NCBI RefSeq assembly: GCF_030158645.1
Contig: NZ_JAOASO010000168.1
Location: forward strand, 1-64,000
DNA length: 64,000 bases
Direction: 5' to 3'
Origin: Hydrogenophaga sp.
GTDB taxonomy: Bacteria > Pseudomonadota > Gammaproteobacteria > Burkholderiales > Burkholderiaceae_C
Shown here: positions 1 to 64,000 of the stretch, piece after piece
Numbering within the stretch: the first letter of the stretch is position 1
Layout of the letters: each line of letters starts with the position of its first letter
Made by a program: the position numbers and the translations under genes
Notes under the pieces: model-generated
What the model was told of the DNA's origin: nothing
Seen by the model: the letters and a program-made list of their open reading frames with translations, nothing else
The model's database searches: none

Positions 1-61
1 ACTCGGTGGTTTCTTCGGTGAGGCAGACGATGCGCTGCGGGCCGAGGTGGGTGGTGCTCAT
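1..61 (-). CDS. BtuF-like cobalamin-binding / periplasmic binding protein (5' end only)
   Basis: Only the first 20 codons are inside the window, read leftwards from an ATG at 61 and running off the edge. The visible N-terminus (MSTTHLGPQRIVCLTEET) resembles the start of BtuF-like cobalamin/iron-chelate substrate-binding proteins, where an 'RIVCL..E' strand opens the fold. It starts 7 bp after the stop of the TonB-dependent receptor, in the same direction and behind the same cobalamin riboswitch, so a role in corrinoid uptake is likely. No signal peptide is visible in the available residues. The identification rests mostly on context. Confidence 0.5.
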   Translation of the reverse strand, partial: MSTTHLGPQRIVCLTEETTE

Positions 62-68
62 GGCGGCG

Positions 69-2021
69 TCAGAACGACATGCGCAGTGCGGCGGTGAAGG
101 TGCGACCGGCCTCGGGATAGATGGACGAGGTCTGCCCAGCCACGCAACCGAAAGCCTGCGTGTAGAAATCGCGATCGAACAGGTTGTTCACCCCGAACGA
201 CAGCTCCATGTTCTTCACCTGCACCGCGTAGCGCGCATCCGCCGTGGTGTAAGCCGGCATGCGGCAGACATTGGCGAAATCGGGATGCTGCGAGCCCACA
301 AAATTCACGCCACCACTCAAGCGGTGCCCGGCCATCGGCACCCAGTCGGCACGCAATGCCAGTGTGCGTCGAGGCGCCAGTGGCACGTCCTTGCCGCTGT
401 AAGGGCCCTCGCGGAAAGTCGAGCGCCGCAACGCGACCCGAGCGCCCAGGGACAGCGTGGTGCTGAGCTTCCAGTCACCATCGATTTCCAGGCCCTGGCG
501 GCGGGTGGGATCGAAGTTGATGTTGGCCCCCGGAAACAGCGGCGAGTTGGGACCGACCGCGTTGCGGTCGTAGCCGATCTCGTCGGTGAGGTTGCTGCGG
601 TACAGGCGCGCCTCGAGCTTGTAAGCACCCTGCACCCAGCGCGCACCGGCCTCCAGATCGCGCGACGTCTGCGGTCGGATCAGCACGGCCGGATTCGTGA
701 AGCTGAATTCATCCACGTTGGCCAGTCGGAAGCTGTTGCCCACGCGTGCCCACACCGTGGTGGCAGAGGTCAAAGGCTGGCTCACACCCAGCTCCCAGGC
801 GGTTTCGCGCTCCGACAGCTGCACGGGAGCGAAGCCGTCGTCGACGTTCTTGGCCAGTTTTTCCGTGCGCACGCCAGCAGACAAGCGCGTTCCACTCGCC
901 AGAGTGAGGTCGTCCTTGAGGTACCAGCCGCGGGCCGTCTGCCCTGCCACGGATCCGAACGCGCCCTGGACAACGCGATCCCATTCACCACGGTCGTGCC
1001 CGATGACCAGGGCGTTGCGGGCTGCACCCCACTGGCTCGTGTGGCGCGCCTTCAGCGCCAGCTGTTGCGCCTCGACGTCATAGGCGTACACCGAGCCGGG
1101 ACGAACGCTGGCCAGGGCCTTGTCGCGCGAGCCGGCGTCCATGCCGAGCTGCCAGCTGCCCAGCATGGCTTCAGCAAACACGCCACTGCGCTCGTTGCGG
1201 ATGCTGGCGCAATTGTTGGGCTGCGTGGTCTGACGCGGGTTCGCCGCGTACTGTGTGGCGGTCAGCGACCCCGGCAATCCGGTGTCCAGTGCATCTCGGT
1301 CATGGCGCAAGCCCAGGCGCAAGGTGTCGTTCGACCACTGAGCCGTGAAACCCGCACCATCGGTCTCGGAGCGGAAGTTGTCGCGGTGGTTGTCGGTTTC
1401 GCGGCGCTGTCCGTGCAGGTCCAGCGAAAAACCGCCACTGGCGACCGTGGCGTTGGCGCGCAGTTCGCGCAAATCATTGCTGCCCACAGCGCCGTACAGC
1501 GTGGCGCTGTTGCGGCGCGCCGAGCCGTTGCCCGCTTGGGTGGTGATGACGATCACGCCCCCGGTGGCACCCTCGCCGTACAGCACCGAGCCGCTGCCGC
1601 GCAGCACTTCGATGCGCTCAACCGTGTCGATCGGAATGCCCGCCAGCCGAGTGCCACCGAGATCGGCTTCGTTCAGGCGAACGCCGTCGAGCACCACCAC
1701 CTGATTGCTGTCGGACGTGGTCCCAAAGCCCCGGAGATCCAGCGCATAGTCGCCACCCCCATAAGAGTCCTGGCGGCCAGGCACGCCCAGCAACTTCATC
1801 ACCGCCTCATTGACGGTGCTCGCGCCGGAAGCGCGAATCTGCTCGGCGGAGATGACGCTCACGCCCAACGGCAGCGAGGCGAGCGGCTCCGCAAAGCGAG
1901 TGGCGGTCACCACCGTCTCGGGCAGGTTGCTCGACGCAACGGTTTGGGCGTGCAAAGGGAAAGCGACCAGAACGGCCAGCGGCAGCGCGGCCACAGGCGC
2001 GCGCAGATTTCGGATTTTCAT
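69..2021 (-). CDS. btuB: TonB-dependent receptor, BtuB-like (vitamin B12/corrinoid)
   Basis: This 650-residue outer-membrane TonB-dependent receptor probably imports cobalamin across the outer membrane. It begins with a signal peptide ending in a HAQ-type cleavage site, followed by a TonB box-like segment (ETVVTATRF). The plug domain covers about residues 35-160 and contains the usual VLDGVRLNE and 'VERIEVLRG' stretches. A C-terminal beta-barrel ends in an aromatic residue (RMSF), as outer-membrane barrels do. The length is normal for BtuB. A cobalamin riboswitch sits in the 5' leader, which supports a corrinoid substrate over an iron-siderophore one. The next gene looks like a periplasmic binding protein. 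The specific ligand is inferred from this context. Confidence 0.85.
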   Translation of the reverse strand: MKIRNLRAPVAALPLAVLVAFPLHAQTVASSNLPETVVTATRFAEPLASLPLGVSVISAEQIRASGASTVNEAVMKLLGVPGRQDSYGGGDYALDLRGFGTTSDSNQVVVLDGVRLNEADLGGTRLAGIPIDTVERIEVLRGSGSVLYGEGATGGVIVITTQAGNGSARRNSATLYGAVGSNDLRELRANATVASGGFSLDLHGQRRETDNHRDNFRSETDGAGFTAQWSNDTLRLGLRHDRDALDTGLPGSLTATQYAANPRQTTQPNNCASIRNERSGVFAEAMLGSWQLGMDAGSRDKALASVRPGSVYAYDVEAQQLALKARHTSQWGAARNALVIGHDRGEWDRVVQGAFGSVAGQTARGWYLKDDLTLASGTRLSAGVRTEKLAKNVDDGFAPVQLSERETAWELGVSQPLTSATTVWARVGNSFRLANVDEFSFTNPAVLIRPQTSRDLEAGARWVQGAYKLEARLYRSNLTDEIGYDRNAVGPNSPLFPGANINFDPTRRQGLEIDGDWKLSTTLSLGARVALRRSTFREGPYSGKDVPLAPRRTLALRADWVPMAGHRLSGGVNFVGSQHPDFANVCRMPAYTTADARYAVQVKNMELSFGVNNLFDRDFYTQAFGCVAGQTSSIYPEAGRTFTAALRMSF

Positions 2022-2082
2022 GATGAAGAAACAAGAGACAAAGCCCTCACCGCCTTCCCCGACGGTGCATGAGCGTCACGGC

Positions 2083-2106
2083 GGTGCGCCTGTTGCCAGA
2101 CGCACC
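2083..2106 (-). promoter_or_regulatory. Leader hairpin between riboswitch and btuB
   Basis: On the minus strand GGTGCGTCTG-GCAA-CAGGCGCACC forms a ten-pair stem, including one G-T wobble, with a GCAA tetraloop. It lies between the riboswitch aptamer and the btuB start. No T-run follows, so it is not an obvious terminator. It could be part of the expression platform acting on the ribosome-binding region. This is seen in sequence; the role is inferred. Confidence 0.4.
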
Positions 2107-2109
2107 ACC

Positions 2110-2300
2110 ACCTTGTTGGCCGGTATCCGGGCTGACAGAACAACCTTCATCGCCTTCCCAGACAACAAGGTGTGTCGTCCAGTGGCTGCAAGATGAAAGC
2201 GGAGTGGCCCGATCTGCGTCGGGTCTCTCGTCTGCTTACCGTTGCGGGGGCAGCGCAGGTTAGGTGGGTCTTTGTCGGCCCGCCCTCCTGCTTCCCGTTG
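2110..2300 (-). ncRNA. Cobalamin riboswitch (adenosylcobalamin aptamer)
   Basis: Read on the minus strand, the leader of btuB contains the conserved blocks of the cobalamin aptamer in order: GCTGCCCCCGCAACGGTAA, then a B12-box core (AGCCACTGG), then CAGCCCGGATACCGGCC. These are the diagnostic J3/4, B12-box and P10/P11-side sequences of the class. The position, directly upstream of a BtuB-like receptor, is typical. Binding of cobalamin would be expected to repress the receptor and the following transport gene. The exact ends are approximate because the P1 stem was not resolved by eye. Confidence 0.93.
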
Positions 2301-2400
2301 AACTGCGGCATGTGAACCACACCGCGAGCACCAACAGGCGGCATTCTAAGCCGCAGCTCCCTGGGCCAACCCTACAATGTGAAAACTGCGAGTCCCCACC

Positions 2401-2649
2401 ATGGCCGATCCCAAGCACCTTGACCAGATCACCGAGCGTGTCGAACGCCTGCTGTTGCGCCACGAAGAACTGCAGCGCACCAACGCCCTGCTGGTCGAGC
2501 AGGTGCACGCACTGCAGGCCGAGCGCGACTCGCTCAAATCCCGTCTGATGGCCGCGCGCGCTCGCATCGATGCGCTGCTCGAACGCCTGGCGCCCAGCCA
2601 GGTCGAGGCGACCCGGTCGCCGTCGGATACCCACAAGGACCACTCGTGA
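2401..2649 (+). CDS. ZapB-like coiled-coil cell-division protein (DUF904 type)
   Basis: This small 82-residue protein is almost entirely heptad-rich helix (residues 5-65, with LLLRHEELQRTNALL and a Leu-rich continuation), followed by a short polar tail. Such small coiled-coil proteins immediately upstream of zapA are treated as ZapB/DUF904-like division-ring stabilisers. A TACAAT -10-like hexamer lies at 2373-2378. Its stop overlaps the GTG start of zapA (GTGA), which indicates translational coupling. The family assignment comes from length, coiled coil and the zapA partner rather than from a strong motif. Confidence 0.75.
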   Translation: MADPKHLDQITERVERLLLRHEELQRTNALLVEQVHALQAERDSLKSRLMAARARIDALLERLAPSQVEATRSPSDTHKDHS

Positions 2650-3044
2650 ACAAGCCCGGCAGCAAACAGATCGAGGTTCAGATCATGGGCCAGAGCTACC
2701 TGCTCTCGTGCCCGCCCGGGGGCGAATCGTCGTTGCTCGACGCGGTGGAGCGTGTGGACACCGCCATGTGTCGCATCCGGGATGCGGGCAAGGTGAAAGC
2801 GCGCGACCGGATCGCCGTGCTGGCCTCGCTCAACCTCGCTTTCGAGCTGTCGCAGAAAGAAGCCGAACGCCTGGAAGCCGAAAGTTTCCAGGCGTCGTCG
2901 TTCGGCCAGGCCGACAACAGCGCGTTTGCGGAAGCCGGGGGCGCATTCGACCACGAGACGCTCGACCCCCACACGCAAGCGCGCGTGGACGAACTCATGC
3001 GCCGGCTGGACCAGACGCTCGACAAAGACGGTCGCCTCCTTTGA
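2646..3044 (+). CDS. zapA: Cell division protein ZapA
   Basis: ZapA binds FtsZ and promotes Z-ring bundling in the cytoplasm. The 132-residue protein has the N-terminal beta segment typical of ZapA (IEVQIMGQSYLLSCPPG), then the 'LLDAVERVD' helix, the RDRIAVLASLNLAFEL helix and a C-terminal coiled coil. The start is GTG at 2646, overlapping the stop of the zapB-like gene by four bases. The tail is somewhat longer than in E. coli ZapA. The 6S RNA gene follows immediately, the arrangement known from many proteobacteria (zapA-ssrS). Confidence 0.9.
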   Translation: MNKPGSKQIEVQIMGQSYLLSCPPGGESSLLDAVERVDTAMCRIRDAGKVKARDRIAVLASLNLAFELSQKEAERLEAESFQASSFGQADNSAFAEAGGAFDHETLDPHTQARVDELMRRLDQTLDKDGRLL

Positions 3045-3135
3045 CGGATCGCCCCCGCATCGACACCGTCCGTCACTGCGGCGCCTTTTCTTGTCCCTCG
3101 GCCCGCGCAGGCCGCATGCAGCACCTACAATTTGC

Positions 3136-3310
3136 GTGTCTGCAGTGCGCGCCGGGCTTTATATTTCCTTGAACCAATGCTCATAGAGCCCGGGCTTGGT
3201 ACATTGCGTGGCTGGCGTGAGCGTCTCGCGTCAGACGATCCCGAAGCCACGCTGCCCTTGCCCACCTGAACCCCGGTTCAGGATGCCGGTCCGGCGGCAC
3301 TTGCAGACAC
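3136..3310 (+). ncRNA. ssrS: 6S RNA (SsrS)
   Basis: A GTGTCTGCAG arm at 3136-3145 pairs with TTGCAGACAC at 3301-3310 to close a ~175-nt structure of the length expected for 6S RNA. The 3' half carries the recognisable 6S block CCTGAACCCCGGTTCAGG followed by CCGGCGGCA, matching the conserved CCUUGAACC...GGUUCAAGG...GCGGCAUC arrangement of E. coli 6S RNA. A TACAAT -10 box at 3126-3131 gives a start near 3136. The location directly downstream of zapA is the classical locus. 6S RNA mimics an open promoter and sequesters sigma-70 RNA polymerase in stationary phase. The ORF track's long TSUP start at 3196 runs through this gene and is wrong. Confidence 0.88.
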
Positions 3311-3315
3311 CTTTC

Positions 3316-4131
3316 ATGCCTCTCGACCCCCTCCTGATTTTTGAATTGGCCGTGCTCGGCCTGGGTACCGGTTTCCTCGCCGGCTTGTTGGGCATCGGGG
3401 GCGGCATGCTCATGGTGCCCTTCATCACCTTCATCCTCTCGGCACGGGGTGTGGAGGCCGACCTCGCGGTCAAGATGGCCATCGCCACCTCCATGGCCAC
3501 CATCATCTTCACGTCCATCTCCAGCGTGCGTGCGCACCACAAGCGCGGCGCTGTGCGTTGGGACATCGTCAAGGGCCTTGCGCCCGGCATCGTGCTGGGT
3601 TCGATGATTGCCAGCCTGGGTGTGTTTGCCTTGCTCAAGGGCAGCTGGCTAGCCTTCTTCTTCGCCGGCTTCGTGAGTTTCTCGGCCACGCAGATGCTGA
3701 TCGACAAAAAGCCCAAGGCCACGCGCACGATTCCCGGCACGCCGGGCCTGATCGGTGCGGGCAGTGTCATCGGCTTTCTGTCCGGTCTCGTCGGCGCGGG
3801 CGGCGGCTTTGTCAGTGTGCCGTTCATGACGTGGTGCAACGTGGCCATCCACAGCGCCGTGGCCACCAGCGCTGCGCTCGGTTTTCCGATCGCACTGGCC
3901 AATGCGGTGGGCTACGTCATTGCCGGGCAGAACGTGCAGAACCTGCCTGCAGGTGCGGTGGGTTACATCTACCTGCCCGCGCTGCTGGTGATTGCCAGCG
4001 TGAGCGTTCTGATGGCGCCGCTGGGCGTGAGGGCAGCGCACGCGCTGCCGGTGAAGTCGCTCAAGCGCGTGTTCGCCGGTCTTCTCTACATGCTGGCGGC
4101 GTACATGCTCTACAAAGGCATCACTGCCTGA
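3316..4131 (+). CDS. TSUP-family permease (TauE/SafE sulfite exporter family)
   Basis: This 271-residue inner-membrane protein has about eight hydrophobic segments in two similar halves. Each half carries the Gly-rich motif of the family (GFLAGLLGIGGGMLMVP near the start and GFLSGLVGAGGGFVSVP in the second half). TSUP proteins export or take up sulfur-containing or organic anions; the substrate here cannot be told. The ORF track begins at 3196, but those 40 codons lie inside 6S RNA and are Pro/Arg-rich and non-membranous. ATG 3316 (MPLDPLLIFEL) starts directly at the first membrane helix and is preferred. It abuts the rraA-like gene tail to tail, with stops 1 bp apart. Confidence 0.88.
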   Translation: MPLDPLLIFELAVLGLGTGFLAGLLGIGGGMLMVPFITFILSARGVEADLAVKMAIATSMATIIFTSISSVRAHHKRGAVRWDIVKGLAPGIVLGSMIASLGVFALLKGSWLAFFFAGFVSFSATQMLIDKKPKATRTIPGTPGLIGAGSVIGFLSGLVGAGGGFVSVPFMTWCNVAIHSAVATSAALGFPIALANAVGYVIAGQNVQNLPAGAVGYIYLPALLVIASVSVLMAPLGVRAAHALPVKSLKRVFAGLLYMLAAYMLYKGITA

Positions 4132-4635
4132 CTAGTTCAGCGACCGGTCCGACACCACGATTCCGTCTTCGTCGGCATAGAGCCAGTCGCCAGGACGCAC
4201 CCAAACGCCCTGGATCTGCACCGCGACATCGCGCTGGCCTTCATTGCGTTTTTCGGTGGGCAACGGGATGAGCGCCAATGCACGGATGCCCGTCTGGCTC
4301 TCTGCCATCTCGGCGACGTCCCGCACACAGCCATCGACCACCACACCGGCCCAGCCGTTGGCCGCCGCCGATGCGGCGAGGTTGCCGCCCACCAGTGCGC
4401 GGCGCAACGAGCCACCGCCGTCGACCACCAGCACGCGGCCCTCACCGGCGCTGTCCACCGCGGCCTTCACCAGCGAGTTGTCCTCGAAGCATTTGACCGT
4501 GACCACAGGCCCGCAAAAACGCCGCACTGCGCCGAAGTCGCGGAACACGGGTGGCAACACGCGAAAGCCGCCGGTGGTGTCGTTCTTGTGGGCATCACAC
4601 AGGTCGCAAGTGGAAAACGGAATTGAGGTGGTCAT
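4132..4635 (-). CDS. rraA: RraA-family protein (RNase E regulator RraA / 4-hydroxy-4-methyl-2-oxoglutarate aldolase)
   Basis: The 167-residue protein aligns by eye over its whole length with E. coli RraA: an N-terminal 'CDLCD' segment, GPVVTVKCFEDNSLVK, VLVVDGGGSLRRALVGG and a C-terminal LYADEDGIVVS. RraA inhibits RNase E. Close relatives are class II aldolases that cleave HMG and decarboxylate oxaloacetate. This copy has GCVRD where E. coli RraA has VRQ. The Arg-Asp pair is the substrate and metal site of the aldolases, so it may be catalytically active. It faces the SWIB gene across a 270-bp divergent region. Confidence 0.85.
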   Translation of the reverse strand: MTTSIPFSTCDLCDAHKNDTTGGFRVLPPVFRDFGAVRRFCGPVVTVKCFEDNSLVKAAVDSAGEGRVLVVDGGGSLRRALVGGNLAASAAANGWAGVVVDGCVRDVAEMAESQTGIRALALIPLPTEKRNEGQRDVAVQIQGVWVRPGDWLYADEDGIVVSDRSLN

Positions 4636-4905
4636 GGCATTTCCTGTGGAAAAACGAGGCGTGTTGGGTGACGAAAACAGGGCCGAATTTGAGCAGATGC
4701 GCCTGCAGCCCGCGCCGCGCTTGGCTCTCGTCGCATCGAAGTGTTGTTTTCCTCGCCAAAAAGCCGCTTTTCCCCTCTGAAAACGGAGAAAAAACCCCTT
4801 GGCCCTCCTTGGATTGCGCAGGCATCTCCATTAGCATCCGAGACACCAGTGTGAAAGCGCGTTTTCCGCTGGGAAATAAGTCAACTTCTAGAAGGAAATT
4901 CAACC
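4636..4905. other. Divergent intergenic region rraA / SWIB gene
   Basis: This region is noticeably more A/T-rich than its neighbours. It holds the promoters of both flanking genes. A good Shine-Dalgarno (AGAAGGAAATTC, then ATG 4906) belongs to the SWIB gene. There is a half CRP-like TGTGA near 4852 but no second arm. No RNA gene or strong hairpin was recognised. Confidence 0.4.
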
Positions 4906-5394
4906 ATGGCAACTGCGAAAAAAGCTCCCGCTAAAAAAGCGGCTCCGGCCAAGAAGGCTGCTGCTCCGGCCAAGAAAGCCGCAGCACCTGCCAAGAAGGC
5001 TGCTGCTCCGGCCAAGAAGGCCGCAGCACCTGCCAAGAAGGCTGCTCCTGCGAAGAAGGCTGCGCCGGCCAAAAAGGCCGCACCAGCCAAAAAAGCTGCA
5101 CCCGCCAAGAAGGTCGCCGCCAAGAAAGCCGCTCCCGCCAAGAAGCGCACACCCAACGCCGCGTTCATGAAAGCGCTGACCCCCAGCGCCGCTCTGGCCG
5201 CCATCGTGGGTGCCAGCCCCCTGCCGCGCACCGAAGTCACCAAGAAGATCTGGGACTACATCAAGAAGAACAAGCTGCAGGACTCGGTCAACCGTCGCAT
5301 GATCAACGCCGACGCCAAGCTCAAGGAAATCTTCAAGAAGGCCCAGGCCTCCATGTTCGAGATGACCAAGCTGGTCAACGACCACCTCAAGTGA
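4906..5394 (+). CDS. SWIB/MDM2-domain protein with histone H1-like Ala/Lys/Pro tail
   Basis: The first ~80 of 162 residues are a low-complexity repeat of the type AAPAKKA, resembling the C-terminal tail of histone H1 and bacterial AlgP/HC1-like proteins. Residues about 83-162 form a SWIB domain (ALTPSAALAAIVGASPLPRTEV, then KKIWDYIKKNKLQD and a C-terminal amphipathic helix). SWIB domains are best known from eukaryotic chromatin remodelling and chlamydiae. In betaproteobacteria such fusions are thought to be nucleoid-associated DNA-binding proteins. A clear Shine-Dalgarno precedes the ATG and an intrinsic terminator follows, so it is probably monocistronic and well expressed. The DNA-binding role is inferred from the basic tail. 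Confidence 0.87.
   Translation: MATAKKAPAKKAAPAKKAAAPAKKAAAPAKKAAAPAKKAAAPAKKAAPAKKAAPAKKAAPAKKAAPAKKVAAKKAAPAKKRTPNAAFMKALTPSAALAAIVGASPLPRTEVTKKIWDYIKKNKLQDSVNRRMINADAKLKEIFKKAQASMFEMTKLVNDHLK
4915..5150 (+). repeat. In-gene Ala-Lys-Pro repeat tract
   Basis: Degenerate 12-18 bp coding repeats (forms of GCTCCGGCCAAGAAG) encode the basic tail of the SWIB protein. Synonymous differences between units show that the peptide is selected rather than the DNA. Tracts like this can change length by slippage or recombination between units. Confidence 0.8.
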
Positions 5395-5433
5395 TCGTGA
5401 TTCACACACCTCACGGGGTGTGAAGCTCCCAGC

Positions 5434-5462
5434 AAAGCCGACGCCAGTCGGCTTTGTTTTTT
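5434..5462 (+). terminator. Intrinsic terminator of the SWIB gene
   Basis: AAAGCCGAC-GCCA-GTCGGCTTT followed by GTTTTTT is a compact stem with a U-run, 40 bp after the SWIB stop. It separates this gene from the cyclase operon. A second inverted repeat (TTCACAC...GTGTGAA, 5401-5424) lies just before it. Confidence 0.85.
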
Positions 5463-5530
5463 GGCCCACAGCCTGGCATTCATCGTGGTCAGCTGTGAGA
5501 AACTGCGATGTACTGCATACCCCCACCGGC

Positions 5531-7351
5531 ATGATCAGCAGCTCCATTTCATCCATCACAGAACCGGTCGCCGACGGGGATGTTCCACCGCTTCCCCAGC
5601 AACGCCACAAGGTGGTGCTGGTGATCGATCTTGTGGAGTCGGTGCGGCTGATGGCCGCCAACGAGGCTGCCGTGGTGAACCAGTGGCGCGGCTTTGTTCA
5701 CCACGCCACCACCGTGGTGCTGCCGGCCTGCAAAGGCCGCATGGTCAAAAGCCTGGGGGACGGAATGCTGGTGGAGTTTGACCACCCCACCGACGCAGTG
5801 CGTGCCGCACTCGCGCTGCACAAGCACTTTGCCCCGCTCAACGAAACCCTTCCCGATGCACGCCAGATGCATCTGCGAGCGGGCATCAACGCCGCCCACC
5901 TCTACGCCGACGACAAAGATGTCTACGGCCACGGCGTGAACCTGGCCGCCCGGGTGTCCGAGCTGGCAGCGCCGGGCGAGACCGTCATCACGTCCAGCGT
6001 GTTCGACGGGATCGTTGTGGGCATGGACGCCGAGGTTGAAGACCGCGGCGACAGTTACCTCAAGCATTGGCCCGATCCGGTGAGGACTTGGGCTGTCTTT
6101 CCCGTGACCGGCAGATCGTCTTCGTTGCGCGCCCTCGTGCCGGAGGGCGCGGCGCTGGACTTTCGCCCGTCCATTGCCGTGGTGCCCTTCGAGACGCGCA
6201 GTCACGTGGCAGAGCAGTTCGTCATCGGCGAGTTGATCGCCGACGGCGTGATCGCGCAGCTCTCGCGCAGCCCCGACCTGCGCGTGATTTCCCGGCTGTC
6301 CACCACGGCATTTCGCAGCCGCCCTTCGTCTGCGGCCGAAATCGGCGCGCGTCTGGAAGCCACCTTTGTGCTGGGTGGCAGCTATGTCACCTACGGGGAG
6401 AAGGTCGTGATCATGGCCGAACTCACCGACAACCGACGCACAGAAGTGATCTGGGCAGATCGCTTGACGGGGGACGTGCGGGACCTGATGGAGGTTCAAA
6501 GCGTCTTGCTCGAAGCCCTGTGCGCCGCATGCGCCAAGGCCACCCTCAACGACGTCGTCCAGCGCACACTGGTCCTGCCTTTGCCCCAACTCGACAGCAA
6601 CGCGCTGATGCTCGGTGGCATCACCTTGATGCACCGCTCCACCCCGCGCGACCTGCACCGAAGCCGGCAGTTGCTCGAAGCCGTGGCCGAGCGACACAAG
6701 CGCGTGGCCTCACCCTGGGCCTGGCTGGCCAAATGGCACATCATGCAGGTGGTGCAAGGCATGTCGTCCGAGCCCGCGAAGGACTTTCAGCGCGCGATCG
6801 ACACCGCCGATCGCGCACTGGATCTGGAGCCCAACAGCTCGTTGGCCATGGCCATCAAAGGCCACGCCATGTGCCACCTCGGCGACAACGTGGCCGACTC
6901 CCGAAGCCTGCTGCAGGAAGCCACCCAAAACAACCCGAACGATCCGATTGCCTGGTTGTATTGCGGCTTCTGGTCGTGCATGTGGGGCGATCCTGGAGCG
7001 GCCGTGAGCGAATCCGAGACCGCGTTGCAGTTGTCGCCCATCGATCCACAGCGCTTCTATTTCGAGATGCTGCTGGCCAACAGCTATCTCGCGTCGGGTC
7101 ACCTGGCGCAATGCATCGCCATGAGCAGCGCGTCCCTGAAGCAAAACCGGTTTCATCCGCCCACTTTGCGCACGCTGATGACGGCGCAGTACGAATCCGG
7201 GCAAGAGGCCGAGGCGCGCAAGACCTTCGACTGGTTGCGCTCGATCCAGCCACGGCTCACCCTCGCGGAATACCTGAAGTACGGCAAACCCAATCCGCAG
7301 CGAAAGCGCATTGCCAGCGTGTTCACGGCGCTGGGCCTGCCCGAGAGCTGA
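5531..7351 (+). CDS. Class III adenylate/guanylate cyclase with TolB-like and TPR domains
   Basis: The 606-residue protein has three parts. Residues ~28-185 are a class III nucleotide cyclase domain. The two metal-binding aspartates are visible (D33 in LVIDLVES, D77 in SLGDGMLVEF), as are the transition-state residues N137 and R141 (GVNLAARVSEL), so the enzyme should be active. Residues ~215-340 resemble the TolB N-terminal/FlgO-like domain often found in such cyclases (SIAVVPFE...LVEATFVLGGSY type). The rest is TPR-like helical repeat. The ORF track starts at 5420 inside the preceding terminator; ATG 5531 is chosen. No membrane segment is seen, so it is cytosolic. It heads a three-gene operon with a haloperoxidase-like enzyme and a subtilase. 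cAMP versus cGMP cannot be decided by eye. Confidence 0.85.
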   Translation: MISSSISSITEPVADGDVPPLPQQRHKVVLVIDLVESVRLMAANEAAVVNQWRGFVHHATTVVLPACKGRMVKSLGDGMLVEFDHPTDAVRAALALHKHFAPLNETLPDARQMHLRAGINAAHLYADDKDVYGHGVNLAARVSELAAPGETVITSSVFDGIVVGMDAEVEDRGDSYLKHWPDPVRTWAVFPVTGRSSSLRALVPEGAALDFRPSIAVVPFETRSHVAEQFVIGELIADGVIAQLSRSPDLRVISRLSTTAFRSRPSSAAEIGARLEATFVLGGSYVTYGEKVVIMAELTDNRRTEVIWADRLTGDVRDLMEVQSVLLEALCAACAKATLNDVVQRTLVLPLPQLDSNALMLGGITLMHRSTPRDLHRSRQLLEAVAERHKRVASPWAWLAKWHIMQVVQGMSSEPAKDFQRAIDTADRALDLEPNSSLAMAIKGHAMCHLGDNVADSRSLLQEATQNNPNDPIAWLYCGFWSCMWGDPGAAVSESETALQLSPIDPQRFYFEMLLANSYLASGHLAQCIAMSSASLKQNRFHPPTLRTLMTAQYESGQEAEARKTFDWLRSIQPRLTLAEYLKYGKPNPQRKRIASVFTALGLPES

Positions 7352-7391
7352 TCAACACATTCATTCTTCAACCACCCAGCAGGGAGCGAGC

Positions 7392-8504
7392 ATGTCGTAT
7401 TTCAGTGGAGCCAGCGGAGCCAGCGGTGCGTCCGGAGCCAGTGGCGCGAGCGGGGCCAGCGGTGCATCGGGCGCGAGTGGCGCAAGCGGGGCGAGTGGCG
7501 CCAGCGCGGGGTTCATTGCTTCCGACGCGCTGATCTTGAACCGGGCTGCGGTGGTCGGCCCCTTCACGGGTGCCTCCCTGCACGTGGCCGAACCCGGTTT
7601 CGACAAACCCTCCAACCTCGCGCTGTGGGCCGACGGTCCCCGGGTCGAGGCTTGCTTCAGTGAGCTGATCGAAGGCCTGCTGTTCAGGACACAAGGCTCG
7701 AACAAGGCACGGCTGGAATTTGCCAATCTGCAGTCCCGGACATTGGAGCGCAAGCCCCTGGTGACACTGCGCGCGCCCTCCAGAGCGCAGTTCAAGAAGC
7801 AGCTGGATCTGGTGGCGGCCTACGCCGATCTTCGGGGTGACCGCGCCATGGAAATCCTCGCGCAGGTGAGCCCACCCGTGGCCTTCTGGTCATCGGTGGT
7901 CGGACTCACCGCGCACCGGCACAAGAAAACGCTGCAACTGATGGACCTGGTCTTCTTGCTGTGCGTCCATGTCGAAATGCGCTTCAAGCACATCTTCGCC
8001 TGCCTGCGACCGGTGGCCCTGTCACCGCAAATCCAGCCGATGATCGACACACCGGGGCACGGCAGCTGGCCCAGTGGCCACGCCACCGAATCCTTCGCAG
8101 TGGCGGTGCTGCTGGAAGCCCTGCTCGACGCTGCCTCTCCCAAGGGCGGCACGCCCAATGGCCGTGCCAGCCACGAACAACTGCAGCGCCTGGCGGCTCG
8201 CATCGCCACCAACCGCGTGGTGGCCGGCGTGCATTACCCGGTCGACAGCGCATGCGGACGCCTGCTCGGCACTGCGCTCGCCGAATTTCTAGTGGCGCGC
8301 GCCACCGGCCTGAAGGTGCACGAGCGCGGCTTTGACGGGCGCCTGTTCGAGGGCCCCAACGGCGAACCGCTGGATTTCAATCTGCACCAGTCGATGAACC
8401 ACACCAGCGGTCACGCGTACACACGGTCGGCCAACACCACAGGGGTGGGATCCGCCCCCCTGCTCGCCTGGCTCTGGGAGGAAGCGCTCAAGGAGTGGGC
8501 ATGA
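7392..8504 (+). CDS. Vanadium-dependent haloperoxidase / PAP2-type phosphatase with collagen-like GAS head
   Basis: The 370-residue enzyme carries the complete vanadate/phosphate-binding signature of the VHPO-PAP2 superfamily: K199-x6-R206-P (KHIFACLRP), P-S-G-H230, and R275-x5-H281-x3-D285 (RVVAGVHYPVD). It could oxidise halides or act as an acid phosphatase; motifs alone do not separate these. The N-terminus is unusual: MSYFS, then eleven perfect Gly-Ala-Ser triplets. ATG 7392 with AGGGAG upstream is the start; the track's start at 7311 lies in the cyclase gene. No signal peptide or membrane helix is evident. It lies 40 bp downstream of the cyclase, and its stop overlaps the first possible start of the subtilase (ATGA). 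Confidence 0.83.
   Translation: MSYFSGASGASGASGASGASGASGASGASGASGASGASAGFIASDALILNRAAVVGPFTGASLHVAEPGFDKPSNLALWADGPRVEACFSELIEGLLFRTQGSNKARLEFANLQSRTLERKPLVTLRAPSRAQFKKQLDLVAAYADLRGDRAMEILAQVSPPVAFWSSVVGLTAHRHKKTLQLMDLVFLLCVHVEMRFKHIFACLRPVALSPQIQPMIDTPGHGSWPSGHATESFAVAVLLEALLDAASPKGGTPNGRASHEQLQRLAARIATNRVVAGVHYPVDSACGRLLGTALAEFLVARATGLKVHERGFDGRLFEGPNGEPLDFNLHQSMNHTSGHAYTRSANTTGVGSAPLLAWLWEEALKEWA
7407..7505 (+). repeat. Eleven tandem Gly-Ala-Ser codon triplets
   Basis: Eleven 9-bp units encode (GAS)11 without interruption. Synonymous codons vary (GGAGCCAGC, GGTGCGTCC, GGCGCGAGT and others), so the peptide pattern rather than the DNA is kept. Gly-X-Y periodicity is collagen-like, but without proline. 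It may be an oligomerising or flexible adhesive head. The DNA repeat is not a CRISPR: there are no spacers. Confidence 0.9.
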
Positions 8505-8632
8505 GCGCAGCGCCGGGCCGTCCCAAGCAAGCTCGCCACGCAGTGCGCAGCACGGAGGGATCTCGAATGAGCGCAGCGCCGGGCCGTCCCAAGCAAGCTC
8601 GCCCCGCCGTGCGCAGCACGGAGGGATTGCGA
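8501..8632 (+). repeat. Two 66-bp in-frame direct repeats carrying ATG and ribosome-binding site
   Basis: Units 8501-8566 and 8567-8632 match at 62 of 66 positions. Each begins ATGAGCGCAGCGCC and ends in ...CACGGAGGG plus 7 nt, so each provides a strong Shine-Dalgarno for the next ATGAGCGC. A third ATGAGCGCTGCC at 8633 starts the conserved protein. Being 22 codons long, the units stay in frame and encode MSAAPGRPKQAR(H/P)AVRSTEG. The sequence looks like a dispersed GC-rich intergenic element, which I recall seeing in related genomes without being able to check. Confidence 0.8.
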
Positions 8633-10564
8633 ATGAGCGCTGCCTGGTCACCGCTGCCGACCGGCGAATTCACCGGCATCGACTGGGGCGCGCCGGGCGC
8701 CATCGACGGTCAAGACCCCTACCTGGCGTGGGCCGAAGCCGACCGCTTCGCAGGCTACCGGGTCAAGCCCCAAGGCAAGCCCCCGACGTGGTTGCCGATC
8801 GTCATCGAACTAACACCGGGCGCCAGCGTGCCGGCGCTGGTGCAAGCTTCGAACGTCAAGTGGTTGCAAATCCCGCGTGTGTACCTCAACCTGCCGACGC
8901 TGCGGTTTTGCACAGCGCATGTGAAACGCCGATTTTTCGAGAAACTGCGGTCGGATGCGGCACTGCGCCGGCTGATCCTGCGCTTCGAGCTGGGCCTGCC
9001 GGTGGGCCACCACACCCAGCCGATCCACGACCCCTGCACACCCGATTCGCGTCCCGTGAGCGCGCCCGATCGCCTGAGCGGCAAAGTGCTCGGACTGATT
9101 GACGGGGGACTGGCATTTGCAAACCAGGTGTTCCTGGATCCGCAGGGCCGCACACGGGTCAAACACTTCTGGCGCCAGGATGACACGCAAGATGGGGATT
9201 GGCCGGGCAACGAACCGCACCACCGCACACCGCTGGACCCGGCCCGCGCAGGTCCCCGCCCGCGCGACATGGGCTATGGCCACGAGCTCTCGGGTGCCGC
9301 GATCCAGGCAGCCATGGCGGCGCACACCCACCAAGGGCGGCTTGACGAGGAAGGCCTCTACCGGGACCTGCAACTGTGGGAACTGAGCAAACCCGTCAGC
9401 CACGGAACGCATGTGATGAGCCTGGCCTGCGGCCAGGGCACCCCGCTCCAGCCGGTGGACGACGATGCCAGCCGCTGCGACCTGATCGCGGTGCAGTTCG
9501 ACGTGGCCAATGTGCGCGACACCTCGGGCGGCGCCATGAATGCGAGCGTGCTCGATGCGCTCATGTACATCCTCGCGCGCTGCACGCCCGAGGCGCAGCT
9601 GGTGGTCAACATCAGCTGGGGCACGCTGGCGGGGCCGCACGACGGCAGCTCCATCCTCGAAGCCGCCATGGACCAGCTGATCGGGCTCCTCGATGGGCGC
9701 CTGCAAGTGACGGTGCCCGCAGGCAATGCCTACCAGAGCCAGACGCACGCCAACGGCACGCTGGCGCCGGGTGCTTCGCTGCCCTTGCACTGGCGCGTTC
9801 TGCCCGACGACCGCACGCAAAGCTTTCTGGAACTGTGGATACCCTACGGGGCAGAGGGTGTCACCCTGAGCGTGACACCTCCCGGGCACGACCAGCCGTT
9901 GCCCCCGCTGCGCATGGGTGCCTCGGGGGTGTGGCTGGGTGCCCACGGTCTGCCTGCGTGTGGCGTCATCTACCCAAAAACGTCGGCACTGGGCTTGGGC
10001 AGCACCTGCGCCCTGATCGCACTGGCGCCCACATTCAGCCGCCGGGCCAAGGCCGCCACCGCGCCGTTCGGCTCATGGACGGTGACGCTGAAGAACGGCG
10101 GCACCGAACCCGTGGTGTTCGACGGCTACATCGAACGAGACGACGTGGCTTTGGGCCAGAGCACAGGAGCGCGGCAGTCCCGCTTCGAAGACGCGCGGTA
10201 CGACACCAGCGGCAATGTCGAGAGCTTCGTGGACCACCCAGACAACCCCACGCCGATCCGCCGCAGCGGCACCTTCAACAGCCTCTCGACCGGCCAGAAA
10301 ACGGTGAGCGTGGGTGGTGTCCGCCGGCAGGTCTCGGCCAACGGGGACTTTGCGCGCTACTCGCCTCGCAAGCCCGATCCTGATGCGGGCCGGCCGCAGC
10401 GCGCAGGGGTGAGGAAAGTGCCCGACACGCTGGCTGCCAGTGACGACAACGCTGCGCTGTGGGGGGTGCTGGGTGCGGGCAGCCTGAGTGGCAGCGCGGT
10501 GCGGCTGGCGGGCACCAGCTCGGCCGCGCCGCAAGAGGCGCGGCGGCTGATCAACCTGCCCTGA
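8633..10564 (+). CDS. S8-family (subtilisin-like) serine peptidase
   Basis: The catalytic triad is visible: Asp157 in LGLIDGGLAF, His257 in SHGTHVMSLACG, Ser629 in AGTSSAAPQ. The oxyanion Asn365 is in VPAGNAY. The protein is 643 residues from ATG 8633. Upstream in-frame starts at 8567 and 8501 lie in a repeat and would add 22 or 44 residues. No signal peptide is seen, so it is probably cytosolic or exported by another route. An insert of about 260 residues, including a beta-rich segment, lies between the Asn and Ser motifs. The chain ends only 14 residues after the catalytic Ser, unusually short for this fold. Last gene of the cyclase-haloperoxidase operon; it converges on the CRP-like gene 3 bp away. 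Confidence 0.87.
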   Translation: MSAAWSPLPTGEFTGIDWGAPGAIDGQDPYLAWAEADRFAGYRVKPQGKPPTWLPIVIELTPGASVPALVQASNVKWLQIPRVYLNLPTLRFCTAHVKRRFFEKLRSDAALRRLILRFELGLPVGHHTQPIHDPCTPDSRPVSAPDRLSGKVLGLIDGGLAFANQVFLDPQGRTRVKHFWRQDDTQDGDWPGNEPHHRTPLDPARAGPRPRDMGYGHELSGAAIQAAMAAHTHQGRLDEEGLYRDLQLWELSKPVSHGTHVMSLACGQGTPLQPVDDDASRCDLIAVQFDVANVRDTSGGAMNASVLDALMYILARCTPEAQLVVNISWGTLAGPHDGSSILEAAMDQLIGLLDGRLQVTVPAGNAYQSQTHANGTLAPGASLPLHWRVLPDDRTQSFLELWIPYGAEGVTLSVTPPGHDQPLPPLRMGASGVWLGAHGLPACGVIYPKTSALGLGSTCALIALAPTFSRRAKAATAPFGSWTVTLKNGGTEPVVFDGYIERDDVALGQSTGARQSRFEDARYDTSGNVESFVDHPDNPTPIRRSGTFNSLSTGQKTVSVGGVRRQVSANGDFARYSPRKPDPDAGRPQRAGVRKVPDTLAASDDNAALWGVLGAGSLSGSAVRLAGTSSAAPQEARRLINLP

Positions 10565-10567
10565 ACG

Positions 10568-11215
10568 CTACCAGCGCGCGGGCAGTGTCTTGAGCAACCA
10601 GATCCAGCGCTCGCGCACGTCGATGTAGCCGCCCGTTTCCAGGTCCTTCAGCAGGCGGCTCACCATCTCGCGCGAGCACGCCAGGTGTTGCGCCATCTGC
10701 TGGTGGGTGAGCCGCTCCTTGAGGGCGCGCTCGCCCCGCTCGTTCGGTATCTGTGCCAGCGAATTGAGCAAGCGCACGAGTCGGCCGTAGACGTCGATCA
10801 GCGCCACGCTGCGCGCGCTCTCGGTGGCCAGTCGCGCGCGACGGATCAGGCGGGCCATGAGCTCCAGCGCGAATTCGGGGTGTTCGGCAATGTAGGCCAG
10901 CAGCGTGGCGCGTGTCACCACCGCACAGGTGCTTGGCTCGGCGGCTTCCACGTTGGCCGAACGCGGCCCGCCGTCCAGCGACATCTCGCCCACGTACTCC
11001 AGCGGGCCGTACAGACCCAGGGTCAGTTCGCGGCCGTTGTTGTCCGACAGAAAAGCGCGCAGTCGGCCTTGCAGAACGATGTACAGCGTGTCACCGGTCT
11101 CTCCCTCCTGGATCAGCAGCGTGCCTCGCCGGTAACGGCGCTGAACGCCGAGCGCGGCCAGCGCTTCAATGTGTTGGTTGGGATGGGCAAAGGCAGCGGG
11201 AAGGGTGACCGGCAT
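10568..11215 (-). CDS. Crp/Fnr-family regulator with CRP-type cAMP and DNA-contact residues
   Basis: The 215-residue regulator has an N-terminal cyclic-nucleotide domain and a C-terminal winged helix. The phosphate-binding cassette reads VGEMSLDGGPRSANV; E77, R85 and S86 correspond to CRP E72, R82 and S83, which hold cAMP. The recognition helix CSREMVSRLLKDLE keeps the R-E-x-x-x-R residues by which E. coli CRP reads TGTGA. No FNR-type N-terminal cysteines are present. It lies 6 bp downstream of the PAS-LuxR gene, so the two are probably co-transcribed. It converges on the subtilase gene of the cyclase operon. That it is a true cAMP sensor is inferred from the residues, and other Crp paralogues may exist in the genome. 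Confidence 0.87.
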   Translation of the reverse strand: MPVTLPAAFAHPNQHIEALAALGVQRRYRRGTLLIQEGETGDTLYIVLQGRLRAFLSDNNGRELTLGLYGPLEYVGEMSLDGGPRSANVEAAEPSTCAVVTRATLLAYIAEHPEFALELMARLIRRARLATESARSVALIDVYGRLVRLLNSLAQIPNERGERALKERLTHQQMAQHLACSREMVSRLLKDLETGGYIDVRERWIWLLKTLPARW

Positions 11216-11221
11216 TCATGC

Positions 11222-11917
11222 TCACGGATGGATGGACTCCGAAGGATTGTGGGGCATGGGCATCACGATGCGCAAGGCGGGTACCACCGGTGGCAAGGTG
11301 TTGATGCGCTGGAGCAGGCGGCGGATGCTGGCCGACCCGGCCTTCTCGCGCAAGGTCTTGATCTGGCTTCGGATGGTGGATTGCGCCACGCCGTGCTCGG
11401 CCGCGATCTCGGGAATCTCCAGGCCACGGCACAAACCCATGAGCACGGCTTCTTCGCTCGGGCTCAGGCCAATGGTGCGGGCGAACATGCGCACCGCGAG
11501 GTTGTCGCAGGTGCTCTGACGGGAGAGCATCACCAGCACCGTCGGTGCGTCGCCTTCAAGCGGGTGGCTCAGGGGTGTGAAGGTCAGGGCCAGCTCTCGC
11601 TCGCCTTTGTTCAAGAGTGCCAGCCGACGCTGACCGCGAAACGCAGCGTCCATGGCGGCCTGGATCTGCGCGGTGAACTCGGCGCTGCTGCCCAGCAGGG
11701 TGTTGCCGTACGAGACCAGCATGCGGGCGCTCGCCAGTTCATGGCGCGCCAGGTGGTTGGCGTGCAGGACCGTGCCTTGTGCATCGATGATGAGCACGCC
11801 GTAGTCCACCTCATCGAGCGCTCGCAGCAGATGGGATCGGGACGCGGCGCCCTGCCCCGGCAAGCTGCTCGGTTCGGGAAGACCGGATGCTCTGTTCGCG
11901 CTGCTGGCTTGCCACAT
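11222..11917 (-). CDS. PAS-domain LuxR-type transcriptional regulator
   Basis: The 231-residue protein has a PAS-like sensor at about residues 28-130 (LDEVDYGVLIIDAQGTVLHAN is a typical PAS opening) and a LuxR helix-turn-helix at about 150-205 (GLSPSEEAVLMGLCRGL, EIAAEHGVAQSTIRSQIKTL). No receiver domain is seen, so it is not a standard response regulator. The ligand is unknown. It precedes the CRP-like gene by 6 bp in the same direction. A CACACA/TGTGTG inverted repeat about 50 bp upstream may be an operator. The C-terminal tail past the HTH is Pro-rich and short. Confidence 0.83.
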   Translation of the reverse strand: MWQASSANRASGLPEPSSLPGQGAASRSHLLRALDEVDYGVLIIDAQGTVLHANHLARHELASARMLVSYGNTLLGSSAEFTAQIQAAMDAAFRGQRRLALLNKGERELALTFTPLSHPLEGDAPTVLVMLSRQSTCDNLAVRMFARTIGLSPSEEAVLMGLCRGLEIPEIAAEHGVAQSTIRSQIKTLREKAGSASIRRLLQRINTLPPVVPALRIVMPMPHNPSESIHP

Positions 11918-11963
11918 GACCGCTCTCCTTGGATGGGATGCCCCAGTCTAGGCAGGCGAGGCC

Positions 11964-11978
11964 CACACAGGCTGTGTG
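11964..11978. promoter_or_regulatory. CACACAG-GCTGTGTG inverted repeat upstream of luxR-type gene
   Basis: This 15-bp near-perfect palindrome lies 47 bp upstream of the PAS-LuxR start, between that gene and the 3' end of the ThDP-enzyme gene. It fits a dimeric regulator's operator in size. The binding protein is unknown; autoregulation is only a guess. Confidence 0.35.
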
Positions 11979-12031
11979 CCAATGCGGGGGCGGTTTGTGC
12001 GGTATTCACCAAACGGCGTGGTGCGGCGAGC

Positions 12032-13747
12032 TCAGTCCGGCAGCAGTCCAGCCGCCTGCGCGCGCGCCCGGATGGCGCTCAGCGTGCCCCGGGTGGTGAT
12101 CACGTCCACGTCGATCATCACTTCGATCAGGCTGCCGCCGGTCGCGGCCAGCGCGCGCCGCAGTGCGGGCTCGAACTCGGCGGTGTGGGTGATGCGCTCG
12201 GCTGCGTAACCGTAGGCCCGCGCCAGGGCGCAGAAGTCGGGGTTGGCCAGGGCCGAGCCACTCACGTTGGCCGGGTACTCGCGTTCCTGGTGCATGCGGA
12301 TGGTGCCGAAGCTGCCGTTGTTGAGCAGCAGCACGATGCTCTTGGCCCCGTGTTGCAACGCGGTGGCGAGCTCCTGGCCGTTCATGAGGAAGTCGCCATC
12401 GCCCGCGATGGTGAAGGCGGTGCGGCCGGTGAGGATCGCCGCGCCGATGCCGGCCGGCACGCCGTACCCCATGGCGCCGTTGGTGGGTGCGAGTTGCGTC
12501 TTGTAGCCCTTGACCAGGCCGTGGTAGCGGAAGAAGCGGTGCATCCAACTCGCGAAATTGCCCGCGCCGTTGGTGAGCACAGCGTCTGCCGGCAGATGCT
12601 TTTGAAGCGTGTGGATGATCGCCGGCATGTCGATGGTGCCGGGCAGCGTGATGCCGCCGTTGGCCGGATCGATGTTGGCCAGGTAGTCGGTGTGGCAGGC
12701 CTGCGTCCACTCCACCCAGGGCAGCGTGGGCGGTGCGGTCAGCACCTCCAGGCTGCGCGCCGCCGCGTTCATGGTGGCGTTGATCGCCAGCGTGGGCTGG
12801 TACACCCGACCCAGCTCTTCGGGGCTGGCGTGGATGTGCACCAGCTTCTGCTTGGGCACCGGAGCTTCGATCAGCGTGTAACCGCCGGTGGTGGACTCGC
12901 CCAGGCGCGGGCCGATGGCGATCAGCAGGTCGCTTTCGCGCACGCGCGCGGCCAGCGCGGGGTTGATGCCCAGGCCCACGTCACCGGCGTACAGCGCGTG
13001 GTGGTTGTCGAAGGTGTCCTGAAAACGGAAGGCGTTGGTCACCGGCAGTTGCCAGTTCTCGGCAAAACGCTGCAGCGCGGCGGCGGATTGCGGCGTCCAG
13101 CCACCACCACCCGCAATCACCATCGGTCGCTCGCTCGCCAGCAGCAGTGTGCGCAGCTCGCGCAGCGCGCCCGGGTCGCTCCAGGCCTGCACCGCTTCCA
13201 CGCGCGGCAGGGGTTGCGCGTCCACGGTTTGCGTGAGCATGTCTTCGGGCAGCACCAGCACCACCGGGCCGGGCCGGCCGTTCATGGCGGTGGCAAACGC
13301 ACGCGCCACGTATTCCGGAATGCGGCGCGCGTCGTCGATGCGCTCCACGCGTTTGGCCATCCCTTTGGTGGAGGGGCCGAAGAACGACAGGTAGTCGACT
13401 TCCTGAAAGGCTTCGCGGTCGCGCGCGTCGCTGGCCACGTCGCCGATGAACAGCACCATGGGTGTGCTGTCCTGAAAGGCGGTGTGCAGGCCAATCGACG
13501 CGTTGGTGGCGCCGGGCCCACGGGTCACGAAACACACGCCGGGACGCCCGGTGAGCTTGCCCTGGGCGTCTGCCATGAACGCTGCGCCGCCCTCCTGGCG
13601 GTTGGTGATGAAACGGATGCGGTCAGCGCGGGCGTGGAAGCCGTCGAGGACGGCGAGGTAGCTCTCGCCCGGAACGCCGAAGGCGTGGGTCACGCCCTGG
13701 GCGATCAGGCAATCAACGAGCAGGTGTCCAGCAATGTTTGAAGTCAT
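12032..13747 (-). CDS. Thiamine-diphosphate enzyme, acetolactate synthase large-subunit-like
   Basis: The 571-residue cytosolic enzyme has the three-domain layout of the ThDP oxidase/carboligase family. The N-terminal Pyr domain has the catalytic Glu28 in GVPGESYLAVLDG. The central domain has the Rossmann-type 'VIAGGGGWTPQSA' stretch. The C-terminal PP domain has the GDGDFLMNGQ...LNN ThDP-Mg motif near residue 440-470. No small regulatory subunit gene is adjacent, so it is more likely a catabolic or uncharacterised paralogue than the biosynthetic IlvB. It runs in the same direction as the upstream MFS exporter gene, 21 bp away, suggesting co-transcription. The substrate is not determinable here. 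Confidence 0.82.
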   Translation of the reverse strand: MTSNIAGHLLVDCLIAQGVTHAFGVPGESYLAVLDGFHARADRIRFITNRQEGGAAFMADAQGKLTGRPGVCFVTRGPGATNASIGLHTAFQDSTPMVLFIGDVASDARDREAFQEVDYLSFFGPSTKGMAKRVERIDDARRIPEYVARAFATAMNGRPGPVVLVLPEDMLTQTVDAQPLPRVEAVQAWSDPGALRELRTLLLASERPMVIAGGGGWTPQSAAALQRFAENWQLPVTNAFRFQDTFDNHHALYAGDVGLGINPALAARVRESDLLIAIGPRLGESTTGGYTLIEAPVPKQKLVHIHASPEELGRVYQPTLAINATMNAAARSLEVLTAPPTLPWVEWTQACHTDYLANIDPANGGITLPGTIDMPAIIHTLQKHLPADAVLTNGAGNFASWMHRFFRYHGLVKGYKTQLAPTNGAMGYGVPAGIGAAILTGRTAFTIAGDGDFLMNGQELATALQHGAKSIVLLLNNGSFGTIRMHQEREYPANVSGSALANPDFCALARAYGYAAERITHTAEFEPALRRALAATGGSLIEVMIDVDVITTRGTLSAIRARAQAAGLLPD

Positions 13748-13768
13748 GGCGGCATTGTGCCGCGCCCG

Positions 13769-15004
13769 CTAGCGTGCCGTGGCCGTGCGCTGGCCCACGC
13801 CCACCGCAGCGAACACCGACACCATCAGCACCAGCGCGGCACCGGCCAGCGTGAGCCCGTACCACCCACGGTCCATGGTCAGGCCGAAGATCAGCGGCGA
13901 CAAGGCGAAGCCCACGTCGAGTCCCGAGTACACCGTGCCGTACACACGCCCGGTGGCCCCCTTGGGCGTGGCCTTCTTGATCATCATGTCGCGACTGGGC
14001 CCGCCCACGCCCACCGCAAACCCGGTGGCGGCCAGCGCCACCATGGTGCCCACGGCACCCAGCCAGCCGGTGGCGCAGAGCAACAGCAGCAGCGCGCCGG
14101 CGGTCATGGCGATGGCGACCACGCGGTCGCTGGACCAGCGGTGGTTCTGGCTGTACGCCGCCACAAATCCACCCACCAGCATGCCCAGCGCCGAGCAGAG
14201 CATGTAGGCGCTGATCGTGAGGGTGGCCATCTCCACGCTCACGCCGTGCACCACGTTGAGGATGGACGGCGCGAAGGTCTGCACGACGGCCAGCGTCATG
14301 GTGGACAGGAGGAAAAACGCGAAGCACCACCACACCACCGGCAGCCGCAGAAAAGCCATGTCGCCGCGGGGCGCCCCGCTGGGACGCACCACCACCTCGG
14401 TCAACAGCTTGTCGCGTTGCCAGAACAGCACCGCGAGGACCACGACATACAACAGCGCAGCGCCCAGGTAGGCGGTGCGCCAGTCGGCCAGCGCGGTGAT
14501 GCCGATCAGAAACGCCGGCGCAAGCGCCCAGCCCAGGCTGCCCGTGAGGCCGTGTGCGCTGAAGGCATGGCCCAGCCGCGGGGCAGACACGCGCTGGTTG
14601 AGGATGGTGAAGTCGGCCGGGTGAAACGGTGCGTTGCCCAGCCCCGCCAGCATGGCCACCAGCACCAGGCCGGCGTAGCTGGTGGCTTGCGAAGCCGCCA
14701 GCGAAGCCACCAAAAAGCAGCCGATGGCCGCGAACAACACCGGGCGGGCGCCCACGCGGTCCACCAGGAAACCCGACAGCGCCTGCCCAGCGCCCGAGAT
14801 CACGAAGAACAACGTCATGAGCAGGCCGACGTCCGAATAACTCAGACCAAAGTCGCGGATGAACACGGGAAAGAGCGGCGCCAGCAACAGGTGCGAAAAG
14901 TGCGAGGTCGCGTGGGCCAGGCCCACCAGGCCGATGACGGCGGCGTCCTGCTTGAGGGGAACGGGGTTGACCGGTGCGGCCGCACCCATGGTGGCGGTGT
15001 TCAT
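13769..15004 (-). CDS. MFS transporter, Fsr (fosmidomycin-resistance)-like
   Basis: This 411-residue inner-membrane protein has twelve predicted helices. The first half contains FGLSYSDVGLLMTLFF and the A-motif region GFLVDRVGARPVL. The FHPADFTILNQRVSAPRLGHAFSAHG region resembles the Fsr efflux subfamily. The track's 466-residue ORF has 55 Arg/Gly-rich N-terminal residues that overlap the AraC gene; ATG 15004 (MNTATMGAAAPVN) is chosen. It is divergent from the AraC-type regulator, which probably controls it. An efflux role is inferred from the family; the exported compound is unknown. Confidence 0.82.
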   Translation of the reverse strand: MNTATMGAAAPVNPVPLKQDAAVIGLVGLAHATSHFSHLLLAPLFPVFIRDFGLSYSDVGLLMTLFFVISGAGQALSGFLVDRVGARPVLFAAIGCFLVASLAASQATSYAGLVLVAMLAGLGNAPFHPADFTILNQRVSAPRLGHAFSAHGLTGSLGWALAPAFLIGITALADWRTAYLGAALLYVVVLAVLFWQRDKLLTEVVVRPSGAPRGDMAFLRLPVVWWCFAFFLLSTMTLAVVQTFAPSILNVVHGVSVEMATLTISAYMLCSALGMLVGGFVAAYSQNHRWSSDRVVAIAMTAGALLLLLCATGWLGAVGTMVALAATGFAVGVGGPSRDMMIKKATPKGATGRVYGTVYSGLDVGFALSPLIFGLTMDRGWYGLTLAGAALVLMVSVFAAVGVGQRTATAR

Positions 15005-15096
15005 GGCGCCGATCGTACGGCGGCAGACGCATGCAGAATGGCGATGGAAAGACAAGAATCGTCGCCATCCAGCCAAAACCGGTCGAAGCTCCCGAC

Positions 15097-15978
15097 ATGC
15101 CGCCTGCCCGCCGCCGCCCCGCTCCCCGCGCCCTCCCTTTGGGGGACACCGATCCGTTCCGACCCACACCGCAACACCCGGTGCGCTGCAGGGCGCGCCA
15201 GGTCGACAGCGACAACCAGTTCGAACCGCACCACCACGCCTGGGGCCAACTGGCTTACTGCGCCAGCGGCCTCTTGCAGGTGACCGTGGACGCGGGCGAG
15301 CAAGCGGCCTCCCGGGAAACCACCACCATCGTGCCGCCCTCGCGCGCGGTGTGGATACCGCCGGGCGCCCGGCACGCCGTGACGATCGTCGAAGCGGCCC
15401 AGCTGCTCACGCTCTACATCGACGCCAGCACCGTGCCCACGCACTGGACCCACTCGCGCGTGATGGTGGTGTCGCCCCTGCTGCGCGAACTGGTGCACGC
15501 GCTGGACCGGCCGCAGCCACCCACCCTGGCAGCCGGTCGGGCGTTGCTGACCCTGCTGTTGCACGAGATGGAGCACGCCGACACCCAGCCGCTGGGCGTG
15601 CCCATGCCCTGCGTCGGTGGTGGCGACCGGCGGCTGCGCAACCTGTGCGAAGCGGTGATGCAGGCCCCGGCCCAGCACGCCACGCTCGCGGCCTGGGCAG
15701 CGCACGCCGGGGCCAGCGAACGCACGCTGGCGCGGCTGTTTCGGGACGAACTGGGCACGAGCTTTCAGCGCTGGCGCCAGCAGGTGGTGCTGGCGCACGC
15801 CATGCCCATGCTGGCACGGGGCGTGTCGGTGGCCCGGGTGGCTCAGGCCAGTGGGTATGCGAGCGAAAGCGCGTTTTCCGCCATGTTCAAGTCGGCCATG
15901 GGCCTGCCTCCCACCCGACTGCTGGCCCAGGCCAGGGCCAGGCCTCAGGCCGCCACGGCTTCGTCGACCCGGGGCTGA
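15097..15978 (+). CDS. AraC-family transcriptional regulator with cupin sensor
   Basis: The 293-residue protein has an N-terminal cupin region at about residues 25-115 (FEPHHHAWGQLAYCASG, then PPSRAVWIPPGARHAV). Two AraC helix-turn-helix motifs follow at the C-terminus (ATLAAWAAHAGASERTLARLFRDELG and the family signature ending in GYASESAFSAMFKSAMGLPPT). ATG 15097 leaves a 92-bp divergent promoter region with the MFS gene; an in-frame ATG at 15031 would leave only 26 bp and add 22 residues. The last 34 bp overlap the 3' end of the DUF1631 gene on the other strand. It probably regulates the divergent exporter. Confidence 0.83.
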   Translation: MPPARRRPAPRALPLGDTDPFRPTPQHPVRCRARQVDSDNQFEPHHHAWGQLAYCASGLLQVTVDAGEQAASRETTTIVPPSRAVWIPPGARHAVTIVEAAQLLTLYIDASTVPTHWTHSRVMVVSPLLRELVHALDRPQPPTLAAGRALLTLLLHEMEHADTQPLGVPMPCVGGGDRRLRNLCEAVMQAPAQHATLAAWAAHAGASERTLARLFRDELGTSFQRWRQQVVLAHAMPMLARGVSVARVAQASGYASESAFSAMFKSAMGLPPTRLLAQARARPQAATASSTRG

Positions 15979-18422
15979 TCGGCTGCGATGGCCTCGATGG
16001 CCTTGCGCACCACGCTCTGGCCGTCCACGGGCCGCAGCAGGCGGTTGGCAATCAGGCGTTCGCAACTGCGTTTGGTCATGGAATGCGGGCGGCCGCCCCG
16101 GCTCACAAACATGAACAGCGTGCCGCGGTTGCTGGCCCAGATCAGTTGGGCACGCAGCCACTCGCGGTGCGAATACAGGTCGACCCAGTCGCCTTCGCGC
16201 AGGCCGGCCAGCAATGTGATGGCATCGAACGGAATGTCCTCTTCGCCTGGCGCCGCCGGCTCGCTGCCCGGTTGCACAGGTGAGGCTTCGCTCGCCGGGC
16301 TGTGGTCGGAGAGTTCGGAAAAGTCGGTGGGCAGGGTGTCTTCAAAACCCGCCGCTTCCAGCTCTTCACGTCCCAGCCAGGGCTGGGCGGCCTTTCGGGG
16401 TTTGCGCTGCTCCGGCGTGGCGGGCAGGGTTTCGTCGAGCTCCATCGACATGGACGAGGTCTCCAGCGGCACCGGGTTCGACGCACTCGCGTCGGCCCTC
16501 GCCCGCGCGCGCCGCAGACCCAGCACCGGCTGGTGCAATCGCATCAGCGCATCGAAGAACGGTTTGGTTTCTTCGCGCGTCTTGCCCAGCGACTCCAGGC
16601 CCGCGTGCAGCGTGCCCAGCATGCCGGGCACCATCTCCAGCAGTTGGGCCGGCAGGCGCAAGGTGACTTCTTTTTTGGTGCTCCACAGCAGGTTGGAAAC
16701 CACCTTGCGGTAGCCACCTGGATCGAGCTGGCCCTGGGGCGCATTGAGCTGCGCCGAGGCAATCACCAGCGACCAGGGACCATAGAGGAAGTCGAGGATG
16801 AAGCCTGGCGCGTGGTCCACGTCCGGCCGCTGGCTCAAGTCCCACGCGACCTGGTCGGCCAAGGTCTGGCGCGCTTCCGCGTGCCGGATGGCCTGCAGGT
16901 TGTTGTCCTGCGCGGCCACGTCCTGCCGGTCCTGGCTTTCCCATTCCTGGAGCAGTTCGTCGAGCGCGATCGAGAACGCTTGCGGATCGTCGGTCTCGAG
17001 TTCGTTGAGCGCATTGAACGCCTGCTGCACCGGCTGGAAAAACTCGGCGAACTCACTGGCGAACTCGTCGTTGTATTTGAAGCTGCGCTGCGCCACGCAC
17101 TCCACCAGGCGGCGAGCCGGGTGGGCGTCTTCGCTGAAAAAGCGCGGGTTGGCCATGGCCAGGCGCAAGAGTGAAGGCTCCAGCGCCACCACGGCTTCGC
17201 GCACCGGCGCCAACAGCAGCGGGTCTTGCGCAACCTGGTTGACCAACTTGCGCACCACATCCAGGCCCATGGCCTGCGCCACGCGCTCGGCCTTCTGCTT
17301 GAGCTGCATGAGCACGCGGGCGCGCTCGTGGGCGGCGGCAAAGTCGCCCCAGGTCTTTTGGCTGAGCTGGGTGCCGATGTCCACCGATCGCGCCGGCCGG
17401 TCCACCGCAGGCAGGGCCTTGTACTGCTCGCTGCGCCGCACCACCATCGTCTCGTCGAGCGTGGGGATGGCGGCAAAGGCCTCGATGGCGGCAAGCTCTT
17501 CGCTCACCTGCTCGTAGTACTCGGGCGCGAGCGTCTGCTCGTACCGCTGTCCGCCCTTCTCCAGGAAGTTGTGCAGGTACTGGTTGTCCACCGGCGTCTG
17601 CAGGCGGGCAAGTTGCGGCATGTCGGGCACGAAGCCGCCCCAGTGCGCCTCGCCCGTGCTGTCGCCGCGGTGTTCCAGCGGCGCCTGCCCCGAAGGATTC
17701 CACTCGGTGGCCGCCGGGCCTGGTCCGCGTGCGGCGCGGGCCGCACCGGCGGCCGACCTGGCTGCCGCGCCCGGGGCGTCGGCCATGAGGCGCACGCGGT
17801 AGCCGGCTTCCTGCACGTTGGCGCGTTGCAGCACCAGGGTGAGACGGGCGTAAAGCCCCTTGAGTTCGTGACCCAGGGCCTTGCCGCAGTGACGCAGCCA
17901 AAGTGCGCGCAACTGGGAATCGGGCTCGTCCAGCGACATCATGTCCCGCAACGCCCGCACAAAAACGGCCGGGCGCAAGGGGTTCATGTCGGCCTGCACC
18001 GTGGCCAGACCTTGCAACGAACTCATGAGCGCGTCCAGCACCTTGAGTTCTTGCTCCAGCGGTGGCAGCAAGCTTTGCAACAGACGGGCCGATTCGATCG
18101 ACTCGGTGACGGTGTCGTCCTCCACCAGCGAGAGGTACGCGGACTCGGTCAGCAAGGCGGTGCGGGATGAAGCGGGTGCGTCGGTGGGCACGGCAAACGC
18201 CTCGCGCAGACGCTGCGGGTAATCGGTCACCCAGCCTTCTTTTTCCTGGCGAATGCGCCACCAGGCTTTGGCAATGCGATCGCGCTGGGCCAACTCCAGG
18301 CACTGCTTCTCGGCCTCCTGCAAGCCAATCACCGCCGCGTCAAGGCAACGCCCGAGCATCGCGGGGGCGTCTTCAAGTGCCTCGGCAAGGCACTGCTGCA
18401 GCAATCGGGGGGGCACCGTCAT
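15945..18422 (-). CDS. DUF1631 domain protein
   Basis: The 825-residue protein matches the DUF1631 family in length and in segments such as the LLPPLEQELKVLDALMSSLQ and YNDEFASEFAEFFQPVQQAFNAL stretches. It is mostly helical with no membrane segment. The last ~70 residues (DWVDLYSHREWLRAQLIWAS...FMFVSRGGRPHSM) look like the PilZ-like C-terminal subdomain of this family; that resemblance is my reading. The molecular function of the family is not firmly known. Old 'thymidine phosphorylase' labels are not supported by anything visible. A TGTGA-N6-TCACG CRP-like site lies 35 bp upstream of the start. Confidence 0.8.
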   Translation of the reverse strand: MTVPPRLLQQCLAEALEDAPAMLGRCLDAAVIGLQEAEKQCLELAQRDRIAKAWWRIRQEKEGWVTDYPQRLREAFAVPTDAPASSRTALLTESAYLSLVEDDTVTESIESARLLQSLLPPLEQELKVLDALMSSLQGLATVQADMNPLRPAVFVRALRDMMSLDEPDSQLRALWLRHCGKALGHELKGLYARLTLVLQRANVQEAGYRVRLMADAPGAAARSAAGAARAARGPGPAATEWNPSGQAPLEHRGDSTGEAHWGGFVPDMPQLARLQTPVDNQYLHNFLEKGGQRYEQTLAPEYYEQVSEELAAIEAFAAIPTLDETMVVRRSEQYKALPAVDRPARSVDIGTQLSQKTWGDFAAAHERARVLMQLKQKAERVAQAMGLDVVRKLVNQVAQDPLLLAPVREAVVALEPSLLRLAMANPRFFSEDAHPARRLVECVAQRSFKYNDEFASEFAEFFQPVQQAFNALNELETDDPQAFSIALDELLQEWESQDRQDVAAQDNNLQAIRHAEARQTLADQVAWDLSQRPDVDHAPGFILDFLYGPWSLVIASAQLNAPQGQLDPGGYRKVVSNLLWSTKKEVTLRLPAQLLEMVPGMLGTLHAGLESLGKTREETKPFFDALMRLHQPVLGLRRARARADASASNPVPLETSSMSMELDETLPATPEQRKPRKAAQPWLGREELEAAGFEDTLPTDFSELSDHSPASEASPVQPGSEPAAPGEEDIPFDAITLLAGLREGDWVDLYSHREWLRAQLIWASNRGTLFMFVSRGGRPHSMTKRSCERLIANRLLRPVDGQSVVRKAIEAIAADQPRVDEAVAA

Positions 18423-18456
18423 CGGCTGATCGCGGCTGTGGGCCGCCAGGTCGGGG

Positions 18457-18472
18457 TGTGAAACAAGTCACG
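18457..18472. promoter_or_regulatory. CRP-type site TGTGA-AACAAG-TCACG
   Basis: This matches the CRP consensus TGTGA-N6-TCACA at nine of ten informative bases and is nearly palindromic. It lies 35 bp upstream of the DUF1631 start and 170 bp upstream of the small conserved gene. The CRP-like protein encoded at 10568-11215 has the residues to read this sequence. Confidence 0.5.
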
Positions 18473-18642
18473 GTTATACCTGCGCATGCCGCCCGGGGCG
18501 TGACACCACTGAGATAAGGCGGATATCGGTCTCCGAACGGTCAACACTGCTGCAGAAAGGCCGCGGCGTCAAAGCGCTGTCACAACTGGCATGCAACATG
18601 CAAGGGTGCTGTCAAACACACACCGGCTTCAGGGAAACAACA

Positions 18643-18900
18643 ATGATCCAGACCACCGCCCGGCGCTACGCCAAAACCAACATGGCATGGGAAGCCCTGT
18701 CCCGCCCCGACGCGGTGGGCCGGCAAGCGCACACGCTGCTGCTCATGGCCAACGGTCGGCGCAGCGAGCAGGAGCTGTCGCTGCTGCTGGGCACGGACGT
18801 GTCCGAACTGGCCTACGGACTGATGGAAAAGGGTTTTCTGCAGAACACCGCAGCGGTCGTGCAACCCGACCCCGATGAGGACACGCTGACCGGCGCCTGA
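18643..18900 (+). CDS. Small conserved protein, winged-helix-like
   Basis: The product is 85 residues from ATG 18643; the track's ATG 18598 adds 15 Cys-containing residues with no ribosome-binding site. The middle (NGRRSEQELSLLLGTDVSELAYGLMEKGFL) reads like a small winged-helix module in which a two-helix turn is followed by a 'G-F-L' wing. The ends are polar and acidic. I do not recognise the family by name. It may be a DNA- or protein-binding adaptor. It stands alone, divergent from DUF1631 and convergent with the aldehyde dehydrogenase gene (stops 17 bp apart). Confidence 0.6.
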   Translation: MIQTTARRYAKTNMAWEALSRPDAVGRQAHTLLLMANGRRSEQELSLLLGTDVSELAYGLMEKGFLQNTAAVVQPDPDEDTLTGA

Positions 18901-18917
18901 GCCGCGTCAGCGAAAGC

Positions 18918-20345
18918 TCACAACCAGCGCTTGAGCAGCCCCATGATCTGGTCGAAGCGCGGCCCGTAGGGCGGGTAGAACACATGCCCCATCGAGAAGC
19001 GCGACTGCACCAGAACGGGCTTTTGCTGGGTGAAGCGCAGGAAACCGGTTTCGCCGTGGTACGCGCCCCAGCCGCTTTCGCCCACGCCGCCGAACGGCAG
19101 GCCTTCGTGGGCGACGTGCATGAGGGTGTCGTTGACGCTCACCCCGCCGCTCACCGTATTCGCCATCACCTGGTCGCGTTGGGAGGTGTCGGTGCCGAAC
19201 CAGTAAAGCGCCAGCGGCCGCGGGCGGGCGTTGATGTAGCGGATGGCCTCGTCCAGGCTGTCGTACGCCACCACCGGGAGGATGGGACCGAAGATTTCTT
19301 CGTCCAGCAGCTTCAAGCCTGAATCGGGATTGAACACCAGGGTGGGGTTCATCTGGCGCGACATCGGTACCACGCCGGTCGCCGCCTGCGGCGCCACATC
19401 GACCACGCGAGCACCGTGGGAGGCGGCTTCGTTCAGCAGCGCCTGCAAACGGGCGTGGTGGCGATCGCTCACGATGGCGGCGTAATCGGGGTTGCCGGCA
19501 ATGGTGGGGAACAAGCGGGCCACAGCCGCGGTGTACGCCCGCTCGAACGCGGCTTCCTGGCCGCGCGGCAGCATCACGTAGTCGGGCGCGATGCAGGTCT
19601 GGCCGGCGTTGAGCAGCTTGCCATGGGCAATTTTCACCGCCGCCTCATCCAGGTTGCACGACGTGTCCACGATGCAGGGTGACTTGCCACCCAGTTCCAG
19701 GGTGGTGGGCGTGAGGTTGGCGGCCGCAGCGGCAGCCACCTTGCGCCCCACGGCGGTGGAGCCGGTGAAGAACAGGTGGTCGAACGGCAGGCTGGCGAAG
19801 TCGTGCGCCACGTCGGCGCCCCCGAGCACCACGCTGAACTCGTCGGCGGAGAACGCGCCCTGCACCAGCGAGGCCATGAGCGCCGAGCTGTGGGGCGTGA
19901 GTTCGCTGGGCTTGAGCATCACGCGGTTGCCCGCGGCCAGCGCGGTGGCGGCCGGGCCGAGGTTCAGCTGCAACGGGTAATTCCAGGGGCCGATGACGCC
20001 CACCACGCCCAGCGGCTGGCGCTGGATGTGCGCGCTGGCGGGCTGCAAGTACAGCGGCGTGGCCACGCGGCGGGTTTTCATCCAGTGCGGCAGTTCCTTG
20101 TGCAGCTGCCCGATGGCCGCACGCAGCACGAACAAATCGGCCACTTCGGTGAGCTGGCGCGATCGCACGCCGAAGTCGGCCTGCACCGCGTCGGACAGCG
20201 CAGCCCCGTGCTGGTCAATCAGCACCTTGAGCCGCGCGAGGCGGTCGCGGCGCAGCGCCAGTGGCACATCGATCTGGGCGCGGCTGGCGCTGTGCTGTGC
20301 GTCAAACAGGGCGCGCAGGGGAAGGGTCGGGGGTATCTGGGTCAT
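18918..20345 (-). CDS. Aldehyde dehydrogenase, coniferyl-aldehyde dehydrogenase type
   Basis: This 475-residue NAD(P)-dependent enzyme has the ALDH features in order: the GVVGVIGPWNYPLQLNLGP stretch, FTGSTAVGRKVA, the general base Glu in LELGGKSP, and the nucleophile Cys in NAGQTCIAPDYV. The short C-terminus with MGHVFYPPYG and the absence of an oligomerisation extension are typical of the coniferyl-aldehyde/membrane ALDH-3-like group (CALDH). ATG 20345 is chosen over the longer track start, which adds 14 unlike residues. It would oxidise aromatic or medium-chain aldehydes to acids. It lies downstream of clpB, separated by a strong hairpin. Confidence 0.85.
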   Translation of the reverse strand: MTQIPPTLPLRALFDAQHSASRAQIDVPLALRRDRLARLKVLIDQHGAALSDAVQADFGVRSRQLTEVADLFVLRAAIGQLHKELPHWMKTRRVATPLYLQPASAHIQRQPLGVVGVIGPWNYPLQLNLGPAATALAAGNRVMLKPSELTPHSSALMASLVQGAFSADEFSVVLGGADVAHDFASLPFDHLFFTGSTAVGRKVAAAAAANLTPTTLELGGKSPCIVDTSCNLDEAAVKIAHGKLLNAGQTCIAPDYVMLPRGQEAAFERAYTAAVARLFPTIAGNPDYAAIVSDRHHARLQALLNEAASHGARVVDVAPQAATGVVPMSRQMNPTLVFNPDSGLKLLDEEIFGPILPVVAYDSLDEAIRYINARPRPLALYWFGTDTSQRDQVMANTVSGGVSVNDTLMHVAHEGLPFGGVGESGWGAYHGETGFLRFTQQKPVLVQSRFSMGHVFYPPYGPRFDQIMGLLKRWL

Positions 20346-20387
20346 GGGCGGATGATAGGTCTGGCGCCCCGACTGCGGTAGGGGCAA

Positions 20388-20411
20388 GCCCCCATCCCGA
20401 CGGATGGGGGC
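20388..20411 (-). terminator. Strong hairpin after clpB
   Basis: GCCCCCATCC-CGAC-GGATGGGGGC is a perfect ten-pair stem with a four-base loop, between the clpB stop and the aldehyde dehydrogenase start. Only a weak T-tract follows on the minus strand, so it may be an imperfect terminator or a message-stabilising hairpin. Confidence 0.55.
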
Positions 20412-20422
20412 CCCTCCCCGGA

Positions 20423-23041
<2,619 letters not shown>

Positions 23042-23059
23042 GAAGGAGCTCTCCGGGTG

Positions 23060-23103
23060 ATCAGAATGGTGGGCAGTTGGCGGCACTCCCGCGTTTTTCA
23101 AGC
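23060..23103 (-). promoter_or_regulatory. Possible heat-shock (sigma-32) promoter of clpB
   Basis: On the minus strand GGCTTGAAA, a good sigma-32 -35 element, lies about 60 bp before the clpB ATG. A -10 region (CCGCCAAC or CCCACCATT) can be proposed but neither has ideal spacing and sequence. The call rests on the -35 and on the known heat regulation of clpB. Confidence 0.35.
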
Positions 23104-23150
23104 CGCCCAGGCAGGGTGCGCCCATGGGCGGTGCGCTGGCTTGACCCAGA

Positions 23151-23342
23151 TCAATCCACCAGCGGAGGGCGCCAGTGCGCGCAAGGCCAGGCCACGTTGA
23201 GGCCGGCGCGGCGGTAGAGGGAACGCGCGGACGGGTTGCTGGCGGCCACCTGGACAAACACACGGGTGAGACCTCGGCGCACAGCTTCGGTCGCCATGGC
23301 TGAACGACTCGGCGCCGGGCGTCGCTGAACCTCACCGGTCAT
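23151..23342 (-). pseudogene. GNAT N-acetyltransferase remnant (C-terminal third)
   Basis: The 63-codon frame encodes a segment ([30 protein letters not shown], then a CAHWRPP end) that fits the last motif of GNAT acetyltransferases, where 'VxxxNxxAxxLYxxxGF' is followed by a 'YxYWR' strand. The N-terminal two thirds, including the acetyl-CoA loop (Q/RxxGxG/A), are missing. The in-frame upstream region to moaE shows no start with a GNAT fold. It sits between moaE and clpB and overlaps no conserved gene. I read it as a decayed gene. A small expressed protein cannot be excluded. Confidence 0.55.
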
Positions 23343-23415
23343 GGTCAGGGTGGGCTGCTCGCGCCGCCAGGCACGAAGCGTCAGGGCCCCGAAACAGGGC
23401 TGGAAGGACAGCGGT

Positions 23416-23889
23416 TCAGCTGTTGGTGGCGGCGATGCCCCAGCGCGCCAGCGCAGCGTCGTCGCTCACACGGGCGTCCACCCAGCGTGCGCCTTCGGGC
23501 GTCTGTTCCTTCTTCCAGAACGGGGCCTGGGTCTTGAGGTAGTCCATGAGAAATTCGCAGGCCTGGAAGCTCTGGCCGCGGTGCGCCGAAGCCACGGCCA
23601 CCAGCACGATCTGGTCCAGCGGTTGCAGCAGCCCCACACGGTGGATCACGCGGGCGCCGAAGAGGTCGAAGCGGCGGTGTGCCTCGTCAATCATGGCCTC
23701 GATGGACTTTTCGGTCATGCCGGGGTAGTGCTCCAGCTCCATGGTGCTGACGTGCTGGCCGTCGTTGCGGTCCCTGACCGTACCGATGAATGAGCACACC
23801 GCACCAATGCCCCTCTGCGTTTCGCGCAGACGGGCCACCTCGGTCGAGAGGTCGAAGTCTTCAGTCTGGATGCTGACGCGGGCGCTCAT
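23416..23889 (-). CDS. moaE: Molybdopterin synthase catalytic subunit MoaE
   Basis: MoaE, with MoaD-thiocarboxylate, converts cyclic pyranopterin monophosphate to molybdopterin. The 157-residue protein shows GAVCSFIGTVRDRNDG near residue 30, the HRVGLLQPLDQIVLVAVASAHRGQSFQAC central region, and the catalytic Lys region LKTQAPFWKKE. Length is normal. It follows moaD with a 1-bp gap and belongs to the moeA-moaD-moaE chain; GNAT remnant and clpB come next. Confidence 0.95.
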   Translation of the reverse strand: MSARVSIQTEDFDLSTEVARLRETQRGIGAVCSFIGTVRDRNDGQHVSTMELEHYPGMTEKSIEAMIDEAHRRFDLFGARVIHRVGLLQPLDQIVLVAVASAHRGQSFQACEFLMDYLKTQAPFWKKEQTPEGARWVDARVSDDAALARWGIAATNS

Positions 23890-23890
23890 G

Positions 23891-24142
23891 TCAGCCCCCG
23901 GTCACCGGGGGGAAGAAGCCCACCTCGGCACCTTCGGGGAGCGCAGCGGTCTCGGCGCTCATGGTCTGGTTCAGGGCCACCCGCACCGATTTTCCCGGCG
24001 CGAGCGCCTCGGCGTAGGCACCACCACGGGCCACCAGCTCGGCCCGCAGCGCAGCCAGCGTGCCGGCCTGCGTGTCGAGGGATTCGCTGCCGGTGCCCAA
24101 GGCCTCTCGGATGGAGGCGAAATAACGCAACTGGACTTTCAT
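23891..24142 (-). CDS. moaD: Molybdopterin synthase sulfur-carrier subunit MoaD
   Basis: This 83-residue ubiquitin-fold protein ends in the obligatory Gly-Gly (PPVTGG), which is adenylated and thiocarboxylated to donate sulfur in molybdopterin synthesis. It begins MKVQLRYFASIREALG, the usual first strand. Its start overlaps the moeA stop by four bases (24139-24142), showing tight coupling. Confidence 0.94.
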   Translation of the reverse strand: MKVQLRYFASIREALGTGSESLDTQAGTLAALRAELVARGGAYAEALAPGKSVRVALNQTMSAETAALPEGAEVGFFPPVTGG

Positions 24143-25422
24143 GCGAGGAGATCCGACAAGGAGATGAACGAAACCGGATCGCCATGGGCTACCGTGGTGC
24201 CGCCCGGGTTGTCGACCAGGCCATCGGCCCAGACGGCCGACGTCAGCACACCCGAACTCTGGTTCGGAAACAGATCGAGACCACCGGCCGCATTGCGGCG
24301 CACGCGCAGGAACTCGCGGCGTTTGTCGGCCTTGTCCAGGGTGAAATGGGCGGGCAGCGTGATGGCTTTGAGCGCTGTCGATTCGACACCTTGCAGCCGC
24401 AGCAGGAAGGGTCGCACCAGCAGCAGAAAGGTCACGAAACTGGAGACCGGGTTGCCGGGCAGACCGATGAAATGGCAGGGTGCCGCGGCGGCGACGCCGG
24501 CACCAGCGTCGCGTTTCACCGTGCCGTAGGCAAACGGCTTGCCCGGCTTCATGGCGATCTGCCAGAGGTCCAGGCTGCCCAGCTGTTGCACGGCGGGTTT
24601 GATGTGGTCTTCTTCGCCCACCGACACGCCGCCGCTGGTGAGGATGAGGTCGTGGTGGTCGGCCGCTGTCTTGAGCGCGGCCAGTGTGGCGTCGCGCTTG
24701 TCCGGCACGATGCCCAGGTCGCTCACTTCGCAGCCCATGCGGTGCAGCAGCGCACGCAGGAAAAAGCGGTTGGAGTTGTAGATCGCGCCGGGCTTCATGG
24801 CCTCGGGCGGCACATCGCCCGGCATCACGAGTTCGTCCCCGGTGGAGAAGAGCGCCACGCGAGGCCTCGCCACCACACCCAGGTGCGCCAGACCCAGGCT
24901 CGCGGCCAGGCCCAGGCTCGCGGGCGACAGGCGTTCGCCCTTGGCCAACACCACCGCACCGCGCGTGACGTCTTCACCGGCGCGGCGCACCCACTGGCCC
25001 GGCCGGGGCGCGGTCTGGATGTGCACGCCGTGGATGTTGCCACCCACCTCGATGGTGTCTTCCTGCATCACGACCGCATCGGCACCGGCGGGCATGGGCG
25101 CACCCGTGAAGATGCGTGCGCAGGTGCCGGGCTCCAGCGGTTCTCCTGCGTGGCCGGCGGCGATGCGCTGCGTCACAGCCAGCACCTGGCCGGGCGCCGT
25201 CACATCGGCTGCGCGCAGGGCATAGCCGTCCATGGACGAGTTGTCGTTGGGCGGCACTTGGAGTGCAGACACGAGGTCGTGCGCCAGCACGCGCCCATCC
25301 GCCTCGAAGGTGGTCACGGTCTCGACGCCGGTCAGCGGGCGCGCGTGCGACAGCAGGCTGACGAGGGCGTCGTCCAGCGATTTCAAGGGCGCGCGATGTT
25401 GGGAGGGTTGGGGCGAGGTCAT
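24139..25422 (-). CDS. moeA: Molybdopterin molybdotransferase MoeA
   Basis: MoeA inserts molybdate into adenylylated molybdopterin. The 427-residue protein contains VPPNDNSSMDGYALRAAD (substrate loop with the conserved Asp), the 'IFTGAPMPAGADAVVMQED' stretch, the MoCF domain signature LILTSGGVSVGEEDHIK, and LPGNPVSSFVTF. ATG 25422 overlaps the mobB stop (ATGA); the track's longer start adds 17 residues in mobB. Order mobB-moeA-moaD-moaE gives late molybdenum-cofactor steps in one operon. Confidence 0.94.
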   Translation of the reverse strand: MTSPQPSQHRAPLKSLDDALVSLLSHARPLTGVETVTTFEADGRVLAHDLVSALQVPPNDNSSMDGYALRAADVTAPGQVLAVTQRIAAGHAGEPLEPGTCARIFTGAPMPAGADAVVMQEDTIEVGGNIHGVHIQTAPRPGQWVRRAGEDVTRGAVVLAKGERLSPASLGLAASLGLAHLGVVARPRVALFSTGDELVMPGDVPPEAMKPGAIYNSNRFFLRALLHRMGCEVSDLGIVPDKRDATLAALKTAADHHDLILTSGGVSVGEEDHIKPAVQQLGSLDLWQIAMKPGKPFAYGTVKRDAGAGVAAAAPCHFIGLPGNPVSSFVTFLLLVRPFLLRLQGVESTALKAITLPAHFTLDKADKRREFLRVRRNAAGGLDLFPNQSSGVLTSAVWADGLVDNPGGTTVAHGDPVSFISLSDLLA

Positions 25423-25952
25423 AGGCTCAACGGGGTGCGGTATTCGAACCGCTCCGCATTGTCGACCAACCACGCAGCCACGTCATCGGCCACGTTCAAA
25501 TCCAGCACGGGGCAATGGGCGGCCACCGGCAGCGCACGGGCGTCATCGGTGGCGATGGCCACGATGTGCTGATCGTCGGGAAAGCGCAGCGGCTTGCCAT
25601 GGCTCTGGCGCCAGACCTCGACCTTGGGCAGGTTGCTCTGCTTGAAGCCCTCGACCAGCACCCAGTCGACATCAGCGCGCAGCTGGGCCAGCAGATCGTG
25701 CACCGAGTGCTCGACAACGGCTTCGAGTTCGCGCATGAGCACCAGCCGTTTGGGCGACGCGGCCAGCACCTCGAAAGCGCCTGCCTCGCGGTGGCGCCAG
25801 GTGTCCTTCCCCGGGTGGTCGATGTCGAACCTGTGGTGTGCGTGCTTGACCACCGACACGCGCTGGCCTCGCAGCTTGAGCGCGGGAATCAGCTGTTCAA
25901 CCAGCGTGGTTTTTCCCGATCCCGAAAAGCCGGCGAATCCAACAACCCTCAT
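25419..25952 (-). CDS. mobB: Molybdopterin-guanine dinucleotide biosynthesis adaptor MobB
   Basis: MobB is a GTP-binding partner of MobA in forming the bis-MGD cofactor. The 177-residue protein begins with the P-loop GFAGFSGSGKTTLVEQL and has the VSVVKHAHHRFDIDHPGKDTWRHREAGA stretch typical of MobB, then VLVEGFKQSNLPKVEVWR. ATG 25952 overlaps the thrC stop as ATGA and is preferred over 25964. It links the threonine operon with moeA. Confidence 0.94.
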   Translation of the reverse strand: MRVVGFAGFSGSGKTTLVEQLIPALKLRGQRVSVVKHAHHRFDIDHPGKDTWRHREAGAFEVLAASPKRLVLMRELEAVVEHSVHDLLAQLRADVDWVLVEGFKQSNLPKVEVWRQSHGKPLRFPDDQHIVAIATDDARALPVAAHCPVLDLNVADDVAAWLVDNAERFEYRTPLSL

Positions 25953-27415
25953 GTCCGGACGCAATGCTCGACCACGAAGGCCTGCACGTCGGACGTACTC
26001 GCCGACATAACTCGCACGCGCTTGGGCAAGTCTTCGATGCCGTCGAACTGCGGCGGGCGGTGCGGCTGCTGCCCCAGCGCTTCCACGATGGTTTCCGCAA
26101 ACTTGATGGGCAGCGCGGTCTCCAGCACGATCATGGGCACGCCGGGCTGTCGGTGTTCACGCGCGACTTTCACGCCGTCGGCGGTGTGCGTGTCGATCAT
26201 GACACCATGGCGCTTGAACACATCGCGGATCGTCTCCAGGCGGTTCTCGTGCGTGCTCTTGCCGCTGCGAAATCCGTAGCGGGTGGCAGCGTCGGCAAAT
26301 GCCGGGTCGGCGCCCAGCTCGAAGCGGCCCTCACGTGCGAGTGCATCGCCGAACAATGCCTTGACGCGGAGACCGTTGCGTCCCAGGAGATCGAACACAA
26401 ACCGCTCGAAGTTGCTGGCCTTGGAAATGTCCATCGACGGGCTGGAGGTCTCGTGCGTGTCGGCACTCGCGCGCACGCGGTACACCCCGGTGCGGAAGAA
26501 CTCGTCCAGCACGTCGTTCTCGTTGGTGGCCACCACCAGGTGCTCGATCGGAAGACCCATCTGGCGCGCCACGTGACCGGCGCACACGTTGCCGAAGTTG
26601 CCGCTGGGCACGGTGAAAGAGACGCGCTCGGTGTCCTGGGTGGTGGCCTGGAAGTAGCCTGCAAAGTAATAGACCACCTGCGCCAACAGCCGGGCCCAGT
26701 TGATCGAATTGACGGTGCCGATCTTGTGCGCGCGCTTGAACGCGAGGTCGTTGCTGACGTTCTTGACGATGTCCTGGCAGTCGTCGAACACCCCTTCAAT
26801 CGCGATGTTGTGGATGTTCTCGTCCATCAGGCTGAACATCTGCGCCTGCTGGAACGGGCTCATGCGGCCGTGCGGGCTCAGCATGAACACGCGCACGCCT
26901 TTTTTTCCACACATCGCGTACTCCGCCGCGCTGCCGGTGTCGCCCGAGGTCGCGCCCAGGATGTTGAGTTCTTCACCACGACGCGCCAGTTCGTACTCGA
27001 ACAGGTTGCCCAGCAACTGCATCGCCATGTCCTTGAAGGCCAGCGTGGGGCCGTTGGACAGGGCTTCAAGGAAGAATCCGGCCTGACCCGAGCCGGCCGA
27101 CGGGTCTTCCAGCTTCTTCAGGGGCACGATCTGCGGTGTGCCGTACACCGCTTCGGTGTAAGTCTTCTGGCACAACGCGCGCAGGTCGGCCGCGGGAATG
27201 TCGTCGATGTACAGCGACAGCACTTCAAAAGCGAGCGCCGCGTACCCGCCGGTCGCACCCTGGTTGAACGCCTGGCGCCAGCGAGCCAGCAGGGGTGCAT
27301 CCACCTGCGGATACCGCTCGGGCAAGTACAGGCCGCCATCGGGCGCCAGGCCTTCGAGCAGGATTTCGCAGAAGTGCTTGCGCCCCGGATCGCCGCGTGT
27401 GGAGAGGTACAGCAT
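25949..27415 (-). CDS. thrC: Threonine synthase with an 8-residue repeat-derived insert
   Basis: This 488-residue PLP enzyme converts O-phosphohomoserine to threonine. It shows MLYLSTRGD at the start, the PLP lysine in NGPTLAFKDMAMQLL, LGATSGDTGSAAEYAM and VPSGNFGNVCAGH, as in the long (type 2) proteobacterial ThrC. Between 'KLED' and 'GFFLEALSNG' the sequence has an extra PSAGSGQA, which I do not expect in relatives. It is encoded by a short GC-rich palindrome (27085-27106). The reading frame is intact and the insert precedes the active-site strand. The ATG shares one base with the hom stop (TGATG). Confidence 0.95.
   Translation of the reverse strand: MLYLSTRGDPGRKHFCEILLEGLAPDGGLYLPERYPQVDAPLLARWRQAFNQGATGGYAALAFEVLSLYIDDIPAADLRALCQKTYTEAVYGTPQIVPLKKLEDPSAGSGQAGFFLEALSNGPTLAFKDMAMQLLGNLFEYELARRGEELNILGATSGDTGSAAEYAMCGKKGVRVFMLSPHGRMSPFQQAQMFSLMDENIHNIAIEGVFDDCQDIVKNVSNDLAFKRAHKIGTVNSINWARLLAQVVYYFAGYFQATTQDTERVSFTVPSGNFGNVCAGHVARQMGLPIEHLVVATNENDVLDEFFRTGVYRVRASADTHETSSPSMDISKASNFERFVFDLLGRNGLRVKALFGDALAREGRFELGADPAFADAATRYGFRSGKSTHENRLETIRDVFKRHGVMIDTHTADGVKVAREHRQPGVPMIVLETALPIKFAETIVEALGQQPHRPPQFDGIEDLPKRVRVMSASTSDVQAFVVEHCVRT
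27085..27106. repeat. Palindromic mini-repeat inserted in thrC
   Basis: GACCCGAGCCGGCCGACGGGTC is an inverted repeat that encodes D-P-S-A-G-S-G on the coding strand, continued as QAG. It is a GC-rich relative of the widespread CCTTCGACA(A/G)GCTCAGG-type dispersed repeat, which in this frame yields DPSTSSGQAW-like peptides in many bacteria. The relation is recognised from memory and not computed. Confidence 0.6.
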
Positions 27416-28746
27416 CAGTTCAGCTCTTCCTTGCGGATGCGCACGATGGGCGCGAGCACGGTGGGCAACTTTTGCAGCTGCGCCAGCGCATCGTTCATGG
27501 TGCCTTCGCGGGTGCTGTGTGTGAGGATGATCAGGTCCGTGGACGTGCCACCCTCACCACTCACCTCGTCGGCCTCGCGCTGCAGCACCGCGTCAATGCT
27601 GATGCCCGAACCCGCCAGCAGACCGGTGACCTGGGCCAGCACACCGGCCTCGTCGGCCACCCGCAGGCGCAGGTAATAACTCGTCACCACCTCGCTCATG
27701 GGCAGCACGCTGAGATCGCTCATCGCATCGGGCTGGAAGGCCAGGTGCGGCACGCGGTGGTGCGGGTCGGCGGTGTGCAGGCGCGTGATGTCGACCAAGT
27801 CGGCGATCACGGCGCTGGCGGTGGGCTCGCTGCCCGCACCCTTGCCGTAGTACAGCGTGGTGCCCACAGCATCACCCTGCACCACCACCGCGTTCATCGC
27901 ACCTTCCACGTTGGCAATCAGGCGCTTCGCAGGCACCAGGCTGGGGTGCACCCGCAGTTCGATGCCTTTGGCGGTTCGCTTCGTGATGCCCAGCAGCTTG
28001 ATGCGGTAACCCAGTTGTTCGGCGTACTTGATGTCGGTGGCGCCCAGCTGGGTGATGCCTTCCACGTAGGCCTTGTCGAACTGCACCGGGATGCCGAAGG
28101 CGATCGCGCTCATGAGCGTGACCTTGTGGGCCGCGTCCACGCCTTCGATGTCGAAGGTCGGGTCGGCTTCGGCGTAGCCGAGGCGCTGCGCTTCCTTGAG
28201 CACGACGGCAAAGTCCAGGCCCTTGTCGCGCATCTCGGACAGGATGAAGTTGGTGGTGCCGTTGATGATCCCGGCGATCCACTGGATGCTGTTGGCCGTC
28301 AAGCCCTCGCGCAGCGCCTTGATGATGGGAATGCCACCGGCCACCGCCGCTTCAAACGCCACCATCACACCCTTGGCCGACGCCGCAGCAAAGATCTCGG
28401 TGCCGTGCACCGCCAGCAGAGCCTTGTTGGCCGTGACCACATGTTTGCCGGCGGCGATGGCTTCCATCACCAGCGCCTTGGCAATGCCGTAGCCGCCGAT
28501 GAGCTCGATCACGATGTCGATCTCGGGGTTGGCGATGACCGCGCGCGCGTCGTTCACCACCTTCACATCCGCACCCACGATGGACTGCGCGCGGGCGGTG
28601 TCCAGGTCGGCCACCATGGTGATTTCAATGCCACGACCGGCGCGCCGGCGGATTTCTTCCTGGTTGCGCTGCAGCACGTTGAACGTGCCACTGCCCACGG
28701 TGCCTATGCCCAGAAGGCCTACTTGGATCGGTTTCATGTCGGTCAT
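27415..28746 (-). CDS. hom: Homoserine dehydrogenase
   Basis: It reduces aspartate semialdehyde to homoserine with NAD(P)H. The 443-residue monofunctional enzyme has the N-terminal Rossmann motif VGLLGIGTVGSGTF, the NKALLAVHG segment, the substrate/catalytic region with GIINGTTNFIL and GYAEADPTFDIEGVDAAHK (catalytic Asp and Lys), and a C-terminal ACT domain (YYLRLRVADEAGVLAQVTGLLA) for threonine feedback. It lies 17 bp downstream of the alanine aminotransferase gene and upstream of thrC. Confidence 0.95.
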   Translation of the reverse strand: MTDMKPIQVGLLGIGTVGSGTFNVLQRNQEEIRRRAGRGIEITMVADLDTARAQSIVGADVKVVNDARAVIANPEIDIVIELIGGYGIAKALVMEAIAAGKHVVTANKALLAVHGTEIFAAASAKGVMVAFEAAVAGGIPIIKALREGLTANSIQWIAGIINGTTNFILSEMRDKGLDFAVVLKEAQRLGYAEADPTFDIEGVDAAHKVTLMSAIAFGIPVQFDKAYVEGITQLGATDIKYAEQLGYRIKLLGITKRTAKGIELRVHPSLVPAKRLIANVEGAMNAVVVQGDAVGTTLYYGKGAGSEPTASAVIADLVDITRLHTADPHHRVPHLAFQPDAMSDLSVLPMSEVVTSYYLRLRVADEAGVLAQVTGLLAGSGISIDAVLQREADEVSGEGGTSTDLIILTHSTREGTMNDALAQLQKLPTVLAPIVRIRKEELN

Positions 28747-28763
28747 GGTTGGAGAGCAAAAAA

Positions 28764-29990
28764 TCAGGTGCCGTGGCGTTTTCGCCAGCCTTCAAGAAAC
28801 TTCGCGACGCGGTTGATGGCTTCGCGCAAGTCGTCTTCGTGCGGCAAAAACACGATGCGGAAATGCTGGTTGTCGGGATAGTTGAAGCCGGAGCCCTGCA
28901 CCAGCATCACGCGCGTTTCCTGCAGCAGCTCCAGGAACATCTGCTGGTCATCCTCGATCGGGTACATCGTTGGATCGAGCTTGGGGAACATGTAGAGCGC
29001 GGCCGAGGGCTTGACGCAACTCACACCCGGAATGGCGGTGATCAATTCGTGCGCAAGGTCGCGCTGGCGGCGCAGGCGCCCGCCCTCGCCCACCAAGTCG
29101 TTGATGCTCTGGTAACCGCCGAGCGCGGTCTGGATCGCCCACTGGCCCGGCACGTTGGCACACAGACGCATGTTCGAGAGCATGTTCAAACCCTCGATGT
29201 AGTCCTTGGCCGGCTTCTTGTCGCCCGAGACAATGAGCCAGCCCGCGCGGTAACCACACGAGCGGTAACTCTTGGACAACGAGTTGAAGGTCAACGTGAG
29301 CACGTCGTCCGAGAGGCTGGCAATCGCCGTGTGCTTCACGCCGTCGTACAGCACCTTGTCGTAGACCTCGTCGGCAAAGATCACCAGGCCGTGTTCGCGT
29401 GCGATCTCGACGATGGCCTTGAGCAGCTCGTCGGAATACAGCGCGCCGGTCGGGTTGTTGGGGTTGATCACCACGATGCCCTTGGTGGCCGGTGTGATCT
29501 TGCGGCGGATGTCGTCCAGGTCCGGCATCCAGCCGTTGGACTCGTCGCACATGTAGTGCACCGGCGTGCCGCCCGAGAGGCTCACGGCCGCGGTCCACAA
29601 CGGGTAGTCGGGCGCGGGAAGCAGCAGCTCGTCTCCGTCGTCGAGCAGCGCATTGGTGGCCATCACGATCAGTTCGCTGGCGCCGTTGCCAAGGTAAATG
29701 TCGTCGAGCGTGACACCCTTGATGCCCTGCGTCTGCGTCTCGTGCATCACCGCCTTGCGCGCGCCGAAGATGCCTTTGCTGTCCGAGTAGCCCGCCGAAT
29801 TCGGCAGGTTGCGGATCATGTCCTGCTGGATCTCTTCCGGTGCATCAAAACCAAACACCGCCAGGTTGCCGATGTTCAGCCGAATGATCTTGTGACCCTC
29901 GTCTTCCATCTTGCGTGCCGCGTCCATGATGGGCCCACGGATGTCGTAGCACACGTTGGCCAGCTTGGCGGATTTCTGGATGGTCTTCAA
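28764..29990 (-). CDS. alaC: PLP aminotransferase, alanine/pyruvate type (AlaC/AlaA-like)
   Basis: This fold-type I aminotransferase of 408 residues shows NIGNLAVFGFDAP, PDYPLWTAAVSLSGG, INPNNPTGALYS and the PLP lysine in FNSLSKSYRSCGYRAGW. It probably makes alanine from pyruvate and glutamate; the position before hom-thrC is the usual betaproteobacterial one. The track's ATG start adds about 60 non-homologous residues. I choose TTG 29990 (TTGAAGACCATCCAG) because CAGGGAG lies five to six bases upstream and the protein then begins (M)KTIQKSAKLANV, as expected for the family. The GTG two codons earlier overlaps its own Shine-Dalgarno. AlaA versus AlaC naming is uncertain. Confidence 0.88.
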   Translation of the reverse strand: MKTIQKSAKLANVCYDIRGPIMDAARKMEDEGHKIIRLNIGNLAVFGFDAPEEIQQDMIRNLPNSAGYSDSKGIFGARKAVMHETQTQGIKGVTLDDIYLGNGASELIVMATNALLDDGDELLLPAPDYPLWTAAVSLSGGTPVHYMCDESNGWMPDLDDIRRKITPATKGIVVINPNNPTGALYSDELLKAIVEIAREHGLVIFADEVYDKVLYDGVKHTAIASLSDDVLTLTFNSLSKSYRSCGYRAGWLIVSGDKKPAKDYIEGLNMLSNMRLCANVPGQWAIQTALGGYQSINDLVGEGGRLRRQRDLAHELITAIPGVSCVKPSAALYMFPKLDPTMYPIEDDQQMFLELLQETRVMLVQGSGFNYPDNQHFRIVFLPHEDDLREAINRVAKFLEGWRKRHGT

Positions 29991-30129
29991 GGTCACTCCC
30001 TGGGGGTTTTGGGGTCGTGCGGCGCAGTGTTCCCGGCAGGTTGCACCGGGCGGTATATTCGGTCTCGTCTGCAGGGAAAACCTGCAATTTGACCACAGTT
30101 CCGCAGCCCGCCAGATTGGCCACCGCCCC

Positions 30130-30510
30130 ATGAAACTGCACTCCGACAAGCTGGAAATCCAGTCCGTCACCGGCTATGGCGACGGCTGGATCGCGGTGAA
30201 CGGCCAGCGCCACACCCACAGCCTGGTGCTCACACCCAAACGCGAATGGTCCGCTTGGCCTTGCGCGCGTTTCGAGTCGTTGGAAGCTGCTCACTTCGAC
30301 ATGCTCATCGAGCCCTCTGTCGAACCACCCGAACTCATCGTGTTCGGAAGCGGTGGCCGGTTGCGCTTCGCGCCACCCGGTTTGCTGCGGGGCCTGATCG
30401 CACGGCGCATCGGCATCGAGACCATGGACACAGCCGCCGCCTGCCGCACTTACAACATCCTCGCGAGCGAAGGCCGCCGCGTGGTGGCGGCTTTGCTCCT
30501 GGAAACCTGA
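30130..30510 (+). CDS. Mth938-like domain protein (DUF498)
   Basis: The 126-residue protein fits the Mth938/XCC1710-like fold: an N-terminal QSVTGYGDGWIAVNGQRHTHSLVL strand pair and 'LIVFGSGGRLRFAPPGLL' with the conserved Gly-rich turn, then 'GIETMDTAAACRTYNILASEGRRVVAALL'. The molecular function of bacterial members is not established (the human relative NDUFAF3 is a complex I assembly factor). It is divergent from alaC; a TATATT -10-like box lies near 30053-30058. The track's start at 29956 is inside the alaC leader and is rejected. Confidence 0.85.
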   Translation: MKLHSDKLEIQSVTGYGDGWIAVNGQRHTHSLVLTPKREWSAWPCARFESLEAAHFDMLIEPSVEPPELIVFGSGGRLRFAPPGLLRGLIARRIGIETMDTAAACRTYNILASEGRRVVAALLLET

Positions 30511-30676
30511 AGCGCGGGCCGACGCTGGGGGCCTCCAGCATGACGGACGGACGCAATCAGGGTAAAATACTCGATTGTTTCCTGCCACGGGTCCCATTGC
30601 TGCAATGCAGAGCTCGCCGTGAAACAGCCGGGAAGCCAACGCATCACCACCAACTTACGTCAGGGGTCCACGCAGT

Positions 30677-31153
30677 ATGGCAGTCGTTGTCAATAAACCC
30701 ATTCCCGAATTCGAATCGATGGCCACCGGCGGCATCAAGGTCAGCAACCAGACCCATCTGGGCCAGACCATCGTGCTGTACTTCTACCCCAAGGACAACA
30801 CGCCCGGCTGCACCACCGAAGCCATGCAGTTCCGCGACAAGTACAAGGACTTCGTGAAAGCCGGCGCCCAGGTGTTCGGCGTGTCGCGCGACAACATGAA
30901 GTCCCACGACGATTTCAAGACCAAACTCGAACTGCCCTTCGAGCTGATCGCCGATACCGAAGAGAAAATGTGCCACATGTTCGGCGTGGTCAAGAACAAG
31001 ATCATGTACGGCAAAAAGGTCAAGGGCATCGAGCGCAGCACCTTCCTCATCGGCCCCGATGGCGTGTTGAAGGAAGAGTGGCGTGGACTGAAAGTGCCCG
31101 GGCACGTGGAAGACGTGCTCAAAGCCGTCAAAGCCCTCAAGAAGGCCGCCTGA
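30677..31153 (+). CDS. bcp: Thioredoxin-dependent peroxiredoxin, Bcp type
   Basis: This 158-residue cytosolic peroxiredoxin has the peroxidatic Cys in KDNTPGCTTEAMQFRD. It lacks a cysteine five residues later (the second Cys of the E. coli BCP type), so it may be a 1-Cys form or use a distant Cys (DTEEKMCHMFG). It detoxifies peroxides with thioredoxin. A TAAAAT -10-like box is at 30563-30568. Length and the C-terminal FLIGPDGVLKEEWRG are standard. Confidence 0.92.
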   Translation: MAVVVNKPIPEFESMATGGIKVSNQTHLGQTIVLYFYPKDNTPGCTTEAMQFRDKYKDFVKAGAQVFGVSRDNMKSHDDFKTKLELPFELIADTEEKMCHMFGVVKNKIMYGKKVKGIERSTFLIGPDGVLKEEWRGLKVPGHVEDVLKAVKALKKAA

Positions 31154-31202
31154 CCGGCATCCTCCGGGTCGGCGCTTCGCGGGAGTGAGCCGCGTCACAG
31201 GA

Positions 31203-31225
31203 GTCATGCATAATGATTTCATGAC
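31203..31225. promoter_or_regulatory. GTCATG-N11-CATGAC inverted repeat around a CATAAT box
   Basis: A perfect six-base inverted repeat, GTCATG ... CATGAC, surrounds CATAATGAT, a plausible -10 sequence. It lies 50 bp after bcp and about 50 bp before a perfect terminator hairpin. It may be a repressor site over a promoter for phoH or for a short RNA. No good -35 is seen. Confidence 0.4.
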
Positions 31226-31275
31226 ACCGGGAAGCCTTTCAGCCCCACCCCTTCTGCCCCCTGCAAGCAGATCCC

Positions 31276-31310
31276 AAAGCCGCCCGGTCACCCCGGCGGC
31301 TTTTTGTTTT
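31276..31310 (+). terminator. Intrinsic terminator between bcp and phoH
   Basis: AAAGCCGCC-CGGTCACCCC-GGCGGCTTTTTGTTTT is a clear stem with a U-rich tail on the plus strand. It is 123 bp after the bcp stop and 30 bp before the phoH ATG, downstream of the CATAAT inverted repeat. Confidence 0.85.
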
Positions 31311-31339
31311 CCAGCTTCGCGCTGAACACACAAGCCCAC

Positions 31340-33109
31340 ATGCCACTGCCTCCAGCTCCCTCCAAACGCGCCGCCCTTCTCTCACCCGAGGCTTACAGCC
31401 TCAAAGCCGCCGAAGAACCCTTCGAGCTGGAGACCGTCGCGTCGCCCGCCGTGACTGCGCCCGTTGCCCAACCCGCGCGCCTTCCTGAGGCAACAGCCAT
31501 GACGCCCCCACCGGCAGCCAAATCCGCCGGCCGGGCAGGCGGGCGAGGCCGCAAGCCCGCCACGGTGGCGACCCCTGTGCAGACCGAGCGCACCGAAACC
31601 GCACCCGCAACGTCAAAGGCCACGACACCGGTCGTTCCGGCAGAGAGAAGCGCGCAGGCAGCGCAGGTCACGGCCTCGTCCGGCAGTCGCCGCCGCGCCG
31701 CCGGCAAGGCCGGTAACGGCCCTGCCCGGCTGTTTGTGCTGGACACCAACGTGCTGCTGCACGACCCCATGAGCCTGTTCCGCTTCGAGGAACACGACAT
31801 CTTCCTGCCCATGATCGTGCTCGAAGAGCTCGATGGTCACAAAAAGGGCATGACGGAAGTGGCGCGCAACGGTCGCCAGACCAGCCGCACGCTCGACGCG
31901 CTGGTGGCGCAGCAAGGTGGCGACATGACCAAGGGCCTCAAGCTCTCGGCCACGGGTCACCACGGCGCGCGCGGCCTGCTGTTCTTCCAGACCGAACCGC
32001 TGGAGAGCAACCTGCCCTCCAGCCTGCCGCAGGGCAAGGCCGACAACCAGATCCTGGGCGTGGTGCATTCGCTGCGCCAACGCCATCCCGAGCGCGAAGT
32101 GATCCTGGTGTCGAAGGACATCAACATGCGCGTGAAGGCGCGCGCGTTGGGCCTCGCTGCCGAGGACTACCAGAACGACAAGACGCTGGACGACGGCGAG
32201 TTGCTGTATGCGGGTGCGCTGGCGCTGCCACAGGACTTCTGGACGCGCCAGAGCAAGACCATCGAGAGCTGGCAAAGCGGCAGCCACACGTTCTACCGCG
32301 TGAGCGGTCCGGCGGTGGGTCAGTTCTACATCAACCAGTTTGTCTACTTCGAAGCGCCGGGCGAGCCTTCGCTCTACGCGCGTGTGACGGAGATCCGTGA
32401 CAAGACCGCGGTGCTCAAGACGCTCAAGGACTACACCCACCTGAAGAACGCGGTGTGGGGCGTGACCAGCCGCAACCGCGAGCAAAACTTCGCGCTCAAC
32501 CTGCTGATGGACCCCGAGATCGACTTTGTGACGCTGGCTGGCACGGCCGGCACCGGCAAGACGCTGATGGCACTGGCCAGCGGCCTCACGCAGGTGCTCG
32601 ACGACCGCCGCTACACCGAGATCATCATGACCCGCGCCACCGTGAGCGTGGGCGAAGACATCGGCTTCCTGCCCGGCACCGAAGAGGAAAAGATGGGCCC
32701 CTGGATGGGCGCGCTCGACGACAACCTGGAGTTCCTGGCCAAGGGCGACGGCGGCAACGCCGGCGAGTGGGGCCGCGCCGCGACCAACGAACTCATCCGC
32801 AGCCGCATCAAGGTCAAGAGCATGAACTTCATGCGCGGTCGCACCTTCATGAACAAGTACGTGATCATCGACGAGGCGCAGAACCTGACGCCCAAGCAGA
32901 TGAAGACGCTGATCACGCGTGCCGGCCCGGGCACCAAGATCATCTGCATGGGCAACCTGGCGCAAATCGACACGCCCTACCTGACCGAAGGTTCGTCGGG
33001 CCTGACGTTTGCGGTGGACCGCTTCAAGGGCTGGCCGCACGGCGGGCACATCACGCTGGCGCGCGGCGAACGTTCGCGTCTGGCCGACTTTGCATCGGAA
33101 GTGCTCTGA
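31340..33109 (+). CDS. PhoH-family protein with N-terminal PIN domain (PhoH2)
   Basis: The 589-residue protein has a disordered Ala/Pro/Thr-rich head (1-~125), a PIN nuclease domain at ~128-260 (LFVLDTNVLLHDP and LVSKDINMRVKARALGL), and a C-terminal PhoH ATPase with Walker A LAGTAGTGKTLMALAS near residue 400 and Walker B YVIIDEAQNLTP. PhoH2 proteins act as RNA helicase-nucleases and work with ribosome-associated RNA processing. The disordered head is longer than in many relatives. ATG 31340 is used; the track start at 31304 falls in the terminator. A bidirectional terminator follows. Confidence 0.9.
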   Translation: MPLPPAPSKRAALLSPEAYSLKAAEEPFELETVASPAVTAPVAQPARLPEATAMTPPPAAKSAGRAGGRGRKPATVATPVQTERTETAPATSKATTPVVPAERSAQAAQVTASSGSRRRAAGKAGNGPARLFVLDTNVLLHDPMSLFRFEEHDIFLPMIVLEELDGHKKGMTEVARNGRQTSRTLDALVAQQGGDMTKGLKLSATGHHGARGLLFFQTEPLESNLPSSLPQGKADNQILGVVHSLRQRHPEREVILVSKDINMRVKARALGLAAEDYQNDKTLDDGELLYAGALALPQDFWTRQSKTIESWQSGSHTFYRVSGPAVGQFYINQFVYFEAPGEPSLYARVTEIRDKTAVLKTLKDYTHLKNAVWGVTSRNREQNFALNLLMDPEIDFVTLAGTAGTGKTLMALASGLTQVLDDRRYTEIIMTRATVSVGEDIGFLPGTEEEKMGPWMGALDDNLEFLAKGDGGNAGEWGRAATNELIRSRIKVKSMNFMRGRTFMNKYVIIDEAQNLTPKQMKTLITRAGPGTKIICMGNLAQIDTPYLTEGSSGLTFAVDRFKGWPHGGHITLARGERSRLADFASEVL

Positions 33110-33131
33110 ACCGATCGTTCAAGAGAACAAC

Positions 33132-33159
33132 AAAAAACCCGGCCATGGCCGGGTTTTTT
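33132..33159. terminator. Bidirectional terminator between phoH and dnaB
   Basis: AAAAAACCCGGCC-AT-GGCCGGGTTTTTT is a perfect symmetric stem with A- and T-runs on both sides. It serves the convergent phoH and dnaB genes. Confidence 0.93.
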
Positions 33160-33175
33160 CATGTCCGCTGCCAGA

Positions 33176-34597
33176 TCAGAAGTCCCCTCCACCCGCCAGC
33201 GACTCGAACCGCGTGAGCATGTTCAGGAAGGCCAGCTTCACCGTGCCCGTGGGACCGTTTCGCTGTTTACCGATGATGATCTCGGCCACACCCGGTTCCT
33301 TGCAGGCATCCTTGGTGTAGTACTCGTCGCGGTAGATGAACATGATGATGTCCGCGTCCTGCTCGATGGCGCCGGACTCGCGCAAATCGCTCATCATCGG
33401 GCGCTTGTCGGTGCGGGTTTCCACACTGCGGTTGAGCTGTGACAGCGCAATCACCGGGCACTGCAGTTCCTTGGCGAGCATTTTCAGACCTCGCGAAATC
33501 TCACCCAGCTCGGACGCGCGGTTGTCACCGTCACCACCACTGCCGCTCATGAGCTGCAAGTAGTCGACCACAATCAGACCGAGCTTGCCGCACTGGCGCG
33601 AGAGGCGTCGCGCGTTGGCGCGCAGCACGCTGGCGGTGAGGCCAGGGGTTTCATCGATGTGCAGCGAGACGTTGCGCAGTTTCTCGATGGCCTCGGTCAA
33701 GCGCGGCCACTCGTCGTCGGTGAGCTTGCCGTTGCGCAGGTGGGACTGGTTGATGCGGCCGATCGAGCCGACGATACGCACCGCCAGCTGGGATGCACCC
33801 ATCTCCATGGAGAACACCGCGACCGGCAGACCCTCATTGAGCGCCACGTGTTCGGCGATGTTGATCGCAAACGCGGTCTTGCCCATGGACGGGCGGGCCG
33901 CCAGCACCACCAGGTCACCGGCTTGCAGGCCGGAGGTCATGCGGTCCAGATCGACGAAACCGGTGGGCACGCCGGTGATGTCGTTGGGGTTGTCGGCCAT
34001 CTCCTGCACGCGGTCGAGCAGTTCGACCACCAGCGTGTCCATGCCTTGGAAGCCCTCCTTCATCCGCGAGCCTTCTTCGCCGATGTTGAAGATCTTCTGC
34101 TCGGCTTCGTCCAGGATCTTGTCGACCGACTTGCCCTGGGTGTTGAAGGCTGCGGTGGCGATCTCGTCGCTGGCGGCCACCAGTTTGCGCAGGATGGCGC
34201 GCTCGCGCACGATCTCGGCGTAGCGCCGGATGTTGGCCGCGCTCGGCACGTACTGCGCCAGCGAATTGAGGTAGGCCAGACCGCCGGCCTCCTCGGCTTT
34301 GCCCAGGTTCTGCAAGTGCTCGAACACGGTCACCACGTCAGCCGGTTTGCTGGCGTTGACCATCGTGGCGATGGCCGAGTACGTCAGGCGGTGTTCGTAG
34401 CGGTAGAAGTCGGAATCGTTGACGAGGTCCGCCACCCGGTCCCAGGCGCCGTTGTCGAGCAGCAAACCGCCGAGAACGCTGGACTCAGCCTCGATGGAGT
34501 GCGGGGGAACCCGCAACTGAGCCACCTGTCGGTCGACGCCACCCTCGTCCAGGCCGGCATCAAATGAGGAGAAGGAACTGGAGAAGACGGCGGACAT
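33176..34597 (-). CDS. dnaB: Replicative DNA helicase DnaB
   Basis: DnaB is the hexameric helicase at the replication fork. The 473-residue protein has the N-terminal primase-interaction domain (PPHSIEAESSVLGGLLLDNGAW), the linker helix, and the RecA-fold C-domain with Walker A VVLAARPSMGKTAFAINIA, Walker B LIVVDYLQLMSG and the 'SQLNRSVETR' motif. Length is normal and there is no intein. It is downstream of the rpsF-priB-rpsR-rplI operon, a common arrangement, but a terminator lies between. Confidence 0.97.
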   Translation of the reverse strand: MSAVFSSSFSSFDAGLDEGGVDRQVAQLRVPPHSIEAESSVLGGLLLDNGAWDRVADLVNDSDFYRYEHRLTYSAIATMVNASKPADVVTVFEHLQNLGKAEEAGGLAYLNSLAQYVPSAANIRRYAEIVRERAILRKLVAASDEIATAAFNTQGKSVDKILDEAEQKIFNIGEEGSRMKEGFQGMDTLVVELLDRVQEMADNPNDITGVPTGFVDLDRMTSGLQAGDLVVLAARPSMGKTAFAINIAEHVALNEGLPVAVFSMEMGASQLAVRIVGSIGRINQSHLRNGKLTDDEWPRLTEAIEKLRNVSLHIDETPGLTASVLRANARRLSRQCGKLGLIVVDYLQLMSGSGGDGDNRASELGEISRGLKMLAKELQCPVIALSQLNRSVETRTDKRPMMSDLRESGAIEQDADIIMFIYRDEYYTKDACKEPGVAEIIIGKQRNGPTGTVKLAFLNMLTRFESLAGGGDF

Positions 34598-34741
34598 CGG
34601 CGTGAGAAAAGTAAAGGGCCATGGTACGCGCTGGACCCCGGGAAGTCATGGGACAAGTCTGTGGACAAGTCCGGTAAAAGGCGTGGATGACGGACGGTCC
34701 AGGGAGGAAGGCCCGCCTCTGGGGGAAGAGGTCCGCGCCAT

Positions 34742-34775
34742 GAAAAAAGCCGCGGCCCGAGGGCAGCGGCTTTTG
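34742..34775 (-). terminator. Terminator of the rpsF-priB-rpsR-rplI operon
   Basis: On the minus strand AAAAGCCGCTGCCC-TCGG-GCCGCGGCTTTTTTC forms a GC stem followed by six Ts, 30 bp after the rplI stop. Confidence 0.88.
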
Positions 34776-34804
34776 TGCGAAGCGCCTGGGCGCTCGCGCG
34801 GAAC

Positions 34805-35257
34805 TCAGGCGGTTTCGCCGAGCACCGTGACGTTGACGTCGACCGTCACGTCGGTGTGCAGGTTCACGCTGACCGTGTAGTCGCCCACGTTCTTGAGGGG
34901 ACCATTGGGCATGCGCACTTGCGACTTGGCGACCTTGAAGCCTTGCTTGTTCAGCTCTTCGGACACGTCGTGGTTGGTGACGGAACCGAACAGGCGACCG
35001 TCAACGCCGGCCTTTTGCGACAGCTTGACCGTCACGGAGGCGAGCTTCTCGCCCAAAGCCTGGGCTTCGGCGTGCTTGGCAGCAGCCACTTTTTCGAGTT
35101 CGACGCGACGCGCTTCGAATTCGGCGATAGCGTTTTGCGTGGCGCGGCGGGCACGGCCCGAGGGGATCAGGAAGTTGCGGGCGTAGCCGTCCTTGACCTT
35201 GACCACATCGCCGAGGGCGCCGAGATTGACAACTTTGTCGAGCAGGATGATTTGCAT
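34805..35257 (-). CDS. rplI: 50S ribosomal protein L9
   Basis: The 150-residue L9 has the N-terminal RNA-binding signature [32 protein letters not shown], the long connecting helix and the C-terminal domain ([20 protein letters not shown]). ATG 35257 is the conserved start; the longer track ORF reads into rpsR. It follows rpsR by 13 bp. Confidence 0.97.
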
Positions 35258-35270
35258 GTCAGGCTCTCTT

Positions 35271-35552
35271 TCAGACGCGGTGCTGGTCGCTGTAAGGCAA
35301 CATGCCGAGGAAGCGCGCGCGCTTGATGGCGGTGTTGACCTGACGCTGGTAGAAGGCACGCGTGCCGGTCAGGCGCGCGGGGATGATCTTGCCGTTTTCG
35401 GCGATGAAGTCGCGCAGGACGTCAACGTCCTTGTAGTCGACTTCTTCGACGTTGGCCACGGTGAAGCGGCAGAAGCGCTTGCGCTTGAACAGCAGCGATT
35501 GGGTGTTGCGCTTGGGGCGCTTGTCTTTGTTGAAACGTTTGGGTGACGCCAT
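35271..35552 (-). CDS. rpsR: 30S ribosomal protein S18
   Basis: The 93-residue S18 has [21 protein letters not shown] at the start and the C-terminal RNA-binding helix region [32 protein letters not shown]. The extended N-terminus ([18 protein letters not shown]) is typical of betaproteobacteria. It keeps a single N-terminal Cys; the four-Cys zinc form is not present. Confidence 0.97.
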
Positions 35553-35563
35553 GATGGGCCTTC

Positions 35564-35851
35564 CTATGTCTTGCTGAAATCTTGGATGTGGAACACCACG
35601 CCTTTGCCATTGCGCGCGTTGGTCAGGAAGCCGTGAAACTCACAAACCGAATCAAGTCCCTGTCGGGAGAGGATTTCGGCGTGCGACCCGAAGGCAATCG
35701 CCCTGAGTTGCAGTTTCACTTGCCTGGGGGTGTCCAGTTCGACGATCTGTGACTCGTGTTCGAGCACGAGGTTGACGGCCGGTATGCCTGCCGGTGTGTA
35801 ACGCAGGCTTTGCACCTGCACCACCACTGCCGACAATTGTGTCTGGTTCAC
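35564..35851 (-). CDS. priB: Primosomal replication protein N (PriB)
   Basis: PriB is a dimeric OB-fold single-strand-binding protein that stabilises PriA at stalled forks. The 95-residue product has [19 protein letters not shown] and [14 protein letters not shown], then [18 protein letters not shown], matching the OB fold of the family. The location between rpsF and rpsR is diagnostic. Confidence 0.92.
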
Positions 35852-35877
35852 CCGTTGACGTTAACGCGCACCGGGCA

Positions 35878-36276
35878 TCAAGCCTGGGCCTGTTCCTGCG
35901 GTTGGTGCTGCTGGGTGCGCTGCTCGGGCTGCTGAAGCTTGCGGGCTTCTTCGCGCTCGACCGACTTCATCATGGACGAAGGACCGGTATCGGCTTTTTT
36001 GCGCAACACGGTGAGGTGGCGCAGCACGGCATCGTTGAACTTGAAGGCGTGCTCCAGTTCGGCCATCACGGCCTGATCGGCCTCGATGTTGACGCACAGG
36101 TAGTGGGCCTTGGACAGCTTGTTGATCTGGTAAGCCATCTGGCGACGGCCCCAATCTTCAACGCGGTGGATCTTGCCGCCGCCGGCGGTGATCATGCCCT
36201 TGTAACGCTCCAGCATGGCTGGAACCTGTTCGCTTTGATCCGGGTGGATCAGCAAAACGATTTCGTAATGACGCAT
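35878..36276 (-). CDS. rpsF: 30S ribosomal protein S6
   Basis: The 132-residue S6 starts [22 protein letters not shown] and includes [21 protein letters not shown] and a Gln/Glu-rich C-terminal tail. S6 binds S18 on the small-subunit platform. ATG 36276 has AGGAGAG upstream; the track start adds ten leader residues. First gene of the rpsF-priB-rpsR-rplI operon. Confidence 0.97.
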
Positions 36277-36374
36277 GGACTCTCCTTGTGGATTCGCCCG
36301 CCACATGGCGGACTTGGGTTGGAGCTGCCCCCAGCGTCAGATGGGGTGCAGCAAGGCAAGCCCACGATTCTAGC

Positions 36375-36408
36375 AAAAAACCCGGCCAGTCGCGAAACTG
36401 GCCGGGTT
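36375..36408 (-). terminator. Terminator of the DUF4212-symporter operon
   Basis: On the minus strand AACCCGGCCAGT-TTCGCG-ACTGGCCGGGTTTTTT is a perfect twelve-pair stem with a T-run, 54 bp after the symporter stop and upstream of rpsF. Confidence 0.92.
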
Positions 36409-36461
36409 GGGGCCCACTGGCCGCCGAGGCGGTGAGTGGGCGGGGGTGACTGAGCTTGTGC

Positions 36462-38573
36462 TCAGTTCATGCGCAAGCTGGGGTAGCGGACATGCTCGAC
36501 CAGCTGCTGCACCTTGCGGCTCGGGGCCGGTGTCACCAGGCTCAGCAGGATGATCACGGCAAAACCGACCGGCACACCGAACACCCCGGCCGAGATCGGC
36601 AGGATGCCGAACCACAGCTCGATGGGCGAGGTCACGCCGAAGATGCCGCGCATCCAGGGCTGGGTGGTCACCATGTAGTACACGGTGATGCCCAGACCCG
36701 CGACCATGCCGATCGAGGCGGCGATGCCGGTGGCGCGTTTCCAGAAGATGCCCAGCACCAGCGCCGGGAAGAACGCCGCCGCTGCGAACGAGAACGCCGC
36801 CGAGACCAGGAAAAGGATGTCCGCCGGTTTCTGCGCCGCCACGTACGCTGCGGCCAACGCCACGATCAGCAGCAGCATCTTGGAGATGGTGACGCGGCGG
36901 GCGGTGGAGGCGTTGGGGTCGATCATCTTGTAGTACAGGTCGTGCGACAGCGCGTTGGCGATGGTCAGCAGCAGGCCGTCAGCCGTGGACAGCGCAGCCG
37001 CCAGGCCACCCGCGGCCACCAGACCCGAGATCACATAAGGCAAGCCACCGATTTCCGGCGTGGCCAGCACGATGATGTCGCCACCGATGGTCATCTCGTT
37101 GAGCTGCAGGATGTTGTCCTTGTTGATGTCGGTGATCGACATCAAGGTGGGATCCACCTTGTTCCACGAGGCCACCCAGGCGGGCAGCTGGTCAAACGGT
37201 GTGCCGACCAGCACGTGGAACACCTCGTATTTCACCAGCACGGCCAGGGCCGGCGCGGTGAAATACAGCAGGAAGATGAAGAACAACGACCAGGTGACCG
37301 ACTCGCGGGCCTCGCGCACGCTGGGCACCGTGTAGTAGCGCATCAGGATGTGCGGCAACGCCGCTGTGCCGATCATCAGGCAGAAGATCAGCGCCAGGAA
37401 GTTCAACCGTGAGGTGTCGTACGACTTGACCGCTGCGGCATCCCCATTCGGGTCACCCGAGAACTGCTGTGCGTGCGGTGGCATGCCGTTGAGCGGCTTG
37501 GCCTTGTTGTCGGCACTCGTCTTGGCCGCGGTCCATGCTTTCTTGGCGGCGTCTGCGTCCTTGGGCAAGGAAGAGATGGCCTTCTCTGCGGCAGAGATGT
37601 CGGCCGATGGCGCATTGGCGGCACGCAACTCGTTCAGCTTCGCTTCGGCGGCGGCCTTGTCGGCGGCCAGCGCAGCGGCCGGGTCCTTGAGCTTCTCGGC
37701 CAGTGCGGCAGACCGCTGCTTGAAGATCTCGCGAACTTCCAGCTCCTTCGGATCGGCTGCCAGCAGCTTTTCCTTGGCCGTGACCTTCTCCAGCTGGAAG
37801 CCGTAGACGGCCTGCGGCACCGGCACGCTGGTCTGCTTCACGGAGAGCCACACCACCGGGATCATGTAGGCCACGATCAGGATGATGTACTGCGCCACTT
37901 GCGTCCAGGTCACCGCGCGCATGCCACCCAGGAACGAGCACACCAGGATACCGCCGAGACCCAGGAAGATCCCGAGTTCGAAGGCCACGCCGGTCAGGCG
38001 CGAGGTGATCAGGCCCACACCGTAGATCTGCGCGACCACGTAGGTGAACGAGCAGAGGATGGCCGCGAAGATGCCGATGAATCGCGGCAGGTTGCCGCCG
38101 TAGCGCTCACCCAAAAAGTCGGGGATGGTGAACTGACCGAACTTGCGCAGGTAGGGTGCGAGAAACAGCGCCACCAGGCAGTAGCCACCCGTCCAGCCCA
38201 TGATGAAGGCCAGGCCGCTGTAGCCGGTCAGGTAGAGCGTGCCAGCCATGCCGATGAACGACGCGGCCGACATCCAGTCCGCGCCCGTGGCCATGCCGTT
38301 GTAGACCGCTGGAACCCGTCGACCCGCCACGTAGTACTCGGCCGCGTCGGTGGTGCGGCTCATGATGCCGATGCCCGCGTACAAGCCGATGGTGGCGAGC
38401 AGGAAGATGAAGCCGATCCATTCGCGCGACAAGCCCATCTGCTCCAGGATGGCCAGGGCCACCACGAAGATGAAGAACCCGCCCGTGTACCACGTGTACA
38501 CCTTGTTGAGTTGTTGCTTGAAGGCCTTGTTGCCTTGGCCACCACCGGCTTGGGTTTCGAACATGCCTGCCAT
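36462..38573 (-). CDS. Sodium:solute symporter, VC_2705 subfamily
   Basis: This 703-residue SSS-family inner-membrane symporter (about 13-14 helices) belongs to the long VC_2705 group that pairs with a DUF4212 protein. The SSS core is visible (VAGRRVPAVYNGMATGADWMSAASFIG, AALSTADGLLLTIANALSHDLYY). A hydrophilic Ala/Lys-rich insert of about 120 residues (~275-395) lies between two helices. Transport of acetate or another small carboxylate is inferred from the neighbours (CBS-DUF294, SSS-kinase, ActP). ATG 38573 follows the small subunit gene by 4 bp with GAGGAA as Shine-Dalgarno. Confidence 0.88.
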   Translation of the reverse strand: MAGMFETQAGGGQGNKAFKQQLNKVYTWYTGGFFIFVVALAILEQMGLSREWIGFIFLLATIGLYAGIGIMSRTTDAAEYYVAGRRVPAVYNGMATGADWMSAASFIGMAGTLYLTGYSGLAFIMGWTGGYCLVALFLAPYLRKFGQFTIPDFLGERYGGNLPRFIGIFAAILCSFTYVVAQIYGVGLITSRLTGVAFELGIFLGLGGILVCSFLGGMRAVTWTQVAQYIILIVAYMIPVVWLSVKQTSVPVPQAVYGFQLEKVTAKEKLLAADPKELEVREIFKQRSAALAEKLKDPAAALAADKAAAEAKLNELRAANAPSADISAAEKAISSLPKDADAAKKAWTAAKTSADNKAKPLNGMPPHAQQFSGDPNGDAAAVKSYDTSRLNFLALIFCLMIGTAALPHILMRYYTVPSVREARESVTWSLFFIFLLYFTAPALAVLVKYEVFHVLVGTPFDQLPAWVASWNKVDPTLMSITDINKDNILQLNEMTIGGDIIVLATPEIGGLPYVISGLVAAGGLAAALSTADGLLLTIANALSHDLYYKMIDPNASTARRVTISKMLLLIVALAAAYVAAQKPADILFLVSAAFSFAAAAFFPALVLGIFWKRATGIAASIGMVAGLGITVYYMVTTQPWMRGIFGVTSPIELWFGILPISAGVFGVPVGFAVIILLSLVTPAPSRKVQQLVEHVRYPSLRMN

Positions 38574-38577
38574 GGTG

Positions 38578-38838
38578 TTATTCCTCGGTCTCTTCGACAC
38601 CGTGCTCGATGTCGAGTTTGTTCATGTACCAGGCGTAGTACCCAATGATCACGCAGTACACCACCAAGGCGCCCTGTGCACCCATCCAGAAGCTGAACGG
38701 CCAACCAAAGAAGTTGAAGCTCAGCTCACGCGCGAAGTAGCTCACCACAAACGTCACGACGAACCATATTGCAAGCAATATGGCGGTGACGTTGAGGTTT
38801 TTCCGCCAGTAGCGGCGGTGCTTGTCAGTCAGTTCCAT
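38578..38838 (-). CDS. DUF4212 small subunit of the symporter
   Basis: The 86-residue protein has two hydrophobic helices (LNVTAILLAIWFVVTFVVSYF and a second around FWMGAQGALVVYCVIIGYYAW) and a short acidic C-terminus. DUF4212 proteins are the obligatory small partner of VC_2705-type symporters, analogous to YjcH with ActP. ATG 38838 (MELTDKHRRYW) has a perfect GGAGGT seven bases upstream; the track's longer starts would read through that site. It precedes the symporter gene by 4 bp. Confidence 0.87.
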   Translation of the reverse strand: MELTDKHRRYWRKNLNVTAILLAIWFVVTFVVSYFARELSFNFFGWPFSFWMGAQGALVVYCVIIGYYAWYMNKLDIEHGVEETEE

Positions 38839-38984
38839 GCGATCGACCTCCATCAAGAACACCCTCTCGGGCACATCACGGACACCGCCCCAGTCCCCCG
38901 GGCAGACTGCAACCCGTCCGCGTTTCTCGGAAACCGGCTTCCACCGGCCTCCCCTTTTGGCAGCAGCGCAACCGCAGCGTGAAA

Positions 38985-39569
38985 TCAGGCCTGGGCTTGT
39001 TGCCCAAGACCGGTCTCACGCTCCAGCTGAGCAGCCACTTTGGGCTCGAACTTTCGGAGGTGGCGAATGATCTTCGCGGCCTCGTCGGGCTCTTGCCGGT
39101 CCACATGAACCCGGGCCAGCTGGTACCAGCCGTAAGGGCTCATCGGTTGCAGTTCGGTGTTCTTGCGCAGGGCGGTGACGGCGTCGTCAAACCGGCGCTG
39201 GCGAATGAGACTCAAAGCCAGGCCGTACCAGGCCCGGTCGAGTGTGGGATCGAGTTCGGTGGCGCGCCGGAAGGCCGCTTCGGCCTGCTCCAGCTGGCCC
39301 ATCTCTTCGCTGAGGTACCCCAGGTTGAACCAGCCCGCGGGCTGCGTCGGCTGGGCAGCCACGAGTTGCTGCAAGGCCTGCTGCGCGCCGGTCTTGTCGC
39401 CCAGCTCGGCCAACAGGTGGGCGCGCGTGGCCAGCGCGTAGGCATCGGCCCCGTTGACGTCGAGCAAGTCACCCACGCGTTCCAGTGCCCTTTCGCGCTG
39501 GCCAAAAAGCACCAGGGCGCGAATCTGCAACTGGATGAACTTGCGGTTGAGCGAGCGATTCACTGACAC
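38985..39569 (-). CDS. TPR-repeat protein
   Basis: The ~194-residue cytosolic protein consists of four to five tetratricopeptide repeats (for example PAGWFNLGYLSEEMGQLEQAEAAFRRATELDP and RAWYGLALSLIRQRRFDDAVTAL). TPRs mediate protein contacts; a partner is unknown. GTG 39569 with GGAG seven bases upstream is preferred. It overlaps the end of the preceding small membrane protein gene by 10 bp, suggesting coupling. It is found next to CBS-DUF294 and symporter genes, so a regulatory role in that pathway is possible. Confidence 0.75.
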   Translation of the reverse strand: MSVNRSLNRKFIQLQIRALVLFGQRERALERVGDLLDVNGADAYALATRAHLLAELGDKTGAQQALQQLVAAQPTQPAGWFNLGYLSEEMGQLEQAEAAFRRATELDPTLDRAWYGLALSLIRQRRFDDAVTALRKNTELQPMSPYGWYQLARVHVDRQEPDEAAKIIRHLRKFEPKVAAQLERETGLGQQAQA

Positions 39570-39856
39570 AGCGCCACTCCAATCTTCAAACAATGGTTCA
39601 CCTTGGTCAGCGTGACCGCCAACCAGATGAAAGCCAGAATGAGAAACGCCACCAAGGGAAGGTGGCGCTCAAGCACAAATTTCGGGGTGACCAGCCGGGC
39701 CACCTGCACGAAGGGTTTGCCCATCAGCTGGAGCAACTGGTAAAAGAGATTCTGGTCCCGGCGTTTGCCGGCAAGCAAGCCCAACACCCATTGGCCCACC
39801 AGTGCCAACAGGGCAATTTCGGTGATCAGCTTGACCGCAGAAATGAAGAACAACAT
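39560..39856 (-). CDS. Small inner-membrane protein of unknown function
   Basis: The 98-residue protein has two hydrophobic segments (MLFFISAVKLITEIALLALVG and LPLVAFLILAFIWLAVTL) with a basic loop KRRDQNLFYQLLQLMGKPFVQVARLVTPK between them. I do not know a named family. A similar short protein is, as I recall, often paired with the TPR gene in Burkholderiales. The start at ATG 39856 is at the first helix; GTG 39895 in the track is possible. Confidence 0.6.
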   Translation of the reverse strand: MLFFISAVKLITEIALLALVGQWVLGLLAGKRRDQNLFYQLLQLMGKPFVQVARLVTPKFVLERHLPLVAFLILAFIWLAVTLTKVNHCLKIGVALCQ

Positions 39857-40021
39857 GGGGGCCTTGGATGGATTGGCGCCATTCTGGATTTGCACCTTAC
39901 CGACTTCTTACAAATCGGCTGGCGGCCCACGGGAGGCAGGTCAAACCCTCTAAGGACTAACCCGAGGTTCGCAAGGTGGACGCCGCAGCCGATGAAAAAT
40001 GGATTCTTAAGTGCTAAACCA

Positions 40022-41512
40022 ATGACCACACATCCGATCGAACCACGCAGCGCAGCGACCGTTCCCGACGTGGCCGGCACAACGACCGGGGACACGGCAC
40101 TCAACCTGATGACCACACCGGTGAGCGCGCTGATCAAACGCGCGCCGATCACACTGCCACCGCACACCAGCATCCGCGCCGCAGCGCAGCACATGAGCGA
40201 GCAGCGCGTGTCCTCGATCCTGATCGTGGAGCAAGGCCACCTGTTCGGGCTGATCACCGATCGCGACCTGCGCAACCGCGTGATCGCCGCCGGGCTGGAC
40301 ACCGAGCGCCCGATCATGGACATCGCCACGCTGGCGCCGTTCACAGTGGGCCTGCACGACCCGGCTTTCAACGTGCTGCTGCTGATGGCGCGCCACAACG
40401 TTCACCACGTACCGGTGCTCGATGGGCAGTGCATCAAGGGCATGATCACGGCGACCGACCTGACCGAACAGCACAGCACCTCGGCCGTGTACCTGGCCGG
40501 CGACATCTACAAACAAACGTCGATCGATGGCCTGCAGCGTGCCAGCGCCAAGGTGCGCGTGCTGCAACAAAGCCTGGCCGCCGCCGACGCCTCGGCCTAC
40601 AACACCGGCCACATCATCACCGCCATCACCGACGCGATCACGACCCGCCTGCTCCAACTCGGCGAGGCGCAGCTGGGCCCGGCGCCGGTGGACTACGTGT
40701 GGGTCGCCGCGGGTTCGCAAGCCCGCAACGAGCAGACCGCCAAGTCCGACCAGGACAACTGCATGGTGATCGACGATGCGTTCGACGAGTCGCAACACGG
40801 TGAGTACTTCCGCGACCTCGCGCGCTTCGTCTGCGACGGCTTGGACGCGTGCGGCTACGTGCACTGCCCGGGCGAGATGATGGCCATGACCGATGCCTGG
40901 CGACAGCCTCGCCACCGGTGGGCGGAGTACTTCCGGCATTGGACCCGCGAACCCGAACCCAAGGCGCTCATGCTCACTTGCGTTTTTTTTGACCTGCGGG
41001 CCATTGCCGGCCAGACCCGGCTGCTCGACGGCTTGCGGCGCGACGTGCTGCACGGCACCCGGGGCAACACGCTGTTTCTGGCGCACATGGTGGGCATTGC
41101 GCTGACCCACCAGCCGCCACTGAACTGGTTCAATGGCCTGTCACCTGCTCGCAGCGGCGAGCACAAGGGCACCATCGATCTCAAGCACACCGGCGTGGTG
41201 CCCATCGTGGATCTGGCCCGCGTCTACGCGCTGGCCGGCGGACACACCGAGGTCAACACCCACGACCGGCTGCTCATGTCCGCCAACGGGGGAGACATCA
41301 GCGAACAAAGCGCGCGCGACCTGCGCGACGCCCTGGAATTTCTTGCGGCGATGCGCATCCGTCACCAGGCCCGGCAGATGGCGCAGGGGCTGGATCCCGA
41401 CAACTTTCTGGACCCGGCCGACATTTCCAACTTCGAGCGCACGCAACTCCGGGATGCATTTCAAGTGGTCCAGACGCTGCAGTCGGTGCTGGCCCAGCGC
41501 TACAAGTTTTAA
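40022..41512 (+). CDS. CBS-domain / DUF294 nucleotidyltransferase-like protein
   Basis: The 496-residue protein has two CBS domains at ~25-150 (ISIRAAAQHMSEQRVSSILIVEQ type) and a C-terminal DUF294 putative nucleotidyltransferase domain. The NTase signature is present (GSQARNEQTAKSDQDNCMVIDD, the GSxxRxExxxxSDxD pattern of GlnD-like enzymes). CBS pairs usually sense adenosine nucleotides. It stands beside the symporter operon and the SSS-kinase cluster, where such proteins are thought to control acetate uptake. ATG 40022 is chosen; ATG 39992 in frame is possible. It is divergent from the small membrane gene. Confidence 0.82.
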   Translation: MTTHPIEPRSAATVPDVAGTTTGDTALNLMTTPVSALIKRAPITLPPHTSIRAAAQHMSEQRVSSILIVEQGHLFGLITDRDLRNRVIAAGLDTERPIMDIATLAPFTVGLHDPAFNVLLLMARHNVHHVPVLDGQCIKGMITATDLTEQHSTSAVYLAGDIYKQTSIDGLQRASAKVRVLQQSLAAADASAYNTGHIITAITDAITTRLLQLGEAQLGPAPVDYVWVAAGSQARNEQTAKSDQDNCMVIDDAFDESQHGEYFRDLARFVCDGLDACGYVHCPGEMMAMTDAWRQPRHRWAEYFRHWTREPEPKALMLTCVFFDLRAIAGQTRLLDGLRRDVLHGTRGNTLFLAHMVGIALTHQPPLNWFNGLSPARSGEHKGTIDLKHTGVVPIVDLARVYALAGGHTEVNTHDRLLMSANGGDISEQSARDLRDALEFLAAMRIRHQARQMAQGLDPDNFLDPADISNFERTQLRDAFQVVQTLQSVLAQRYKF

Positions 41513-41533
41513 AGCTCCACGCCGCCCGGAGTT

Positions 41534-43732
41534 TCAGTACTTCAGGCGCGAAAAATAGGTCTTCTGAGCGGCTTCGCGCGCCTGCCCCAGCGTGTGGATG
41601 CCCTGCTGCGCCAGCAGCGGGATCAGCTTGATGAAGATTTCCGCCGTCACCATGGCATCGCCCATCGCCGTGTGGCGGCCGATCACCGGCACATCAAACC
41701 GTTCGGCAATCGCCTCCAGCCGGTGTGAATCCTGGCTGGGGTGAATCACCGCCGACAGCAACAGCGTGTCGAGCACCGGTTGATCGAACACCACGCCGGT
41801 GGACTTCTCCTTGATCTGCAGAAAACGCATGTCGAAGGCGGCGTTGTGCGCCACCAGCACCGTGTCCTGCGCGAAGGCATGGAAAGCCGGCAACACCTCG
41901 CCGATCTTCGGTTGACCCACCACCATCGCGGGCTGGATGCCGTGGATGGGAATCGAGGCCGCCGGGATGCTGCGCTGCGGATCCACCAGCTGCTCGAAAC
42001 ACTCCTGCCGAAGCAGCTTGCCGTTGACGATGCGCGCCGCGCCGATCTGGATGATCTCGTCGCCCATGGAGGGCTCCAGCCCGGTGGTCTCGGTGTCGAA
42101 CACGGTGTAGACCAGATCGGCCAGGCGACGCTCATCCAGCGAGCGGGTCTGTTCGGTGGTTTTGAAGAGATCGAAGTCGTAATACTCGGGCCGGCTCTCG
42201 CTGCGCACGAAGTTGAGCGCATCGGCCTGGTCCCGCGGATCGGCCAGTGGCAGCAGGATGCGGAAAAATGCCTGGTGGCGCGTGCGCTCGCGCTCGAACC
42301 AGAAGGCGCCACCGTGACGCTCGATCACGTCGCGCACACTCAGACTCGTGACCTCGTTGCCGACCTTCAGCGCCTCCATTTCCCAACTCATCACCGTCTC
42401 GTTACTGATCGCCTGCCCGGACCAGATCAAATCGAGCTGCGCCTTGCCGGCACTGCCGGTGGCCGTGTCCAGCCGCAACTGCACGAAGCGCACACCGAAC
42501 TCCTCGGCCAGGCGGCCGGCGAGATACACCAGCACTTGCAACAACGAAAAGCTCTCGACCTTGAGCCACAGGGTCGGATTCACCTCCAGCGCGCTGGCGG
42601 GCAGACCAGTCACGGTCTCGATGCGGCGCATCGCCGCCGACACCAGGTCGGCTCCCAGCATGTCTTCCAGCGGCCAGCGGGTCTTGAGGTTGTGCGCGTT
42701 GTCCGATTCGATCGTCACGATGCGCCGCGCCAGCGCACCGCTCTCTTCCCGGATCACGCGCAGGAACCGGTCGCGTCCGGCGGGCTCCAGATCGGGGTGG
42801 TCCAGCACGTCCAGCGCGGCCTGCATGTTGGCCAGGGCCGAGCGCGTGCCTTCGGTCAGGGTGTGCAGCACCCGGTCGCGTGCCGATTCGGCCTCGAACT
42901 CGCGCGTGATGTTGTCGAGCATGAGCACGAAGCCGGTGAGCTCCGCCCGGTCGGCCGCGTCTTCAGCGCTCTGGGCCTGCGCCGAGCGCACCGGCGCCAT
43001 CTGCACCCGCAGCAACTGACCCGCCGGTGTGGTGGTGACGAGCTGGGCCGACGGCTGGGCAACCCCCGCGAGCATGCGCTGCTGGATGTTCTCCAGCGCA
43101 TGCGCCACCAGCTTGCGGTCAAACACCGTGTAGATCGAGCGCCCCAGGCCGATCAGCTCGGCGCCACCGCCCACCTCGGGCGCTTGCGAGAGCGCCCGGA
43201 ACTGCTGGCGAGCGCGCTGGTTGTAGAGCAGGATGCGCCCGTCCAGATTGCACACCACCACACTCTGCGTGAGCTCGGCCATCAACGCAGCCAGCCGGAT
43301 TTTTTCCTGCTCGATGTCGCGGCTGGCTTCCTGCACGCGCGCGTCCATCTCGCTGCCCAGCCGCGTGCGCTGGGCCACCAGCTGGTTGACCACCTCGGTG
43401 AGTGCGCGGTTTTCAGCGCTGCCCTGTGGCGGCAGGCTGCGGGCCACATCGGTGCGCACCAGCACCATGCCCTCCTCGGCCAGCTGGGCGGCGGGTTCGA
43501 TGAAGTGCTGGATGAGCGCACGCACCGTGAACGCCAGCGCGCCGAACAACACCACGACCATCATGGCCACCAGCGTGCCGCGCGTGCTCAGCAGATCCAG
43601 CATCCGTTCGCGCTGTGCCTCATCCAGCGTCGACCAGACGATGCCCGCCGTGGCGCCCAGCCACAGCAACACCGCGGCGCCAGCCAGCCCCACGCCGAGC
43701 CACAACCGCCGGTCAACGGGTCGTCGGCTCAT
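41534..43732 (-). CDS. Membrane PAS/degenerate-kinase fused to a DnaQ-like 3'-5' exonuclease
   Basis: The 732-residue fusion has two membrane helices near residues 10-70, a HAMP-like segment, a PAS-like domain at ~145-230 (QSVVVCNLDGRILLYNQRARQQF), and a helical region where a HisKA would sit (TLTEGTRSALANMQAALDVL) but with no phospho-accepting His. A GHKL-like remnant follows. Residues ~545-720 are a DEDDh exonuclease: VFDTETTGLEPSMGDE, VAHNAAFDMRFL, HRLEAIAERF and H-x4-D in GRHTAMGDAM, all catalytic residues present. It is last in the SSS-kinase cluster; its ATG overlaps the response regulator stop (ATGA). What DNA or RNA it processes is unknown. Confidence 0.82.
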   Translation of the reverse strand: MSRRPVDRRLWLGVGLAGAAVLLWLGATAGIVWSTLDEAQRERMLDLLSTRGTLVAMMVVVLFGALAFTVRALIQHFIEPAAQLAEEGMVLVRTDVARSLPPQGSAENRALTEVVNQLVAQRTRLGSEMDARVQEASRDIEQEKIRLAALMAELTQSVVVCNLDGRILLYNQRARQQFRALSQAPEVGGGAELIGLGRSIYTVFDRKLVAHALENIQQRMLAGVAQPSAQLVTTTPAGQLLRVQMAPVRSAQAQSAEDAADRAELTGFVLMLDNITREFEAESARDRVLHTLTEGTRSALANMQAALDVLDHPDLEPAGRDRFLRVIREESGALARRIVTIESDNAHNLKTRWPLEDMLGADLVSAAMRRIETVTGLPASALEVNPTLWLKVESFSLLQVLVYLAGRLAEEFGVRFVQLRLDTATGSAGKAQLDLIWSGQAISNETVMSWEMEALKVGNEVTSLSVRDVIERHGGAFWFERERTRHQAFFRILLPLADPRDQADALNFVRSESRPEYYDFDLFKTTEQTRSLDERRLADLVYTVFDTETTGLEPSMGDEIIQIGAARIVNGKLLRQECFEQLVDPQRSIPAASIPIHGIQPAMVVGQPKIGEVLPAFHAFAQDTVLVAHNAAFDMRFLQIKEKSTGVVFDQPVLDTLLLSAVIHPSQDSHRLEAIAERFDVPVIGRHTAMGDAMVTAEIFIKLIPLLAQQGIHTLGQAREAAQKTYFSRLKY

Positions 43733-44103
43733 GGCGCAGGTTCCAGCAGCTCGCGCACTTTCTGCACCAACTCCCGGGTGGAAAACGGCTTGGTCATGTA
43801 AGCGTCGGCGCCCAGCGCCAGGCCCTTGGCCACGTCGGTGTCGCGCCCCTTGGCGGTGAGCATCACGATGAGCGTGTCGCGCAGGCTCTCGCTGGCGCGC
43901 ACCTCGCTGCAGACATCAAAACCGGTCTTCACCGGCATCATCACATCGAGCAGCACCAGCGCCGGTCGCTCGCGCACGATGGCCTCGATGGCTTCCTGCC
44001 CGTCGCGCGCGAGCACCACCTCGAACCCTTCGCGCTTCATCAGGAATTCCAGCGAGATCAGGATGTTGGGCTCGTCGTCGGCGATCAGGATTTTGTGGCT
44101 CAC
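43729..44103 (-). CDS. Single-domain response regulator
   Basis: The 124-residue receiver domain has no output domain. It shows ILIADDEPNILISLEFLMK, the phospho-acceptor Asp53 in LVLLDVMMPVKTG, and the lysine in DAYMTKPFSTREL. It starts at GTG 44103, which overlaps the kinase stop as GTGA, and ends overlapping the exonuclease start as ATGA. The track's 581-residue ORF is a shadow frame of the kinase fused to this real gene. It probably receives phosphate from the SSS-kinase. CrbR-like regulators usually carry a LuxR domain; this one does not. Confidence 0.9.
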   Translation of the reverse strand: MSHKILIADDEPNILISLEFLMKREGFEVVLARDGQEAIEAIVRERPALVLLDVMMPVKTGFDVCSEVRASESLRDTLIVMLTAKGRDTDVAKGLALGADAYMTKPFSTRELVQKVRELLEPAP

Positions 44104-46850
44104 GGTGCGTCTCCTTGCGTTGTTGTCGGTCGGTGGCGGGGCAACGAGAAGCCGAACACCGCACCCTGCCCCGCCGTGGACCGCAGCCACATGCGCCCGC
44201 CCAGGTGCGTCACGATCTGGCGGCTGATCGGCAAGCCCAGGCCCGTGCCGCCGGGCCGGTAATGCGCATCCCCCGCGATCTGGCGAAACTTCTCGAACAC
44301 CATGCTTTGCTGTTCGGGCGCAATGCCCGGCCCGTTGTCCTGCACTTCCACTTCGACACCTTCCTCGCGGTCCTTCAGGCTCAACACCACACACCCGGTG
44401 TCGCGCGGCGCGTACTTGGCGGCGTTCGACAGCAGGTTGAGCACCACCTGCATCAGGCGGTCGGCGTCGGCCTGCAGCGGCTGCACCCGAGGCGGCACAT
44501 CCAGCACCAGCCGCACACCGCGCTCGCGCAGCGGCTCGGCCATGGTGCCGGCGGCCTGTTCCAGCAGCGCTTTCATGTCCACCTCGTCGTCGTGCCACTC
44601 GGCGTGGCCCGCCTCGATCTTGGCCATGTCCAGCACCTGGTTCACCAAGCGGCTCAGCCGTTCGGCCTCGCCCACGATGATGCCCACAAACTGTTGCCGT
44701 TGCACGGTGTCCATTTCTGCATCGTCCCGCATGAGTTCGGCCAGGGCCCTGATCGAGGTCAAGGGCGTGCGCAGTTCGTGCGTCACCGACGACATGAAAT
44801 CGTCCTTGAGCCGGTCCAGGCTCTTGAGCTGTTCGTTGGCCTGACGCAGGTCGGCGGTGGCCCGCTCCAGCGACTGAGACTTCTCCTCCAGCGCGTGCGA
44901 ATAGGCGCGCAGCTGCGAGGCTTCGTCGAGGATGCGCATCACGTCGTCCAGGTCCAGCGCCTCCTCCTCCACCACCGAGGCCACCATCACCCGCGCCGAC
45001 GCGCTGCCGATGGCACCCGCCAGCTGGGTTTCCACAAAATGCACCAGGCGCGCGTCGGCGGGGATCTGTTCGATCTGCCGCGCGCCCACCCGCACGGCAT
45101 AGCCTTCGAACAGGCGCTGCGCCGCCTCCACGCCGAGGAAACGTCCCACCAGCGGCAGCAGGGCCGACACCTGCGCCTTGCCCTGCCAGAACACCGGGCG
45201 CGAAGCCGGCGTGCGTTGGAACACATCCACAAACAACACGGCCTGGCTGGTTTCGCGCGCGGTGGGCGCCCGCCAGAGCGACACACCCACATAGGCCGCC
45301 ACGTTGGCCAGCAGGCTCCAGATCAGCGAATGCGTGAGGTTGTCGAGCCCGGCCAGGCCCAGAAAGGCCTCGGGCTTGAGCAGCCACCAGCCCCAGGGCC
45401 CCTGTTCCAGGAAGCCGGCGGTCAGCCAGCCCGACTTGACCAGCGAGGGCAGCATGAGGGTGTAGGCCCAGCATGCAAAACCCAGCAGCAGCCCCGCCAG
45501 CGCCCCGCGCTGCGTGCCGCCCTTCCAGTACATGCCGCCCAGCAGTGCGGGTGCAAACTGCGCCACCGCTGCAAAGCTGATGAGGCCGATGCTCACCAGC
45601 GCGTAGGCCTCGCCAGCCAGGTGAAAGTACAGATAGCCCAGCAGCAGGATGCCCAGGATGGCCAGGCGCCGGATGCGCAGCAGCACCGCGGTGAGGTCAC
45701 CGCTGGCGCGCGCGCCAAAGCGCCGCATGCGCAGCAGCAGCGGCATCACCAGGTCGTTGCAGACCATGGTGGACACCGCGATGGCTTCGACGATCACCAT
45801 GCCGGTGGCGGCCGAGAGTCCGCCCACGAAGGCGAACAGCGCCAGCGCGCCCTGCCCCTGCGACAACGGCAGCGAGAGAACAAAGGTCTCGGGGTCCATG
45901 CGCCCGGGGCCAAAGTGCAGCAGACCGCCCAGCGCGATGGGCAACACAAAGAGGTTGATCAGCAACAAGTACAGCGGAAACGCCCAGACCGCTCGGCGCA
46001 GGTGGTTCTCGTCCACGTTTTCCACCACCATCACCTGGAACTGACGCGGCAAAAAAATCACCGACAGCATGGCCAGCAAGGTCAGGCCCAACCACTGCGC
46101 GTAAGCAAACGGCTGACCCTGGCCAAACTGCATCAGGCGGCGCAGCTCATCCACCGCGTGGGCCTGGTCAAACAGCGCCGCCGGGCTGGCAAAGAGGCCG
46201 AAGCAGACGAACAGACCCACCGCCATGAACGCCACCAGCTTGACCACCGACTCGAACGCAATCGCCGCCACCATGCCTTCGTGGCGCTCGGTGCTGTCCA
46301 GGTGGCGCGCGCCAAACACGATGGTGAAACCGGCGAGGGCCAGCGCCACGTACAGCGTGCTGTCGCTCCACCAGTCGGCACTCTGCACCGCCGGCATGCC
46401 CAGCGGGGAGGTGAGCACCGCGTACCCGCTGGCAATGGCCTTGAGCTGCAGCGCAATGTAGGGAACGATGCCCACCACCGTGATGAGCGTCACCAGGCCG
46501 GCCAGCAGCGGGCTCTTGCCGTAGCGGCTGGCGATGAAGTCGGCAATCGACGTGATGCGATAGGTCTTGGCGATGCGGATCATCTTTCGCACCACCATCC
46601 AGGCCAGCAACATGGCCAGCATGGGTCCGAGGTAGATCGGCAAAAACCACACACCGGAACTGGCCGCGCGCCCCACGCTGCCGAAGTAGGTCCAGGCGGT
46701 GCAGTACACCGCCATGGACAAGGCGTAGACCCACGGACTGGAGATCACCGAGCGCCCCTGCGCGGCCCGCAGGTCGCCCCAATGAGCCACCGCAAACAGC
46801 AGCAGCAGGTAGGCAAAGGAGACGCCGATGACCAGCGGGGCCGGGAGCAT
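44100..46850 (-). CDS. SSS-type sensor histidine kinase (CrbS-like)
   Basis: The 916-residue kinase has an N-terminal SSS-symporter domain of about 13 helices (~1-520, beginning PAPLVIGVSFAYLLLLFAVAHWG), a connecting region, a HisKA domain with His691 in SSVTHELRTPLTSIRAL, and a HATPase domain (NLLSNAAKYAPRDTG, DNGPGIAPEQQ, GGTGLGLPISRQIV). This domain order is that of CrbS, which controls acetate uptake and use in Vibrio and Pseudomonas; acetate sensing here is inferred. ATG 46850 is used; 98 track residues upstream are in the previous gene's frame. The GTG of the response regulator overlaps its stop. Confidence 0.88.
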   Translation of the reverse strand: MLPAPLVIGVSFAYLLLLFAVAHWGDLRAAQGRSVISSPWVYALSMAVYCTAWTYFGSVGRAASSGVWFLPIYLGPMLAMLLAWMVVRKMIRIAKTYRITSIADFIASRYGKSPLLAGLVTLITVVGIVPYIALQLKAIASGYAVLTSPLGMPAVQSADWWSDSTLYVALALAGFTIVFGARHLDSTERHEGMVAAIAFESVVKLVAFMAVGLFVCFGLFASPAALFDQAHAVDELRRLMQFGQGQPFAYAQWLGLTLLAMLSVIFLPRQFQVMVVENVDENHLRRAVWAFPLYLLLINLFVLPIALGGLLHFGPGRMDPETFVLSLPLSQGQGALALFAFVGGLSAATGMVIVEAIAVSTMVCNDLVMPLLLRMRRFGARASGDLTAVLLRIRRLAILGILLLGYLYFHLAGEAYALVSIGLISFAAVAQFAPALLGGMYWKGGTQRGALAGLLLGFACWAYTLMLPSLVKSGWLTAGFLEQGPWGWWLLKPEAFLGLAGLDNLTHSLIWSLLANVAAYVGVSLWRAPTARETSQAVLFVDVFQRTPASRPVFWQGKAQVSALLPLVGRFLGVEAAQRLFEGYAVRVGARQIEQIPADARLVHFVETQLAGAIGSASARVMVASVVEEEALDLDDVMRILDEASQLRAYSHALEEKSQSLERATADLRQANEQLKSLDRLKDDFMSSVTHELRTPLTSIRALAELMRDDAEMDTVQRQQFVGIIVGEAERLSRLVNQVLDMAKIEAGHAEWHDDEVDMKALLEQAAGTMAEPLRERGVRLVLDVPPRVQPLQADADRLMQVVLNLLSNAAKYAPRDTGCVVLSLKDREEGVEVEVQDNGPGIAPEQQSMVFEKFRQIAGDAHYRPGGTGLGLPISRQIVTHLGGRMWLRSTAGQGAVFGFSLPRHRPTTTQGDAP

Positions 46851-46852
46851 GG

Positions 46853-47065
46853 TCAGTCGGCTGGTGGCACGTTGCTGCGGTGTTCCACCACCCAGGCGAG
46901 GGCCGCAATCAGCACACCCCAGATGACGAAAAGCGCCAGCGGAAACAGGGGCAGACCCCACACGCGCGCGTCGTGGTCCCACAAGGCCAGCAAGGGAAAG
47001 TTGAACAACGCCGCAGCGGCGAAGAACAGGGCCACCAGGCGCTGGGCGGCAAGGCCTTTGAACAT
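46853..47065 (-). CDS. Small two-helix membrane protein upstream of SSS-kinase
   Basis: The 70-residue protein has two hydrophobic helices (LVALFFAAAALFNFPLLALW and GLPLFPLALFVIWGVLIAALAWVV), resembling the DUF3311-type small partner of SSS transporters. It lies 2 bp before the kinase ATG in the same direction. It probably belongs to the kinase's membrane domain as a small subunit, as DUF485 does for ActP. The exact family is uncertain. Confidence 0.65.
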   Translation of the reverse strand: MFKGLAAQRLVALFFAAAALFNFPLLALWDHDARVWGLPLFPLALFVIWGVLIAALAWVVEHRSNVPPAD

Positions 47066-47162
47066 GGTTGTCTCCTCGATCGTCCGCCGCGGCCGCTGAC
47101 CGCTGGTGGCCTATTCGATTGTGCGCCATGCGCCGACCTTGCACCGACGCGGCATGGCCATG

Positions 47163-47194
47163 AAAAAAGCGGCAGGGTTGCCCGCTGCCGCTTT
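47163..47194 (-). terminator. Terminator of ppsA
   Basis: On the minus strand AAAGCGGCAGCGGGCAACCCTGCCGCTTTTTTC has a GCGGCAG/CTGCCGC stem and a T-run, about 30 bp after the ppsA stop. The rest of 47066-47222 contains the promoter region of the small-protein/kinase operon and nothing else recognised. Confidence 0.85.
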
Positions 47195-47222
47195 GCCGCT
47201 CAGACGCCGCAGCGCCGGGGGT

Positions 47223-49634
<2,412 letters not shown>

Positions 49635-49739
49635 GGGAAAACTCCTAAGGTTGAAAAACCGGGGGTTCCATGCGGGGGGCTGGTGACCTGTTGTTCTGTT
49701 GTGGGTCTGGCACCGGGCAGGGAGGCAAATGAGACGGCA

Positions 49740-49758
49740 GGGCCATTGATAATGGCCC
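49740..49758. promoter_or_regulatory. Inverted repeat GGGCCATT-GAT-AATGGCCC in the ppsA/ppsR divergent region
   Basis: Perfect eight-base arms surround a central GAT. GATAAT (49748-49753) would serve as -10 for ppsR, placing the repeat over the promoter. The size and symmetry suit a dimeric regulator. The regulator is unknown. Confidence 0.5.
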
Positions 49759-49792
49759 CGACACAACACCCGGTATTGTAAGGACGCGCCCC

Positions 49793-50614
49793 ATGCCCAA
49801 CCGAACGGTCTTCTTCATCTCCGACGGCACCGGCATCACCGCCGAGACCTTTGGCAACGCCCTGCTGGCCCAGTTCGAGATCGAGGTGCGGCGCGTGCGC
49901 CTGCCGTTTCTGGACAGCGTGGACAAGGCGCACCAGGCGGTGCGCCAGATCAACCACACCGCCGAGATCGAGGGCAAACGCCCGCTGGTCTTCACCACCG
50001 TGGTCAACATGGAGGTGCTGGCCGTGTTTCAGAACCACTGCAACGGCATGATGCTCGACATGTTCGGCACCTTCGTGGAGCCCATGGAGCAGGAGCTGGG
50101 CATCAAGTCCAACCACCGCGTGGGGCGCTTTTCGGACGCCTCCAAGAGCAAGGCCTACAACGACCGCATCGAGGCGATCAACTTCTCGCTGGCGCACGAC
50201 GACGGCCAGAGCCACAAGGACCTGCAAGGGTCGGATGTGATCCTGGTGGGGGTGAGCCGCAGCGGCAAGACACCGACCTCGCTCTACCTGGCCATGCAAT
50301 ACGGTCTGAAGGCGTCCAACTACCCGCTGATCCCCGAAGACTTCGAGCGCCGCAAGCTGCCCCCCGCCCTGGTGCCGCACCGCAAGAAGATCTTTGGACT
50401 GACGATTGCGCCGGAGCGCCTCAGCGAGATCCGCAACGAGCGCCGCCCCAACTCGCGCTACGCGAGCCTGGAGAACTGCCGCATGGAAGTGAGCGAGGCC
50501 GAAGGGATGATGCGGCGCGAGGGCATCCGGTGGTTGTCAACGACCACCAAGTCGATCGAGGAGATTGCGACGACCATCCTGCAGGAAATCCGGCCCGAAC
50601 GCCTGGAGTACTGA
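49793..50614 (+). CDS. ppsR: PEP synthetase regulatory protein (kinase/pyrophosphorylase)
   Basis: The 273-residue bifunctional regulator (DUF299) inactivates PpsA by ADP-dependent phosphorylation and reactivates it by Pi-dependent dephosphorylation. It begins [22 protein letters not shown]. The P-loop-like [19 protein letters not shown] and the C-terminal RSIEEIA..IL region are present. Standard length. Divergent from ppsA across a 158-bp region with an inverted repeat. Confidence 0.95.
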
Positions 50615-50647
50615 TCCGCCTCCTCCAGTGGCAGGCCACTGCGGGAT

Positions 50648-50920
50648 TCACCGGCGCAAGCGTGAGACCAGTCTGGCGATGCCCAGAACCAGCACCAGGA
50701 TGACCAGGTTCGAAACGAGCCCCGCCAAAATGGCCTGCGTGAGGCTGGCCGAACCACCCGGCATGGTGGTTGGCAGTATCACGGCGACAAACACCACGCC
50801 GCAGGCCAACGGCAGGACACGCCCGGTCACCGGCGCGGTTCTCAGCATGGTGACCACCAAGGCAATGATCAGGCCGATGCGGAACACGTCGGTCAATTGC
50901 GAGAACACGAGATCAGTCAC
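50648..50920 (-). CDS. Small membrane protein of unknown function
   Basis: The 90-residue product has three hydrophobic stretches (VFRIGLIIALVVTML, VLPLACGVVFVAVILPTTM, ILAGLVSNLVILVLVLGIARLV). GTG 50920 with AGGAAA upstream is preferred over the track's 50971. No family recognised. It stands alone between the ppsR end and the MFS gene end. Confidence 0.6.
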   Translation of the reverse strand: MTDLVFSQLTDVFRIGLIIALVVTMLRTAPVTGRVLPLACGVVFVAVILPTTMPGGSASLTQAILAGLVSNLVILVLVLGIARLVSRLRR

Positions 50921-51051
50921 GGGGCGTTTCCTAGGGGTTTGAACGGGCAGCCTGCCCGCCTCTTCATGCACCTTGCAAATCCGACGGCGAGATCACCATC
51001 GGATTTGCGAGAAGCAAGCCGACCATCTGCCCAATCGGGAGAAGGTCGGAT

Positions 51052-51096
51052 CGCAAAAACAATCGGGCCAAGGTCCCCGGGAGGACCAAGGCCCGA
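51052..51096 (-). terminator. Terminator of the MHS transporter gene
   Basis: ATCGGGCCAAGGTCC-CCGGGA-GGACCAAGGCCCGAT is a long stem with a two-base internal mismatch, followed on the minus strand by TTGTTTTTG. It is downstream of the MFS stop at 51111. The rest of 50921-51110 shows nothing. Confidence 0.8.
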
Positions 51097-51110
51097 TCAT
51101 CGGCCCGTCA

Positions 51111-52913
51111 TTATCGAGCGGCTGAGTCGCCGGCGAAGATGTCCTTCTTGTGCGTGCCACCCGGCACGAAGATCGTGCCGATCACCACCGTCATGACGGC
51201 GATCACGATGGCGTACCACAGACCGGAGTAGATGTTCCCGGTCTGCGCTGAGATCGCAAACGCGGTGGCGGGCATCAGACCACCGAACCAGCCGTTGCCG
51301 ATGTGATACGGCAGCGACAGACCGGAGTAGCGGATGCGGGTCGGGAACATTTCCACCAGCATGGCGGCAATCGGGCCGTAGACCATGGTCACCAGGATGA
51401 CGAGATAAGTCAGGATGGCAACGATGGTGAGCTTCTGCGCCGAGAAGATGTCGAAGAAGTGATTGGCTTTGGCGATGGATGTGTTGTCGGCCGGCACCAG
51501 CGGATAACCCGCCTGCTTCAGCGCGGCATTCAGGCTGCCGTCGAAGGTGGCTTTCGCTTTCTTCAGCTCATCGCCGGTCAACTTGCTCGCGTCGTACGAC
51601 ACGATGGCGGTCTCACCCACCTTGACGGTGGCAACCGTGCCGGCCGCGCTCTCGATGGTCTCGTAGTTCACCGAGGTGCGGGCCAGTTGTGCCTTGGCAA
51701 TGTCGCAGGACGACGTGAACTTCACCGTGCCGGTCGGGTTGAACTGGAACGAGCAGTCGGTCGGCGACACCGTCACCGTGACGGGCGTCTGGTGTGCCGT
51801 GTAGAGCGCCGGGTTGGCGGTCTTGGTCAGGGCCGTGAACACCGGCAGGAAGGTGAGCGCACCCAGCAGGCAGCCGGTCAGGATGATGGGCTTGCGGCCA
51901 ATGCGGTCGGACAGCGCGCCGAAGACCAGGAAGCCACCCGTGCCCAGGATCAGCGACCAGGCGACCATGACGTTGGCGGTGAAGCTGTCGACCTTGATCA
52001 CGTTCTGCATGAAGAACAGCGCATAGAACTGGCCGGTGTACCAAACGACGGCCTGACCAGCGACCAGACCCAGCAGCGCGAGCAGTGCGATCTTGCCGTT
52101 TTTCCAGTTGCCGAAGGCTTCGCTCAGCGGAGCCTTGGACGTGCGACCCTCTTCCTTCATTTTCTTGAAGGCCGGGCTCTCGTTCATCTGCAGTCGGATG
52201 TAGAGCGAGATGGCCAGCAGGAAGATCGAGCCAATGAACGGAATGCGCCAGCCCCAGGCGTTGAACGCCTTGACCATGGTCGGATTGCCGTCGGCCATCA
52301 GGACCGCCACGCCATCCTTCAGCAGAGGCACATCGGGGTAGGCACCGTTGACGTAGCCTTGAACCGACAGGATCACGATCAGCGACAGCAGCAGGCCCAG
52401 CGTTGCCGTGGTCTGGATGAAGGCGGTGAAGTAACCACGCTGGTTGGCGGGCGCGTGTTCGGCCACGTAGATGGCTGCACCACCGTACTCGCCGCCCAGG
52501 GCCAGACCCTGCGCCATGCGCAGCAGGATCAGGATGATGGGCGCCGCCGTGCCGATGGTTTCATAGTTGGGCAGGATGCCCACCAGGAAGGTCGAGACGC
52601 CCATGATGACGATGGTCATCAGGAAGGTGTACTTGCGACCGATCATGTCGCCCAGCATGCCGAACACCAGCGCGCCGAAGGGGCGCACGATGAAGCCGGC
52701 AGCGAAGGCCAGCAGCGCGAACACGTTGCGCGTGCTTTCAGGGAAAGCGGTGAAGAACTGGGCTCCGATGATGGCCGCCAGCGAGCCATACAAATAGAAG
52801 TCGTACCACTCGAAAATCGTGCCCGCGGAAGAGGCCATGATGACCTTCTTCTCTTCGCGGGTCATCGGACGGGATCGCTCCCGCACATTGTTCGCCATGT
52901 CAGCTGTTGCCAT
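51111..52913 (-). CDS. MFS transporter, MHS (metabolite:H+ symporter) family
   Basis: The 600-residue inner-membrane protein opens like ProP/KgtP-type MHS carriers (TREEKKVIMASSAGTIFEWYDFYLYG; MFS motif LGDMIGRKYTFL). The EYGGAAIYVAEHAPANQRGYFTAFIQTT segment is characteristic. Between a late pair of helices it has an insert of about 120 soluble residues (~385-505: TVTVSPTDCSFQFNPTGTVKFTSSC...). The substrate is unknown; related long forms are found in betaproteobacteria. ATG 52913 is preferred; an in-frame ATG at 52931 is possible. It is divergent from the DUF485-actP operon. Confidence 0.83.
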   Translation of the reverse strand: MATADMANNVRERSRPMTREEKKVIMASSAGTIFEWYDFYLYGSLAAIIGAQFFTAFPESTRNVFALLAFAAGFIVRPFGALVFGMLGDMIGRKYTFLMTIVIMGVSTFLVGILPNYETIGTAAPIILILLRMAQGLALGGEYGGAAIYVAEHAPANQRGYFTAFIQTTATLGLLLSLIVILSVQGYVNGAYPDVPLLKDGVAVLMADGNPTMVKAFNAWGWRIPFIGSIFLLAISLYIRLQMNESPAFKKMKEEGRTSKAPLSEAFGNWKNGKIALLALLGLVAGQAVVWYTGQFYALFFMQNVIKVDSFTANVMVAWSLILGTGGFLVFGALSDRIGRKPIILTGCLLGALTFLPVFTALTKTANPALYTAHQTPVTVTVSPTDCSFQFNPTGTVKFTSSCDIAKAQLARTSVNYETIESAAGTVATVKVGETAIVSYDASKLTGDELKKAKATFDGSLNAALKQAGYPLVPADNTSIAKANHFFDIFSAQKLTIVAILTYLVILVTMVYGPIAAMLVEMFPTRIRYSGLSLPYHIGNGWFGGLMPATAFAISAQTGNIYSGLWYAIVIAVMTVVIGTIFVPGGTHKKDIFAGDSAAR

Positions 52914-52931
52914 TGTTTTCGCTTGCTCCAT

Positions 52932-53240
52932 GTAGGTCCGGCACAGTGGCCCGACGGTTCTCACCCGCAGTCGGCTGCGGATCAGTTTGTGACTCCGGCG
53001 GCGAGTGTGTTAACGGTTTCTTACTGAAAAATTGCAGGCATGACGCAACCGTTCAAATCTAGGGAAAGCCCTTAGGAGAAAGCGGCGAAGCTGACTCGAA
53101 GCTTTCAAAAGTAGAGCAAGCGGGCTGCTTGCGTACGGCACCAGACAGACACCTTGTCAGCATCACTTCAGATTCGGGTCAGTGCTTGGTAAGAGCCCGG
53201 GCGCACGCTGAGGGCTCCATTTCACAACCGAGGAGACCCC
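52932..53240. other. Divergent intergenic region MHS transporter / DUF485-actP
   Basis: This 309-bp stretch must hold promoters for both directions. A CTAGGG-AAAG-CCCTTAG imperfect palindrome lies at about 53059-53074, and a single TGTGA half-site near 52987. The DUF485 gene has the Shine-Dalgarno GAGGAGA. No RNA gene was recognised. Confidence 0.4.
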
Positions 53241-53549
53241 ATGCAAGACGACATGGTCCAACGCATCCTGAGCCACCCGAAGTACCAGGAGCTCAAGGCG
53301 AAACGATCCAGCTTCGGCTGGTGGCTGACCCTGGCGATGATGGTCGTGTACTACGGCTTCATCCTGCTGGTGGCCTTCAACAAGGCGTTCCTCTCGCAGC
53401 GGTTCGGTGACGGTGTGATGACGATCGGCATACCGATCGGCTTCGGCGTCATCGTGTTCACCATCGTCATCACGGCGATCTACGTGAAGCGCGCCAACAC
53501 CGAGTTCGACGAACTCTCCAACGCAGTGGCACAGGCGGTGACGAAATGA
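53241..53549 (+). CDS. DUF485 small subunit (YjcH-like) of acetate symporter
   Basis: The 102-residue membrane protein has two helices ([22 protein letters not shown] and [22 protein letters not shown]). It begins [22 protein letters not shown] as DUF485/YjcH proteins do. It overlaps actP by four bases (ATGA), the standard yjcH-actP arrangement. The small protein is needed for or accompanies the symporter. Confidence 0.9.
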
Positions 53550-55273
53550 AGCACCTCACGCCCACCCTGCGCCGCATCCTCACACTGCTGGCCCTCTTCG
53601 GGGTGTCGGCCGCTGTCTGGGCCGCTGGCGCCGACCTCGGTCAGTCCGAGAAGCAGGCCACCAACTGGACCGCCATCGGCATGTTCGGCGCCTTCGTGCT
53701 GTTCACGCTGTTCATCACCAAATGGGCCGCGGCCAAGACCAAGTCGGCGTCGGACTTCTACACCGCCGGTGGCGGCATCACCGGCTTTCAGAACGGCCTG
53801 GCGATCGCGGGCGACTACATGTCGGCCGCGTCTTTCCTCGGCATTTCGGCGGCGGTGATGGCCAGTGGCTTTGACGGTCTCATCTACTCCATCGGCTTCC
53901 TGGTGGGCTGGCCGGTCATCACCTTCCTGATGGCCGAGCGCCTGCGCAACCTGGGCAAGTTCACCTTCGCCGACGTGGCGGCTTTCCGCTTCGAGCAAAC
54001 GCCCATCCGCATCTTCGCGGCCTCGGGCACGCTGGTGGTGGTGGCCTTCTACTTGATCGCGCAGATGGTGGGTGCGGGCCAGCTGATCAAGCTGCTGTTC
54101 GGTCTGGAGTACTGGATCGCCGTGGTGATCGTGGGCGCGCTGATGATGGTCTACGTGCTGTTCGGCGGCATGACGGCCACCACCTGGGTGCAGATCATCA
54201 AGGCCTGCCTGTTGCTGGGTGGCGCCTCGTTCATGGCGCTGTCGGTGCTGTGGCACTTCGGCTTCAGCCCCGAGGCCATGTTCGCCGGCGCGGTGAAGAT
54301 CAAGACCGACCTGGCCCTGAAGGACGGCAAGACCGCCGAGGTGGCGGCCTCGCTGGGCCAATCCATCATGGGGCCGGGCAACTTCGTCAAGGACCCGATC
54401 TCGGCCATCAGCTTCGGCATGGCGCTGATGTTCGGCACCGCCGGCCTGCCGCACATCCTGATGCGCTTCTTCACCGTGCCCAGCGCCAAGGAAGCGCGCA
54501 AGTCGGTGATGTGGGCCACCGGCTGGATCGGCTACTTCTACCTGCTGACCTTCATCATCGGTTTCGGCGCGATCACGTTCGTGCTGACCAACCCGCAGTT
54601 CCTCGACGCCAAGGGCGCGCTGCTGGGCGGCAACAACATGGCGGCGGTGCACCTGTCCAACGCGGTGGGCGGCAACGTGTTCCTGGGCTTCATCTCGGCG
54701 GTGGCCTTTGCCACCATCCTCGCGGTGGTGGCTGGCCTCACGCTCTCGGGCGCCTCGGCCGTCTCGCACGACCTCTACGCCACCGTCATCAAGAAGGGCA
54801 AGGCCGACAGCGCTTCCGAGCTGCGGGTGTCCAAGATGACGACCATCGCGCTCGGCGTGGTGGCGGTGGTGCTGGGCATCGCGTTCGAGAAGCAGAACAT
54901 CGCCTTCATGGTGTCGCTGGCGTTTGCCATCGCGGCCTCGGCCAACTTCCCCGTGCTGTTCATGAGCGTGCTGTGGAAAGACTGCACGACCAAGGGCGCG
55001 GTGATCGGTGGTTTCCTCGGGCTGATCTCGTCGGTGGCGCTCACCGTCGTGTCGCCCTCGGTGTGGGAAGTGACGCTGGGCAACCCCAAAGGCTCGGCGC
55101 TGTTCCCCTACACCTCGCCCGCCCTCTTCTCCATGACCATCGGCTTCGTGGGCATCTGGCTCTTCTCCATCCTGGACAACAGCCGGCGCGCCAAGATCGA
55201 CCGCGCGGGCTTCCTTGCGCAGCAGGTGCGTTCGGAAACCGGCATCGGCGCATCGGGTGCTTCGGGCCACTGA
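53546..55273 (+). CDS. actP: Cation/acetate symporter ActP
   Basis: The 575-residue SSS-family symporter has an N-terminal signal-like segment ([18 protein letters not shown]) and about 13 helices. SSS motifs are visible ([49 protein letters not shown]). It imports acetate and other short monocarboxylates with Na+ or H+. The C-terminus ends [10 protein letters not shown]. Neighbours ppsA/ppsR and the CrbS-like kinase suit acetate use. The transcript ends at a strong hairpin. Confidence 0.93.
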
Positions 55274-55305
55274 AGAGCACCGATTTCAACGGTTCGATGC
55301 ACGCC

Positions 55306-55344
55306 TGGGGGCCTGGATTCGCGATGCGGTCCAGGCCCCCTTTG
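55306..55344 (+). terminator. Terminator hairpin after actP
   Basis: GGGGGCCTGGA-TTCGCGATGCGG-TCCAGGCCCCC followed by TTTG is an eleven-pair stem 35 bp after actP. The T-run is short, so some read-through into the caspase operon is possible. Confidence 0.7.
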
Positions 55345-55454
55345 TCCATGAGGGCGGTGTACACAGCAAGCACAAGGCTTAACCCAAAAGCTCCCACAAC
55401 AGACATTCACTTACAACTTGTGAATTGCTTCATAGGCACAAAGCGCCCAGAATT

Positions 55455-55470
55455 TGTGACAGATTGCACA
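55455..55470 (+). promoter_or_regulatory. CRP-type site upstream of the caspase/CHAT operon
   Basis: TGTGA-CAGATT-GCACA matches TGTGA-N6-TCACA at nine of ten informative bases, 39 bp before the caspase ATG. TTGTGA inside it can serve as a -35, with ACAATT 17 bp downstream as a weak -10, so CRP could overlap the -35. The surrounding 55345-55508 region is A/T-rich and has no other feature. Confidence 0.5.
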
Positions 55471-55508
55471 GTTCAAACAATTTGAAACAGCCACCCGGGG
55501 GAGTTCAA

Positions 55509-56417
55509 ATGTCCAGCCAAGCATCTGCCACCGCCGCAAAAAAGCCGCAGGCCCTGTCGCTTCACATCGGCATCAACGAGGTGAGCGCCGCCCACTACGA
55601 GGGCTGGACCGGACCGCTGGCGGCCTGTGAATTCGATGCCCACGACATGGCCGCCCTGGCCACATCACAAGGCATGAAAAGCACCCTGCTGATCACCAAA
55701 AAAGCCACGCGCTCCAACCTGCTGGCGGCGCTGCGCAAAGCGGCCAAATCACTTTCCACCGGTGACTTTTTCTTCATGAGTTTTTCCGGGCATGGTGGCC
55801 AGGTGCCGGACGTGAGCGGTGAAGAAAAAGACGACAAGCAGGACGAAACCTGGTGCCTGTTCGACGGCCAGCTGATCGACGACGAGCTCTACTACGAGCT
55901 CAGCCTGTTCAAGGCCGGTGTGCGCATCTTCGTGGTCTCGGACAGTTGCCACAGCGGTACGGTGGTGCGCGCCGGGCGGCCACAGCCCGGCACACCGGCG
56001 CAGCGCCCGCGCATCATGCCGCTGGCCGTGGGCATGCGGGTCTACGCGGCGCACAAGGCCTTCTACGACCAGCTCCAGAACGACGTGGCCAGGCACGCCG
56101 GTGGGCGCGTGACCGATCCCGACACCGCGCTGGCCAATGTCACCGTGAGCAACCGCCTCACCGGCATCGTCAAGGCATTCAAGCCCGCGCTCATCCTCAT
56201 CTCGGGGTGTCAGGACAACCAGTTCTCCATGGACGGCGACCACAACGGGGCCTTCACCGAACAACTGCTGCGCGTGTGGAACAACGGCGCCTTCACCGGC
56301 AGCTACGCGCGCATGCACGCGCTGATCCGCGCCGGCCTGCCACCCACGCAGTCGCCCAACCTGTTCACGCTCGGGCCAGCGGCCACGTTTTTGAAGCAGA
56401 CGCCGTTCAGCGTCTGA
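55509..56417 (+). CDS. Caspase-family (C14, metacaspase-like) protease
   Basis: The 302-residue cytosolic protein is a C14-type cysteine protease with the catalytic pair His95 in [14 protein letters not shown] and Cys147 in [13 protein letters not shown]. The fold opening [18 protein letters not shown] and the paired [18 protein letters not shown] segment match bacterial metacaspases. No signal peptide or adaptor domain is visible. Bacterial caspase-like proteases usually cut after basic residues, and many are parts of conflict or death systems. ATG 55509 has GGGGGAG upstream; the track's start at 55425 is in the promoter. First gene of a four-gene operon. Confidence 0.88.
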
Positions 56418-56475
56418 ACCGGCGGCGCCCGGCTCGGCGCCTTGTTTGCATCGACACCCCCAGGGAGGGTTTCAC

Positions 56476-57423
56476 ATGCTCGGCATCCAGAACCACCGTC
56501 TCACCGGCCCCGATGTGAGCTTTCGCGCCACGCCCAACGTCGGCGGCGTCCTGCGACCGCAGTTCGTGGTCTTGCACTACACCGCCGGGCGCACGCTGGA
56601 GAGTTCGGTGGAGTCGCTCTGCACGAAGAAGCCCCAGGGCAACGCGTCGGCGCACATCGTGCTCGGCCGCGACGGACGCATCGTGCAGCTCGCGCCGTTC
56701 AACGCCGTGACCTGGCACGCCGGCGTGAGCCAGTGGAACGGCGTCGATGGCCTGAACCACCACGCCATCGGGATCGAGATGGACAACGCCGGCCTGCTGC
56801 ACCGCGAAGGAGAACGTTGCGTGTCGTGGTTCGGCAAGACCTACCCCGACAACGAGGTGGTGATGGCCGAACACCGGCACGGTGGCGGCGTGCGGCCCTG
56901 GCACCACTTCACCGAGGTGCAGATCGAGCGCGCGTTGCAGCTGTGCGAGGTGCTGGTGGCGCATTACGGCCTGAAGGACGTGCTGGGACACGAAGACATC
57001 GCACGCGGACGCAAGGTGGACCCCGGGCCGGCGTTCCCGCTGGCCGCTGTGCGCGCCCGCGCATTGGGTCGCGGTGCCGATGTGGCGGTGCGTCTGGTGG
57101 TCAACGCCGCCAGCCTGAACATCCGCAGCGGCCCGGCGGCCGAGTTTCCCAAAGTGGCGCCCGCACTCAAGCGCGGCGCCGAGCTGGTGCTGCTCGAACC
57201 ACAAGACCGCTGGAGCCGCGTGGCGGTGGTGGGCGCCACCGATCTGGAGGGCTGGGTCTGCAACGACTTCGTGACGCGCCAGGCGTCCACACGCTCCAGC
57301 GGCGGGGTGCTTTCGCGCTCGCAGCGCGCCGTGCCGGTGGCGGCAAAAACACCGGCCAAGGCACCCGCCCGAAAGCGCGCAGCGCCAGCCAAAGAAACCA
57401 CGACCACCCGCGCGCGGCGTTGA
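56476..57423 (+). CDS. N-acetylmuramoyl-L-alanine amidase (Amidase_2) with SH3b and basic tail
   Basis: The 315-residue protein has an Amidase_2 (AmpD/PGRP-type) domain with zinc ligands His34 (FVVLHYTAG), His172 (LGHEDIARG) and Asp182 (KVDPGPAF), followed by an SH3b domain at ~210-275 (NAASLNIRSGPAAEFPKVAPALKRGAE) and a basic Ala/Lys/Arg tail. It would cut the amide between MurNAc and the stem peptide. No signal peptide is seen, so access to peptidoglycan would need lysis or a partner. It lies 58 bp after the caspase gene and 36 bp before the CHAT gene. GGGAGGG precedes ATG 56476. Confidence 0.88.
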   Translation: MLGIQNHRLTGPDVSFRATPNVGGVLRPQFVVLHYTAGRTLESSVESLCTKKPQGNASAHIVLGRDGRIVQLAPFNAVTWHAGVSQWNGVDGLNHHAIGIEMDNAGLLHREGERCVSWFGKTYPDNEVVMAEHRHGGGVRPWHHFTEVQIERALQLCEVLVAHYGLKDVLGHEDIARGRKVDPGPAFPLAAVRARALGRGADVAVRLVVNAASLNIRSGPAAEFPKVAPALKRGAELVLLEPQDRWSRVAVVGATDLEGWVCNDFVTRQASTRSSGGVLSRSQRAVPVAAKTPAKAPARKRAAPAKETTTTRARR

Positions 57424-57459
57424 AGCCCGGTGCGCGCATCTGATGCAGAAAGTGCCTCC

Positions 57460-60400
57460 ATGACCACCGCGCCCACGCCCATCACCTTCATCGTTCGCGG
57501 CCAGTCGCAAGCGACGCCCGCGGCCACACGCGGCCGCGGGTCCGGTTCTACGGCAGGCTTCGGCGGACGGGGCCAGACCCTGCAGCGTGTGCAGGTGGGC
57601 GCCACCCGTGGCAGCAGCGATGCGGTGCGGCTCACCGCGCGCCCTGGTCTCGACGCGGTGGTGCTTCACATCACCAACGGTCCCTCGCTCATGCTGCACC
57701 CCGAGACCGCGCGCGACCTGATGCTGGCGCAGTCGAACTCGCCGCGCAGCCGTGCAGGCGCCGCCGCCACCACGGACATCAACGTGCCGGCGCAACTGGG
57801 CTGGCCAGGTCTGGAGCAGGCGGGTGCGTCGCGCGGCACCTCGCGGGGGCGGCTGGGGGATGTGCTGCTGTCGGCCGTCGAAGTGGTCACGGGTCTGCTG
57901 CTGGAGCCGGTCTCGCGCATCACGGCCGCGAAGATCGCCGCGCGGGTGGACAACCAGGTCGAGGCGGGCTTGTACCCGCTGTCGGCGCAAAGCTTTGCCA
58001 CGGTGCTCAAGGGCAACGGCCAGAGGATCCCCCGTCTGCCTGCGCCCACACCGGCCGATGCACCGTTGCTCGTGCTGCTGCACGGCACTTTCTCCGAGAC
58101 ACACGGCACCTTCGGCAAGCTGTGGCAGCACCACCCCAACAAGGTGCGCGAGCTGTTCACGCGTTTCGGGAACCGGGTCTATGGCTTCGACCATCCCACG
58201 CTCACGGCCAGCCCGATCGACAACGCGCTGCTGCTCGCGCGCTCGCTGCCCCGAGGCGCTCGACTGCACTTGCTCACCCATTCGCGCGGCGGCTTGGTGG
58301 CCGAGGTGCTGGCGCGGGTGTGTGCCCGGCCCGAGCTGGATGAAAAGTCGCTCACCCCGTTCAAGACACCCGAGCACCGCAACCAGCTCAAAGCGCTGCG
58401 CGAACTGGCCGCCGAACTCCAGGGGCGGGACATCAAGGTGGAGCGTGTGGTGCGTGTGGCCTGCCCGGCACGCGGCACCCTGCTGGCTTCCAAGCGGCTG
58501 GACGCCTATGTGTCGGTGCTCAAATGGTCGCTGGAGTTGGCCGCGATTCCGGTGGCGCCCACGCTGATCGACTTCATCGGGGAAGTGGCCAGCCAGCGCA
58601 CCGACCCCGCCTTGATGCCGGGTCTGGAATGCATGATGCCGCAGAGCCCGCTGGTGCAGTGGCTGCACGCCGTCGAGGGGGCGGACGCAGGGCCGCTGCC
58701 GGGGCAGCTGCGGGTGGTGGCGGGCGACATCCAGGGCGACTCCATCACCTCGTGGGTCAAGACCCTGCTGGCCGACGCCTTTTACTGGACCGACAACGAC
58801 CTGGTGGTGCAGACCCGGTCCATGTACGGCGGCACGCCGCGTGCACCCAGCGGCGGCCACGCGGCGGCCACCTTCGTGCTGGAGCGTGGCGGCAAAGTCT
58901 CCCACTTCAGCTACTTCAGCGAACCGCGCTCGACTGACGCCATCTGCAATGCGCTGGTGCAGGACACGCCTGCGGGCTTCCGGCCCATCGGACCGATGTC
59001 GTGGGCGGGCAGTTCCAGCGACGGCCTGCGCGGCATGCCCCGTGCGGGCAGCGCGGCATCCGCGTCCGAGCGCCCCGCCGTGATCCTGTTGCCCGGGATC
59101 CTCGGCAGCCACTTGGCGGTGGACGGCAAACGCATCTGGCTGAGCGCGCGCATCCTCGGTGGCCTGGGGCGTCTGGCCTATCCGGACAGCAGCGGAAAGG
59201 TGCTGCCCGACGGGGCCATCGGCAGCGTCTACGACGACCTCGCCGCCTTCCTGTCGACCACGCACGAGGTGATCGAGTTTTCATTCGACTGGCGCCGCCC
59301 GATCGAGGAAGAAGGCGCCCGCCTGGCCGATGTGATGGACCAGGCCCTGAGTGCGCGCGCCACCAGTGGCCAGCCGGTGCGGCTGCTGGCCCATTCCATG
59401 GGTGGCGTGGTCGCGCGCACCGTGCAACTGGAGCGCCCCGATGTGTGGCAGCGTTGGCTGGAACGTCCGGGCTCACGCCTGCTGATGCTGGGCACGCCCA
59501 ACGGCGGCTCGTTCGCGCCCATGCAGGTGCTCTCGGGCGACGACAGCATGGGCAATGCACTCGCCGCCTTCGGCCTGCCGTTCCAGGACCACAAGGCGCG
59601 CCGCCTCATGGCGGCCATGCCCGGCTTCATCCAGCTGCAGGCCGGCTTGCTGGACCCCTCGCTGGGCCTGTCACACAGCGAGCGGTGGCAGACCCTGGCC
59701 GACCAGGACATGAAAACACTGGAGGAGGCCAACGTCTGGCACGACCCGATCAGCCAGCAAACCGTGTACCGCTGGGGCGTTCCCCCGCAAGAGGTGCTGG
59801 ACCGTGCCGTGGCCTTGCGCCGCCGGCTCGACCAGCAGCGCGACGCGGCACTGCCGGGCTTCAGCGACCGGCTGTTGATGGTGGTGGGCCACGCACGCTT
59901 CACACCGGCGGGCTTCGAGATGGACGGGCGCGAGGGCCTGGTCTACCTGGACCAGCCCGATGGCGGCGATGGCCGCGTCACGCTCGACAACGCCTTGCTG
60001 CCCGGCGTGCGCACCTGGAAGGTGGACTGCGAACACGGCGGCCTGCCCGATGCGGCTTCGGCCTTTGCCGGCTACCTTGATCTGCTGCAGCACGGCGACA
60101 CGCAACGCCTGCCGGTGATGGCACAGACACCCGTGGCACGCAGCGGCAGCACCCTCACCGCCCTGGTGCGCAGCCGGCCGTCGCGCCAGCGCAGCGCGGT
60201 CGTGCAGCCGCCCACCGGCCTGGGCGAACTGCTGGCGCAAGTGGCAGACGCCCCCATCCGCACCGAAGCACCGCAGGGCGCACTGCGCATCAGCGTGCAC
60301 AACGCCAACCTCAAGTTCATCAGCTCGCCCTTGCTGGTGGGTCACTACTTTGCGTCCACCCTGAGCGGCACCGAAGCGGTGGTTGACCGGTTCATCGGGG

Positions 60401-63045
60401 GCGCCATGTCGGCATCGCTCACGGCGGGCCTGTACCCGGAAGCGCCGGGCACGCACCAGATCTTCGTCAACAACCGGCAGGACCCGGACAGCCCGCTGGC
60501 CCTGCCCCGCCCACCCCATGTGGTGGTGGCGGGCCTGGGTGCAGAAGGCAAGCTCAAGAGCGCGGCCATCACCCACACCGTGCGTCAGGCCACGCTGGCC
60601 TGGGCGCAGCGCGTGGCCGAAGCGCCGGGCGGCGGCGCCGCCCAGTTCGAACTGGCGGCCACACTGATTGGCAGCGGGGGCAGCGGCATCAGCGTGAGCA
60701 CCTCGGCGCAAGCGGTGGCGCAAGGCGTGCGCGAGGCCAACGAAAAACTCCTTGCCGGCCAGTGGCCGGTGGTGAGCCACCTGCGCCTGGTGGAGCTCTA
60801 CCTTGACCGGGCCACCGACGCCTGGGGAGCGCTGACCTTGCTGTGCGCCGCCTCGCCCGACCACTTTGTGCTCTCCCCGTGCGTCATCTCGGGCGTGGGC
60901 GCACTGCGCAAGACGCTGGACAACGGCTACCGCGGCACCGCTTACGACTTCATCAGCGCCGTGACCCAGCTGGATGAGACCGGCGAGCCGAGCATCGTCT
61001 ACACGCTGGACACCCAGCGGGCCCGCGCCGAGGTGCGTGCGCAGGCCACGCAGGGGAGGCTGGTGGGCGAGTTGGTGCGCCGTGCATCGAACGACGCCAA
61101 CCGCGACCGGGAGATCGGACGCACGCTGTTCCAGTTGCTGGTCCCGGTGGAGATGGAGTCCAGCCTGAGCGGCACCAGCGAACTGCTGCTGGAGGTGGAC
61201 GACGGCACCGCCGCCATTCCGTGGGAACTGCTGGATGCGCCGGACGATGGCCGGGGCGGCCCCGAGGCGCCCTGGGCCATCCGCAACAAGTTGCTGCGCC
61301 GCCTGCGCACGGTGGCCTTTCGCTCCCAGGTGAGCGACGCGCGCCTGGAAGACTGCGTGCTGGTGATCGGCGAGCCGCTCTGCGACCCGGCGTTGTACCC
61401 GCCGCTGCCGGCGGCGCGTGCCGAGGCTGAGGCGGTGGTGGAGGCCCTCAGCGGGCAGCTCGGACTGGACGCCTCCCGCGTGCATGCGCTGATCGCGCTT
61501 GACGACGGCCTGGGGCCCGATGCGGCCGCCGTGACCACCGCGCTGCTGCAGCGGCGCTACCGGATCGTGCACATTGCCGGCCATGGTGAGCCCGAACTGG
61601 AGCGTCCCGGCAAGCCTCCACTGATGCGCGGTGTGGTGCTGAGCGACAACACATTCCTCGGGCCCCGCGAGGTGCAGGCCATGCGGGTGGTGCCCGAACT
61701 GGTGTTTCTCAACTGCTGCCATCTGGCCGCCGATCCCGACAAACTGCTCAAAGGGGGCTACGACCGTGCGCAGTTTGCCGCGGGCGTGGCCAAGCAGTTG
61801 ATCCGCATCGGCGTGCGCTGCGTGGTGGCGGCGGGCTGGGCGGTGGAGGACGACGCGGCCAATGTGTTTGCCACGGAGTTTTACCGCGCCTTGCTCTCGG
61901 GCCAGCGTTTCATGGACGCGGTGCAGGCCGCCCGCGTGGCCGCCTACAACGCCAGCCCGCAGGGCAACACCTGGGCCGCTTACCAATGCTACGGGGACCC
62001 CGACTGGGTGTGGCAACGCAACGAGGCCGACACGCGCCGCACACCCCCACCGCTGTCCAAGCTGTACGCCGGCATCGCCTCGCCGGTGGCGCTCGCGCTC
62101 GCCCTGGAAACCCTCGCGGTGCAAAGCACCACCCAGGGCGTGGCGCCCGAACCCCAACGCGAAAAAATCCGCTACCTGGAAGCCCGCTTCGACAACGAAT
62201 GGGGCGGCATGGGCGCGGTGGCCGAAGCCTTTGGTGTGGCCTGGGCGGCGGCCCGCGACATCGAGCGCGCGCTGCACTGGTACCGCCGCGCGGTGGCGGC
62301 CAACGACGGCAGCGCCTCGGTGAAGGCCAATGAACAACTGGCGAATCTGGGTGCGCGCCAGGCCTGGGTCAGGGTGGAGGCAGCGGGGCGCAACGGGGCC
62401 AAGCCCGCCGCGCTCAAGGCGCTGGTGGACCAAGGCCGGACCGACATCCACCACGCCATTGCCATCCTCGACGCGCTGGTGACGCTCTCGCCCACCGTCG
62501 AGCGGGAGAGCCTGCTGGGCTCGACGTGGAAGCGCATGGCCCGACTCGAAGGCCGGGCGGGGCCCCCCGCTGCTGCAGCCAAGGCACACGCTGTGGATCA
62601 CATGGCCGAGCATTACCGGCGCGCCGAGGCCCTGGCCCTGCAGAGCGGGCTGGCCGATCTGTTTTACCCCGCGCTCAACCTGGTGGCCGCCGACTTGTTG
62701 GCACACGGGCCTGACCGCCATCGGTCCGGGGGCGCCGAGCGCAGGCAGCGTGTGCGCCAGGGCCTGGAGCGCAAGTTGCGCGAGGACCCGGACTTCTGGA
62801 GCGTGGTGGGACTGCCCGAACTCAGCGTGTACGAGTCCCTGGCCGACCACACACTGGCCACGCATCTGCCGACCATCCTCGGCAGCTTCGAAGACCTGCA
62901 CCAACGCGCCGGCACCGGCTGGATGTGGGCCTCGGTGGCCGACCAGCTCGGCTTCGTGCTGGAGCACCTCGATGGTGTCACCAGCGCCGACCGGTCCGCG
63001 GCCAACGAATTGTTGGATGTGCTCAACCGCTACGCCGCCGAATGA
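57460..63045 (+). CDS. Giant fusion: two lipase-like alpha/beta-hydrolase domains plus CHAT protease
   Basis: The 1,861-residue protein combines three enzyme-like modules. At ~198-400 is an alpha/beta-hydrolase with LLVLLHGTFSE and nucleophile elbow Ser274 in LLTHSRGGLVAEV. At ~540-870 is an LCAT/PGAP1-like lipase with VILLPGILGSHLA, SFDWRRP and Ser646 in LLAHSMGGVVA. At ~960-1120 is a segment seen in other large CHAT proteins (SSPLLVGHYFASTLSG). The CHAT domain at ~1240-1520 has His1375 in VHIAGHGE and Cys1419/1420 in FLNCCHLA. The C-terminus is TPR-like helical. No signal peptide or transmembrane helix. It overlaps the TIR gene by 4 bp. I know no named family for the full architecture. Confidence 0.85.
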   Translation: MTTAPTPITFIVRGQSQATPAATRGRGSGSTAGFGGRGQTLQRVQVGATRGSSDAVRLTARPGLDAVVLHITNGPSLMLHPETARDLMLAQSNSPRSRAGAAATTDINVPAQLGWPGLEQAGASRGTSRGRLGDVLLSAVEVVTGLLLEPVSRITAAKIAARVDNQVEAGLYPLSAQSFATVLKGNGQRIPRLPAPTPADAPLLVLLHGTFSETHGTFGKLWQHHPNKVRELFTRFGNRVYGFDHPTLTASPIDNALLLARSLPRGARLHLLTHSRGGLVAEVLARVCARPELDEKSLTPFKTPEHRNQLKALRELAAELQGRDIKVERVVRVACPARGTLLASKRLDAYVSVLKWSLELAAIPVAPTLIDFIGEVASQRTDPALMPGLECMMPQSPLVQWLHAVEGADAGPLPGQLRVVAGDIQGDSITSWVKTLLADAFYWTDNDLVVQTRSMYGGTPRAPSGGHAAATFVLERGGKVSHFSYFSEPRSTDAICNALVQDTPAGFRPIGPMSWAGSSSDGLRGMPRAGSAASASERPAVILLPGILGSHLAVDGKRIWLSARILGGLGRLAYPDSSGKVLPDGAIGSVYDDLAAFLSTTHEVIEFSFDWRRPIEEEGARLADVMDQALSARATSGQPVRLLAHSMGGVVARTVQLERPDVWQRWLERPGSRLLMLGTPNGGSFAPMQVLSGDDSMGNALAAFGLPFQDHKARRLMAAMPGFIQLQAGLLDPSLGLSHSERWQTLADQDMKTLEEANVWHDPISQQTVYRWGVPPQEVLDRAVALRRRLDQQRDAALPGFSDRLLMVVGHARFTPAGFEMDGREGLVYLDQPDGGDGRVTLDNALLPGVRTWKVDCEHGGLPDAASAFAGYLDLLQHGDTQRLPVMAQTPVARSGSTLTALVRSRPSRQRSAVVQPPTGLGELLAQVADAPIRTEAPQGALRISVHNANLKFISSPLLVGHYFASTLSGTEAVVDRFIGGAMSASLTAGLYPEAPGTHQIFVNNRQDPDSPLALPRPPHVVVAGLGAEGKLKSAAITHTVRQATLAWAQRVAEAPGGGAAQFELAATLIGSGGSGISVSTSAQAVAQGVREANEKLLAGQWPVVSHLRLVELYLDRATDAWGALTLLCAASPDHFVLSPCVISGVGALRKTLDNGYRGTAYDFISAVTQLDETGEPSIVYTLDTQRARAEVRAQATQGRLVGELVRRASNDANRDREIGRTLFQLLVPVEMESSLSGTSELLLEVDDGTAAIPWELLDAPDDGRGGPEAPWAIRNKLLRRLRTVAFRSQVSDARLEDCVLVIGEPLCDPALYPPLPAARAEAEAVVEALSGQLGLDASRVHALIALDDGLGPDAAAVTTALLQRRYRIVHIAGHGEPELERPGKPPLMRGVVLSDNTFLGPREVQAMRVVPELVFLNCCHLAADPDKLLKGGYDRAQFAAGVAKQLIRIGVRCVVAAGWAVEDDAANVFATEFYRALLSGQRFMDAVQAARVAAYNASPQGNTWAAYQCYGDPDWVWQRNEADTRRTPPPLSKLYAGIASPVALALALETLAVQSTTQGVAPEPQREKIRYLEARFDNEWGGMGAVAEAFGVAWAAARDIERALHWYRRAVAANDGSASVKANEQLANLGARQAWVRVEAAGRNGAKPAALKALVDQGRTDIHHAIAILDALVTLSPTVERESLLGSTWKRMARLEGRAGPPAAAAKAHAVDHMAEHYRRAEALALQSGLADLFYPALNLVAADLLAHGPDRHRSGGAERRQRVRQGLERKLREDPDFWSVVGLPELSVYESLADHTLATHLPTILGSFEDLHQRAGTGWMWASVADQLGFVLEHLDGVTSADRSAANELLDVLNRYAAE

Positions 63046-64000
63046 ACCGCATCTTCATCAGCTACCGGGCGTCCGACGGCAAAAAGGACGCCGACCGTCT
63101 CTGCGCCGACCTCAGCCGGCTCTACGGTGCCGACCAGGTGTTCTTCGACAAGCAGGACCTCAGGGGCGGACATTCATGGCGCAGCGCCATCATGGCCGCG
63201 CTCGGCACGAAACCGGTGGTGCTGCTGCTGGTCACACCCGAGCTGCTGGGCATGGCACACCCCGAAGGCGGTCGGCGCATCGACCGCGATGACGACCCCA
63301 TCCGCGGCGAGGTGCTGACCGCCCAGGCCCACGGTGCCACCATCGTTCCGCTGCTCACCGAAGGCGTTTCGATGCCGGCGACCGGCGACATTCCGCCGCC
63401 ACTGCGGTTTTTGAAGGAAGCGCATGCGCTCAAGCTGCGCACCGAAGACTGGGCCGACGACCTGGCCAAGATCGTGGCCGATCTGGCCACGCACGGCATC
63501 CAGCCACTGGTGCGGCGCGACCCCGAGCGCCCGGAAAAGCGCACCTGGTTGCAGCGCATGCAGCGCGGCTTCATGTGGATCGGCGGCATCTTCGTCGGGC
63601 TCATCGTCATCGGTCTGCTGGTCCCCGAGGATGACGTGTCCGTCCCACCCCCACCGCCTCCGTCCGCGGCAGCCACACCCGCGCCGGCGCCGGTTCACGC
63701 CGCGCGCGATGTCTCCGGCCTGTGGTGGTCCATCGACGAAGACAACCGACGCTTGCGGGTGCAGTTCACCGTGAACAACGGTGCGATCCAGCTGCAGACC
63801 GACGCATTTCCCATCGCCTGGTATCCGCGCTGGCAGGCCTATGCCCAGGGTGTTCGCGAGATGGGACTGATCGTCAACGAGGTGCGCTACGTGGGCCAGG
63901 GTGCGCTCACCGATGTGATGGGCACCCCGCGCATCGAAATGCCGGTGCAAGCCGTCACCGCCGACGGCCGTGGCCCGCTGGACACCGGCAGCCTGGTGCT
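63042..64000 (+). CDS. TIR-domain protein with one transmembrane segment (3' end cut by window)
   Basis: The visible 319 residues, absent from the ORF track because no stop is reached, start at an ATG overlapping the CHAT stop (ATGA). Residues 1-~145 are a TIR domain: NRIFISYRASDGKKDADRL, VFFDKQDLRGGHSWRSAI, VVLLLVTPELL, and a conserved acidic 'PIRGEVLTAQAHGATIVPLL' helix where NADase TIRs hold the catalytic Glu. A single hydrophobic helix follows at ~182-198 (GGIFVGLIVIGLLVP), then a Pro-rich linker and the start of a beta-rich domain of unknown fold (SGLWWSIDEDNRRLRVQFTV). NAD+ hydrolysis or signalling-nucleotide synthesis is possible. The C-terminal part is unseen. Confidence 0.85.
   Translation, partial: MNRIFISYRASDGKKDADRLCADLSRLYGADQVFFDKQDLRGGHSWRSAIMAALGTKPVVLLLVTPELLGMAHPEGGRRIDRDDDPIRGEVLTAQAHGATIVPLLTEGVSMPATGDIPPPLRFLKEAHALKLRTEDWADDLAKIVADLATHGIQPLVRRDPERPEKRTWLQRMQRGFMWIGGIFVGLIVIGLLVPEDDVSVPPPPPPSAAATPAPAPVHAARDVSGLWWSIDEDNRRLRVQFTVNNGAIQLQTDAFPIAWYPRWQAYAQGVREMGLIVNEVRYVGQGALTDVMGTPRIEMPVQAVTADGRGPLDTGSLV

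Follow-up and report, generated by a model that had tools for sequence, protein, structure and literature searches.

A gene on the forward strand of a Hydrogenophaga sp. contig, at positions 57460 to 63045 of the 64,000-nucleotide stretch analysed here (the window), encodes a single chain in which two alpha/beta-hydrolases, a macro/M17_N-like domain, a CHAT protease and a TPR-S repeat follow one another. We read this large protein, at roughly even chances, as a soluble executioner with several enzyme domains that serves a bacterial cell-suicide immune system, in which a TIR-made signal would act on the CHAT protease and the protease in turn on the lipases. The frame begins with ATG, is free of internal stops and specifies 1,861 residues with no clear transmembrane segment by hydropathy. 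A sequence-only reading of the same DNA had proposed two lipase-like domains and an intact CHAT protease within one chain, and this is borne out by Pfam matches, judged against curated cut-offs, and by catalytic residues that are all conserved; it had passed over the macro/M17_N-like domain (about residues 940–1135) and the C-terminal TPR-S repeat, as well as other members of the gene run: an amidase, an astacin-type protease and the TIR proteins. The large protein supplies the sole CHAT match and the sole TPR-S match in the 3.7-Mb genome. Its domains were delimited with AlphaFold2 models of two overlapping halves, built with 52 and 54 relatives (mean pLDDT of 81 for residues 1–925 and 87.5 for residues 920–1861), which show an LPLA2/LCAT-like fold in the first half and CHAT, macro and TPR folds in the second.

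Hydrolase 1 (positions 57961 to 58965, forward strand; about residues 168–502) matches the DUF7379 alpha/beta-hydrolase family of Pfam (PF24096) at 106.5 bits against a cut-off of 33, with a triad of S275, D447 and H482. Its nucleophile had been given as Ser274; the stretch runs T273-H274-S275-R276-G277-G278, placing it at Ser275, and the numbering of Ser646, His1375 and the Cys1419-Cys1420 pair was correct. In the model the core of this domain has a pLDDT of ~90 and is confident around Ser275, and the loop bearing D447 lies below 50. Hydrolase 2 (59065 to 60099, forward strand; about residues 536–880; triad S646, D837 and H859) matches LCAT in Pfam at 29.9 bits against a cut-off of 21, which puts both regions first taken for lipases above the cut-offs of hydrolase profiles. 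Profile matches of hydrolase 2 in the PDB are LCAT and LPLA2, a Foldseek search with the first-half model returned lysosomal phospholipase A2 (LPLA2) at E 7e-8 with LCAT also matched, and the pLDDT of the domain is mostly 80–98. By profile, fold and triad, hydrolase 2 is LCAT/group XV phospholipase A2-like, and lipase activity is predicted for it.

Counted over those close-set sequences that cover each column (69–73), the catalytic residues are kept in hydrolase 1 (S275 in 69/69, D447 in 70/70, H482 in 70/70), in hydrolase 2 (S646 in 72/72, D837 and H859 each in 73/73) and in CHAT (H1375 and C1420 each in 71/71, and C1419 in 70/71). Since the catalytic columns are unchanged throughout the close set, the pattern is not due to chance. 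The same residues are unchanged in a separate set reaching down to ~31% identity, with the sole exception of one version (L057, 7135-12828) that carries Gly at both lipase serines (HGRGG and HGLGG) and has the Asp and His residues, the CHAT dyad and an adjacent caspase intact. Both lipase sites were thus lost together in one lineage, and the retention of CHAT and caspase there implies that lipase activity is dispensable in some versions.

The CHAT protease domain (PF12770; 61111 to 61998, forward strand; residues 1218–1513) was matched at 120 bits against a cut-off of 24 (E 1.7e-34). Its dyad is formed by H1375 and C1420, the latter standing, beside C1419, at the usual position of the CHAT cysteine ('NAC' here reading 'NCC'). 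A Foldseek search with the second-half model retrieved Csx29/TPR-CHAT, SAVED-CHAT, TPR superhelices, macro domains and leucyl aminopeptidases. The macro/M17_N-like domain (60277 to 60864, forward strand) was recognized by this search from a confidently modelled fold, the matches including macroH2A1.1 (TMt 0.70), TTHA0132 (TMt 0.77) and a leucyl aminopeptidase. No Pfam model matched this segment of the large protein, and a PDB profile search with the region gave no match where the fold search did. We nonetheless place the macro match before CHAT because Peptidase_M17_N of Pfam covers exactly that place in 9/16 relatives (best 9e-6) and the order of strands and helices fits. In macro proteins the macro fold binds ADP-ribose, and the modelled domain is a candidate receptor for an ADP-ribose-type signal. 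The chain ends in a TPR superhelix (62200 to 63042, forward strand) with pLDDT mostly above 90, within which TPR-S (PF20308) matches residues 1601–1743 at 39.6 bits against a cut-off of 27.6. That TPR-S binds an NAD-derived signal is a prediction of the literature, and the domain was reportedly named by Burroughs and Aravind in 2020 (J Bacteriol). The sequence-only reading had envisaged a self-contained switch; given the added macro-like and TPR-S regions and the TIR, nSTAND1 and caspase genes that recur beside the large gene, this is probably wrong, and the trigger is more likely a signal made elsewhere.

The caspase noticed earlier beside the large gene is genuine (Peptidase_C14, 77 bits against 21.4). 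It is a metacaspase-like, single-domain protein of 302 aa (55509 to 56417, forward strand) with no clear transmembrane segment by hydropathy, and its H95/C147 dyad is invariant in 33 relatives. It carries a DSCHSG motif near which acidic residues are invariant, a combination typical of Arg/Lys-specific metacaspases. A related caspase lies at most three genes away in 33/113 loci, on the same strand every time, and Peptidase_C14 accounts for 24/106 near same-strand genes from the other loci scanned, the chance expectation of such neighbours being ~0.06 across 29 loci. When the specific caspase is counted at 58% identity or above, it occurs in 19/201 family genomes, 18 of which also carry the large protein or, in one case (G022), its hydrolase-less form (Fisher p=2e-16; at genus level 15/16, p=3e-13), p-values that overstate the evidence because the genomes are related. 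As the caspase is unlinked to the large gene in several of the co-carrying genomes, the association is not merely positional; 13 of the 31 genomes with the large protein are without the specific caspase. At another locus (L048) the caspase adjoins a macro-CHAT protein that has no hydrolases, which suggests that it partners the CHAT half and not the lipases. The co-occurrence claim is limited to the close caspase family by outliers such as a more distant caspase of 45% identity (G031:C17:445864-446706, locus L147), whose genome lacks the complete large protein. Elsewhere, an unlinked member of the caspase family (G171:C18:30267-31593, locus L138) adjoins a same-strand TIR_2 protein away from the large gene, an arrangement reminiscent of a TIR-caspase pair.

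Within the window the same-strand run comprises the caspase, an amidase with an SH3 domain, the large gene and a TIR protein with a transmembrane segment. The amidase (56476 to 57423, forward strand; 315 aa) is an Amidase_2, AmpD-like N-acetylmuramoyl-L-alanine amidase with a bacterial SH3 domain by Pfam and no transmembrane segment by hydropathy, and it adjoins the large gene in Hydrogenophaga-type relatives only. TIR protein 1 (63042 to 64000 and on to 64094, past the window end; forward strand; 350 aa; Pfam TIR_2, 5.5e-10) has one transmembrane segment, and its start codon shares the sequence ATGA with the stop codon of the large gene. Past the window end the run goes on with an astacin-type metalloprotease bearing a PPC domain and lacking a hydrophobic signal segment (C168:64101-65138, or L002:1601-2638), a second TIR protein that likewise carries a transmembrane segment by hydropathy and, last, a protein of 642 aa that falls in no Pfam family and has a hydrophobic segment at its N-terminus (C168:65879-67807, or L002:3379-5307); a homologue of the latter lies beside the large gene at L118. 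TIR_2 makes up 10/106 near same-strand genes from other loci, and TIR genes occur within a few genes of the large gene in 4/29 genomes, with 0.09 expected and two of the four belonging to the same genus. Most loci have no adjacent TIR, and a Geobacter version (L125) bears a TIR domain at the C-terminus of the large protein itself. DPBB/SPOR (RlpA-like) neighbours, at 17/106 near genes, were discounted because they probably reflect synteny in Rubrivivax.

A scan of GTDB genomes yielded 77 loci, mostly from Hydrogenophaga, Rubrivivax and other Betaproteobacteria, with further members in Pseudomonas, Azotobacter, Bradyrhizobium, Geobacter and one myxobacterial MAG; the closest named relatives, from Hydrogenophaga, are 84–88% identical. 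The large protein is patchily distributed, and one plasmid copy adjoins restriction-modification genes. Its modules also appear in other arrangements. A Ruegeria pomeroyi megaplasmid (L009:5362-11259) encodes a direct fusion of a DUF7379 hydrolase to CHAT and, after it, a SIR2-AAA protein; Qingshengfaniella joins an LCAT-type lipase and a trypsin-type protease in one fusion; Rhizobium carries a hydrolase-less macro-CHAT-TPR-S protein near a TIR-nSTAND1-WD40 protein; and on a Streptomyces plasmid (L008:1787-7275) the gene for an NB-ARC protein with a C-terminal CHAT overlaps a gene for an LCAT-type lipase. At L090 a neighbour contains DUF4062, which has been reported as a TIR-like NADase (PMC13174449). 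A lipase, a protease and an NAD-consuming or STAND sensor thus recur as a combination. In the Streptomyces arrangement CHAT and the lipase are paired across two genes, and the sensor is of NLR type. At L130 (4698-8599) a further version of the large gene has as neighbours a TIR protein, a patatin-like phospholipase and a protein whose sequence begins HVFILMPFG.

Under the executioner reading, infection would lead a TIR or other NAD-consuming sensor to make an NAD/ADP-ribose-derived signal, whose binding to the macro-like and/or TPR-S part would switch on CHAT. CHAT would then process its partner caspase, the linker near residue 905 or both, and the freed lipases would attack membrane phospholipids, with further damage coming from two other products of the gene run, the amidase and the astacin-like protease; in this cascade either CHAT or the caspase could come first. 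A narrower version, in which a TIR-made ADP-ribose-type signal is read by the protein's own macro/M17_N-like domain and fires a CHAT that activates the caspase and excises two phospholipases, is put forward tentatively and is on balance doubtful. The executioner reading draws on the full conservation of the triads and the CHAT dyad in the close set, the match of hydrolase 2 to LPLA2/LCAT, and the match of the CHAT half to Csx29 and SAVED-CHAT, both signal-gated proteases. It also draws on the macro/M17_N-like domain and TPR-S, the C14 and TIR_2 neighbours, the Geobacter TIR fusion and the caspase co-occurrence, as well as on the modules' presence in other immune-type contexts, the patchy distribution and the plasmid copy near restriction-modification genes. 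It is weakened by the lack of an adjacent TIR at most loci and by the genomes with no caspase, by a macro-like domain that in the window matches no Pfam model, by defence models that stay below their cut-offs, and by the L057 version with its missing lipase serines.

The lipase and protease halves are joined, between hydrolase 2 and the CHAT half, by a hypervariable, gappy linker (60115 to 60279, forward strand; residues 886–940, delimited by column entropies). Within it R894 is present in all 70 sequences covering the column, and an SRPSR motif (S905-R906-P907-S908-R909) is strongly kept (R906 in 65/72, P907 in 70/72, R909 in 63/72). Judged from these columns, SRPSR is a candidate cleavage site. 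Modelled pLDDT, however, averages 84 at residues 901–910, against 49 before and 60 after, and a distant clade has YDAGPP in its place together with a separate Arg-rich stretch; being clade-specific and modelled as ordered, the segment could equally serve for docking. These properties bear on an unlikely alternative in which the caspase is the upstream initiator that cuts the Arg-rich linker and frees the lipases, CHAT only trimming or amplifying. The DSCHSG motif and acidic residues of the caspase, the arginines of SRPSR and the other Arg-rich stretches of the distant clade speak for such an order, and a precedent exists in Canu, where a caspase activates the effector by cleaving it at conserved sites within disordered insertions (PMC12799240). 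SRPSR is nevertheless kept at loci with no adjacent caspase, the distant clade with YDAGPP pairs with the same caspase family, and the caspase also pairs with the hydrolase-less macro-CHAT of L048. As a plain caspase site SRPSR is weakened by the first two of these observations and by its modelled order. Split genes at L120 and L123 were likewise rejected as natural domain boundaries, as their pieces do not share a reading frame and seem to result from frameshifts or from assembly.

The modelled order of the SRPSR segment, as expected of a docked peptide, would also suit a scheme that dispenses with proteolytic release: the signal would activate the whole protein allosterically, CHAT would shred cell proteins, and the lipases would act or scaffold unreleased. 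In plant EDS1 the triad of the lipase-like domain is dispensable, and L057 likewise keeps both hydrolase folds after losing their serines. Killing through broad proteolysis has a parallel in type IV Thoeris (PMC12847820). We hold this scheme to be quite improbable, since a hypervariable linker of ~50 residues between the lipase and protease halves, and the existence of hydrolase-less versions, fit separable parts. That the large protein serves instead in the stress response or envelope remodelling of environmental proteobacteria, its caspase and TIR neighbours being accidental, would suit the mostly chromosomal loci, which lack a clear defence island and in some cases have housekeeping neighbours, but is very improbable in view of a caspase and TIR enrichment far above chance, the TIR fusion and modules shared with NB-ARC and nSTAND1 proteins.

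Among known systems, the fold of the CHAT half is closest to the TPR-CHAT protein Csx29 of Craspase (PMC9729208, PMC10028731), in which CHAT is gated (PMC9729208). Both combine CHAT with a TPR region; however, the TPR precedes CHAT in Csx29 and follows it in the large protein, which adds lipases and a macro-like domain and has caspase and TIR partners in place of Cas7-11. No Cas-type genes were seen beside the locus. In the SAVED-CHAT system of type III CRISPR, a protease cascade leads to a caspase. SAVED-CHAT (structure 8tl0) thus resembles the present system in its caspase partner and in a CHAT that is probably gated by a nucleotide signal, but the large protein has no SAVED domain: the Pfam scan found none, and the PADLOC match is limited to CHAT residues 1437–1508.

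Type IV Thoeris, in which TIR-made N7-cADPR activates a caspase-like protease according to the summary of Rousset et al. 2025 in PMC12847820, shares the caspase partner and an operon that holds both TIR and clan-CD protease genes, and here the caspase and TIR genes flank the large gene on one strand, as in a type IV operon. It differs in that the protease core of the present system is a CHAT protein of 1,861 aa, which also contains two lipases, TPR-S and a macro-like domain, and in that a second, separate caspase is present. Type II Thoeris, whose TIR-made His-ADPR activates a TM-macro effector as relayed in PMC12847820, is alike in its TIR neighbours and in a macro-type domain as candidate receptor, whereas the large protein has no clear transmembrane segment, its M17_N-type macro-like domain is fused to CHAT, and lipases replace the membrane-spanning effector. 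No Thoeris, CBASS or CHAT defence model scored above its own cut-off (best Thoeris model ThcB4, 26.8 against 220 bits; PADLOC ThsB, 14.3 bits), in libraries that may be without type IV models. Membership in SAVED-CHAT or Thoeris was accordingly set aside, the defining models falling short.

Caspases paired with neighbouring alpha/beta-hydrolases are already known from other conflict systems, and in one subsystem of the MoxR-vWA and GTPase-centred systems the caspase always has such a partner gene (PMC7159879); there, hydrolase and caspase are separate and surround MoxR/vWA or GTPase cores, whereas here the hydrolases and CHAT form one chain. In Canu and similar pairs of nuclease and protease (PMC12799240) the effector is likewise activated by a protease that cuts conserved sites, but that effector is a nuclease and its cleavage has been demonstrated, whereas in the large protein the effectors would be lipases and their cleavage is only proposed. 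None of the papers searched describes the architecture of the large protein, and we rate its system as a TIR/caspase/CHAT conflict system in a new form.

Because the catalytic residues are known and do not vary within the close set, point mutants would allow an immediate test of the model. If it is correct, lipases would become the cargo of a signal-gated CHAT protease, and CHAT and caspase would be tied into a near-obligate pair outside CRISPR. One bacterial system would then unite TIR signalling with a macro-type receptor, with proteases and with lipase-fold domains, a combination that recalls plant TIR-EDS1 signalling; on the narrower version, the whole would constitute a previously undescribed form of bacterial cell death, driven by two proteases and executed by lipases.
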